Below are positions 1 through 34,849 of a DNA stretch of 34,849 bases, piece after piece. The notes under the pieces were generated by a model that searched no databases, had not been told where the DNA came from, and was given only the letters and a program-made list of their open reading frames with translations. The position numbers and the translations under genes are program-made. This stretch comes from a virus: positions 1 through 34,849 of the IMG/VR virus record IMGVR_UViG_3300026382_000037. One strand, 5' to 3'. The first letter of the stretch is position 1, and each line of letters starts with the position of its first letter.

Positions 1-127
1 CTTGAACTTCTTCTTGAACTTCTTCTTGAACTTCTTCTTGAACTTCTTCTTGAACTTCTTCTTGAACTTCTTCTTGAACTTCTTCTTGAACTTCTTCTTG
101 AACTTCTTCTTGAACTTCTTCTTGAAC
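1..127. repeat. 12-bp tandem repeat array, left contig end
   Basis: About ten and a half perfect copies of the 12-mer CTTGAACTTCTT run from base 1 to base 127. On the minus strand each unit is an in-frame Glu-Glu-Val-Gln. Bases 1-122 are identical to 34728-34849, as expected when an assembler opens a circular molecule inside a repeat it cannot traverse. The true copy number is therefore unresolved. Confidence 0.95.
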
Positions 128-157
128 AGCTCTTTTTCTAAAACTTATCATTCCCAT
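1..157 (-). CDS. EEVQ-repeat protein, N-terminal part (gene spans the contig junction)
   Basis: An ATG at 157 on the minus strand, preceded by an AAAAGG ribosome site, opens a frame reading MGMISFRKRAVQ and then EEVQ units to the end of the contig. The frame resumes at the right end (34849-34681) and ends in a Lys-rich tail. The gene lies between the major capsid and tail tube genes, where lambda has FI and many siphophages have small head-completion or decoration proteins. The repeat is strongly acidic and may form a coiled or extended helix. Slippage by whole 12-bp units would change length without breaking the frame. I do not recognise a family; an FI-like or head-fibre role is inference from position and acidity. 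Confidence 0.75.
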   Translation of the reverse strand, partial: MGMISFRKRAVQEEVQEEVQEEVQEEVQEEVQEEVQEEVQEEVQEEVQEEVQ

Positions 158-168
158 AAGTCAGCCTT

Positions 169-1131
169 TTACGCTAACTTATGTTTAAAAGCAATCATAC
201 GGATGTTTTTATCTTCATATACTTTGCCCCAGTTTGTATCAGTTACAAGATCTGCATTTGTTGGGTTTGCAGTTGTTACAGCCCATTTAACACCGCGTGG
301 GTGCATAATAAAACCAGAACGAGAAGTAAGCACATCAACACCGCCGAGTGTATCTCTGTCTGTCTCTACTGCAATGTCTCCAAGTGCCACATCTGCATAA
401 CCTATTGCACCATTGCCAAACAAATAAGTTGTATAAATGCCGTTAGTAGTATCTACAGGAAGCCCATCATCTACTACTACCGCATACCCAAGGTATGTAG
501 GGATTGTAATTTGCTGATTTGCTACTGTCTCATATACAATAAGCTGGTCTTTTTGCAGTTTCGCATACGTTGCTGAGTGCATAGCCATAGCAGTTAATCC
601 ACCTGCCTTATCTCCAAGAAGTGATTTAGCATCAATCGTTGAGCCTGCGTCAATAACAGCCGCTGCACCAGTTCCACCACTAATATCAAGCACGTGAGTA
701 GAAGATAACGCTCCAGCAAACACACCGCCTAGTGAAGCGATAAGGGTACGTTGCTTCTCTCTGTTCCAAAACTCTGTTACACGGCTTGCAATAGCTTCCA
801 TAGGTTTTGCACCACTTAAAAGCCCTGCAAAGTCTGAACTATCCCAGCTGTTCGCACCGAAAATCTTAACCGCTACATCTTTTTGTGTTGTGATTTTTTT
901 AGGTGTAAGTGCCGTTCCATCAAACCCGATGCCGCCACGCTCAGCTTCTCCTGTTAAATCTTGGAAGAAAGGCATATTTACAAACTCACCCGCACCATTT
1001 GCAAGTGTTTTAATTGCATCGTCATTTGCTAAAATACCGCTGTTAAGCAACACGTTCGTCTCTGCCGTCTTTTCTAAAATATAGTCATTCCATACGTCAG
1101 GAATTATCATATCTGCTAGTCTTGTACCCAT
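169..1131 (-). CDS. Major capsid protein
   Basis: This 320-residue protein resembles the Gp13-like/HK97-fold major capsid proteins of siphophages. Visible features are the N-terminal ADMIIPDVW segment, a central region with NREKQRTLIASLGGVFA, and a C-terminal RSGFIMHPRGVKW motif followed by FKHKLA. It would form the icosahedral shell. It lies three bases downstream of the scaffold gene and just upstream of the EEVQ-repeat gene, in the usual scaffold-capsid order. No separate prohead protease is seen nearby. Length and context fit well; the exact family assignment is from memory of motif style. Confidence 0.9.
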   Translation of the reverse strand: MGTRLADMIIPDVWNDYILEKTAETNVLLNSGILANDDAIKTLANGAGEFVNMPFFQDLTGEAERGGIGFDGTALTPKKITTQKDVAVKIFGANSWDSSDFAGLLSGAKPMEAIASRVTEFWNREKQRTLIASLGGVFAGALSSTHVLDISGGTGAAAVIDAGSTIDAKSLLGDKAGGLTAMAMHSATYAKLQKDQLIVYETVANQQITIPTYLGYAVVVDDGLPVDTTNGIYTTYLFGNGAIGYADVALGDIAVETDRDTLGGVDVLTSRSGFIMHPRGVKWAVTTANPTNADLVTDTNWGKVYEDKNIRMIAFKHKLA

Positions 1132-1133
1132 AA

Positions 1134-1799
1134 TTAGTTACCACCTTTTAATTTTTCATACAGTGCTTTGTCTTTTTTGTAAAGCTCTGTTTTTTCATCA
1201 AGGCTCAGCTCTGAAAAACTTTTGTCTTTAAAGCTTGTGCCGCCATTATCCGTACCGCTTCCGCTATTCCCTTTTGGGTTAAGCAAGTTCGGTTTAGATT
1301 CAAAAAACTTTGAAAGTCCCTCATCGAGGCTTAAAACATTCTCGCCGTCTTTGAACTTCAAATTATCACCGTCTAACGCAACAAGATTTTTCAGATAGTT
1401 TTCTACTAAGTCAGTATCAACTACATCAAACTTTGAAAGAGAACTTTTTAACGCCGTCTCAATCTTTAGCTCTTTGTTTTGTTTTGATATTGCTTCAAGC
1501 GTTGCCTGTGTCTCCTGCAATCGTGACTTTTGAGCCTCAAGCTCTTTTACAAGTTCACTTTTACCGTCCTCTTTGGCTTTTACTATCTGCTCATCAAAAC
1601 TGCCTAACTTTGACTCAAGTTCATCTTTGGCTTTTGAAACGCTCTCATAACTTTTGTTTAAGTCCTGATATTTCACTCTCCAAGATGCACTCTCATCTCT
1701 TAGCTTAGAAAATTCAGGAGAAATATCTCCGTCAATCTCTTTTGCAACATCTTCTGTAATCTTCCCTGCCTCTAGCAGTTGTGTTAGTATTTTTAACAA
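1134..1799 (-). CDS. Capsid scaffolding protein (TTG start)
   Basis: This 221-residue, highly charged protein is predicted largely coiled coil (about residues 25-120, rich in Lys, Glu, Asp and Ser). A Gly/Ser/Asn-rich linker near 175-190 and a short basic C-terminal segment follow. That architecture and the place directly before the major capsid gene are typical of Gp20-like scaffold proteins, whose C-terminus binds capsid subunits during procapsid assembly. The start is TTG at 1799, supported by a strong GGAGG eight bases upstream; no ATG fits as well. The gene is divergent from the portal gene at 1915. Confidence 0.85.
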   Translation of the reverse strand: MLKILTQLLEAGKITEDVAKEIDGDISPEFSKLRDESASWRVKYQDLNKSYESVSKAKDELESKLGSFDEQIVKAKEDGKSELVKELEAQKSRLQETQATLEAISKQNKELKIETALKSSLSKFDVVDTDLVENYLKNLVALDGDNLKFKDGENVLSLDEGLSKFFESKPNLLNPKGNSGSGTDNGGTSFKDKSFSELSLDEKTELYKKDKALYEKLKGGN

Positions 1800-1914
1800 T
1801 TTTAAGCCCTCCAGCTGTCAATTTAAAAAACTTTACACCTCTTTGTTGTCATAAATCGAAAAAATGGCAGAAAAGAAGATTAATATTTTAAAAAATGTAT
1901 AACAAAGGCAAGAT
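1800..1914. promoter_or_regulatory. Divergent intergenic region between scaffold (minus) and portal (plus)
   Basis: These 115 bases separate divergent head genes and must supply expression of the plus-strand portal block. On the plus strand a TATAAC-like -10 (TGTATAAC, about 1898-1905) lies after an A/T-rich stretch and just before AAAGG and the portal ATG. No convincing -35 is seen, which is common in Campylobacterota promoters. A minus-strand promoter for the scaffold is possible but not obvious. Confidence 0.4.
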
Positions 1915-3210
1915 ATGGATTATAAAAGTAGCTGGAACTTTGCCAAAGAGGCTTTTGAGGGTTTTGATAGTAGTTATCTAGTGCAATTTGCAAGAGAGCA
2001 TGAAGACAAATTTACAAACAGAAAAGAGCTTGCATACTGCGTGAACTATATGAAGCCAAAAGCTAAACAATTTGTCTCATACCTTGCACAAAAAAGCATA
2101 AGACGCAACATTAATAACACTCTGTTAAAACCGATACTTAAAAATATTGATCTAAAGAATAACTCTATTGATGTCTTTATTCAAAACTTTGCTATCAATG
2201 CAAAGGTAAGAGGTGCTAATCTCTGCATTATAGATATGCCAAAACAAAAGGCAGCTAATCTTAAAGAGCAGGTAGAGAATAGAATGCTTCCTTATTTTAT
2301 AGAAGTATTCCCTGAGAATATACACTCTTACAAGCTTGACAAGTTCGGATATTTTGAGTGGGTTGTCTTTGAATTTAGCGTTGACAATACAGAGCCGTTT
2401 AAAGAGACTAATATCGAGACCATTTACAGATACTATGACAAGACAGAGTGGCGTGTTCTTGATAAAGACAAAAACATCATTGAGAGTGGCGTTCATAACA
2501 TAGGTCGCTGCCCTGTTGTAGCGTTTAGTGAGAGTGGCACATTCCCAAACGTTGGAGAGTTTGTCCAGATTGCAGATATTCAAAAGCGTATTATGAATCT
2601 TAGAAGCGAGCTTGATGAGATATTAAGAGGGCAAACTTTTTCACTTCTTACTTATAATGTAGAAAATGCTGATGATATAAAAGACCTCAATGTCGGTGTA
2701 AATAATGTCCTTGTTTATAAAAACCAGAAACCAGAATTTATCTCTCCACCTGATGCACCTGCTAAAGTGTATCAAGATGAGATTAAAAGGCTTGAGGACT
2801 TAATAGAAAAAGTCGCCCATACGGAAGTGTTTGAAAGTTCAGGGAATGAAAGCGGTATTGCAAAGATGTACCGATTTCAGGCTTTAAACTCAGCCCTTAT
2901 TGACTTCTCACAAAGACTTGAAGACTTTGAGCGTAATTGTTTTGATATTGTATGCAAATGGTTAGAAATTGAGAACAAAATAGAGGTCTCCTACCCTATG
3001 GACTTTAACATCAAAGATATAAAAACAGAAATAGAGACAGCAGATGCACTCTTTAACTACAATCTCGGCAAAACATACGAAGCCATCAAAAAAGAACAGC
3101 TTGCATTTATGGACTTAGAAGGTTTAGAAGACTCTCAAAAAGAGCAGATAGTAAAAGAGATAGAAGAACTTGCACAAGTGAGAGACAATGGTACAAATAA
3201 ACCAGAGTGA
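1915..3210 (+). CDS. Portal protein (DUF4055-like)
   Basis: This 431-residue protein has the hallmarks of siphophage portal proteins. A region rich in YRYYD...WRVLD and GRCPVVAFSESG is followed by QIADIQKRIMNLRSELDEILRG, then the wing/stem-type segment PEFISPPDAPAKVYQDEIKRLEDLI and NESGIAKMYRFQALN. The portal forms the dodecameric ring at the packaging vertex, receives terminase and later binds the connectors. The start is ATG with AAAGG upstream. Unusually it is on the plus strand while scaffold, capsid, MuF protein and terminase are all on the minus strand. It heads a four-gene overlapping block ending at 4376. Confidence 0.85.
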   Translation: MDYKSSWNFAKEAFEGFDSSYLVQFAREHEDKFTNRKELAYCVNYMKPKAKQFVSYLAQKSIRRNINNTLLKPILKNIDLKNNSIDVFIQNFAINAKVRGANLCIIDMPKQKAANLKEQVENRMLPYFIEVFPENIHSYKLDKFGYFEWVVFEFSVDNTEPFKETNIETIYRYYDKTEWRVLDKDKNIIESGVHNIGRCPVVAFSESGTFPNVGEFVQIADIQKRIMNLRSELDEILRGQTFSLLTYNVENADDIKDLNVGVNNVLVYKNQKPEFISPPDAPAKVYQDEIKRLEDLIEKVAHTEVFESSGNESGIAKMYRFQALNSALIDFSQRLEDFERNCFDIVCKWLEIENKIEVSYPMDFNIKDIKTEIETADALFNYNLGKTYEAIKKEQLAFMDLEGLEDSQKEQIVKEIEELAQVRDNGTNKPE

Positions 3211-3697
3211 ACTTGACGAAATAAATCAAACTTTTGAAAAGCTAGCGGATGTAGATAAAAGCAAGACTATGAAAGAGTTTGTAGATTATGTCTATGATAA
3301 AGCCATAGAGAGAGCTGATAAGCATACTAAGACGGGTGCAATGATGAAAGCTGTGTTTCTACACAAGCAAGGCAATGCGCACTATGTAGGAGTAGACAAA
3401 AAACTAGCTCCTTATGCTCTCTTTGTGCATTGGGGAACTAAACCGCACTTAATCAAACCAAACAAAAGAAAAGCGTTAAGATGGGCAACTCAGAACACAA
3501 AACAATTCGCAAAACAATCTAAAAAAGGAGTCTTTAAGCTCTACAAAGTCGGAGCAAATAAACATTTTGGGTTTGCTTTTGCAAAAGTAATACACCACCC
3601 AGGCTACAAAGGCGATCCGTTCCTAACCCTCGCACTTGATGACGGACTAAAGAAACTACCCGAATTTTTTAACAAACTAGAAAAGGAACTTAAATAA
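3188..3697 (+). CDS. HK97 gp10-like head-tail/tail-completion protein
   Basis: This 169-residue protein contains the characteristic segment YALFVHWGTKPHLIKPNKRKALRW (residues about 75-98), matching the 'GT+PH.I.P...K.L.F' core of HK97 gp10-like proteins, plus a C-terminal HPGYKGDPFLTLALDDGL typical of the family ('HPG..a.PFL..Al'). Such proteins act at the head-tail joint or in tail completion. It overlaps the end of the portal gene by 23 bases, implying translational coupling, and its stop overlaps the next ATG. Confidence 0.85.
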   Translation: MVQINQSELDEINQTFEKLADVDKSKTMKEFVDYVYDKAIERADKHTKTGAMMKAVFLHKQGNAHYVGVDKKLAPYALFVHWGTKPHLIKPNKRKALRWATQNTKQFAKQSKKGVFKLYKVGANKHFGFAFAKVIHHPGYKGDPFLTLALDDGLKKLPEFFNKLEKELK

Positions 3698-4002
3698 TGG
3701 CACTACAATACACATACCCAGACGAATACCTAGCCAAGAGAATTACAGAAGATAGAGAAACAAGAGCTATCAATGAAGCATCACTTACAGGCATTACAGA
3801 CACCGCATATCTTGAAAAGCTCTCCATACTCAAGTGTTACATTATCACATCCCTTGAGTGTAACTCTAAACCAGATGACGTCTTTGCCCAAAAACTTAAG
3901 ATTTATTCCAAAGAGTATGATGCACTTCTTAGCACAGCATTAGAAACTCAGCGTGAAGTAAGCGGAAAATCACTCTACAGCATAGAGATAGGGAGGGCAT
4001 AA
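3697..4002 (+). CDS. Small head-tail connector-like protein
   Basis: This 101-residue mostly helical protein starts at a TAATG overlap with the gp10-like gene. The end segment (DVFAQKLKIYSKEYDALLSTAL) resembles connector/adaptor proteins with a short helical bundle and an amphipathic C-terminal region. I have no firm family match; position between gp10-like and tail terminator genes supports an adaptor or stopper role. It is followed by another TAATG overlap. Confidence 0.55.
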   Translation: MALQYTYPDEYLAKRITEDRETRAINEASLTGITDTAYLEKLSILKCYIITSLECNSKPDDVFAQKLKIYSKEYDALLSTALETQREVSGKSLYSIEIGRA

Positions 4003-4376
4003 TGTATGAAGCACTTTTAGCTATTAAAGCAAAACTAGAACTCATTCCAAATATTGCTACATGTAAGGTTGGTTTAGAGGATGACATTTCTCCAGATGAT
4101 TACCCGCTCATCCGCATTGTTGCATCTTCAAGTGATGATATAGGCTTTCTAAAAGAAAAAAACACAGTAAAAATATACTTTGGCTTTGATTTGAATGAAT
4201 ATGATGGTGTGGAGTCTATCTATGAGAAGTTATACGGCTTAGAAAAAGAGATACGTGATGCAATAGTGCCTGAGCTTTCAAGTGAGTTTCTTTGTCGATG
4301 GAAAAGCACCATCAGTGATGAAGACAGACTTGATGGATATAAGGTGCTTTGTAGTGTTTTTGAGGTTGAGGGTTAA
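4002..4376 (+). CDS. Tail terminator/completion-like protein
   Basis: This 124-residue protein has an alpha/beta pattern (MYEALLAIKAKLELIPNI..., YPLIRIVASSSD, KNTVKIYFGFDLNEYDG, LYGLEKEIRDAI) like tail terminators that cap the tail tube and join it to the connector. It starts at a TAATG overlap with AGGGAGGG just upstream. Its stop overlaps the stop of the convergent 4373-4579 gene, so no terminator separates the plus-strand portal block from the minus-strand MuF gene. Confidence 0.6.
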   Translation: MYEALLAIKAKLELIPNIATCKVGLEDDISPDDYPLIRIVASSSDDIGFLKEKNTVKIYFGFDLNEYDGVESIYEKLYGLEKEIRDAIVPELSSEFLCRWKSTISDEDRLDGYKVLCSVFEVEG

Positions 4377-4579
4377 TCTTTAACTGAGGGGAACAGTATC
4401 TTTTCATACTCTTCTTTGCTTATGTTTTTATTCACAAACACAAGGCTGTTGTCTTGATTCTTTAGTGGCTTTGTATGTGGGTTTTTCCCTAATATTATCT
4501 CGCTTGGTATTTTCTCAAAGGCCAAGCATGAAAGATCGCCAAAATAGTGTTTACAGTTATAGCATCTATCACTTGTCAT
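4373..4579 (-). CDS. Small Cys-containing protein downstream of MuF gene
   Basis: This 68-residue protein begins CYNCKHYFGDLSCLAF, i.e. C-x2-C followed by a third Cys before an AF, then a P-x-EI-x(2)-GKNPHTKPL segment. Small proteins of this style are, as I recall, often encoded beside phage minor head proteins and may bind zinc. Its start overlaps the MuF gene by 11 bases with GGAG upstream, so the two are probably co-translated. Function is unknown. A role as partner or immunity protein for the MuF C-terminal domain is speculative, since the family also occurs beside ordinary MuF genes. Confidence 0.7.
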   Translation of the reverse strand: MTSDRCYNCKHYFGDLSCLAFEKIPSEIILGKNPHTKPLKNQDNSLVFVNKNISKEEYEKILFPSVKD

Positions 4580-6359
4580 TATCTATCTCCTTAAAAAGTT
4601 TTAACATCCTTTCTGGAACATTCTCGGCTCCATTAACTCTATACTCAGAATAATGCTCTGCAAAGTACTCTTTGTAGTTTGTTATTGAATATTCTGAAAC
4701 TGCTTTTATTTTATCAACGTGATACACATCTTCATAATTAAAAAATACATCATGTCTGTGATGTCCAATCTCATGCTTTATTGTAGCATAAAGATTGTCT
4801 TCTGTTTTTTCAAATCTTGAAGAAACACTCCATTTTTTCGCTTTTTGTCCAGATAGTATCTTGTCACGTGTTTTATGTATCTCTGCCTTGCTTCTATTTA
4901 AAAAACGCCTTATATCTCTTTGATTATATTTTTCATTTCCTAAATACTTTTCGGTCCACTCTTTAATATCCTGCTCAATCACCTTTATTCGCTCTTCATA
5001 GCTGACTATATCTTCTACTTTTATGTCCCCAATATGTGCAAGATTAATTCTAATTTGTTTTAGACTTCCGCTATACCCTGCTCTCGCCGCATCAGTTTTT
5101 TTCCTGTATGTAGAGATTTTATACAGTTTGATTGGTGAGATTTTATGTTCTTCTTCAAAAGCTCTAACAACTGCATTTAATCCATCTTTTTTGAGACCTT
5201 TTAGAGATACATCTTCAATGCCTATAGATTTCAATCTATTCTCTGCATCTTTTATTGTTTTTACTGGAATAAAATCTTGCATTTTTTGTGTATTACTTTT
5301 TATTTTACCGCCAATGTATCTAACATTATTAATATCATCAATATACATAGGAAAGCCCATATAAGAGCTTTTTAATACATCCCCACTCTTATAAAACATA
5401 TCAAGTCTTCTTTGCGAACCGACTATCAATCTTCTTTCATATGAGTTAAACTTCTCCATGGCTTTTTTATCTGCTTTGGCGTCATAATGCGCATCTTTTG
5501 CACTTCTGCTGATAATCTCTTGTAATCTACATCTGCAGAATGGATGAAAAGGTGGAATCGGTGCTCTGCTTTTTGGATAGACACCTTTCCCAAGCCCAAA
5601 CTTATCAACACTAGCGTGATAATCGCAGATATCCACTCTCTCGTGCGTCTGAGACATCCTAAGCTTCACTACCTCGACCTCGTCATCATCTGCTAACATT
5701 TTAGCCCTCTCGATGCTGTATGACTTCATTACTTCATTTTGCGCAATTCTATTTGCATAGTACCGGCTCTTTTCATAGAATGCCTTTTTAAGTAGCTTCT
5801 GTTGTTCTTGAAAACTTTTTGACTTGAGTGCTTGAGTGTAAGATGCTTTGAGGGCTTTTGTTTTAATTGTACTCACTTGTTTAAAGCTTCTTTGCGATGG
5901 TGGCTTATTCAGTTCTTCCTTGAGCCATTTAGGAATAGTCTTTTTTTCCTTTACATGTAACGGGTCCAACTTAAAATCATAGCCCTCATACAAAAGCTTT
6001 GATATCTCGGCAATGGTTTTATTCTGCTTGACTGCATCGTTGATAACTTTCGTTGTTTGCAATGCAACATCACGAGAATTTACATAGAGCCTTTTTGAAA
6101 GCTTTACTCCATGCACTTCAAAGTTCTTAACATACTCAGCTGTTACAGTTGTTGAGAGCACATTACTAAGTGATGCGGCGATAATTGCAGCAGACTCTTC
6201 ATTAATGGTTGAAAGTGCCTCTTGTATCTGCTTTCGTGCTTCTTGAGGGGATATACCATCTCGCACCATTGCGATTAACTGTTCATATGCTTTTTTAGTT
6301 AATTTTGTAATATTCTTATCTACGCCATTTAGCAGTTCGTCAATCTCATCTTTAGTCAT
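4569..6359 (-). CDS. MuF-type minor head protein with C-terminal zinc-metallopeptidase domain
   Basis: The protein is 596 residues, much longer than a plain MuF/SPP1 gp7 head protein. Residues about 195-282 hold the MuF core: RIAQNEV, then RMSQTHERVDICDYHASVDKFG and FHPFCRC (residues 271-277). Beyond about 283 lies an extra 310-residue region ending in a clear zincin signature, KHEIGHHRHD (H529, E530, H533), with KEYFAE (about 563-568) offering the downstream Glu ligand of gluzincin-like enzymes. MuF proteins are carried in the virion and can be ejected with DNA. MuF fusions to toxin or effector domains are known in temperate phages as MuF polymorphic toxins. A virion-delivered peptidase is therefore a good hypothesis, but structural processing or wall digestion are alternatives. 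Confidence 0.85.
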   Translation of the reverse strand: MTKDEIDELLNGVDKNITKLTKKAYEQLIAMVRDGISPQEARKQIQEALSTINEESAAIIAASLSNVLSTTVTAEYVKNFEVHGVKLSKRLYVNSRDVALQTTKVINDAVKQNKTIAEISKLLYEGYDFKLDPLHVKEKKTIPKWLKEELNKPPSQRSFKQVSTIKTKALKASYTQALKSKSFQEQQKLLKKAFYEKSRYYANRIAQNEVMKSYSIERAKMLADDDEVEVVKLRMSQTHERVDICDYHASVDKFGLGKGVYPKSRAPIPPFHPFCRCRLQEIISRSAKDAHYDAKADKKAMEKFNSYERRLIVGSQRRLDMFYKSGDVLKSSYMGFPMYIDDINNVRYIGGKIKSNTQKMQDFIPVKTIKDAENRLKSIGIEDVSLKGLKKDGLNAVVRAFEEEHKISPIKLYKISTYRKKTDAARAGYSGSLKQIRINLAHIGDIKVEDIVSYEERIKVIEQDIKEWTEKYLGNEKYNQRDIRRFLNRSKAEIHKTRDKILSGQKAKKWSVSSRFEKTEDNLYATIKHEIGHHRHDVFFNYEDVYHVDKIKAVSEYSITNYKEYFAEHYSEYRVNGAENVPERMLKLFKEIDNDK

Positions 6360-6612
6360 AATGCCCGCTCTCCTCTATAAGTCTGTATGCCTGTCGCTCA
6401 CTCTTTGCAAACTCATAGCGAACCAAGCAAACGGTCTGTGCTCTTGAATTCCCAAGCTTCCTAAGCGATGCTACTCTTTGATAAATTAACTCTTTTTCAT
6501 TTGCTTTTTCACTTCCATATACAAGCTTCATAACCATCTCGTTAAAGCTTTCTTCATCTGTTTTGATATCACATTGTTGCAGTATAAGTTGTTTGACCTG
6601 GTGGAAATTCAT
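6352..6612 (-). CDS. Hypothetical protein between large terminase and MuF gene
   Basis: This 86-residue, largely helical protein has no motif I recognise. The second half (VASLRKLGNSRAQTVCLVRYEFAKSERQAYRLIEE) looks like a helix-turn-helix-type or three-helix domain. It starts at an ATGA overlap with the terminase stop, with AAGGA upstream, and its stop overlaps the MuF start, so it is part of the packaging operon. A terminase accessory or DNA-binding role is a guess from position. Confidence 0.75.
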   Translation of the reverse strand: MNFHQVKQLILQQCDIKTDEESFNEMVMKLVYGSEKANEKELIYQRVASLRKLGNSRAQTVCLVRYEFAKSERQAYRLIEESGHYD

Positions 6613-7814
6613 ATATTTATCCTTAATGCTGGTGTTTTTGGAGTGTATTTTGCAGTGATTTTATCTGATACGCTGTATCTGCAGCTGTCCCAAAAGTGGT
6701 TAAAGTCATCTATCGGCTTATTTGTAGGTTTATTTGTTTTTCTGTCAATCGCCCAGGTGTAGTTATGTGCTTCTTCCATAAATTCTTTCAAGTGAGCGTT
6801 AATAATTATTTCATAATCAAGAAGGAAATCTATACCGGCGTTTATGCTGTCCTTGCCTTTTATAGCACCTCTTATTCTACTTATGCCGTCAAGTCGTAGT
6901 GTATCTATACTCTTTGGCTCTGCACTGTCTGCAAAGATGATATGCTTATGTGCATTTAGCTTTTTAATCTCGTTTGCTATTTGAGAGTTAAGAAGCCCTT
7001 TTTTATAAAACCCGTCATAGATAAAAAGCTTTTTATTCACAGTGTCTATATAGTTTATACAAAACGTTGTAGGATCGTTTGTGTAGCCAAAGTCCAAACC
7101 TTGCACACATTCAAGTTCTTTTATTTCATCTTCTTTTATGGCTCTACATGTAACATTCTCAAAGACAAGATCCTCAGCCTCTCCAAACTGCCCTAAATAA
7201 ATATGATTATATTTTGCAGGTCGTTTTTTCTTCATGTTCTCCGCGTCTTCTATTATGCTTTCAGGTGCAAAGTTGTTATCTAAGTATGTGGAATGAATTA
7301 TTACAGCATCTTCTTCATGTTCTTTTTTTAAAATCTCAATAGCGTCTGTCTCATTCTTTGGATTATAAGTAAAAAAAAGTTTATTTCCTTGGGATCTTAT
7401 TGTTGGGATAAGCAGTTCAAAAGAATATTCACTTACTGTCTGTGCTTCTTCTACCCAGCAGTAATGAAAACCCTCTAAAGATTTAATACTATCTACAGTA
7501 TGGTCTTGAAGACCGTTAAATATAATAACACCGCTTCCCGTCTTCATTCTTATCTCAGACTGTAATACGTCAAAATAATCATTAAGACCCAATGTGTTTA
7601 TTCTGTCTGCCAAAAGCTTTTTAGATGAATGCTTAATACTTTTTTGAACTTCCCTAAGACAAACTAAATCTAAATCAGGGTTTTGTACTAAATGCGCAAG
7701 AAGATAATCAGCCATAGCCCAACTCTTAGCACTACCACGCCCACCTCTAAGAAAATAAAATCTTGCTTCTTCTTTCCAAAGTGGCTTGTAAACTGGTGGG
7801 ATATCAAGCTGCAT
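6609..7814 (-). CDS. terL: Terminase large subunit (PBSX/XtmB-like)
   Basis: This 401-residue packaging motor has both expected domains. In the ATPase domain, Walker A is GGRGSAKS (24-31), Walker B is CWVEEA (119-124) and the coupling motif TYNPKNETD follows at 149-157. The RNase H-like nuclease has its acidic residues at GLDFGYTNDP (D241), FADSAEPKS (D296) and the IDDFNHFWDSCRY region (D369/D370/D376). It cuts concatemeric DNA and pumps it through the portal. It follows the small subunit after one base. All catalytic residues appear intact. Confidence 0.95.
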   Translation of the reverse strand: MQLDIPPVYKPLWKEEARFYFLRGGRGSAKSWAMADYLLAHLVQNPDLDLVCLREVQKSIKHSSKKLLADRINTLGLNDYFDVLQSEIRMKTGSGVIIFNGLQDHTVDSIKSLEGFHYCWVEEAQTVSEYSFELLIPTIRSQGNKLFFTYNPKNETDAIEILKKEHEEDAVIIHSTYLDNNFAPESIIEDAENMKKKRPAKYNHIYLGQFGEAEDLVFENVTCRAIKEDEIKELECVQGLDFGYTNDPTTFCINYIDTVNKKLFIYDGFYKKGLLNSQIANEIKKLNAHKHIIFADSAEPKSIDTLRLDGISRIRGAIKGKDSINAGIDFLLDYEIIINAHLKEFMEEAHNYTWAIDRKTNKPTNKPIDDFNHFWDSCRYSVSDKITAKYTPKTPALRINI

Positions 7815-7815
7815 C

Positions 7816-8349
7816 CTATTCCTCGTCTAAAAAGTTAATGTCTATTTTTGACAGTTGGTTGTTTTGGTTATTGTTTTGGATGTTTACCTGATTTTGTGAA
7901 AAGCGTTGGTTTACCCCAAGCGTAAGAGATGCCTTATCGACTGCATCCTGTAAATCTTTATAGTCTTTTGACTGCAAGTCATACTCAACAACAGATGCAC
8001 TGCTCCCTGCTTCTCCTAAACTCTCTGTTACTACCTTCTGAGCTTTGCCACCTTTGGCTAACTTCTCTATTCCTTGTAGTATGGTATTTGAAATATCATA
8101 TACCATAAGGCGATTTTTTACTACCTCCTCTACTGCTAAAATCTCCTGTGCATTTTTCGTGCATTTTTTAGCACTCTCTGCAATGGTGCAAAGCTCAACA
8201 ACTTCGGCGTTTTCTTGGGGTATTTTTGTGCAAATTTTCTTAACAGAATTAACGGAAATTTTATGCTTTTTTGCAAGGGCATTTAAACTATATGCTCCGG
8301 TTTTCCAATCAGCAATAACAAGATTCTTTTTACGAGTTGAAATCGCCAT
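7816..8349 (-). CDS. terS: Terminase small subunit
   Basis: This 177-residue protein has an N-terminal helix-turn-helix (ADWKTGAYSLNALAKKHKISVNSVKKICTKIP, about residues 14-45) that should recognise the packaging site. A central helical oligomerisation region and a DYKDLQDAVDKASLTLGV segment near 130-147, commonly seen in terminase small subunits, follow, with an Asn/Gln-rich linker before the acidic C-terminus DINFLDEE. It sits directly before the large subunit. AAAGG precedes the ATG, which lies inside the end of the upstream 35-residue frame. Confidence 0.88.
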   Translation of the reverse strand: MAISTRKKNLVIADWKTGAYSLNALAKKHKISVNSVKKICTKIPQENAEVVELCTIAESAKKCTKNAQEILAVEEVVKNRLMVYDISNTILQGIEKLAKGGKAQKVVTESLGEAGSSASVVEYDLQSKDYKDLQDAVDKASLTLGVNQRFSQNQVNIQNNNQNNQLSKIDINFLDEE

Positions 8350-8437
8350 CTAAAACCTTTAATATTTTATCTCTATCTTTTAAAGACAAACACTTGCACT
8401 TTTTGCTTTTGATTAATTTTAACATTGCTGCTTTCAT
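8330..8437 (-). CDS. 35-residue basic peptide coupled to terminase operon
   Basis: An ATG at 8437 forms an ATGA overlap with the stop of the preceding 71-residue gene. The frame encodes a Lys-rich 35-mer with KKCKCLSLKDRDKILKVL, ending at 8330 inside the small terminase gene. The tight overlap supports translation. The small size, and the possibility that it only carries ribosomes to the terS start, keep confidence modest. No family recognised. Confidence 0.5.
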   Translation of the reverse strand: MKAAMLKLIKSKKCKCLSLKDRDKILKVLDGDFNS

Positions 8438-8649
8438 AGCTCCCCTTCCCTAACTTCACTCATCTCCACCTCAAGACTAAAACTATTCGCTAACTCTTTC
8501 TGCCTCATATCAATAGCTCTCAACAGTTCATCTTTAGTCTCTTGCTTTAATCCCATTGCGGTATGTACGGTAAATGCAAAGTTTTCAAGTGTTGCGTTGT
8601 CCATCAATTCTATTTGTTTCTTCTTTGTTCTTATCTGGTTCTTATTCAT
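8434..8649 (-). CDS. Hypothetical small protein upstream of terminase
   Basis: This 71-residue protein is helical and charged (KKKQIELMDNATLENFAF..., LLRAIDMRQKELANSF). It starts at an ATGA overlap with the DUF3310-like gene and ends in an ATGA overlap with the 35-residue frame. No recognised domain. Its place just before the terminase genes is where late-gene regulators or packaging accessories often lie. Confidence 0.75.
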   Translation of the reverse strand: MNKNQIRTKKKQIELMDNATLENFAFTVHTAMGLKQETKDELLRAIDMRQKELANSFSLEVEMSEVREGEL

Positions 8650-8912
8650 GATTTTTTCCCTTTTAAAAATTTATAATATGCTTCGTATGTCTGTATCTTT
8701 TTAACTTCTTTGTCTGCTGCATCTTTTGCCCCTATTCGCAAACGATACTTAAACACTGAGCATTTAGCCCAAGCCATCAACTCCTCTCGTGTAAACATCT
8801 GCTCCATTCTCTCTATTGCTTCAACACCGTCAAACATTGAATAGTGCTTTGACGCGTCATTAAGTAATGGATGTTTGTTTTCTCTCTCAAATTCTTCTCT
8901 TACCATGCTCAT
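8646..8912 (-). CDS. DUF3310-like phage protein
   Basis: The preferred start is the ATG at 8912, which forms a TAATG overlap with the upstream stop and has AGAGGAAA in front, giving 88 residues. A longer frame opening at 8960 would overlap the upstream gene by 49 bases. The sequence DASKHYSMFDGVEAIERMEQ...LMAWAKCSVFKYRLRIGAKD...EVKKIQTYEAYYKFL follows the DUF3310 pattern (HY..GiEaId, then a ..a.KYl.R.G.KD.. helix, then a YL..l helix). That family is common in phages and suspected to relate to nucleotide metabolism; no activity is established from sequence. Confidence 0.72.
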   Translation of the reverse strand: MSMVREEFERENKHPLLNDASKHYSMFDGVEAIERMEQMFTREELMAWAKCSVFKYRLRIGAKDAADKEVKKIQTYEAYYKFLKGKKS

Positions 8913-9223
8913 TACTTTTCCTCTTTTATAATCTTCAAAACTTCTACTATCTCGTTCCAATTTTTTATGTGCTGTGATCTAAATCTTCCAATCGCATTAG
9001 ACTCTTCTTTTCTGATTTTATTCTCAAAAAACTCTATACACTCGGCAGTGTTATAAAAAATAATACTTCTTATCACATCACGATGGTTCTTAGCTGCATT
9101 TTCATTGAATGTTCTTACTGTTTTTGCATATCCTAAGTTATGTCTGTTCAGAGTATTACATTTAGCGTATGATGCACTTCCTAAAATCTCAACTAAATCA
9201 CTTCTACTAAATTCAGTCTTCAT
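8912..9223 (-). CDS. Hypothetical protein
   Basis: This 103-residue helical protein (start of the sequence MKTEFSRSDLVEILGSASYAK) has no family I recognise. It begins at an ATGA overlap with the 46-residue gene and ends in a TAATG overlap with the DUF3310-like gene, so it is part of one continuous translated run. The N-terminal ~25 residues could fold as a small DNA-binding helix-turn-helix. Confidence 0.75.
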   Translation of the reverse strand: MKTEFSRSDLVEILGSASYAKCNTLNRHNLGYAKTVRTFNENAAKNHRDVIRSIIFYNTAECIEFFENKIRKEESNAIGRFRSQHIKNWNEIVEVLKIIKEEK

Positions 9224-9360
9224 CTTAAAAGCCTAAACAGTTGTAAAACTTTTTCTTTGCTTTCATCATCCATAGGAGTATTAAGTAACTCATACACAAT
9301 TTCTTTTGCTTGATATACAATCTCTTTTGCTTCAATTATCTTTTGTTTTACCGGCGTCAT
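9220..9360 (-). CDS. 46-residue helical microprotein
   Basis: The ATG at 9360 forms an ATGA overlap with the NinG stop, and the stop at 9220 forms another ATGA overlap with the next gene. The product contains two near repeats, IIEAKEIVYQ and AKEIVYELLN, followed by an acidic DDESKEKVLQLFRLL helix. It should be a small two-helix or coiled protein. Overlaps at both ends make it a likely real gene despite its size. Function unknown. Confidence 0.7.
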   Translation of the reverse strand: MTPVKQKIIEAKEIVYQAKEIVYELLNTPMDDESKEKVLQLFRLLR

Positions 9361-9932
9361 ATTTTTAACCCTTCTCCCTTGATTTTTATCTCTTTTACCT
9401 TTTTTCTATATGTGCTAATAACAGCTTGAAGTTCTTCTACCGTCCACGTCTTTAGTGCTGTTTTATTGTCCTCTAAAAACTCAACTTCTTTCAAGCCTAT
9501 TTTTTTTATAAGTCCTACTCTGTATTCCGCTACATTCCCACTTAAATGATCGTTGCAGATATTACATTGCGTGTTAATATTTCTCTCATCAAATCTAAGA
9601 AGTGATGATTTACTTCTTGCTATGTAATGCCCTGCGTGTTCCTGTCTTCCATTATTGAAGTTATGACCGCAGCTGATACACGGTAAGCCTTTATCTCTTA
9701 GTCTTATGTACTGATTAACAAGCTTTTGTGCCAACTGCAATAAAATAGGCTTATCGTTCTTTTTATACTCTCGCAGTGCTTTTCTTGCTTCCGTCTTTTT
9801 TGTCGCCTCACGCTTATCTCTGAGTTGCTGAGCGTACTTAATTGCACATTCCATGCTGCATGTTGTTTGCATCTGTCGTTCAGGAGTGAATTTCTTTTTA
9901 CACTCTTTGTTTTTGCAGGTCTTTTGTCTCAA
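9357..9932 (-). CDS. ninG: NinG-like recombination protein (TTG start)
   Basis: This 191-residue protein matches lambda NinG/Rap. It has an N-terminal zinc-binding Cys set (C6, C11, C25, C29), then KKNDKPILLQLAQKLVNQYIRLRDKGLPCISCG, HAGHYIARSKSSLLRFDERNINTQCNICN and GLIKKIGL. The CxxC plus HAGHY...CNxCN arrangement resembles an HNH-type core. Rap targets recombination intermediates (Holliday junctions) in lambda. The start is TTG at 9932, overlapping the preceding TGA (TTGA) with GGGGAG six bases upstream. It lies in the same relative position as in lambda, between replication and late genes. Confidence 0.9.
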   Translation of the reverse strand: MRQKTCKNKECKKKFTPERQMQTTCSMECAIKYAQQLRDKREATKKTEARKALREYKKNDKPILLQLAQKLVNQYIRLRDKGLPCISCGHNFNNGRQEHAGHYIARSKSSLLRFDERNINTQCNICNDHLSGNVAEYRVGLIKKIGLKEVEFLEDNKTALKTWTVEELQAVISTYRKKVKEIKIKGEGLKI

Positions 9933-10120
9933 AACAAACTCCCCAACTCTTTAAACTTTTTATATCCAGCCTCAATAGCTTCACTTGCCAACTCAAACTT
10001 TTCTTTCAAAGCCAACTCCCCGTTTCTGTCGACAACTACAAAGTGGATAAACTTTCCGTTTTCGTCACGTACCATGTTCACTTTGAAATTTCCTATGTCT
10101 GCGTAGTGTTGTCTTTTCAT
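9929..10120 (-). CDS. Hypothetical 63-residue protein
   Basis: The likely start is the ATG at 10120, in a TAATG overlap with the methyltransferase stop and preceded by GAGGTG; a longer frame from 10135 lacks such support. The product starts MKRQHYADIGNFKVNMVRDENGKF and shows alternating strands followed by a helix (ALKEKFELASEAIEAGYKKFKEL). No family recognised. Confidence 0.72.
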   Translation of the reverse strand: MKRQHYADIGNFKVNMVRDENGKFIHFVVVDRNGELALKEKFELASEAIEAGYKKFKELGSLF

Positions 10121-10929
10121 TACGCCACCTCGCATAACATTTTCTCTTTAGCGTCTCTATACATTTCACGGGATATCTCAAAGCCATAACAGTGTCTATT
10201 TAATTCTGCACACGCTCTTAGTGTTGATGCACTTCCTGCACACGGATCAATTACGACATCGCCCTCATCTGTAAAAATTCTAATAAGCTCTGCAAGTACG
10301 GCGATAGGTTTCTGTGTTGGATGAAGTTTAGGATAGGATTTCCCATCTTTTTTCCACTTGAACCAATTAAAAACCATTTTCCCATTATTGTTAAATTTTG
10401 GAAGCTTCTCTCTGTAGAGCACAACAGCATATTCAGTTGCACCGACAACTTTCATATTTGCTTTTAAAACTTGAGGAGAATAATCTTTTATAAAAGTAAT
10501 TGGATAGCTATTTTTAAAGCCGTATTTTTCGCCATATTTTATAACTGTTTGCATCTGTTCAAATGCGCAGAAGACAATCATTGCTGGAGCTTTACCTGTC
10601 TCTTTTGGCTCTTTTTTGAGTAGCTTTGAGCAGAAGTGCATATACTCTGCAATGTTAAAACTGTAGTCACTGTTAAAAAACGCCTTACCTGCTTTTTCAC
10701 TCTCTCCGTTCTTGTTGTCTCCGTCTTTGTACCACTCTGTGCTTGAAGCATAAGCGTTTATCCCTAAATTGTACGGGATATCAGCAACAACAAGCTGTGC
10801 CTTTGGTATGTTGTAACGCTTAAAGTTTTGAAAGTTGTCGTTATATAATTCAATCTTTGTGCTTTCATCCACAAATAAATTCACGCTTGAAATACTGTTT
10901 TTCTTTTTTGTTCCAAATAAATTACTCAT
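10120..10929 (-). CDS. DNA adenine/cytosine-N4 methyltransferase, beta-class order
   Basis: This 269-residue enzyme has motif IV ADIPYNLG at residues 49-56 (a DPPY variant) before motif I IDPCAGSAST at 227-236, with HPTQKP at 203-208 and GFEISREMY after. That order is the beta class of N6-adenine or N4-cytosine methyltransferases, acting from S-adenosylmethionine. No restriction enzyme is encoded nearby, so it is a solitary methylase, likely for protection against host restriction or for regulation. The C-terminus overlaps the next gene by one base. Target sequence cannot be read from the protein. Confidence 0.9.
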   Translation of the reverse strand: MSNLFGTKKKNSISSVNLFVDESTKIELYNDNFQNFKRYNIPKAQLVVADIPYNLGINAYASSTEWYKDGDNKNGESEKAGKAFFNSDYSFNIAEYMHFCSKLLKKEPKETGKAPAMIVFCAFEQMQTVIKYGEKYGFKNSYPITFIKDYSPQVLKANMKVVGATEYAVVLYREKLPKFNNNGKMVFNWFKWKKDGKSYPKLHPTQKPIAVLAELIRIFTDEGDVVIDPCAGSASTLRACAELNRHCYGFEISREMYRDAKEKMLCEVA

Positions 10930-10931
10930 CC

Positions 10932-11426
10932 CTAAAACCCCTCTGCTATTTGTTTTCTCTCAAGTATCAAATTGTTTTTTATGATCAACTTTTTACCCGC
11001 GAATGCACTCTTGTTCTTTTCAATTCCCATCTCCTCGACAAGATAATCAATCACTGTGCTACTGTTAGCCTCTGCTTCGGCATCATCTGTTGAAATGATT
11101 GCGAACTGCTCCATTTGCTTTTCTGTAAGCTTTAGAAACTTTTGCATTTCAGAAGCGAAGTAGTTATAAACTGCTGCGATGGTTGTCTTTGCCTCAATCT
11201 TCATTTTTTCTTTTATAAAATGATTTATCGTTGCTATCCATGCTTTATCAGTTGCGGTCACTGCTGTGAGAAAATCTTGTCTGTTAATACTCGCTCTTTG
11301 TCTCATGAACTTTGCACATTTCTTACGAATTTTTTCGCCTGTGCTGTTTAATGCGCCTGCTTCATACTCGTTAAAAAGAGTATTTATAAGTGTTGCTGCT
11401 GCTATTGCTTTTTGTAGATTTGTCAT
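10932..11426 (-). CDS. Hypothetical protein in replication region
   Basis: This 164-residue, mostly helical protein (MTNLQKAIAAATLINTLFNEYEAGAL...) shows no motif I recognise. It starts in a TAATG overlap with the upstream 193-residue gene and precedes the methyltransferase by two bases. Position after the initiator-like gene suggests a replication or recombination accessory, but that is only context. Confidence 0.75.
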   Translation of the reverse strand: MTNLQKAIAAATLINTLFNEYEAGALNSTGEKIRKKCAKFMRQRASINRQDFLTAVTATDKAWIATINHFIKEKMKIEAKTTIAAVYNYFASEMQKFLKLTEKQMEQFAIISTDDAEAEANSSTVIDYLVEEMGIEKNKSAFAGKKLIIKNNLILERKQIAEGF

Positions 11427-12007
11427 TATGCTACCCCCTGCAGCATTTTAGAAACACGCTTGTCTGTAATTGCATTGCCAGTGTTAAGATACTTCGTAAT
11501 TTTTCCACGCTTGATGATATTTTCTATTTTGTCTATTGCTACTGCTGAATTTGCTAAAAATCTAATATCGCATAGCCAGCTTCCACCGCCTAGTTCATTG
11601 AGAACATACGCCTCTTGTTTTGAAAATATCTTTTGACCGTTTACATCTGCAAGTGTTTTATAGTCTTGTGCTTCAAAAAAAGCCCTATCGCTTGGTATTG
11701 TTTCTCTGTTCTCACGGCAATAATCAAGCATTAAGCTGCATCTGTTGTAAAATTTATCGTACATTGCCTTTGCCTGCTCAAATGTGCCTGCAAGTATGAG
11801 CTGTTCTTTTTTATTTGCGAATTGTGCCGCCACATTTGCAACTCTATCCATCGGTTTTGAGAAATTGTGCTCACCGGAGAGTGCTTTAAAAAATTCAAGA
11901 TACTCATCAGGGTTTATACTCTCGACATAGCTTTCAATCTCAGCGTCAATGAACTGCCCGCCTGTGATACCTAGCTTCTCTTTGATGTCTGCTATAAGAT
12001 TTTTCAT
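11426..12007 (-). CDS. Hypothetical protein, helicase-loader position
   Basis: This 193-residue helical protein has ITGGQFIDAEIESYVESINPDEYLEFFKALSG near the N-terminus and GGGSWLCDIRFLANSAVAIDKIENIIKRGK near the C-terminus. It starts at an ATGA overlap with the initiator-like gene and occupies the place of lambda P (helicase loader). No Walker motif is present, so it is not an AAA+ loader of the DnaC type. A loader or initiator partner role is inferred only from position. Confidence 0.72.
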   Translation of the reverse strand: MKNLIADIKEKLGITGGQFIDAEIESYVESINPDEYLEFFKALSGEHNFSKPMDRVANVAAQFANKKEQLILAGTFEQAKAMYDKFYNRCSLMLDYCRENRETIPSDRAFFEAQDYKTLADVNGQKIFSKQEAYVLNELGGGSWLCDIRFLANSAVAIDKIENIIKRGKITKYLNTGNAITDKRVSKMLQGVA

Positions 12008-12747
12008 GATGCCATTCCTTGCGCTCTTAATAGCTCTAAAGCACTCATTCCTGTTTGGCTGCTCACTGCTCGCATCTTGTCATAGTCTGATATTTTTTGA
12101 TTTAAGTACCCGTCAAATTTATTTGAGTAAAGCGTTTCAGGCCGCAGAAACTTCTCAAAGTCTGTACCTGACCATTCTGCGTATTTGATGATATGGACCT
12201 GCTTGAAGTCATCTACGCTAAAGCCCTCTTTTAATCTTGCCTGTATGAGTGCTTTTGTTTTTGCAGCATTTGGTTTGTAGTGTGTGTGCAGTAGTTGGTT
12301 TAGGTGTGAGATGATTTCCCGTGCTTTGTCTGCAGTAGTGTCCGCAGGGCTACATACTTGTACTTCTTCTTTACCTTTACCTTCTTCTTTCTCTTTATCT
12401 TCTTCTTTACCTTTTACTTCTTCTTTCTCTTCTTCTTGCTGGCGACCCCCCTCGGAGGGTATAGCTAGGGGTGTGTTTTTTGCCTCTTTGGGTGTTTCAT
12501 ATACCCCTAGAAATGGGTTTTCTGCCCCTTTTTGGCTATTTAAGTAGCCCTCTATGCTCTTTTGAATGCTATGTTTTTGCGATTTCCATACTATGTTTAG
12601 TATTTTGTCTTCAAAGTGAATGTCGTCTATTTTTACTCTTAAGAACTGTACATCAAGAAGCGATCTCATATACTCTGCTATTTGTTTGTCTGTGAGGTCT
12701 TCGATAATGTCATCGAATGATTTATAAAATGTGAATTGATTTCTCAT
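12004..12747 (-). CDS. Phage replication initiator/organiser protein
   Basis: This 247-residue protein has three parts. Residues 1-80 resemble DUF6291-type N-terminal domains (FYKSFDDIIEDLTDKQIAEYMRSLLD...). A very acidic/basic low-complexity linker at about 100-130 is rich in EE, KEE and GKGK. The C-terminal domain, about 140-222, reads IISHLNQLLHTHYKPNAAKTKALIQARLKEGFSVDDF...FLRPETLYSNKFDGYLNQ, which matches the conserved phage C-terminal domain found on many DnaD/O-like replication proteins. It probably binds an origin and recruits the host helicase machinery. The linker-coding DNA is a polypyrimidine tract and a candidate internal origin. Confidence 0.85.
   Translation of the reverse strand: MRNQFTFYKSFDDIIEDLTDKQIAEYMRSLLDVQFLRVKIDDIHFEDKILNIVWKSQKHSIQKSIEGYLNSQKGAENPFLGVYETPKEAKNTPLAIPSEGGRQQEEEKEEVKGKEEDKEKEEGKGKEEVQVCSPADTTADKAREIISHLNQLLHTHYKPNAAKTKALIQARLKEGFSVDDFKQVHIIKYAEWSGTDFEKFLRPETLYSNKFDGYLNQKISDYDKMRAVSSQTGMSALELLRAQGMAS
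12351..12510. other. Candidate replication origin inside the initiator gene
   Basis: On the plus strand about 12351-12437 is almost pure pyrimidine with TTCTTCTTTACC repeated at about 12364 and 12402. It is followed by a short GC-rich palindrome CCCTCGGAGGG (about 12449-12459) and an 8-bp inverted repeat, CTAGGGGT at 12465-12472 with ACCCCTAG at 12503-12510. Lambda and many relatives keep their origin within the initiator gene at the inter-domain linker, the position seen here. No classic iterons are visible, so this is a candidate only. Confidence 0.35.
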
Positions 12748-13445
12748 TATGCACTCACTTCATCATAAATCTCAAACTCTGCTTTGATATTTTTAGTGAG
12801 CCATACAGTGCCACGAGGAGTTAAAAAAGTTGTATATCGTACTTTGCCGTTGATTTTCTCTTTTGATGGTTTACGGACAAAATATCCACGTTTTACGTAA
12901 GGCTGGTAAGGTTCTAAGTTGTCCATTAGATACCCTCTAGCTTTACAAAACTTAACGACATTGTTTCTTCCCATGTTTTCAATTGCTAGATTTTTAGCAA
13001 AGTTTGAAAATGAAACTTCACCAACTTTTATATTTAAATCTGCAACTGCTAAAATAACTTTGTCTTTTTCTTCAAGCTTGCATTCAAGTTTTTTGTTTTG
13101 TTCATCTAAGTTAGCTGCTAATCGTAAAGCTTCTGAAAAGGTTTGAGGGATTTGAAAGTTTTGTGTAGCTTGTTCTAATTTATTAACAAGCTTAATGATA
13201 TTTGAGCTGTCAAGCCTAGCCCCTATCATAAGCGCTTGTTTTTTAGTATATGAGTAAGTATCAATCTCTTGACCTTTATCATTATACACGATGCGAATTT
13301 TTCGCACCGTCCCAAACCCATCTTTTCCTTGGATTTCTTCTGCTAGTTTTTTGGAATCACTATGTCTTTTTTCCATAATCTTACAAATCTCATATAATGA
13401 GATAACTCTTGTCTCAACTGATCTAGCTTCGATAAGTTCTTTCAT
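12747..13445 (-). CDS. Rha/KilAC-type phage antirepressor
   Basis: This 232-residue protein has an N-terminal Rha-like domain (SVETRVISLYEICKIMEKRH...SYTKKQALMIGARLDSS..., about 8-85), a coiled linker, and a C-terminal KilAC/ANT-type DNA-binding domain (about 145-225: NMGRNNVVKFCKARGYLMDN...YFVRKPSKEKINGKVRYTTFLTPRGTVWL). Such proteins relieve CI repression or bind DNA to promote lytic growth. The start ATG follows AAGGGA. Upstream lies 221 bases with strong inverted repeats, suggesting RNA-level control as for several phage antirepressors. Its end overlaps the replication gene (TAATG). Confidence 0.88.
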   Translation of the reverse strand: MKELIEARSVETRVISLYEICKIMEKRHSDSKKLAEEIQGKDGFGTVRKIRIVYNDKGQEIDTYSYTKKQALMIGARLDSSNIIKLVNKLEQATQNFQIPQTFSEALRLAANLDEQNKKLECKLEEKDKVILAVADLNIKVGEVSFSNFAKNLAIENMGRNNVVKFCKARGYLMDNLEPYQPYVKRGYFVRKPSKEKINGKVRYTTFLTPRGTVWLTKNIKAEFEIYDEVSA

Positions 13446-13470
13446 ATTTATTCCCTTCTAAAGAATTTAT

Positions 13471-13532
13471 GCCTTTTACAACACCTCTCCCCAACTTTAG
13501 AAGGGTTAGAGCGAGAGAGGTTGTAAAAAGGC
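13471..13532. repeat. Long inverted repeat in the antirepressor leader
   Basis: GCCTTTTACAA at 13471-13481 and CCTCTC at 13484-13489 pair with GAGAGG at 13515-13520 and TTGTAAAA...GGC at 13521-13532. This gives about 17 base pairs interrupted by a 2-nt bulge on one side and a 1-nt bulge on the other, around a 25-nt loop. It begins 26 bases upstream of the antirepressor start codon in the minus-strand transcript, well placed to control translation or transcription. Confidence 0.7.
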
Positions 13533-13538
13533 TCTTTA

Positions 13539-13565
13539 TTGACACTTGGGAGAAGATGCTATAAT
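13539..13565 (+). promoter_or_regulatory. Strong sigma70-like promoter, plus strand, no gene downstream
   Basis: TTGACA at 13539-13544 and TATAAT at 13560-13565 are both perfect, with a TGC extended -10. The 15-bp spacer is short, but an extended -10 can tolerate that. Transcription would begin near 13572 and run toward 13667, antisense to the leader of the antirepressor and the adjacent 59-residue gene. No plus-strand gene follows, so a small or antisense RNA is the likely product. Confidence 0.55.
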
Positions 13566-13571
13566 TAGCGT

Positions 13572-13640
13572 TCGCCTTTGTGCGATAGTTTTTCGGTTAT
13601 GAGTGCAAGTTTGGTTGCTGAACACTCATAGCCTTATTGG
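13572..13640 (+). ncRNA. Putative small structured RNA near the antirepressor
   Basis: Downstream of the orphan promoter lie a small stem, TCGC (13572-13575) with GCGA (13582-13585) followed by five T, and a stronger hairpin, GGTTATGAGTG (13595-13605) pairing with CACTCATAGCC (13623-13633): 11 pairs including one G-U. It could be a counter-transcript regulating antirepressor expression, analogous in logic to Sar or C4 RNAs. The 3' end is not clear, and the hairpin could instead function in the minus-strand leader. Confidence 0.4.
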
Positions 13641-13666
13641 ATACTCACGAATGAATATCTATAAAG

Positions 13667-13846
13667 CTACTTCCTCAAATAAGCTATAAGTTTCCCTATA
13701 CCCTCTTTCTCAATGATGTTAAACGCAAGGTCAATGATTATCTCTTGTGTCTCCGTTTGGTTATCGCTGTCTAATTTGTGCATAATCTCTTGGAACTTTT
13801 TTGCCATATCGTCTTCAACTTTAAAGTTAAGGGGATAATTTTTCAT
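13667..13846 (-). CDS. Small early protein downstream of Cro-like gene
   Basis: The likely start is the ATG at 13846, five bases after AGAAGGA; an ATG at 13852 would sit on top of that ribosome site. The 59-residue product (MKNYPLNFKVEDDMAKKFQEIMHKLDSDNQTETQEIIIDLAFNII...) looks like a strand followed by helices, a plan close to ribbon-helix-helix or short regulatory proteins. It lies between Cro-like and antirepressor genes in the leftward early operon. Function unknown. Confidence 0.7.
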   Translation of the reverse strand: MKNYPLNFKVEDDMAKKFQEIMHKLDSDNQTETQEIIIDLAFNIIEKEGIGKLIAYLRK

Positions 13847-13858
13847 ATTCATTCCTTC

Positions 13859-14077
13859 TTACTTCCTATTACTTGATTGTTTAGGAGTTTGTTTTGTATC
13901 ATTATTTTGTAGGTAGGATTTGATGTCCCTCCAAGCTGAAACAGGGATACCAAATTCATCCTCAAGTTTGAACATTTTGCCGGCTGTTGGTCTTGTTAAT
14001 CCACTCAGCCATTGGCTAACAGTAGAGTGAGATACATTTAATTTAATTTGTATTTCTTTTCTATTTATTTTTTTCAT
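13859..14077 (-). CDS. Cro-like HTH regulator
   Basis: This small protein has a clear helix-turn-helix (KEIQIKLNVSHSTVSQWLSGLTRP) followed by KMFKLEDEFGIPVSAW, like Cro/CI-family operator-binding proteins. The ATG at 14077 gives 72 residues. A longer frame from a TTG at 14110 would run through operator O1 and the -10, so it is unlikely. It is divergent from the CI-like repressor gene and first in the leftward early operon, the standard Cro position. Confidence 0.82.
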   Translation of the reverse strand: MKKINRKEIQIKLNVSHSTVSQWLSGLTRPTAGKMFKLEDEFGIPVSAWRDIKSYLQNNDTKQTPKQSSNRK

Positions 14078-14084
14078 AGTCTTA

Positions 14085-14090
14085 TTGTAA
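14085..14090 (-). promoter_or_regulatory. Leftward early promoter -10
   Basis: On the minus strand operator O1 reads GTAAGAATATCTTAC directly followed by AAT, so TACAAT (14090 to 14085) forms a -10 overlapping the operator's right half. The same operator-plus-AAT arrangement recurs on the plus strand at 15361-15378. Start of transcription would be near 14078, at or next to the ATG at 14077, so either the mRNA is nearly leaderless or the start lies slightly upstream. No strong -35 is seen. Confidence 0.5.
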
Positions 14091-14101
14091 GATATTCTTA
14101 C
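14087..14101. promoter_or_regulatory. Repressor operator O1
   Basis: GTAAGATATTCTTAC, a palindrome with perfect 6-bp arms around a 3-base centre. It overlaps the -10 of the leftward (cro) promoter. Its centre is 33 bp from that of O2. The identical sequence occurs at 15327-15341. Confidence 0.8.
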
Positions 14102-14119
14102 TTTATTCAAGTTTAAAAG

Positions 14120-14134
14120 GAAAGAATATCTTAC
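14120..14134. promoter_or_regulatory. Repressor operator O2
   Basis: GAAAGAATATCTTAC, one mismatch from the reverse complement of O1. It lies just upstream of the TATAAC -10 of the repressor gene and overlaps its -35 region, so it probably mediates autoregulation. Weaker symmetry suggests lower affinity than O1. Confidence 0.7.
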
Positions 14135-14148
14135 TTTTATGTTGTTAG

Positions 14149-14154
14149 TATAAC
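14149..14154 (+). promoter_or_regulatory. Repressor-gene promoter -10
   Basis: TATAAC at 14149-14154 would start transcription near 14161, 12 bases before the repressor ATG, with AAAGGAG in the short leader. The -35 region falls in operator O2. Confidence 0.5.
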
Positions 14155-14172
14155 TTTCATAAAGGAGTTGTT

Positions 14173-14817
14173 ATGAGTTTTGGAGAATTATTAAAAGAAG
14201 CTAGAAAAAAAATGAATATGTCTCAAGACGATCTTGCCTCAAAGCTAGGTGTTAATAGAGTATCTATATCAAATTATGAACAAAATAAAAATACACCTAC
14301 ACTTGCAAATTTAAAAAAATTAAGAGAGGTTCTAGGTCTAAGCCCAGACTATTTTGAAGACAACAAAAGGAAGACAGTAAGGGAAGTCAATATTGTTGGC
14401 ACTGCTTCATGTGGTGGCGCGGATATTAATTATCTCCAAGAAAACGACAGGGTTTGTTATTATAATGGGGAGCATTATAAAAAAAATCTTTATTGTGTTA
14501 TTGCAAACGGAGATAGTATGGCAACGGACATTGAAGATGGGGATGAAGTGATATGCGATCCTGATGCTGTTCCTCAAAATGGAGATATAGTTCATTATAC
14601 TATTGGAGACGAAAGTGCAATAAAAGTATATGTCGAAGACAAAGAAGCTTTTATTATTCAATTTGTCCCATTTAATGCTTCAGAAGATTTTAGAACTAAG
14701 ACAATAAGGCTTGACGATGATGAAGCACAACAGATAAAAATTTCAAAGGTTATTGCAATCAACAAGCTAAAGCTTAATAATCGTGCAAAAAGATTAAAGC
14801 TAATTGGGAGGATTTAA
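14173..14817 (+). CDS. CI-like repressor, HTH_XRE plus S24 peptidase
   Basis: This 214-residue protein has an XRE helix-turn-helix at about 5-60 (MSQDDLASKLGVNRVSISNYEQNKNTPTLANLKKL) and a LexA/S24 C-terminal domain. The nucleophile is Ser115 in NGDSM, the general base Lys151 in ESAIKVYV, and the likely self-cleavage site Cys80-Gly81 in ASCGGA. It should hold lysogeny and be inactivated by RecA-stimulated autocleavage after DNA damage. It is divergent from the Cro-like gene and convergent with the HIRAN gene (stops one base apart). Four operator copies flank these two genes. The start ATG follows AAAGGAG. Confidence 0.93.
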   Translation: MSFGELLKEARKKMNMSQDDLASKLGVNRVSISNYEQNKNTPTLANLKKLREVLGLSPDYFEDNKRKTVREVNIVGTASCGGADINYLQENDRVCYYNGEHYKKNLYCVIANGDSMATDIEDGDEVICDPDAVPQNGDIVHYTIGDESAIKVYVEDKEAFIIQFVPFNASEDFRTKTIRLDDDEAQQIKISKVIAINKLKLNNRAKRLKLIGRI

Positions 14818-14818
14818 A

Positions 14819-15280
14819 CTAATCAGATGCTTTTTTTACTAATATTTCGTACTCTATAAAAGGCGTTTCTTTAATTTCTACTCCAATTAGTCGGGCTTTA
14901 ATTTTATCATCTAACTCATTATAGACTAAATCATCTGCTATTTCAGCAGCGATGTAGCCTAGTTTTCTTTCACCTGTTGAAGATTTTCCATAGACCGCTA
15001 TTGCATTACTATCATATTTATTATTATTTTCTCTTTTAAAATAAATTTGGCAATTATCACCTTTTGCCCATTTAAGACAATCATTAAATCTATGCTTAAC
15101 GCCATGCACAAAGAAAGTATCATCTTCGTAAACTTCATATCCTGAAGGTATATCATTTATAGTAAATTCTGATTTACTCTTAATCTCTTTCTTTTTACCT
15201 ATATTTTTTTCAAAGAATTTTTTATAAATGTAAACGCCTATTGTTACGACCAGTATCCAAATTAATAAATTTTCGTTCAT
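14819..15280 (-). CDS. Membrane-anchored HIRAN-domain protein
   Basis: This 153-residue protein has one N-terminal transmembrane helix (about residues 4-19, LLIWILVVTIGVYIY), a basic stop-transfer stretch, and a HIRAN domain at about 56-122. The HIRAN signature is FFVHGVKHRF...GDNCQIYFKRENNNKYDSNAIAVYG...KLGYIAAEIADDLV. HIRAN domains bind DNA ends or damaged/stalled-fork DNA and are usually fused to helicases or nucleases. Here it is alone on a membrane anchor. The gene sits between repressor and operators O3/O4 and is transcribed leftward from a TATAAT at 15309-15314 overlapping the operator region, so it may be expressed in the lysogen. A superinfection-exclusion or defence role is inferred from location. 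Confidence 0.8.
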   Translation of the reverse strand: MNENLLIWILVVTIGVYIYKKFFEKNIGKKKEIKSKSEFTINDIPSGYEVYEDDTFFVHGVKHRFNDCLKWAKGDNCQIYFKRENNNKYDSNAIAVYGKSSTGERKLGYIAAEIADDLVYNELDDKIKARLIGVEIKETPFIEYEILVKKASD

Positions 15281-15308
15281 TGCAGAGCCTTGTAATATGT
15301 ATTGTTTG

Positions 15309-15314
15309 ATTATA
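15309..15314 (-). promoter_or_regulatory. HIRAN-gene promoter -10
   Basis: Minus-strand TATAAT (15314 to 15309) lies about 30 bases before the HIRAN ATG, with AAGG as ribosome site. Its -35 region overlaps operator O3, and a degenerate fifth operator half-site (ATATCTTA, 15312-15319) overlaps the -10. Confidence 0.55.
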
Positions 15315-15326
15315 TCTTAGAGGGCA

Positions 15327-15341
15327 GTAAGATATTCTTAC
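15327..15341. promoter_or_regulatory. Repressor operator O3
   Basis: GTAAGATATTCTTAC, identical to O1. It lies between the leftward HIRAN promoter and the rightward early promoter. The centre-to-centre distance to O4 is 34 bp, about the same as between O1 and O2. Confidence 0.8.
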
Positions 15342-15360
15342 TAATTTAAACTGCTATTAA

Positions 15361-15375
15361 GTAAGTATATCTTAC
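15361..15375. promoter_or_regulatory. Repressor operator O4
   Basis: GTAAGTATATCTTAC, a palindrome with perfect 5-bp arms and an AT centre. Followed by AAT it creates TACAAT (15373-15378), the -10 of the rightward early promoter, exactly as O1 does for the leftward promoter. Confidence 0.8.
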
Positions 15376-15378
15376 AAT
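15373..15378 (+). promoter_or_regulatory. Rightward early promoter -10
   Basis: TACAAT overlaps the right half of operator O4, so repressor binding should block it. Transcription would start near 15385, three bases before the first hairpin of the noncoding region and about 600 bases before the first gene. Confidence 0.5.
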
Positions 15379-15384
15379 ACTCCT

Positions 15385-15915
15385 ACACAAACAAAACACC
15401 TCCTGAAAAAAAGAGGCTTTGTTTGAGACAATGAGAGTTCAAGAGAGAACGCCTGTCAATGTAAAGAGATACTACGGTATCGCAGTCCGTGAGATAAGCA
15501 GCGTGCGGACAAAGACTCTCATTTTGATTTACTGATGTATCACGCAGAATTGATACTTGTTACATGTAAACACCCACTAACCTATTAAGCGAGGTTATGG
15601 ATTGAAACTTTTTGATGGAGCATCAAATATAATACAAGCTTTCTCAACATACATTGACGGCGTTTGAGTGTAATTTGATGTTCCACAAAGAAGTTATATA
15701 AGCACAAAAGTCCTCTTGCGATGCCAAGCTAAGGCTTAAATCAGTTTAGCATACTGTGAGCAAAGGCTATGTGCAAAAAGTTTAACAAAATCAAGCGAAC
15801 AAAAGCATTACTATTATTTACATACTTATTAATTTATTTGTGAGATACATCTATTTACAAGCGGTTTTTTGTTGGGATGCGCGTTTAACCGTGCTTGATT
15901 TTGTTGAGCTTTTAC
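15385..15915 (+). ncRNA. Large structured leader or noncoding RNA region
   Basis: No convincing gene is present for about 600 bases, but inverted repeats follow one another almost without gaps. Stems: 15388-15402 with 15413-15425 (8+4 pairs); 15430-15438 with 15515-15523 (9 pairs) enclosing 15468-15472/15477-15481, closed by a TACG tetraloop, and 15485-15491/15504-15510; 15537-15542/15551-15556; 15578-15583/15592-15597; 15617-15628/15673-15684 (12 pairs, one G-U); nested 4-5 bp stems from 15702 to 15774; and 15776-15796/15893-15913 (21 pairs, three G-U at most). It begins at the rightward early promoter. It could be an antitermination leader, a free large phage RNA, or an origin. Strand and boundaries are inferred. 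Confidence 0.6.
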
Positions 15916-15981
15916 AGAGGGTAAGAGTGAAGTCGTGAGCGGTAGGACGCCCACAGTGTTAAATCATAAGGAAAAACACAA

Positions 15982-16125
15982 ATGAAAGTATATCGTAATA
16001 AATATAGGATTAAAAGAGTGTCGTTACATGTAAAACACTTACATGTAAGAAGAGTACATAAATATGTAAATGCGGCTACGGCTTGGGAATGGGATTTTAA
16101 AGGAGTGGATTATGTTTGTGACTAG
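15982..16125 (+). CDS. 47-residue basic protein, first gene of rightward operon
   Basis: The ATG at 15982 follows AAGGA. The product MKVYRNKYRIKRVSLHVKHLHVRR... is very basic in its first half, then ends in an aromatic acidic tail (WEWDFKGVDYVCD). Two LHV tripeptides come from two TTACATGTAA palindromes at 16024 and 16039. It overlaps the next ATG by 14 bases. No family recognised. Confidence 0.6.
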   Translation: MKVYRNKYRIKRVSLHVKHLHVRRVHKYVNAATAWEWDFKGVDYVCD

Positions 16126-16246
16126 AGAGCGATACAAAGGCGTGTGGATAAACACTTACTTCTCGACTATGCACGATGCTAAGAAGCTGTGCAGAAAAAT
16201 ATTGAAAGCCGGTGGCGTTGCGATTTGTTTGAGGAGTGCAAGATGA
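16112..16246 (+). CDS. 44-residue microprotein
   Basis: The frame starts at ATG 16112 after AAAGGAG and ends in an ATGA overlap with the 79-residue gene. The product (MFVTRERYKGVWINTYFSTMHDAKKLCRKILKAGG...) begins with a strand pattern, RYKGVWI, and a helix, HDAKKLCRKILKAG. That plan resembles tiny phage regulators, but no family is recognised. Ribosome site and overlap support translation. Confidence 0.65.
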   Translation: MFVTRERYKGVWINTYFSTMHDAKKLCRKILKAGGVAICLRSAR

Positions 16247-16482
16247 CTAAATTTGATATCGAAAACTTTTTAGCCCACTTCTTTAAAAAAGATGAAGTAG
16301 TAGAAGTTAATGCAGATGAACTGCAAAGGCTTGTGAGAAAAAGCCGTGAAAGAGACAGAGAGATACAACGGCTTAAGGAATTAGTTGACAAGCAAAGCTA
16401 CACGATTGATATGAAAAACTCGACAATCGCATTGCTTGAAATTGAAAAAGAGCCTGTTTATCAGCTTGATTTGAGCGCATAG
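16243..16482 (+). CDS. Small coiled-coil protein
   Basis: The ATG at 16243 lies in an ATGA overlap with GAGGAG seven bases upstream; an earlier in-frame ATG at 16189 lies inside the previous gene and lacks a good ribosome site. The 79-residue product has a long charged helix (DELQRLVRKSRERDREIQRLKELVDKQ...IALLEIEKE) predicted to be coiled coil, ending QLDLSA. Function unknown. Confidence 0.7.
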   Translation: MTKFDIENFLAHFFKKDEVVEVNADELQRLVRKSRERDREIQRLKELVDKQSYTIDMKNSTIALLEIEKEPVYQLDLSA

Positions 16483-16483
16483 G

Positions 16484-16615
16484 ATGGAACACATGGGATT
16501 GGAAATAATACTTGCAATAGTAAGCGTGGCGGCGATTGGGTTTGCTGTTGATGCTTATTTGTATAAAAAGAGAAAATGGGGATGTAATTATAAAAAGGGC
16601 AAAAAATGGAAATAA
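16484..16615 (+). CDS. 43-residue membrane peptide ending in an AP2-like half
   Basis: Starts one base after the previous stop. Residues 5-27 (GLEIILAIVSVAAIGFAVDAYLY) form one transmembrane helix, followed by a basic tail KKRKWGCNYKKGKKWK. That tail resembles the first strands of an AP2 domain, whose remaining half is encoded in the overlapping -1 frame from 16606. A second ATG at 16493 is an alternative start. It may be a small membrane protein in its own right, or the product of a frameshift that split an AP2 protein. Confidence 0.55.
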   Translation: MEHMGLEIILAIVSVAAIGFAVDAYLYKKRKWGCNYKKGKKWK

Positions 16616-16734
16616 AACCAATTGATAAGGTTATATATTTAGGAACTTTTGAAACAAAAGAAAAAGCAGCTATGGCTTATGACAAAGCAAGCCATAAATA
16701 TCACGGAGACACAGGGAGACGAAACTATGAGTAA
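16606..16734 (+). CDS. 42-residue AP2-domain half
   Basis: The product MEIKPIDKVIYLGTFETKEKAAMAYDKASHKYHGDTGRRNYE carries the diagnostic C-terminal half of an AP2 DNA-binding domain: the YLGTF strand, the helix T.E.AA.AYD.A..KYHG and the closing RRNY. In phages AP2 domains normally accompany HNH endonucleases; here there is none. The N-terminal strands are missing from this frame but have a plausible counterpart in the overlapping upstream frame. It overlaps its neighbours on both sides (10 and 8 bases). Confidence 0.65.
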   Translation: MEIKPIDKVIYLGTFETKEKAAMAYDKASHKYHGDTGRRNYE

Positions 16735-16810
16735 TTTACAAAAAGATGCTGCATACTATGAAAAAGCAGTTAAGAAGTTTAGAAGATATTTTAAGGAGAT
16801 ACAAAAATGA
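16727..16810 (+). CDS. 27-residue coupled peptide
   Basis: ATG 16727 overlaps the end of the AP2-like frame by eight bases, and the TGA at 16808 forms an ATGA with the next gene. The product is basic and helical (DAAYYEKAVKKFRRYFKEIQK). It may be a true microprotein or a coupling frame that delivers ribosomes to the 332-residue gene; AAGGAG lies near its 3' end for that gene. Confidence 0.45.
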   Translation: MSNLQKDAAYYEKAVKKFRRYFKEIQK

Positions 16811-17805
16811 GCGCAATACCGAACGAGGCGATAGACGCTGAGATAGTTGAAGAAGAAAACAAAGATATAGTGCTTAAAAAAATTACTGATTTAAAAACAG
16901 TTGTTAAGACAAGCCCACTTATTCAAGAATACAAAAAAGTATCAGAAATTGATATAAATCTTCCTGTTGATGAAATTGCAAAAGATTTTATACAAATTGA
17001 AAAAGGGTATAAAGCATTCAGAAAAAATATAAACATTGTCACAAATACTAGAAAAAGCTTTACCGCCCCAGCACTTGCGTATCAAAAAGAGTGCATCCAA
17101 ATAGAAAAAGATATTGTATCTGTTCTTGAGCCGTACAGCTTGAAGTTAAAGGCGCTTAAAGACAAAGTGGAACAAGAAGAAGCAAGAAAGCAAAGAGAAG
17201 CCGAAGAAGCCGAGGAAAAGCGTATTGACGAGGTAAACAGACGGCTTGCATACATGGAGCGTTTACCGCTGGAGATGATGAGTAAATCTTCTTTAGAAAT
17301 TAGAGAGTTTTTAGGCGGATTTGATACCCCAGATGAAAAAACATTTGAAGAATTTTACGACAAAGCCTTAATACTACATTCTCAAATTCAAACACAACTT
17401 AGCAAAATGGCTGACGAAAAAGAACTTGTAGAAAATGCACAAAAGATACAGGCAGAGAAAGAAGCAGAAGCACAGCGTCTCAAAGAAGAAGAAGATAAAA
17501 AACTTCAAGCACAAAAGGACGAGTTAGCGCAACAGCAAGCAGAATTCCAAAAGCAAAGAGAGGAGTTTGAGGCACAACAAAGAGCAGTGCAAGAAGAAGC
17601 TGATAGGAAAGAGGCTGCAAGAATTGCCGATGAACTTCAACAACAACAAGAAGAAGAGATGAGAAAGCGGAACGAGGAGAGAACAAAGCAGTTTGAAAGA
17701 AACTACGATGAAACAAAGGCGGTTATGCTTAAGATTGACGATCCACATTTAATCTTAGAAGCCATTGTTTCAGGTTCAGTACCTCACGTACGATGGGAGG
17801 ACTAA
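16807..17805 (+). CDS. Coiled-coil recombination-associated protein (DUF1351-like)
   Basis: This 332-residue protein has an N-terminal region with an IEKGYKAFRKNINIVTNTRKSFTAPALAYQKECIQIEKDI segment, a Glu/Lys/Gln coiled coil (about 120-145 and 205-300) and a conserved end (IDDPHLILEAIVSGSVPHVRWED). Proteins of this build (DUF1351-like) are commonly found just upstream of phage annealing proteins, as here, and are thought to be accessory factors. The start ATG has AAGGAG upstream and an ATGA overlap. Biochemical role unproven. Confidence 0.7.
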   Translation: MSAIPNEAIDAEIVEEENKDIVLKKITDLKTVVKTSPLIQEYKKVSEIDINLPVDEIAKDFIQIEKGYKAFRKNINIVTNTRKSFTAPALAYQKECIQIEKDIVSVLEPYSLKLKALKDKVEQEEARKQREAEEAEEKRIDEVNRRLAYMERLPLEMMSKSSLEIREFLGGFDTPDEKTFEEFYDKALILHSQIQTQLSKMADEKELVENAQKIQAEKEAEAQRLKEEEDKKLQAQKDELAQQQAEFQKQREEFEAQQRAVQEEADRKEAARIADELQQQQEEEMRKRNEERTKQFERNYDETKAVMLKIDDPHLILEAIVSGSVPHVRWED

Positions 17806-17806
17806 A

Positions 17807-18409
17807 ATGAGTAAGAGCGTATTTGATAATCTTTTTCATATTGATTTAGGGAATAAACTAAAAAACAATCAGGGTAAAAGATACTTGCCCTGGAATACTG
17901 CCTGGGCTGAATTGAAAAAACAATACCCCGACGCAACATATGGGTTTCATTGCGATGAGGGCGGTGTTCCCTACTTCTACAGTGCTGTAGGATTGTTTGT
18001 AAAAGTGAGTGTTACAGTTGGAGATATTACTCACACAATGACGCGTCCTGTTTACAATAAAGCGTTTAAAAGTATGAAACTAGAGCCGTATCAATACACC
18101 ACAAAAAGTGGAACTAAGGATGTGGCAGCGGCAAATGCTGATGATGTAAATGATGCTTTAATGCGATGCTTTGTTAAAGCTATTGCGATGCACGGACTTG
18201 GCTTGTATGTGTATCAAGACAATCCTTATGCCGAAGCGGAACTGCTTGATGCTGCACAAATTACAGAGATTAGCAATTTAATAGCAAAACACAATCTAAG
18301 CCTTGGCGAACTAAACAAAGCATTTAACATCAATAAGCTATCCGAACTTTACGCTGTTAATTTTGAAGCCGCTTTACAGTGGATCGAAGATGCTACTAGA
18401 ACTAGCTAA
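17807..18409 (+). CDS. Single-strand annealing protein, Sak3/DUF1071 family
   Basis: The ATG at 17807 after GGGAGG gives 200 residues. The family pattern is clear: RYLPWNTAWAELKKQYPDATY, a VKVSVTVGDITHTMTRPVYN strand pair, then DVNDALMRCFVKAIAMHGLGLYVYQDNP (about 115-145). DUF1071/Sak3 proteins belong to the Rad52-like annealing group and pair complementary single strands for phage recombination or replication. A longer frame from 17765 would overlap the upstream gene without a ribosome site. SSB is encoded further down the same operon, a usual partnership. Confidence 0.88.
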   Translation: MSKSVFDNLFHIDLGNKLKNNQGKRYLPWNTAWAELKKQYPDATYGFHCDEGGVPYFYSAVGLFVKVSVTVGDITHTMTRPVYNKAFKSMKLEPYQYTTKSGTKDVAAANADDVNDALMRCFVKAIAMHGLGLYVYQDNPYAEAELLDAAQITEISNLIAKHNLSLGELNKAFNINKLSELYAVNFEAALQWIEDATRTS

Positions 18410-18806
18410 ATCAGCAGATGGGAGCTTTATTCCATCAACTGAAAACTCAATCGCCAAGTTTAAAAAAGTAAAGATTGGCGAAACAATATTAGTTGATTAT
18501 AAAGCAAAGCGAAATGTGCAGTTCCATAAAAAAGGCTTTTCACTTTTAAATCTGATTTATCAAAACCAAGATAAATATGAAAGTTTTGAGGGCATGAGAA
18601 CAGAGTTTAAACTCAAAGCCGGGCTTTATGAACTACATGTAACGACAAAAGGCAAAACGATATACGTTCCTAAAAGTATGAGTTTTTCAGAGATGGACGA
18701 GAACGAGTTTGAAGAGCTTTATAGTAAGTTTATAGATATTGCATTGAAACATTTCGTGCCTATGGATAGGCAAGATTTAGAGGACGCTGTGTTGCGTTTT
18801 GTGTGA
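18390..18806 (+). CDS. DUF1367-family protein
   Basis: Starting at ATG 18390 gives 138 residues opening MLLELAKSADGSFIP, as expected for DUF1367. The family core is visible: KKVKIGETILVDYKAKRNVQFHKKGFSLLNLIYQNQDKYES, then FRTE-like EFKLKAGLYELHVTTKGKTIYVPKSMSFSEMDENEFEELYSKFIDIAL. This family occurs in recombination modules next to annealing proteins. It shares general layout with NinB-like single-strand-binding proteins. It overlaps the Sak3 gene by 20 bases. Confidence 0.82.
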   Translation: MLLELAKSADGSFIPSTENSIAKFKKVKIGETILVDYKAKRNVQFHKKGFSLLNLIYQNQDKYESFEGMRTEFKLKAGLYELHVTTKGKTIYVPKSMSFSEMDENEFEELYSKFIDIALKHFVPMDRQDLEDAVLRFV

Positions 18807-18828
18807 ATAAAAGCAGAGGAGTAGAAGC

Positions 18829-19428
18829 ATGACGCACTACACAAGAGACGAGATAATTAATATCATGCATAAAGATTTTCAGGGGCTTGTACCAAAAGAG
18901 ACAATAGAAGAATCGCTTGTGAGGTTTAGCTTCATAGCTATTGCATCAAAAGAGTGGCTAAAAGAACATTACATCGAAAAACAATTGTCGGCTAAAGAGA
19001 TTGCAGATTTGTTGAGTGTTTCACTCGGACATGTGCAAAAGACAATAACTAAATACAGGCTCACAAAGAAAAAGCACGGCATTACTACAGGCAATAACCA
19101 AGCTTGGAGGCGTGCAAAATGGCGTGAAAGAGTTGCAAAGTCACAACCACATTCTAAGGCAGTCAAAGTCTATGTAGTTGGTCAAGAAAATCATATTTTT
19201 GTTATGAACTCAATATCAAGTGCTGCAAAAAAGTTAAACATTGCAAGAGAGCATATAAGAGATTGTCTTCACGAAACAAAAAAAAGAAAGACAGCATTCG
19301 GGTACAGGTTTGAATATGTAACAGAATTGCCAGAAGCAGGAAATGCAAACAGTGTTCAGGAGTTAGTGGATAATTTCCATATTGAAGAACAGAGAGAAAA
19401 AGAACTTAAGCAAATACAGTACAGATAA
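18829..19428 (+). CDS. HTH protein with NUMOD1-like C-terminal domain
   Basis: This 199-residue protein has a helix-turn-helix at about 45-80 (WLKEHYIEKQLSAKEIADLLSVSLGHVQKTITKYRL) and, at about 118-170, a segment KAVKVYVVGQENHIFVMNSISSAAKKLNIAREHIRDCLHETKKRKTAFGYRFEY. The latter follows the NUMOD1/intron-encoded nuclease repeat plan. Such modules bind DNA in homing endonucleases, but no HNH or GIY-YIG catalytic motif is visible. It may be an endonuclease remnant turned regulator. GAGGAG precedes the ATG. Confidence 0.72.
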   Translation: MTHYTRDEIINIMHKDFQGLVPKETIEESLVRFSFIAIASKEWLKEHYIEKQLSAKEIADLLSVSLGHVQKTITKYRLTKKKHGITTGNNQAWRRAKWRERVAKSQPHSKAVKVYVVGQENHIFVMNSISSAAKKLNIAREHIRDCLHETKKRKTAFGYRFEYVTELPEAGNANSVQELVDNFHIEEQREKELKQIQYR

Positions 19429-19449
19429 AGAGGATAAGGGAGTTATTAA

Positions 19450-19695
19450 ATGACTAAAGATGAGGCAATAGGAGGAATATATCAAAATTCGGAACAGTGT
19501 GTAGACATTGCTTGGGTGCATTATATAATTAATAAAATCTATGATGATTTTGAGAAGCAAACTTGCAATAATTGTAAATGGTACAGCGAACCTATATGCG
19601 CAGCCTCTAAATGCGAAGATATTAATGAGCTAGGGCAGTATGTTGTTCGCCCTACTTTTGGATGCAATGAATGGGAGGGCAAAATTAATGACTAG
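19450..19695 (+). CDS. Cys-rich small protein A
   Basis: This 81-residue protein has an N-terminal helical part (MTKDEAIGGIYQ...IAWVHYIINKIYDDFEKQ) and a C-terminal Cys cluster (CNNCKWYSEPICAASKCEDIN...PTFGCNEWEGK), probably a zinc site. The same plan recurs in the next gene, suggesting duplication. It overlaps that gene by eight bases. Function unknown. Confidence 0.75.
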   Translation: MTKDEAIGGIYQNSEQCVDIAWVHYIINKIYDDFEKQTCNNCKWYSEPICAASKCEDINELGQYVVRPTFGCNEWEGKIND

Positions 19696-19963
19696 AGAAG
19701 AGGCGAAAAATGAGTTTTTAGAACTACTCATTGACAACACAGAAGAAAATGGAAGACTTCCACAGACTTCTTGTAAGAATATGATTGAGGATTTAATCGA
19801 TGAACTCTATGACAATTTTGAACAAGACTTGACAATAGCAGTCAGTGAAAAAACTTGCGATGGGTGCATCCGCAAACCAAAAGCAAATGAAAATTATCCT
19901 ATTGAATGCGGAACTTGTAGCAGATTTTATGCTGATGGATTTAAGGAGAAAACAAATGTTTAA
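19688..19963 (+). CDS. Cys-rich small protein B, paralogue of A
   Basis: The start at ATG 19688 gives 91 residues; an in-frame ATG at 19640 lies inside gene A. The product repeats A's design: MTREEAKNEF..., IEDLIDELYDNFEQ, then CDGCIRKPKANENYPIECGTCSRFYADGFKEK with two CxxC pairs, a likely zinc knuckle. It overlaps the dUTPase gene by eight bases. Function unknown. Confidence 0.75.
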   Translation: MTREEAKNEFLELLIDNTEENGRLPQTSCKNMIEDLIDELYDNFEQDLTIAVSEKTCDGCIRKPKANENYPIECGTCSRFYADGFKEKTNV

Positions 19964-20537
19964 AAAAATAAGAGAAGATGCAATATTCCCCACAAGAGGA
20001 AGCAAGTACTCCGCTTGCGTGGATGTTTATGCAAATGAGGATGTAACTATCGGTGCGGGTGAGACTAAGCTTGTAGGGCTTGGTATTGCGATTGATTTAG
20101 ATAATCTTTTGGAAAACGTACCGATGGTTAAAGATATGAGAAGATGGCACAAAGAGAGATTAGATGCTGGTATTAGTAGTGTTTTAGACGTTAAAAAAAT
20201 AAATTATTTTAAAGACGAATTTCTAAAATCTCACTACCTTCAACTAATGCTAAGAAGTTCGTTAGCTGTTAAAGGCTTAATGCTTGGTAATGGGGTCGGG
20301 GTAATTGACCTTGATTATGAAGATGAAATTAAAATGATTATTCATAATCCGTTTACGCTTAGTGGGTTCAATATTGATGCTTATGACGGTTTACACCTAC
20401 CAGACAATATTCCATCTTTTGAAATAAAAAAAGGCGATAAAATAGGTCAATTAACCCTACTAGAACACAAATCATATCTCTTTGGAATTGAGAGTGAAGA
20501 TGAACGTAATGGTGGTTTTGGAAGCACTGGCAAATAA
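19956..20537 (+). CDS. dut: dUTPase (trimeric type), enlarged
   Basis: Starting at ATG 19956 (AAGGAG upstream) gives 193 residues. All five dUTPase motifs are present: SACVDVYANED (19-29), LRSSLAVKG (99-107), NGVGVIDLDYEDE (112-124), GDKIGQLTLL (160-169) and RNGGFGSTGK (184-193). The enzyme hydrolyses dUTP to dUMP, keeping uracil out of phage DNA. Compared with a typical chain of about 150 residues it carries an extra ~50-residue segment between motifs 1 and 2 (about 48-97). Longer frames starting upstream lie inside the previous gene. Confidence 0.9.
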   Translation: MFKKIREDAIFPTRGSKYSACVDVYANEDVTIGAGETKLVGLGIAIDLDNLLENVPMVKDMRRWHKERLDAGISSVLDVKKINYFKDEFLKSHYLQLMLRSSLAVKGLMLGNGVGVIDLDYEDEIKMIIHNPFTLSGFNIDAYDGLHLPDNIPSFEIKKGDKIGQLTLLEHKSYLFGIESEDERNGGFGSTGK

Positions 20538-20566
20538 AAAATAAAAAATAAATAAAAGGATAACAA

Positions 20567-21049
20567 ATGTTTAATAAAATAATCTTAGTAGGCAATCTCA
20601 CACGAGACATAGAAATTAGATACTCTCAGAGCGGAGTGGGAATTGCAAAAACTGCAATCGCTACAAGCCGTAAATTCACAAGCAATGGTGAGAAAAAAGA
20701 AGAAGTTTGTTTTGTGGATATAACTTTTTTTGGCAAAAGTGCCGAAGTTGCTAACCAATACCTCAGAAAAGGAAGCAAAATCCTTGTTGAGGGTAGATTA
20801 AACTTTGAACAGTGGGCTGATCAGAACGGCGGGAAACGTTCAAAACACTCTGTAATCGCGGAGAGTATGCAGATGCTCGACTCAAAAAGTGACAATCAAC
20901 AACAAGGGCAGCAACAGCAATATCAACAGCCAGCACAACAAGCACCGCAACAACCTGCACAACAATATCAAGCACCGCACGGACAAGTACCTGTTTATAA
21001 TGAACCTGCACCGCAACAAAGTGGCTACCAACAGCCGCAAAATCGGTGA
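20567..21049 (+). CDS. ssb: Single-stranded DNA-binding protein, acidic tip out of frame
   Basis: An OB-fold SSB (residues 1-107: NKIILVGNLTRDIEIRYSQSG..., FVDITFFGKSAEVANQYLRKGSKILVEGRL) is followed by a Gln/Pro-rich linker. This frame stops at a TGA at 21047-21049 after PQNR. The conserved SSB tip that recruits partner proteins, here DLDEDIPF, is encoded intact in the +1 frame and ends at 21095. Removing one A from the AAAA run at 21039-21042 would join the two. Either a single-base error or mutation, or a frameshifting event near the UGAC, is possible. Confidence 0.9.
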   Translation: MFNKIILVGNLTRDIEIRYSQSGVGIAKTAIATSRKFTSNGEKKEEVCFVDITFFGKSAEVANQYLRKGSKILVEGRLNFEQWADQNGGKRSKHSVIAESMQMLDSKSDNQQQGQQQQYQQPAQQAPQQPAQQYQAPHGQVPVYNEPAPQQSGYQQPQNR

Positions 21050-21095
21050 CTCTGTTCCGACTGCTATTGATTTAGATGAAGATATTCCATTTTGA
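21039..21095 (+). other. Out-of-frame SSB C-terminal tip
   Basis: Read in the +1 frame relative to ssb, these bases encode KIGDSVPTAIDLDEDIPF and then a stop. The last residues are the universal SSB interaction tip (acidic run ending I-P-F). Its preservation argues the shift is very recent, an assembly error, or bypassed by recoding. Confidence 0.8.
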
Positions 21096-21111
21096 GCAGA
21101 ACAGATGCAAG

Positions 21112-21158
21112 GCAGATAGTAATATTAAAGTTCTATCTGCTTATGCCTAAGATTAGGC
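21112..21158 (+). terminator. Two hairpins between ssb and zinc peptide gene
   Basis: GCAGATAG (21112-21119) pairs with CTATCTGC (21133-21140), 8 bp. GCCTAA (21145-21150) pairs with TTAGGC (21153-21158), followed by GATTTTA. The second is a weak terminator-like element, since the T run is short; together they may attenuate or process the transcript before the xis/int genes. Confidence 0.45.
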
Positions 21159-21178
21159 GATTTTACAGGAGAAGAAAG

Positions 21179-21268
21179 ATGATGAAATGTGAGATATGCA
21201 AGAAAAAAGCTAAATACACAGTTCGCGGCAAAGGCTACTGTGATGAATGTTTAATTGAAGTAATTTGA
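21179..21268 (+). CDS. 29-residue zinc-ribbon peptide
   Basis: ATG 21179 (or 21182) with AGGAG upstream encodes MMKCEICKKKAKYTVRGKGYCDECLIEVI. The two CxxC pairs (C4/C7 and C21/C24) fit a minimal zinc ribbon. It ends 11 bases before the excisionase start. Compact, with good ribosome site and motif, so likely translated; function unknown. Confidence 0.65.
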   Translation: MMKCEICKKKAKYTVRGKGYCDECLIEVI

Positions 21269-21279
21269 GGAGAAAAGAT

Positions 21280-21576
21280 ATGGAACTAGGAGTATTGAAA
21301 AATTTAGAACTATTGCCTGAAATTCTTGAAATGCAAAAGAAAAATGCAGAAAGGCTTGCGAGGCTAATTCCTCCAATAACCACAAAAGAAGAAGTTGCGA
21401 GACTTTTACATGTAACTCCACGTACTATAAACAACTACATTTCACAAGGGTATTTAAAAGAGGGATACCATTTTAAGCGAAAAAATGCTAAAGTTTTAGT
21501 GTTTATAGAAGATGCCATTCTTGATTTTCGCGATGAATTATCAAAAGGAATGGTAAATGAGAAAGTTACGGTTTAA
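21280..21576 (+). CDS. Excisionase-like HTH protein
   Basis: Starting at ATG 21280 with GAGGAG upstream gives 98 residues; a start at 21265 would lie on the ribosome site. After an N-terminal helix, TTKEEVARLLHVTPRTINNYISQGYLKEGYHFKRKNAKVLVFIEDAILDF forms a MerR/excisionase-type winged helix. It overlaps the integrase gene by 20 bases, fitting a recombination directionality factor coexpressed with integrase, or an integrase-gene regulator. Confidence 0.78.
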   Translation: MELGVLKNLELLPEILEMQKKNAERLARLIPPITTKEEVARLLHVTPRTINNYISQGYLKEGYHFKRKNAKVLVFIEDAILDFRDELSKGMVNEKVTV

Positions 21577-22636
21577 AAATCGAAACGGTGTTCTTTATTT
21601 TGGTTATGGCGACAAACTTATATCTTCAAAGATGAAGTATAACAATTTCAGTAAAAATATAATCAAAAACAGAGTAGAAAATGGTGAGCTAAATGAAGCT
21701 TTAAAAATAGGAAGCAATATAGAAAAAGTTCCACTCATTACTGACCTGCTAAATGAAGTAATGAGCGAAAAAAGTGCGAGATTAAAGCACAAATCAATGT
21801 TAGCATATAAATCGGCTTCAACTGATAAAATTATACCATATTTTCAAGGTATGTTAGTATCAGAAATAAAGCCGATTCACATAAAAAGATTTCAAGACTA
21901 CTTAGTTAGTCGTGAGCTTGGCGCGAGTAGTATAAATTTATGCAGAGTTCTTTTACTTGATATTTTTGATCTGGCAGTTTTGTCCGAGTATATAAACATC
22001 AATCCTGTTAGAATGGTAAAAAAACCAACTCTTAAAAAAGAAGTAAAAAAGATAAAAACTTTTACACTTGACGAGATAGACTTGATGCTGTCAACTTTGC
22101 ATGGAAGCATAAGAAACTTTATAGGAATTTCTTTTTTTACAGGGATGAGAAGTGGCGAGTTGCTTGCTTTAAAATGGGAAGATGTTGATTTTACAACATA
22201 TACTATTTCTATATCTAAGACAATTGCGGACGGCATTATAAACAGTCCAAAAACAATATCAAGCAATAGAGACATAGAGATGATAGAAAAAGCGAAAGAA
22301 TTTTTTAAAATGCAGCAGCTTGAAACAGGGATGAAAAACAGTTTTGTATTTTTGTCAAAGAAAAATGAATATTACAATACAAATTATCATTTTTATACTG
22401 CATTTAAAAAAGTGCAAAGAGAGCTTAATTTTAAAGACATTAAGACTTTGCACACGACACGGCACACTTTTGCAAGTATCATGTTGAATAATGGCATCGA
22501 TGCAATGTGGGTATCAAATACACTCGGTCATGAGAATTTGCAAATAACATTAAAAATTTATGCTCACTTTATGCCAAAACGTGAAAAGATGAGTATAGGC
22601 TTTTTAAATAAGCGGTACAAAAACGGTACAAAATAA
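21557..22636 (+). CDS. int: Tyrosine-recombinase integrase
   Basis: This 359-residue integrase has an N-terminal arm-binding region, a core-binding SAM-like domain at about 60-150 and a complete catalytic domain: Arg198 (TGMRSGELLAL), Lys232 (SPKTISSNR), His299 and Arg302 (HTTRHTF), His325 (LGHEN) and Tyr335 (IYAHF). It integrates the phage at a chromosomal att site. AAGGA precedes its ATG inside the end of the excisionase gene. Its last codons contain copies of the CGGTACAAA repeat that recurs 171 bp downstream. Confidence 0.95.
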   Translation: MRKLRFKNRNGVLYFGYGDKLISSKMKYNNFSKNIIKNRVENGELNEALKIGSNIEKVPLITDLLNEVMSEKSARLKHKSMLAYKSASTDKIIPYFQGMLVSEIKPIHIKRFQDYLVSRELGASSINLCRVLLLDIFDLAVLSEYININPVRMVKKPTLKKEVKKIKTFTLDEIDLMLSTLHGSIRNFIGISFFTGMRSGELLALKWEDVDFTTYTISISKTIADGIINSPKTISSNRDIEMIEKAKEFFKMQQLETGMKNSFVFLSKKNEYYNTNYHFYTAFKKVQRELNFKDIKTLHTTRHTFASIMLNNGIDAMWVSNTLGHENLQITLKIYAHFMPKREKMSIGFLNKRYKNGTK

Positions 22637-22803
22637 GAATAAAGCCCTATCTACTGAGCTATTTTGTTAAAATCTTGTTAAGTCCCCTGTGTTTTTTTAC
22701 AATTTATTTTCAATCAAAATGCGAAAATATGGCACTTCTATAAACGATACAATTTTTTACATTGAAAGTAGATTGAAATAAAACGGGTCAAAAACGGTAC
22801 AAA
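22619..22803. other. Candidate attP region
   Basis: The 14-mer AAAAACGGTACAAA occurs at 22619-22632 and 22790-22803, with a partial copy GCGGTACAAA at 22612. These may be integrase arm-type sites. Between them, 22644-22661 on the minus strand reads TAGCTCAGTAGATAGGGC, which resembles the D-arm of a tRNA, a frequent kind of integration target. The rest of a tRNA fold is absent. The core crossover site is not proven. Confidence 0.45.
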
Positions 22804-23031
22804 CCTTTTATAGTATGTTTTCTAAAATTTCACAATTCTCATCACATCTTCTACCAACATGCTTGTACCACTTACTAAACCTACTGTAACCGAAATTAAA
22901 CATGACAGCATTTTAATAGAAACACTCTAATTTAAAGAAATATTACAAAAGTATTGTTTATCTATACTTTTTAAGTAATAATTAATATATTAATAGCTAC
23001 AATATTGTATATCAAAAAAAAAGGACTTAAA
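22637..23031. other. Noncoding gap downstream of integrase
   Basis: These 395 bases hold the candidate attP (to about 22803) and then very AT-rich sequence. TACAAT at 22998-23003 is a possible -10 for the gene at 23032. No clear terminator follows int. A 31-codon minus-strand frame (22903-22808) has no ribosome site and is not called. Confidence 0.5.
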
Positions 23032-23283
23032 ATGAAAGCTGTTTTAAAAGAGATTTTATTAAAAATCAAAAAAGTTAATGATGAAAGAAAAAATAATAAT
23101 GAGAACTACATCTCTCAAGACGATACAAATGAAGAAATACAAGATATTTTAACTGATTATTTCTTAGATGAATTCCAAAGCGGAATAGAGATTGATAGTT
23201 ATGAATTTTTAGAAAGTAAGTTTGGTAATGATGCCGAGTTAATAAGAGATGCAGAAGCAGGAGAATATCCAAAATGGCTATAA
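23032..23283 (+). CDS. Small acidic protein, possible moron
   Basis: The ATG at 23032 follows AAAGGA; an in-frame start at 23005 is less well supported. The 83-residue product has a basic first third (MKAVLKEILLKIKKVNDERKNN) and a strongly acidic remainder (EEIQDILTDYFLDEFQSGIEIDSYEFLESKFGND). It overlaps the HTH gene by ten bases. Its place next to attP suggests a gene carried at the prophage edge and expressed independently. No family recognised. Confidence 0.7.
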   Translation: MKAVLKEILLKIKKVNDERKNNNENYISQDDTNEEIQDILTDYFLDEFQSGIEIDSYEFLESKFGNDAELIRDAEAGEYPKWL

Positions 23284-23426
23284 AAAAAGCAACACTAAAA
23301 GAAATAGCTGATTTTCTAGGCGTTTCTGAAAGTGCAGTTAAACAATATAATAAAAAGAAGAAAATTTTAATGCAGCACGGGCTTCCTGTTCTAAAGAATA
23401 TTTTAGAGAACAGATCTAAGTCATAA
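23274..23426 (+). CDS. 50-residue HTH protein paired with acidic protein
   Basis: ATG 23274, inside the end of the acidic gene, encodes MAIKKATLKEIADFLGVSESAVKQYNKKKKILMQHGLPVLKNILENRSKS. The centre is a clear helix-turn-helix of a type common in small Campylobacterota regulators. It ends two bases before the convergent endolysin stop. A two-gene regulator or toxin-antitoxin unit is possible but unproven. Confidence 0.7.
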   Translation: MAIKKATLKEIADFLGVSESAVKQYNKKKKILMQHGLPVLKNILENRSKS

Positions 23427-23428
23427 TA

Positions 23429-23836
23429 TTACGACTTAAATAAAATCATTTCATCTTCATTTCTTACATCAAGGTGTACCCAGCTAACGCCTAGTTCTAA
23501 GCCTTTAATATGCGGAAATAAATCTTTATTGCCAATAATATAGTTTCTCACTTCCTCCGCACTATAATCACTAAAAACTATATCAAAAGCATTAGCATAG
23601 CTATGCTGAGAACCTAACGAGTAGTAAGGGCTATCTGATGTTCTTATTCCGCTCCACTCTCTTTTGCCACCCCAGAAATAATTATTTATAGTCATAGTTC
23701 CAAGATTAAAGTGTTCTTTTAGTTTATCAATACTTTCAATCAGCCTTGGATCCACATATCTCCAAGCTTTATTTCCATATTTTTCATACAGGGATTTAGG
23801 TACTAGCTCATGAATTTTAAAATATTTAGATTTCAT
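23429..23836 (-). CDS. Endolysin, peptidase M15 family
   Basis: This 135-residue zinc peptidase shows the M15A layout. His78 and Asp85 are in SQHSYANAFDIVF, and His121-x-Asp123 is in VSWVHLDVRN, with a Glu near 114 as a plausible catalytic residue. It would cleave peptidoglycan stem peptides to release progeny. No signal peptide is seen, so it relies on the adjacent holin. Its start overlaps the holin stop (ATGA-type). Confidence 0.88.
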   Translation of the reverse strand: MKSKYFKIHELVPKSLYEKYGNKAWRYVDPRLIESIDKLKEHFNLGTMTINNYFWGGKREWSGIRTSDSPYYSLGSQHSYANAFDIVFSDYSAEEVRNYIIGNKDLFPHIKGLELGVSWVHLDVRNEDEMILFKS

Positions 23837-24273
23837 TTATTTTCCTTATAAACTTTAATTGACTTCTCAATACTTCTACCAACTACGTAACCACCCAATC
23901 CAAGTTTTAGTAAACCCCACATATCTGGTGGAATAGTTAAAGCAATTGCTTTGCCGCCAAATAATGTAATATAAGGATATAGGATATAGTTATTAGCAAT
24001 AATAAAAACAAAAGTAAGCATTGTAATTGGTCTCCAGTTTCTTTGTAACCAGCCCTCACCGTTAGCTTCTGCTTGAATGATTTTACTTTGTTCTTCAATA
24101 ATTGTTTTAGAGTACTCATTTAACTCCTTATTCATTTCAAGTTGATAAGCTTGAATACCTGCTTCTAGTTTAGCTTTCTGTTCAGGACTTAGATCCGGTG
24201 GGAAATAACTTTTAAATAAGCTTGTTCCTGCATCTACTACTTTACTAATTAAAGTTCCTACAATCGGTATCAT
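23833..24273 (-). CDS. Holin, GTA-type 3TM family
   Basis: This 146-residue protein has an N-terminal hydrophobic segment (MIPIVGTLISKVVDAGTSLF), a charged helical middle (SPEQKAKLEAGIQAYQLEMNKEL) and the family hallmark QAEANGEGWLQRNWRPITMLTFVFIIANNYILYP. A C-terminal membrane segment (PPDMWGLLKLGLGGYVVGRSIEK) follows. This matches 3TM holins of gene-transfer agents and phages. It permeabilises the inner membrane at lysis. Overlaps on both sides with lysis genes. Confidence 0.88.
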   Translation of the reverse strand: MIPIVGTLISKVVDAGTSLFKSYFPPDLSPEQKAKLEAGIQAYQLEMNKELNEYSKTIIEEQSKIIQAEANGEGWLQRNWRPITMLTFVFIIANNYILYPYITLFGGKAIALTIPPDMWGLLKLGLGGYVVGRSIEKSIKVYKENK

Positions 24274-24884
24274 TATTTATCCTTTTTATGTATAAGTTCT
24301 GCAACATCTCTAATATTTCTTTCTAACAAAACAGATATTTTAGAATTTAAGCTATTCATTTCACTAAACCCTTGTACTACGTAAGTACCAAAAGTTATTG
24401 AATAAAGTATAATTATTCCAGTAGCCCATCTAATAGTTGTAGGAGCTACAGCAGCAGCATCTTTCTTCTCTAACTGCTCAATACTCATTCTATGTTCTTC
24501 TGACAGCCCTATAAGTCTTGCAACATCTCTACTTATTGACTCTACATCTTTGTGCAGCAAACGAACACTATTACATCCATTCTCATCTTTTTGTATTACA
24601 TCTATTTCATCCACTCTTTGATGAAATCTCTTAATTTTTTCTACTAAATCTTTATCCCGTCTAACAAAAGCTTCTTTAATTTCTCTATCCATTGTTTCAA
24701 GTTTATTAGTAAATATTGCTTGTTTAGCTAAATATTTACTAATATCCTTTAATTGCTCATTAGTCTCTGTTTGCGCTACTACTAAATGTTCTACACTTAC
24801 AACTAATGATTTGATAGTAGCTTTTTGCTCTACTATATCTGTATCATGTCTCGCTAGTAAATCTCTCATTGCTTCATCTGTCAT
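24273..24884 (-). CDS. Coiled-coil membrane protein of the lysis cassette
   Basis: This 203-residue protein has long heptad-like helices (about 15-145: SLVVSVEHLVVAQTETNEQLKDISKYL...) and one transmembrane helix near 150-170 (TIRWATGIIILYSITFGTYVVQ), then a charged helix. It sits directly before the holin. A spanin-like or holin-modulating function fits its position and topology, but no lipobox or Rz motif is visible. Confidence 0.7.
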   Translation of the reverse strand: MTDEAMRDLLARHDTDIVEQKATIKSLVVSVEHLVVAQTETNEQLKDISKYLAKQAIFTNKLETMDREIKEAFVRRDKDLVEKIKRFHQRVDEIDVIQKDENGCNSVRLLHKDVESISRDVARLIGLSEEHRMSIEQLEKKDAAAVAPTTIRWATGIIILYSITFGTYVVQGFSEMNSLNSKISVLLERNIRDVAELIHKKDK

Positions 24885-24885
24885 A

Positions 24886-25113
24886 TTATTCTCCTAAACT
24901 TTTCAAGCAATGTTTGCTTTCAAACTTTCTTAAAATTCTACACAACCATTTAGCTTTACCTGTTCTGCCTATATGCGAGCTAATAGTTTCATCTTGCGAG
25001 CCATTGAAAAATACTACATTCCCTAGCTGGTCAAGAACAAGAAGCAGCCGCATAATTCTGCTTCTTTTTTTAGTATCATTTTCAAACTTTTTAATGTATT
25101 GTTCTTTATGCAT
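24886..25113 (-). CDS. Conserved phage small protein next to lysis genes
   Basis: This 75-residue basic protein contains RLLLVLDQLGNVVFFNGSQDETISSHIGR...WLCRILRKFESKHCLKSLGE. I recall similar small proteins (LDQ..N...NG..DETiS.R, then ..HC...E) at the end of many phage tail or lysis modules. Their function is not known. It ends one base before the start of the coiled-coil gene. Confidence 0.75.
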   Translation of the reverse strand: MHKEQYIKKFENDTKKRSRIMRLLLVLDQLGNVVFFNGSQDETISSHIGRTGKAKWLCRILRKFESKHCLKSLGE

Positions 25114-25122
25114 AGCATTTCC

Positions 25123-25539
25123 CTATTCAAAAACAGGAAGTTCAGCAAGAACTTCATCAACTGTAGGCATATCTCTATTCCCAGCTTTTACATCTGCTTC
25201 AATCTGTCCAGCCGCTTTCCAACATGAACTAGCCCAAGCACCAAGTTTCTCAGCCTCAGTTCTAAAGTCATTATCGTAGCCTACATACTTACCAATAGCA
25301 TTTATATTGTCATATCTAAGACTTTGTGCTTGCGTGTCTAAGTGGATTTGGATTGCATCATTAAAAGCTTTTTGTTGTTTTCTTAACATCTCTTCATCTG
25401 AAGGAGTTCTTAGTATTGTTAAATCTTCATCCGAAATAGGAGTTAATCCCAATTCTTTTATTTTTAACTCTAAAATTTCTTTAGGTGTATCATCTTCATA
25501 ACTAAATATCTCGCTTTTATCATTTATGTAATTTTTCAT
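25123..25539 (-). CDS. Tail-fibre-associated protein
   Basis: This 138-residue protein contains a segment (AFNDAIQIHLDTQAQSLRYDNINAIGKYVGYDNDFRTEAEKLGAWASSCWKAAGQI) like the C-terminal domain of small phage tail proteins with a KWxxxxW...-type helix pair (DUF4376-like), often encoded directly after fibre genes. It may be a fibre chaperone or a minor tip protein. Ends PVFE. Confidence 0.65.
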   Translation of the reverse strand: MKNYINDKSEIFSYEDDTPKEILELKIKELGLTPISDEDLTILRTPSDEEMLRKQQKAFNDAIQIHLDTQAQSLRYDNINAIGKYVGYDNDFRTEAEKLGAWASSCWKAAGQIEADVKAGNRDMPTVDEVLAELPVFE

Positions 25540-25549
25540 ATTTTCCCCC

Positions 25550-26140
25550 TTATCTTAATTCTTGCCAAGTGTTAATAATCCCTTGTTCAGAGCTTAAACG
25601 ATATGTAGCATCAGATGGAACTATTGCTGAAAGTGTTACCCATATATCGCTCGAAGATACATATTGCTTAAAAAAAGAAACTTCCTCATCCCCAATAAAA
25701 AGACTTACCTTTTCAGTGTCTGTTGTTGAGGCACTGATGTTTATCATTATTGGCTTACCTGTTGTATTTGTATATGTAATATCATTTTTTCTATCATTCT
25801 TTACATCTTGCCAAGTTTGACCTACTCCGATTTCTTTTAAATCTGCTGTATTTGCTTTAGTGTCTAATTGCCCTTTATTAACAACATCATCACTAGCTGC
25901 ACCAGCTTTTGCTTTAAATAGTTGAGTAGCACTACCACCAAGTAAAGCTTTACTATCAAGTTGAGATTTACTAACTGCTTCATCATCATTTGTAGCATCA
26001 GCTACTTTGAAAGTTTGAGTAGCGTCTCCACTCTCATTTGCTTTTGTCGCAACTTCATCCCTTAAATCCTCTATCTTTGTTTTAAATTGGGCTTGTGTTA
26101 CTGTGTTTCCGCCCAGTTCTCCGCTTGCCGGTAATGCCAT
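25550..26140 (-). CDS. Short tail fibre protein
   Basis: This 196-residue protein follows the tip gene. Two imperfect ~30-residue repeats (ATQTFKVADATNDDEAVSKSQLDSKA and ATQLFKAKAGAASDDVVNKGQLDTKA) match the collar/shaft repeats of phage fibres. A C-terminal beta-rich domain (YTNTTGKPIMINISASTTDTEKVSLFIGDEEV...) follows and may be the receptor-binding or capping part. Likely trimeric. Confidence 0.8.
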   Translation of the reverse strand: MALPASGELGGNTVTQAQFKTKIEDLRDEVATKANESGDATQTFKVADATNDDEAVSKSQLDSKALLGGSATQLFKAKAGAASDDVVNKGQLDTKANTADLKEIGVGQTWQDVKNDRKNDITYTNTTGKPIMINISASTTDTEKVSLFIGDEEVSFFKQYVSSSDIWVTLSAIVPSDATYRLSSEQGIINTWQELR

Positions 26141-26150
26141 ATTTTCTCCT

Positions 26151-29100
26151 TTAAATTTTATAACCCGTTAAAATTAGGTCACATAGACCGCCTACATCCG
26201 TTCCGCTTGCATCATAAACATTTATTGTGACGCTGTTATTGCTTTTTGTGTATTGAAAATTGATACCGCTCCCCCCTTGCAATGTTGCTTGCACATTTTT
26301 GATGATATCTATACTGTTTGATGTGTATGTTGTGCCGCCTGCTTGTACCGTGAAATCATTTAGTTTTTCTATGATGTCGTCTGCATCGACTACTATTTTT
26401 AGTGACGCAATGCTTGACTGCGCTTCTGTTTGTGGATAGTCTACTTTTATAGTCACATTTTCGCCGTAAACAACATCAAACCCATTTACATATGCTTGAT
26501 ACTCCACATCCTCATACATTAAATCTGTATCGTTTTTGTAGTACATAAGATTTTCAAAGTTATAAAGAGGTCGGTTATAGTCTTTTTTATAATAAAACTT
26601 TGCATCAAATGAGCCGGAGTATTGTAAAACTGCTTTTGCTGTCGCTCCAGCCGTAAAGTGGTCGATATATATCATCTCTTCATATGTGCCGTCATAAAAA
26701 ATAGCGCTGTCTTGCTTGTCATAAAATTGCTCAGTGTCTGCTAAATCATACATTAATGCATTTAGCCCGTTTGCAATTAGCACCCCGTTTTCATCAACAA
26801 TACAATTTGTCTTTTCTCCGATAAAGTTTGAAAAGTCATATGTTTCTATGAGATTGTTGATTTTTACATCGGCTACATTCATAACTATTGTTTCTGGGGA
26901 TAAACTCTCGTTAAGTGATGTATCCATAGCTTTGATCATAAAAGTATAAGTGCCTTGAATATTTGGAAACGCCCCCTCGTAGGAGTTTACAGATAGGTAT
27001 CCGTCAAATAAATCTACCCCGTTGTTCCAATCTGTAGAAGTGCCGTAGTTGTACTTTATTTTATAGCCTTTAAGATCCACTTCCGTGTTTTTGCTCCAAG
27101 TTAGCTTTTTCCCACTTTTATTTTCTTCAAATAAAAAGTTATTTACATTTGCAGGGATGTCGGACTTCCCTATAAATTTATGAGTTATCTCGCAATTGCC
27201 GACTTTAAAAACATATGTTTTGTCTTGAATGAGTTCATTTTTAAATTCATAAGTATTAGCGTATGACATGCCTACATAGTTTCCATCAACATAAACAGGG
27301 TTTTCCGACTTAGAGCTCGTCCAGCTAAGTGTGAGTATTTCATCAACTGTTCCCGTTGCATTTTTAATGAGTACTTCATCAGCTTGTAAGTTTGCAACGT
27401 TATCAACGTATATCACTTCTTCAACACGTATAACGGCGCTGTCATTATAAACATCCGCGTTGTACTCAATTGCTTGTATTTTGCGTGTCAAATCTGTGTC
27501 TCTTGTTACGCTTGCAACTCTGTAGAGATTTGTTGCTTCTGTTGTCTGCAAGCCAAATGCAAAGACATCAAACTGTTGTGGGATAATTGCCATTTCACTT
27601 ACGGTCAGTGTGTCAGTTAATGTGTCTTCTGCAACTGCTGGAACGTCAATTGTTATGATTTCATCAGTCGCTAGACGTATTTGTATTTCATAGAGTTCGT
27701 TCGCGGTTAAAAATACTTCTTGATCAAGTGTAATAGTTGTGTTAGTAGCAGATACTATTCTTCCATCTGCCATTGTATTTGTCATATACTTTTTGCCGAC
27801 TTTTATGACATCCCCAACCGTGCAGGCTATCGCATCGATGCTTGCCACAAATGATACTGTTTCAGTTATGTATCTGTTGTTGTTAAGTAGGAATTGTGCA
27901 TAATTCGCAGCGTGTTGTTGCTTTGTGCATCCATAAAGATTAACGGCTGACTTCTTTTCAATCGTAGTGATGTCATAGTCATGTGACTGTACTTGAACTG
28001 TTTTAGACTTGTATCCGTCTGTTTCATCGTAGTATGTAACTTCAACTACATTTGAGCGCTCATTGTATGGTACATAGTCAAGTGAAAAGCTACTGTCAAC
28101 TATGTTTCCGCTTGTAAAAAGAAAGGACTGAGTAGGAATTTCTACCGCTTTATCTATAATCGGCGTGAATGTACTGCCAAATTGCACGACCGTTGCACGT
28201 CCCAATATCGAAACCATGTTCAAAGCTGCTTGAAGCTCATGTTGTGCGTCTAAGTAGAGATTGCATGTATAGCCTTTGAAATTACAATACTCCGCCCATT
28301 CTTGAAACTTATCCAAGTTTATATCATTGTCTGATATTCCCTCTCGTTTAAGCAAATCATAGCACGCCCAAGCAGGATTGTTTTTCTGTTTTACAGTGCC
28401 AATATTTATACACTTACATGTAACAGTAGGCATCCCACCGTTAAGCTGGTCTGTTGCCATAGCATTTACACTTAACAGGGCTACATTCGGATATGTGAAG
28501 TCGTCATACACTATCTCATTTACATAATCAAGCGTAAAATCATTCGCAACTCTTGTGTTAGTGCTGTAATCACTCGTCCTGATAACTCTAATTTCATATT
28601 GATTCGGCAATTTGTTTGATAACTTATATGCCAATCTTTTTGTTGTTTTAAAAGTATCTGTTATTGATTCGCTATGTCCTAGATACCATGTCGTTTCTCC
28701 GGTGGGGCGATATTGAATATCAAACTGCACTGTCCTGCTTGTGTAGTTTCCATTATCGTTGACATAGTAAAGCCCTTTTGGAAAAGCAACAACTACTTCT
28801 AACTCTTGAACGCTATTTCCTGCTGTTGTATATGTAGTTACTGCGTTTAACTCGTTTAGCCCTCTTTGTAGCGATGTAGTTAATACGCTATCTCTGAAAT
28901 TTCCTATGGCTGCTTGATTGTTTGCCCCTTTTGTGATTGAAAAAGAAACTTCATTATAGTTTGCAATAGGCTGCCCGTTAATTTCTACATCCGTAATATC
29001 GTCAACTACTCCATCGTTTACCGCCATTAAGATATTAATGTGCTGTTTGTCACCGGCAAGGGAGATATAACTTCCAATGATTGGCGGTGTTACTCTTGCC

Positions 29101-29639
29101 TCCCCAAGCATTATAGGAAGTGCGCTGCCTGCTGCCTGTGCATTACTTCCGCCGCTAAAAGAGTACGTCGGGGACACGTTTTCCAATGAACTGCTGTTTA
29201 GCCCTGCTGGCTGTGGCGTTGGCATTAGCGTGTTTATTAAAAGTCCGCCGCCGATTATAACAGCCGCTTGTATTCCGCCGTAAATTAAAGCCCCGGACAT
29301 TCCGCCGTATACTCCAGCACCAACCATCCCCGCAGTTGCACCCATTAGCGCACCGGCTGCATATGGAGCAGCTATCACTAGCGCAACCATCGCAACTGTC
29401 TTAAGTGGATTACTGCCTCCGCCTCCTCCGCCTTTCGGAATAGCAACAAAAGCCAAGTGATCTTTTTCTTTTAAAATGTACGTGTAGTCTTCTATGATTG
29501 CGCCATTCACGGATGCTACAAACTCAATGCCCTCTTTTTCGCTGTTTAGATAATAAAAAACGGCTACCCCGTGGCTTATTTCGCTTACTTCTTTGTCGTT
29601 AATATCAAAAGGATTGTTTAGCTTTGTTAAAAGTGCCAT
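26151..29639 (-). CDS. Tail tip host-specificity protein J with N-terminal gpI-like domain
   Basis: This 1162-residue protein is the lambda J counterpart. Residues 1-68 look like a small beta-grasp domain ending DHLAFVAIPKGGGGGG, the style of the separate tail assembly protein I in lambda. A Gly/Ala-rich hydrophobic stretch follows at about 78-138. The central region holds the tip/baseplate hub domains, a fibronectin-III-like module lies near 830-925 (DLKGYKIKYNYGTSTDWNNG...TYTFMIKAMDTSLNESLSPE), and the C-terminal part is beta-rich. It binds the host surface and triggers DNA ejection. It directly follows the NlpC/P60 gene with overlap. Confidence 0.88.
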   Translation of the reverse strand: MALLTKLNNPFDINDKEVSEISHGVAVFYYLNSEKEGIEFVASVNGAIIEDYTYILKEKDHLAFVAIPKGGGGGGSNPLKTVAMVALVIAAPYAAGALMGATAGMVGAGVYGGMSGALIYGGIQAAVIIGGGLLINTLMPTPQPAGLNSSSLENVSPTYSFSGGSNAQAAGSALPIMLGEARVTPPIIGSYISLAGDKQHINILMAVNDGVVDDITDVEINGQPIANYNEVSFSITKGANNQAAIGNFRDSVLTTSLQRGLNELNAVTTYTTAGNSVQELEVVVAFPKGLYYVNDNGNYTSRTVQFDIQYRPTGETTWYLGHSESITDTFKTTKRLAYKLSNKLPNQYEIRVIRTSDYSTNTRVANDFTLDYVNEIVYDDFTYPNVALLSVNAMATDQLNGGMPTVTCKCINIGTVKQKNNPAWACYDLLKREGISDNDINLDKFQEWAEYCNFKGYTCNLYLDAQHELQAALNMVSILGRATVVQFGSTFTPIIDKAVEIPTQSFLFTSGNIVDSSFSLDYVPYNERSNVVEVTYYDETDGYKSKTVQVQSHDYDITTIEKKSAVNLYGCTKQQHAANYAQFLLNNNRYITETVSFVASIDAIACTVGDVIKVGKKYMTNTMADGRIVSATNTTITLDQEVFLTANELYEIQIRLATDEIITIDVPAVAEDTLTDTLTVSEMAIIPQQFDVFAFGLQTTEATNLYRVASVTRDTDLTRKIQAIEYNADVYNDSAVIRVEEVIYVDNVANLQADEVLIKNATGTVDEILTLSWTSSKSENPVYVDGNYVGMSYANTYEFKNELIQDKTYVFKVGNCEITHKFIGKSDIPANVNNFLFEENKSGKKLTWSKNTEVDLKGYKIKYNYGTSTDWNNGVDLFDGYLSVNSYEGAFPNIQGTYTFMIKAMDTSLNESLSPETIVMNVADVKINNLIETYDFSNFIGEKTNCIVDENGVLIANGLNALMYDLADTEQFYDKQDSAIFYDGTYEEMIYIDHFTAGATAKAVLQYSGSFDAKFYYKKDYNRPLYNFENLMYYKNDTDLMYEDVEYQAYVNGFDVVYGENVTIKVDYPQTEAQSSIASLKIVVDADDIIEKLNDFTVQAGGTTYTSNSIDIIKNVQATLQGGSGINFQYTKSNNSVTINVYDASGTDVGGLCDLILTGYKI

Positions 29640-30013
29640 TTATAAAACCCTTTTATCTGATTTTTTACTGTTGGATGTTCTATATCAATTATATGTGAAT
29701 GTGCATTTTCATAACTGTGCAGCATTGTTTTATCATTTAGCATTACGCCGAAATGTGTAACAATCTTCGGGTGTTCTGCATTTAAACACATTGCCACGAC
29801 TGCGTTTTTCTGCGGTGTTGTCTCTCTCCAATTTTTGCTTATTTGCTCTAAATATACGGCTAAAGTTCTGCGCGGTGTTTCTGCTCCCGTGTTAACTTCT
29901 GGGATGTCAATGTTTAGTTCGTTCTTATAATAAAGTTTCACAAGCCCGTAGCAGTCGCACCCTGCAAACGTTCGCCCTTTATCCAAATATGGGATGCCTA
30001 TGTATTTTGTCAT
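29627..30013 (-). CDS. Tail NlpC/P60 peptidase (gpK-like)
   Basis: This 128-residue protein has the NlpC/P60 catalytic Cys in GCDCYGLVKLYY (Cys21), His87 in THFGVML and a further polar residue around His99. In siphophages this peptidase, at position K, sits in the tail tip and degrades peptidoglycan during entry. Lambda K also carries a JAB domain, which is missing here. It overlaps both the L-like and J-like genes. Confidence 0.88.
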   Translation of the reverse strand: MTKYIGIPYLDKGRTFAGCDCYGLVKLYYKNELNIDIPEVNTGAETPRRTLAVYLEQISKNWRETTPQKNAVVAMCLNAEHPKIVTHFGVMLNDKTMLHSYENAHSHIIDIEHPTVKNQIKGFYKWHF

Positions 30014-30639
30014 ACTGTCACGCCTTTGTTCCCTATAGTTGGAAAACCGCCATAGCGATCAGAATTATCAAGCTCTCTGCATCTTGCAAGCGTTTTGTCA
30101 CATGTTGTTTCTTCTCCCGAATAAAGACACTTTGTACCTTTAAATTTAAATCTACATAGATTCGGGAACATTCTATTGAGCGGTGTTCTGGCTCTGTACA
30201 AATCTCTAGCGGACACTGTAAAAGTAACTTCAAGCTGATTGACTGATTGCGTGGAAAGTGTTAAATTCTGCACAAGCACCGGTGTTGTATTTTCTAAGTC
30301 TTTGCTGTTGACGATGTATAAACTTAGCGTGAGCGGCGCAAATCCATTTGTTTTAAGATAGACATCATATTCTCTTATATACTGTCCGATAACATTATTT
30401 ACATTTGCCACTTTTATTTGAAATTGTGCTGTTTCGGCGTTTGCGCTTTCGCTGACTTCTTGAATTTCAAAAGGAAAACGTTGCCACAGAATACTGTTCC
30501 ATGTGATGTCTTCGGTATTGTTTACAATTCTAACTGTCTCTGCAACGCCGGGGATGTTTATTTCAAGCATGGCAAGAAATACGCTGTCAGATGTGAGTTT
30601 GTTCTTTTCAGTTTTTACTACAGGGCTTAAACTTAACAT
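30010..30639 (-). CDS. Minor tail protein L-like
   Basis: This 209-residue protein matches phage minor tail protein L. An N-terminal beta domain is followed by a C-terminal Cys motif C162-x8-C171-x8-C180-x6-C187 (NLCRFKFKGTKCLYSGEETTCDKTLARC). In lambda the equivalent cysteines hold an iron-sulfur cluster near the tail tip. All four are present. Located between M-like and K-like genes as in lambda. Confidence 0.87.
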   Translation of the reverse strand: MLSLSPVVKTEKNKLTSDSVFLAMLEINIPGVAETVRIVNNTEDITWNSILWQRFPFEIQEVSESANAETAQFQIKVANVNNVIGQYIREYDVYLKTNGFAPLTLSLYIVNSKDLENTTPVLVQNLTLSTQSVNQLEVTFTVSARDLYRARTPLNRMFPNLCRFKFKGTKCLYSGEETTCDKTLARCRELDNSDRYGGFPTIGNKGVTV

Positions 30640-30640
30640 C

Positions 30641-30970
30641 TTACACTTCCTTCAATGTTAATGAAGTTGAGAAATAGCGAGGCATATCTTGATTGAAAGA
30701 GATGCTGTCACTTGTAAATCTTACTTGATGCGTTGTTGCAAATACTGCGTCATAAAAGTCAAACATAAAGCCTTGGTTAGCATCAAAAAAGTCTTCTAGC
30801 ACTTGCGCTTCTGCCTGTGTTAAAACACTAAAAGTCAGTGAAAATTCTTTAATGTTTCGTGTATTTTTAAGGCGCTGCTGCTCATACCCGCCGCCGTAAG
30901 ATTGCTTAATAAGTGGCTTGTTCGTTTTTCTGCTTATTTTCGTAATAGGGAGAGTTGGAAAAGTTGCCAT
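30641..30970 (-). CDS. Minor tail protein M-like
   Basis: This 109-residue protein has TFPTLPITKISRKTNKPLIKQSYGGGYEQQR, a FSLTFSVLTQAEAQVLEDFFDANQG centre and a beta-rich end. This is the pattern of lambda M/distal-tail-type proteins that build the tip platform. It ends one base before L and starts directly after the tape measure gene with an overlap of one base. Confidence 0.85.
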   Translation of the reverse strand: MATFPTLPITKISRKTNKPLIKQSYGGGYEQQRLKNTRNIKEFSLTFSVLTQAEAQVLEDFFDANQGFMFDFYDAVFATTHQVRFTSDSISFNQDMPRYFSTSLTLKEV

Positions 30971-33045
30971 TATCTGATTCCTTTTAGTACGTCTCGCATA
31001 CCTTTAACATTTCGATTCACGCCGTCAATAACCATTGTAATAACTTTCTCTTGTTCACCCCGTTCATTCGTTCGTGTCATTTCGCTTATTGCGCTTGCGT
31101 CTATCTCTTGACCTGAATTGTTTTCTATGTTTATTACTACATTAGATGGGGAACTCTTTACGCCTAAATCGCCGCCGACTCTTGTGAGCGGCATAATCGC
31201 TTCCGCTCCCGCTTCTCCGAATACTCCAAGATTTGGCACACCGCCATTCGCGAACATGAAAGGCGTTGGTGTGTCTATTACTTTGTTTGAATACTGAGAA
31301 AGTGACGCGCTTTCGTAGGCCCCTCCGTGTGCGTTTGCAAAAAGACTGCCAAAGCCTCCTGCAAAAGCACTTGAAAATGCAGCGGTCAGTGGCTTAGTAA
31401 TGCTCTGCTGTATAGACATTCGCACCATGTCAGATATGATGGAGTTTGCAAGTGAATTAAAGTCCATTTTTCCAGTCATCACAAAATTAGTCAACGAGTT
31501 TTCCATCCCCTTAAAAGCGTTAGTGAAAACATAGTTAATCTCTTTAGATGTCTTTTTGCTTGCATCTTCTAACTTTTTAAGATAGTTGTTTTTATAGCTG
31601 TTGACATATTTGTCATAATCAGCACCTTTTAACCCCATCAAATCAGCGTTTGTCGTAGCAGTTGAGCGGTCATCAGAAATAAGCCAAGCAGTTTTGTAAT
31701 CTTTTAACTTGTTGTAGTAATCTTCCCATACTTGTTGGGATGCTGCAATTTTCGGCTTTTCATCAATAAACGGATCAAATTTATTAAAATCTTTTAGAGC
31801 TTTAATCCACTCTTGAGAATCTTTTATTTGTTGTTTTCTTGCTTTTTCCTGTGCATCAATGTATTTCTTGTTGATTGCTTCTGACATCTTATTGATGCCA
31901 TTAAATGAACTTCCGTCAAGACCGTTTAAAGTTTCTTGCCATGTTTTATTTTCTTTTGTTAGTCCGTCACCTTTATTTGTTTTATTTATTTTAGAAACAA
32001 CACTATCATACTCTTTTGTTAAATCAGTCAATTTATTTTGATATTCAAGTAAATCAGCATTAAGCTTTTTCTCACTTCCTGTCCACATGCTGAAACTTGT
32101 TTTTCTGCTTTGTTCTATTCTATCAAAAGTGTTTAGATAAAGTCTTTTCGTTTCTTCTAATTCTGATTTGATTTCAAATTGTCTTCTTTTTACATTCGCC
32201 TCTTCAATAGCTTTAAGTTTGTTTGCCATTTCGTCTATACTTGACGTTGTGCTTTTAATGCCTTCTTTGATACTGTCGAACATATCCGCCGTTAATATTC
32301 CGGCTAACTGTTCCCATGAGTTTTGAAGATTTGATACAGCCGTGGTCATGTTATCAACGGCTCTAAAGTCTTTTAGCTTACTATTTAGAAGTCCTACTAC
32401 ATCGCTACTTTCTTTTAGTTCTTTATTCGTTAACCCTAATCCACTTAAAAATCTTCCTAAGTCACTATTTGCTAAAACAGTACCAGTTGCAAGACCGTCA
32501 ACACCTGCGAGGAGCGAATTAAATTCTATACCCGCAGCACCTGCCGCAATACTTACTTTTTTAGTAAGATTTATCATCTGTTCGTTAGATGCACCTGCTT
32601 TTTTCATAGATACATACATAGCTTTATAAATCTGGTTTGTTTGGTTGAGTGTATGCGGTGTTTCTGCGTTGATTTTTGCAAGTTCGTTAGCGGTTTTAAT
32701 CGCCTCTTTTTGTGACAAGTTGTATTTCTCAGCAATAGATAAATGTTTACCCATAGCTGAAACATTGCTACTTGTTGCGACTGTTAAAGCGGTAAGCCCC
32801 GCGATAGAATCTTCCATATTTTTGTTGAAAGCAAAGCCTGTTTTGATTACTGCTTCAAAAGCTTTTTCTACTGCATAAATTCCGCCAACTGCTCCAGCTA
32901 ATCCAAGAAGTGACGATTTCATAGAACTTACTGATGAATTTGATTTATTTACTTTTTTATTAAGTTCATCAAATTCGCCATTAACTACTTTAAGGCTTCC
33001 TGTGTCTTTGTCAATACTAATTTTTATTCGTAAATCTTTTTCCAA
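30970..33045 (-). CDS. Tail tape measure protein
   Basis: This 691-residue protein has an N-terminal charged helix region, a middle with alternating Ala/Gly-rich and coiled segments (LSIAEKYNLSQKEAIKTANELAKINAETPHTLNQTNQIYKAM, a conserved tape-measure stretch), and a C-terminal lambda-tail-type domain (FVMTGKMDFNSLANSIISDMVRMSIQQSITKPL...FANGGVPNLGVFGEAGAEAIMPLTR). It sets tail length and is ejected with DNA. By the usual ~1.5 angstrom per residue the tail would be about 100 nm (estimate). It follows the G/GT genes. Confidence 0.92.
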   Translation of the reverse strand: MEKDLRIKISIDKDTGSLKVVNGEFDELNKKVNKSNSSVSSMKSSLLGLAGAVGGIYAVEKAFEAVIKTGFAFNKNMEDSIAGLTALTVATSSNVSAMGKHLSIAEKYNLSQKEAIKTANELAKINAETPHTLNQTNQIYKAMYVSMKKAGASNEQMINLTKKVSIAAGAAGIEFNSLLAGVDGLATGTVLANSDLGRFLSGLGLTNKELKESSDVVGLLNSKLKDFRAVDNMTTAVSNLQNSWEQLAGILTADMFDSIKEGIKSTTSSIDEMANKLKAIEEANVKRRQFEIKSELEETKRLYLNTFDRIEQSRKTSFSMWTGSEKKLNADLLEYQNKLTDLTKEYDSVVSKINKTNKGDGLTKENKTWQETLNGLDGSSFNGINKMSEAINKKYIDAQEKARKQQIKDSQEWIKALKDFNKFDPFIDEKPKIAASQQVWEDYYNKLKDYKTAWLISDDRSTATTNADLMGLKGADYDKYVNSYKNNYLKKLEDASKKTSKEINYVFTNAFKGMENSLTNFVMTGKMDFNSLANSIISDMVRMSIQQSITKPLTAAFSSAFAGGFGSLFANAHGGAYESASLSQYSNKVIDTPTPFMFANGGVPNLGVFGEAGAEAIMPLTRVGGDLGVKSSPSNVVINIENNSGQEIDASAISEMTRTNERGEQEKVITMVIDGVNRNVKGMRDVLKGIR

Positions 33046-33062
33046 AGTAAAGCCCTTTTAGT

Positions 33063-33676
33063 TTATTTTTTATTTTGCAGTTCCTCTGCAAATATTCTTC
33101 CCATTTGAAGCACAACAGGTGTAAAATCTTTTACACTAAAATTATTCCATTTCAAGAAGTCTTTTGTCGCTTCGTAGTGCTTACCAGAAACAGAACCCAT
33201 GCCGCCATATTCAAACGGTATCTGTAAAAATATTCTTGTCAGCACAAACATGTCAATATCGTCATCAAAAAAAACTATCTTTGATAACGGGTTATTGTTT
33301 ATCTCTTCCCTTTCTTCGTCTTCAAGGGAGAGTTCGCCACTTCCCCTTGCATTTTGCCTTACCCATTCATAAAGACTTTCTAGCCTCTTTTGTGTAGCTT
33401 TCCCAGCTCTTCATCAAGCTGTCCTTTAAAGTCATAGATATTGCCGTTTTCGTTTTGATACTCGATGAGTTTTTCTACTGCCCCGTCTGCTTTTGAACTG
33501 AGACACTCTAATAGTGATTCTTTCGCATAAGCTAAGGTCTCTTTTACGCCGTCAATATCTATACCTTTGTCAATTTGTTTTGTTGTCGTCTCAAGATACT
33601 CATACTCAAACTTTGCACCATCTGGGAACTCAACTTCAAAGTTGATTTTTTTTCTGTTTAATTTAATTTTTTTCAT
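33063..33676 (-). CDS. Tail assembly chaperone GT fusion by -1 frameshift
   Basis: The slippery heptamer GGGAAAG lies at 33404-33398 on the minus strand, in phase with the G frame (CTG GGA AAG). A -1 slip moves ribosomes into a frame open to the stop at 33065-33063, giving about 204 residues: 93 from G and 111 from T. The T part includes ATQKRLESLYEWVRQN..., IVFFDDDIDMFVLTRIFLQIPFEYGG and VLQMGRIFAEELQNKK. The heptamer is the same as in lambda G/GT. These chaperones load tape measure protein before tube assembly. The last 62 residues alone (from 33251) are not a separate gene. Confidence 0.8.
33380..33676 (-). CDS. Tail assembly chaperone G
   Basis: This 98-residue protein between tail tube and tape measure is the unshifted product of the chaperone pair. 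It begins MKKIKLNRKKINFEVEFPDGAKFEYEYLE and has a helical second half (VKETLAYAKESLLECLSSKADGAVEKLIEYQNE). It ends at TAG 33382-33380, 16 bases after the slippery site. Confidence 0.85.
   Translation of the reverse strand: MKKIKLNRKKINFEVEFPDGAKFEYEYLETTTKQIDKGIDIDGVKETLAYAKESLLECLSSKADGAVEKLIEYQNENGNIYDFKGQLDEELGKLHKRG
33398..33404 (-). promoter_or_regulatory. Programmed -1 frameshift slippery site GGGAAAG
   Basis: Read on the minus strand, X-XXY-YYZ is G-GGA-AAG in the correct phase. Both tRNAs can re-pair after slipping back one base. The downstream T frame is open for 111 codons. Confidence 0.85.
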
Positions 33677-33713
33677 AGTTTTTCCTTGTAATTTTTTAAG
33701 GCAGTTTTTTAGT

Positions 33714-33738
33714 GAGGGGAAACTACAAAAAACCCCTC
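33714..33738. terminator. Hairpin between tail tube and chaperone genes
   Basis: GAGGGG (33714-33719) and CCCCTC (33733-33738) form a 6-bp stem just after the tail tube stop. In the minus-strand transcript no U run follows, so a partial attenuator or mRNA-stabilising hairpin is more likely than a full terminator; the plus strand has CTTTT after it. Confidence 0.4.
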
Positions 33739-33747
33739 TTTTATCTA

Positions 33748-34680
33748 TTAACTGTAAAGCAACTCAAAATGGTGTCCACTTGTGCCATCTTTTAAGCATC
33801 TAAACTCCCTTGTAATACCAAGCTTTCCACTGTCGTCACTCTCTGAGTTTGTAAGTGGTTTAGCACTGCCAATAGTAAGCGTTACGGTTTTCCCTGCACC
33901 ATTTCCGAGCGTGATAATAACGCTTTTAATGCTCTGCGTTGCCAAGTCATCCCACGCTGTAGATGCTGAGTCTTCATACGCCGTCAAAGAAATTTTAGGA
34001 TCAAAATCAACTCTTTCATATTTAGCTAAGTTAATCGCGTAAATATCTTGAATATCATTGTTTAGCGAGAAATCAAATGATTTTAGATTTAATACTGCAC
34101 TGCCCACTGTAATTGCTGATACTTTATTAACAATCATTAGCGATTCGCTATCAAGCGTTACGGTAGGGTTTGTTTCATTAACAAACAAAACATCCGTATA
34201 TCCACTTGATGTAAACTCGGCGATTACAACCTCTCCGACAGTTCCACTTAGTTTAAAATCACTTACTATCCCATCAATAACACGCTTTCGACCATCGACA
34301 TAAACAAGTGCCTCTGCTGGCTGCAGATTGCCTTGATTCGGATAATATTTCACACCTGTGTCATTTGTTCCATCATTTTGTACTTCTTGTGCAAGTCCAC
34401 TTGATAACAATAAATCTTTAATTGCGGGAGGTGTTCCAAGTGCATCACCTGCTTTGTTATTCCCTCTTAGTTTTGCTTTGATTGCAAGTTGAGCGGTAGT
34501 GTGCTCTTCATCGACGAAGCTTTGTGTATTCCCCATCTCTCCGTCAAGTTCTTTAAAGTCTTGTTGCTTGATATCAGGACTCACTAGAACAATGTCGTTA
34601 ATGTTTACAACATCATCTGCTGTAGGCGTTCCGCCATATTTAAACAGAACTACATTTTGTTTTGTGTCTAAAAGAGCCAT
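33748..34680 (-). CDS. Major tail tube protein
   Basis: This 310-residue, beta-rich protein (MALLDTKQNVVLFKYGGTPTADDVVNINDIVLVSPDIKQQDFKELDGEMGNTQSFVDEEHTTAQLAIKAKLRGNNKAGD...) has the pattern of siphophage tail tube subunits, whose long loop and 'lkg.g.ag..p......l' region stack hexameric rings. A C-terminal segment (GKLGITREFRCLKDGTSGHHFELLYS) completes it. AGGAAG lies six bases before the ATG and overlaps the end of the EEVQ-repeat gene region. Located directly before the chaperone pair. Confidence 0.85.
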   Translation of the reverse strand: MALLDTKQNVVLFKYGGTPTADDVVNINDIVLVSPDIKQQDFKELDGEMGNTQSFVDEEHTTAQLAIKAKLRGNNKAGDALGTPPAIKDLLLSSGLAQEVQNDGTNDTGVKYYPNQGNLQPAEALVYVDGRKRVIDGIVSDFKLSGTVGEVVIAEFTSSGYTDVLFVNETNPTVTLDSESLMIVNKVSAITVGSAVLNLKSFDFSLNNDIQDIYAINLAKYERVDFDPKISLTAYEDSASTAWDDLATQSIKSVIITLGNGAGKTVTLTIGSAKPLTNSESDDSGKLGITREFRCLKDGTSGHHFELLYS

Positions 34681-34849
34681 CTATCTTCCTTTTGTTTTTT
34701 TTGGAGCTGTTTTTTTAGGATTTTCTTCTTGAACTTCTTCTTGAACTTCTTCTTGAACTTCTTCTTGAACTTCTTCTTGAACTTCTTCTTGAACTTCTTC
34801 TTGAACTTCTTCTTGAACTTCTTCTTGAACTTCTTCTTGAACTTCTTCT
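34681..34849 (-). CDS. EEVQ-repeat protein, C-terminal part
   Basis: Continuing from the left contig end, the frame encodes about ten EEVQ units and then EENPKKTAPKKTKGR and TAG at 34683-34681. The acidic repeat is thus capped by a basic tail. The stop adjoins the tail tube ATG. See the left-end entry for context. Confidence 0.75.
   Translation of the reverse strand, partial: EEVQEEVQEEVQEEVQEEVQEEVQEEVQEEVQEEVQEEVQEENPKKTAPKKTKGR
34725..34849. repeat. 12-bp tandem repeat array, right contig end
   Basis: About ten copies of the same 12-mer as at 1-127. Bases 34728-34849 are identical to 1-122, indicating a circular molecule or redundancy at the ends; joined at this overlap the genome would be about 34,727 bp, if the repeat has no additional collapsed copies. 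Confidence 0.95.

Follow-up and report, generated by a model that had tools for sequence, protein, structure and literature searches.

The put RNA of phage HK022 is approximately 70 nt long, folds into two stem-loops just downstream of PL and is present on both early transcripts, PL and PR; it suppresses termination by binding to the zinc-binding domain of the RNA polymerase beta' subunit (PMC9378689). The block described here lies in the window, i.e., the 34,849 nt of the IMG/VR record IMGVR_UViG_3300026382_000037. It resembles put in being a structured RNA directly behind an early phage promoter and in its two stem-loops (modules A and B), which stand next to each other in the window and in the relatives L119, L124, L152, and L175. 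It differs from put in comprising several unlike elements, which are found on one transcript only, the leftward Cro transcript being essentially leaderless.

GOLLD and ROOL are large noncoding RNAs of phages and prophages whose elaborate folds contain pseudoknots or kissing loops, and they are often located near tRNA genes (PMC12286853). The block shares with them its size class, the phage origin, the kissing loops and the pseudoknots. However, it gave no covariance-model match, and no tRNA gene was found within the window. Whereas GOLLD and ROOL are single RNAs with one conserved architecture, the modules of the block are exchanged and separated among relatives.

The early mRNA of T7-type phages carries a row of long RNase III hairpins. 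Here, long hairpins also stand in a row on an early transcript, but they are located in noncoding sequence, and conserved internal loops and pseudoknots lie inside them. Type III toxin-antitoxin RNAs are tandem pseudoknotted units from mobile elements. Pseudoknotted units in a mobile element are present here as well, but they are unlike each other, and no toxin gene was identified beside them.

The phage and its rightward early promoter

The window encodes a repressor with HTH and S24 domains, a Cro-like HTH protein, an antirepressor, NinG, a DNA methylase, an SSB, the annealing protein Sak and an integrase, and is therefore assigned to a temperate phage. The SSB is nearest to the SSB of Sulfurimonas (up to 93% over 111 residues). 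Based on this closeness, the host is probably a bacterium of the Sulfurimonas family. The near match to host SSBs also makes a capture of the gene from a Sulfurimonas-like host likely.

The RNA block is preceded by an operator pair with a -10 box (Table 1), a stretch that is common to L118, L119, L123, and L175. As this 54-nt repeat recurs in inverted orientation between the repressor gene and the Cro-like gene (blastn, 83%), the rightward promoter very likely uses the operators of the repressor. The operator-controlled promoter proposed in an earlier, sequence-only reading of this DNA is thus backed by the 16-nt inverted repeat as well as by the inverted, 83% identical copy. The rightward transcription start (around position 15385) is predicted from the TACAAT -10 box, and the first hairpin (module A, 15385) begins approximately 3 nt past the predicted start, as had been stated in that reading. 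On the leftward side, the ATG of the Cro-like gene falls at the predicted transcript start, which leaves nearly no leader, and the mRNA of the gene is apparently translated in this almost leaderless form.

Between approximately position 15385 and the start of the first plausible downstream ORF, no ORF longer than 41 aa was found. The longest internal ORFs comprise just 24 to 41 aa, in agreement with the earlier view that the region contains no good gene. The block is located at or near the head of an early operon for recombination and integration. A palindrome (TTACATGTAA) is present in six copies in the window (at 15560, 16024, 16039, 5951, 21406, and 28414), three of which lie in or just past the RNA block, and was also found in L116 and L118.

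Table 1. Positions of the RNA modules, the promoter elements and neighboring genes in the window.
Feature	Position	Strand	Details
Cro-like HTH gene	13859-14110	-	leftward
Inverted copy of the operator/promoter repeat	14083-14136	-	ahead of the leftward Cro-like gene
Repressor gene	14173-14817		HTH and S24 domains
Operator pair and -10 box, rightward early promoter	15326-15379	+	16-nt inverted repeat 15327-15342/15360-15375
Module A, 5' terminal hairpin	15385-15425	+	homologous hairpins in L116, L118, L119, L124, L120, L152, L175
Module B	15429-15524	+	closing stem 15430-15438/15515-15523; UACG hairpin 15468-15481; inner hairpin 15485-15489/15506-15510
Module C, two hairpins	15537-15600	+	15537-15542/15551-15556 and 15574-15583/15592-15600
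Module D, long hairpin	15605-15696	+	contains 12-pair stem 15617-15628/15673-15684
Module X, weaker hairpin	15710-15769	+	from the fold alone; other sequence there in relatives
Module E, window type	15776-15913	+	21-bp stem 15776-15796/15893-15913 around pseudoknot; P2 15805-15808/15877-15880; P3 15862-15866/15887-15891
Module H, small hairpin upstream of first ORF	15935-15954	+	conserved in L116, L117, L118; little stem variation
First small ORF, 47 aa	15982-16125	+	homologues come after module H in L116, L117, L118
SSB gene	20567-21049		

Folding and covariation of the modules

On the + strand, the 531 nt from 15385 to 15915 fold with -143.1 kcal/mol, compared to a mean of -115.0 kcal/mol for shuffled sequences (z = -4.46), and none of 100 shuffles was as good, while the - strand reached a z of -3.17 in the shuffle test. 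Among non-overlapping tiles of 531 nt, the region is the best of 59 on the + strand (z = -4.04) and takes seventh place on the - strand (z = -2.12). In fold scans with a fixed length of 140 nt the region does not stand out. These scans are uninformative, since segments of fixed length cut through the modules.

The stems described in the sequence-only reading were recovered. The 12-pair stem contains one G-U pair and the 21-pair stem two, its inner 13 pairs all being Watson-Crick, and the 9-bp stem that closes the two-hairpin junction is an exact inverted repeat. The hairpin GATAC-TACG-GTATC with its UNCG loop is present in module B, and L116 has UUCG at the place of the UACG tetraloop.

A DNA search in 228 genomes of the Sulfurimonas family yielded five prophage regions, and further relatives were found via repressor similarity, a conserved string of module C and a string of the 5' hairpin. 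Leaders were read in L116, L117, L118, L119, L120, L123/L124, L152, L153, and L175/L177. The sample thus consists of approximately nine temperate phages or prophages of Sulfurimonas-family bacteria, which are few independent sequences. By their neighboring IMG numbers, several of them give the impression of coming from one study area, and the MAG contigs of the relatives are short. No weight was given to E-values from rough covariance models.

For module B, seven closing stems, six of them distinct, were picked by hand. Even where their sequences differ entirely, the stems are paired (55 of 56 cells, with double compensation in 8/8 columns), compared to a mean of 32.6 paired cells when the 3' strands were re-dealt. 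The choice by hand biases this count, and the bias is reduced only in the anchored tests (module C, P2 of module E and the E element of G086, see below). The inner hairpin is paired in 20/20 cells. Between the window and L116, module B is 97% identical.

The two hairpins of module C carry complementary 8-nt loops, CGCAGAAU in the first and AUUAAGCG in the second, which can form a kissing pair. In a MAFFT alignment of four sequences, 84/84 cells pair and five pairs are changed on both sides. The covariation score, with the loop-loop helix included, was reached by 1 of 500 shuffles. In this helix (CGC..RAU/AUY..GCG) the R-Y position covaries.

Module D is 98.9% identical between the window and L116, which carries two copies of it. 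The second copy keeps the outer stem with compensated changes, so that the compensatory variation expected for the 12-pair stem was seen via a paralogous copy, read by eye.

In the window type of module E, P2 and P3 make a pseudoknot inside the 21-bp stem. In this type, 98.9% of the cells pair, with one double change each in the 21-bp stem, P2 and P3, and sliding the partners by 1-3 columns lowers the pairing to 30-51%. The double change in the 21-bp stem is of the kind that the sequence-only reading had looked for. The covariation score is reached by 20 of 500 shuffles and, with three sequences, is statistically modest.

A second form of E is known in five phages (L119, L152, L175, L153, and L120). 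Its 5' half consists of a variable long P1, AAAGUC (GAAGUC in L120), a 4-bp P2 and an apical region, followed in the 3' half by GG-UAGR, P2', UAG, CC, and P1'. AAGUC is followed, and UAGCC preceded, by four letters that vary across the five phages and pair in all of them (5/5). Since MAFFT could not align the swapped stems, anchored counts were used instead of a covariance model, and they gave 20/20 paired cells for cognate P2 strands vs. 50/80 for non-cognate pairings. Furthermore, NGG pairs with CCN' across P2', which forms P3. The hairpin of the window has the same topology but lacks the AAAGUC and UAGCC letters, and the two forms appear to be kin.

The 228 Sulfurimonas-family genomes were also searched blindly for E, using a pattern of the unpaired anchor letters alone. 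The known elements of L119, L152, and L120 were regained, L175 and L153 lying outside those genomes or the gap range. A new match was found in G086, an unrelated phage-like element with a ParA-like gene, in which 8/8 pairs of P1, 4/4 of P2, and 4/5 of P3 are formed. Pattern matches in G089, G132, and G228 lack the helices and were regarded as chance. On the sample of the order, the pattern gave G086 once more and one match in G227, which was rejected as GC-rich, without helices and resembling coding sequence.

The Rfam scan of the window gave no family above the gathering score, and a permissive scan gave unrelated matches at chance level. An M-box riboswitch match (14.9 bits, cut-off 44) was rejected as chance. 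The scan of the relatives gave just 5S-like and host 5S and tRNA matches.

The comparison of homologous regions thus brought the compensatory changes (modules B, C, and E) that had been proposed as a check. As the relatives retain the same shapes although the sequence has changed, selection acts on the shapes, and the region is a real structured RNA.

Mosaic layout among related phages

The relatives have pieces of the block in common, but never the whole, and the elements are swapped between phages as units, with conserved letters mainly in loops and junctions. In L175 a compact version is found, with A, B, a C-like piece, E, and H followed by an ORF. L116 keeps B and D (97-98.9%, compared to 94.6% for the adjoining, mostly coding stretch), whereas C and E are replaced by other sequence and an ORF lies between A and B. 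In L117 the modules B, E, and H are located in the middle of an operon and A is missing. L118, L120, and L152 carry ORFs of the opposite strand between the elements, and in L116 and L118 ORFs part A from the rest of the block. In most relatives the block retains a position ahead of small early ORFs and of module H. Since its pieces are gained, lost, separated by genes or replaced, the region is a mosaic array of discrete elements and not one large ornate RNA. The earlier description as a large structured phage RNA on the rightward early transcript therefore holds for the structured RNA, but not for a single RNA of the GOLLD/ROOL class.

The ORFs inserted between hairpin A and the rest encode 202, 105, and 258 aa (L116:1532-2140, L118:3972-5070). 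In addition, L118 contains a 5S-rRNA-like RNA within the RNA block, antisense to the leader (L118:3414-3529, + strand; 47.1 bits, gathering score 38). It equals Sulfurimonas-family 5S rRNA in 71 of 112 aligned positions (33/36 in the 3' half); a phage-borne 5S relative would be unusual. Tiny hydrophobic ORFs with a strong Shine-Dalgarno sequence (AAAGGAGGUG) lie antisense to the leader in L118 (region 3530-3640) and L124 (1-110) and recall type I toxin-antitoxin layouts. L123 and L124 are two different viral contigs, but both break off at one identical base in the RNA block (position 1), which suggests a shared repeat breaking the assembly.

No relatives were found in IMG/VR by protein searches with the Sak annealing protein, the HIRAN protein and a 332-aa protein, and phage and plasmid DNA collections gave no match. 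The phages reached by an exonuclease-based search lack a leader of this kind. With the covariance model of module C, only its seed phages (G181 and G183) were recovered from the 228 family genomes and no match was obtained in 399 genomes of the order, both searches being run with stricter filters. With order-wide samples of 399 and 219 genomes and strict filters, absence outside the family is weak evidence.

Possible roles of the array

The main reading, to which we assign a probability of about one half, is that the array (A, B, C, D, E, and H) heads the repressor-controlled rightward early operon and provides trans-acting early RNAs. A role in trans is preferred because the elements are separable, duplicated and found standing alone elsewhere, and because unpaired letters are kept while stems are replaced.

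The main rival is a leader acting in cis, since the block stays upstream of the early ORFs, and in most relatives also of H. Modules A and B would act on elongating RNA polymerase like put of HK022, and the rest would protect or regulate the early mRNA. This is possible, though we are doubtful of it. The pair of A and B starts where transcription is predicted to start, and the two are neighbors in five phages, as in the two-stem-loop put RNA just downstream of PL (PMC9378689). Moreover, L116, L117, and L118 have terminator-like hairpins ahead of B. However, a leader of this kind is absent from the Cro transcript, terminator-like sites are few further along the + strand, genes separate A from B in L116 and L118, L117 has B without A, and C, D, and E would be left unexplained.

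A replication origin or other DNA site, in which the inverted repeats act as DNA, had been named as the main alternative and is very unlikely. The region is intergenic and rich in inverted repeats, and a steady rise of the cumulative GC skew starts here, which the switch to rightward genes alone could explain. Against an origin, the conserved signal is base pairing: long stems covary while conserved iterons are absent, the + strand is the one that folds better and has the G-U pairs, and genes interrupt the block in relatives. A single ornate RNA of the GOLLD/ROOL kind is just as improbable. The size class and the phage origin would fit, as would the kissing loops and the pseudoknots, but Rfam gave no match, the parts are separable and exchanged, and no tRNA is nearby. 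Chance folding of an A+T-rich spacer, with which the inconspicuous 140-nt scans would agree, is refuted in practice by the covariation in B, C, and E and the blind recovery of E.

The elements are probably made as one early transcript upon infection or induction, as their position and the operators suggest. The long helices of D and E might, less certainly, allow a nuclease such as RNase III to release the elements. The released RNAs would then be separate early factors, whose conserved internal loops and pseudoknots may bind a host or phage protein, the ribosome or an RNA. In this way the elements would correspond, as RNAs, to the operon's small accessory early genes.

The stretch contains at least two to three new RNA structures (the B, C, and E types), which covary cleanly and match no Rfam family. 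Phage early regions have been mined for small host-takeover proteins, and their noncoding stretches are usually skipped. The conserved loops of the B, C, and E types are ready-made baits for target finding, and since the unpaired letters alone sufficed to regain E, this element can now be surveyed for. More tentatively, we suggest that in temperate phages of the Sulfurimonas family the slot for small early accessory genes holds an exchangeable cassette of several unrelated, new families of trans-acting RNAs, among them the long-stem pseudoknot and the kissing-loop pair, which may act against or upon host functions at an early stage of infection.
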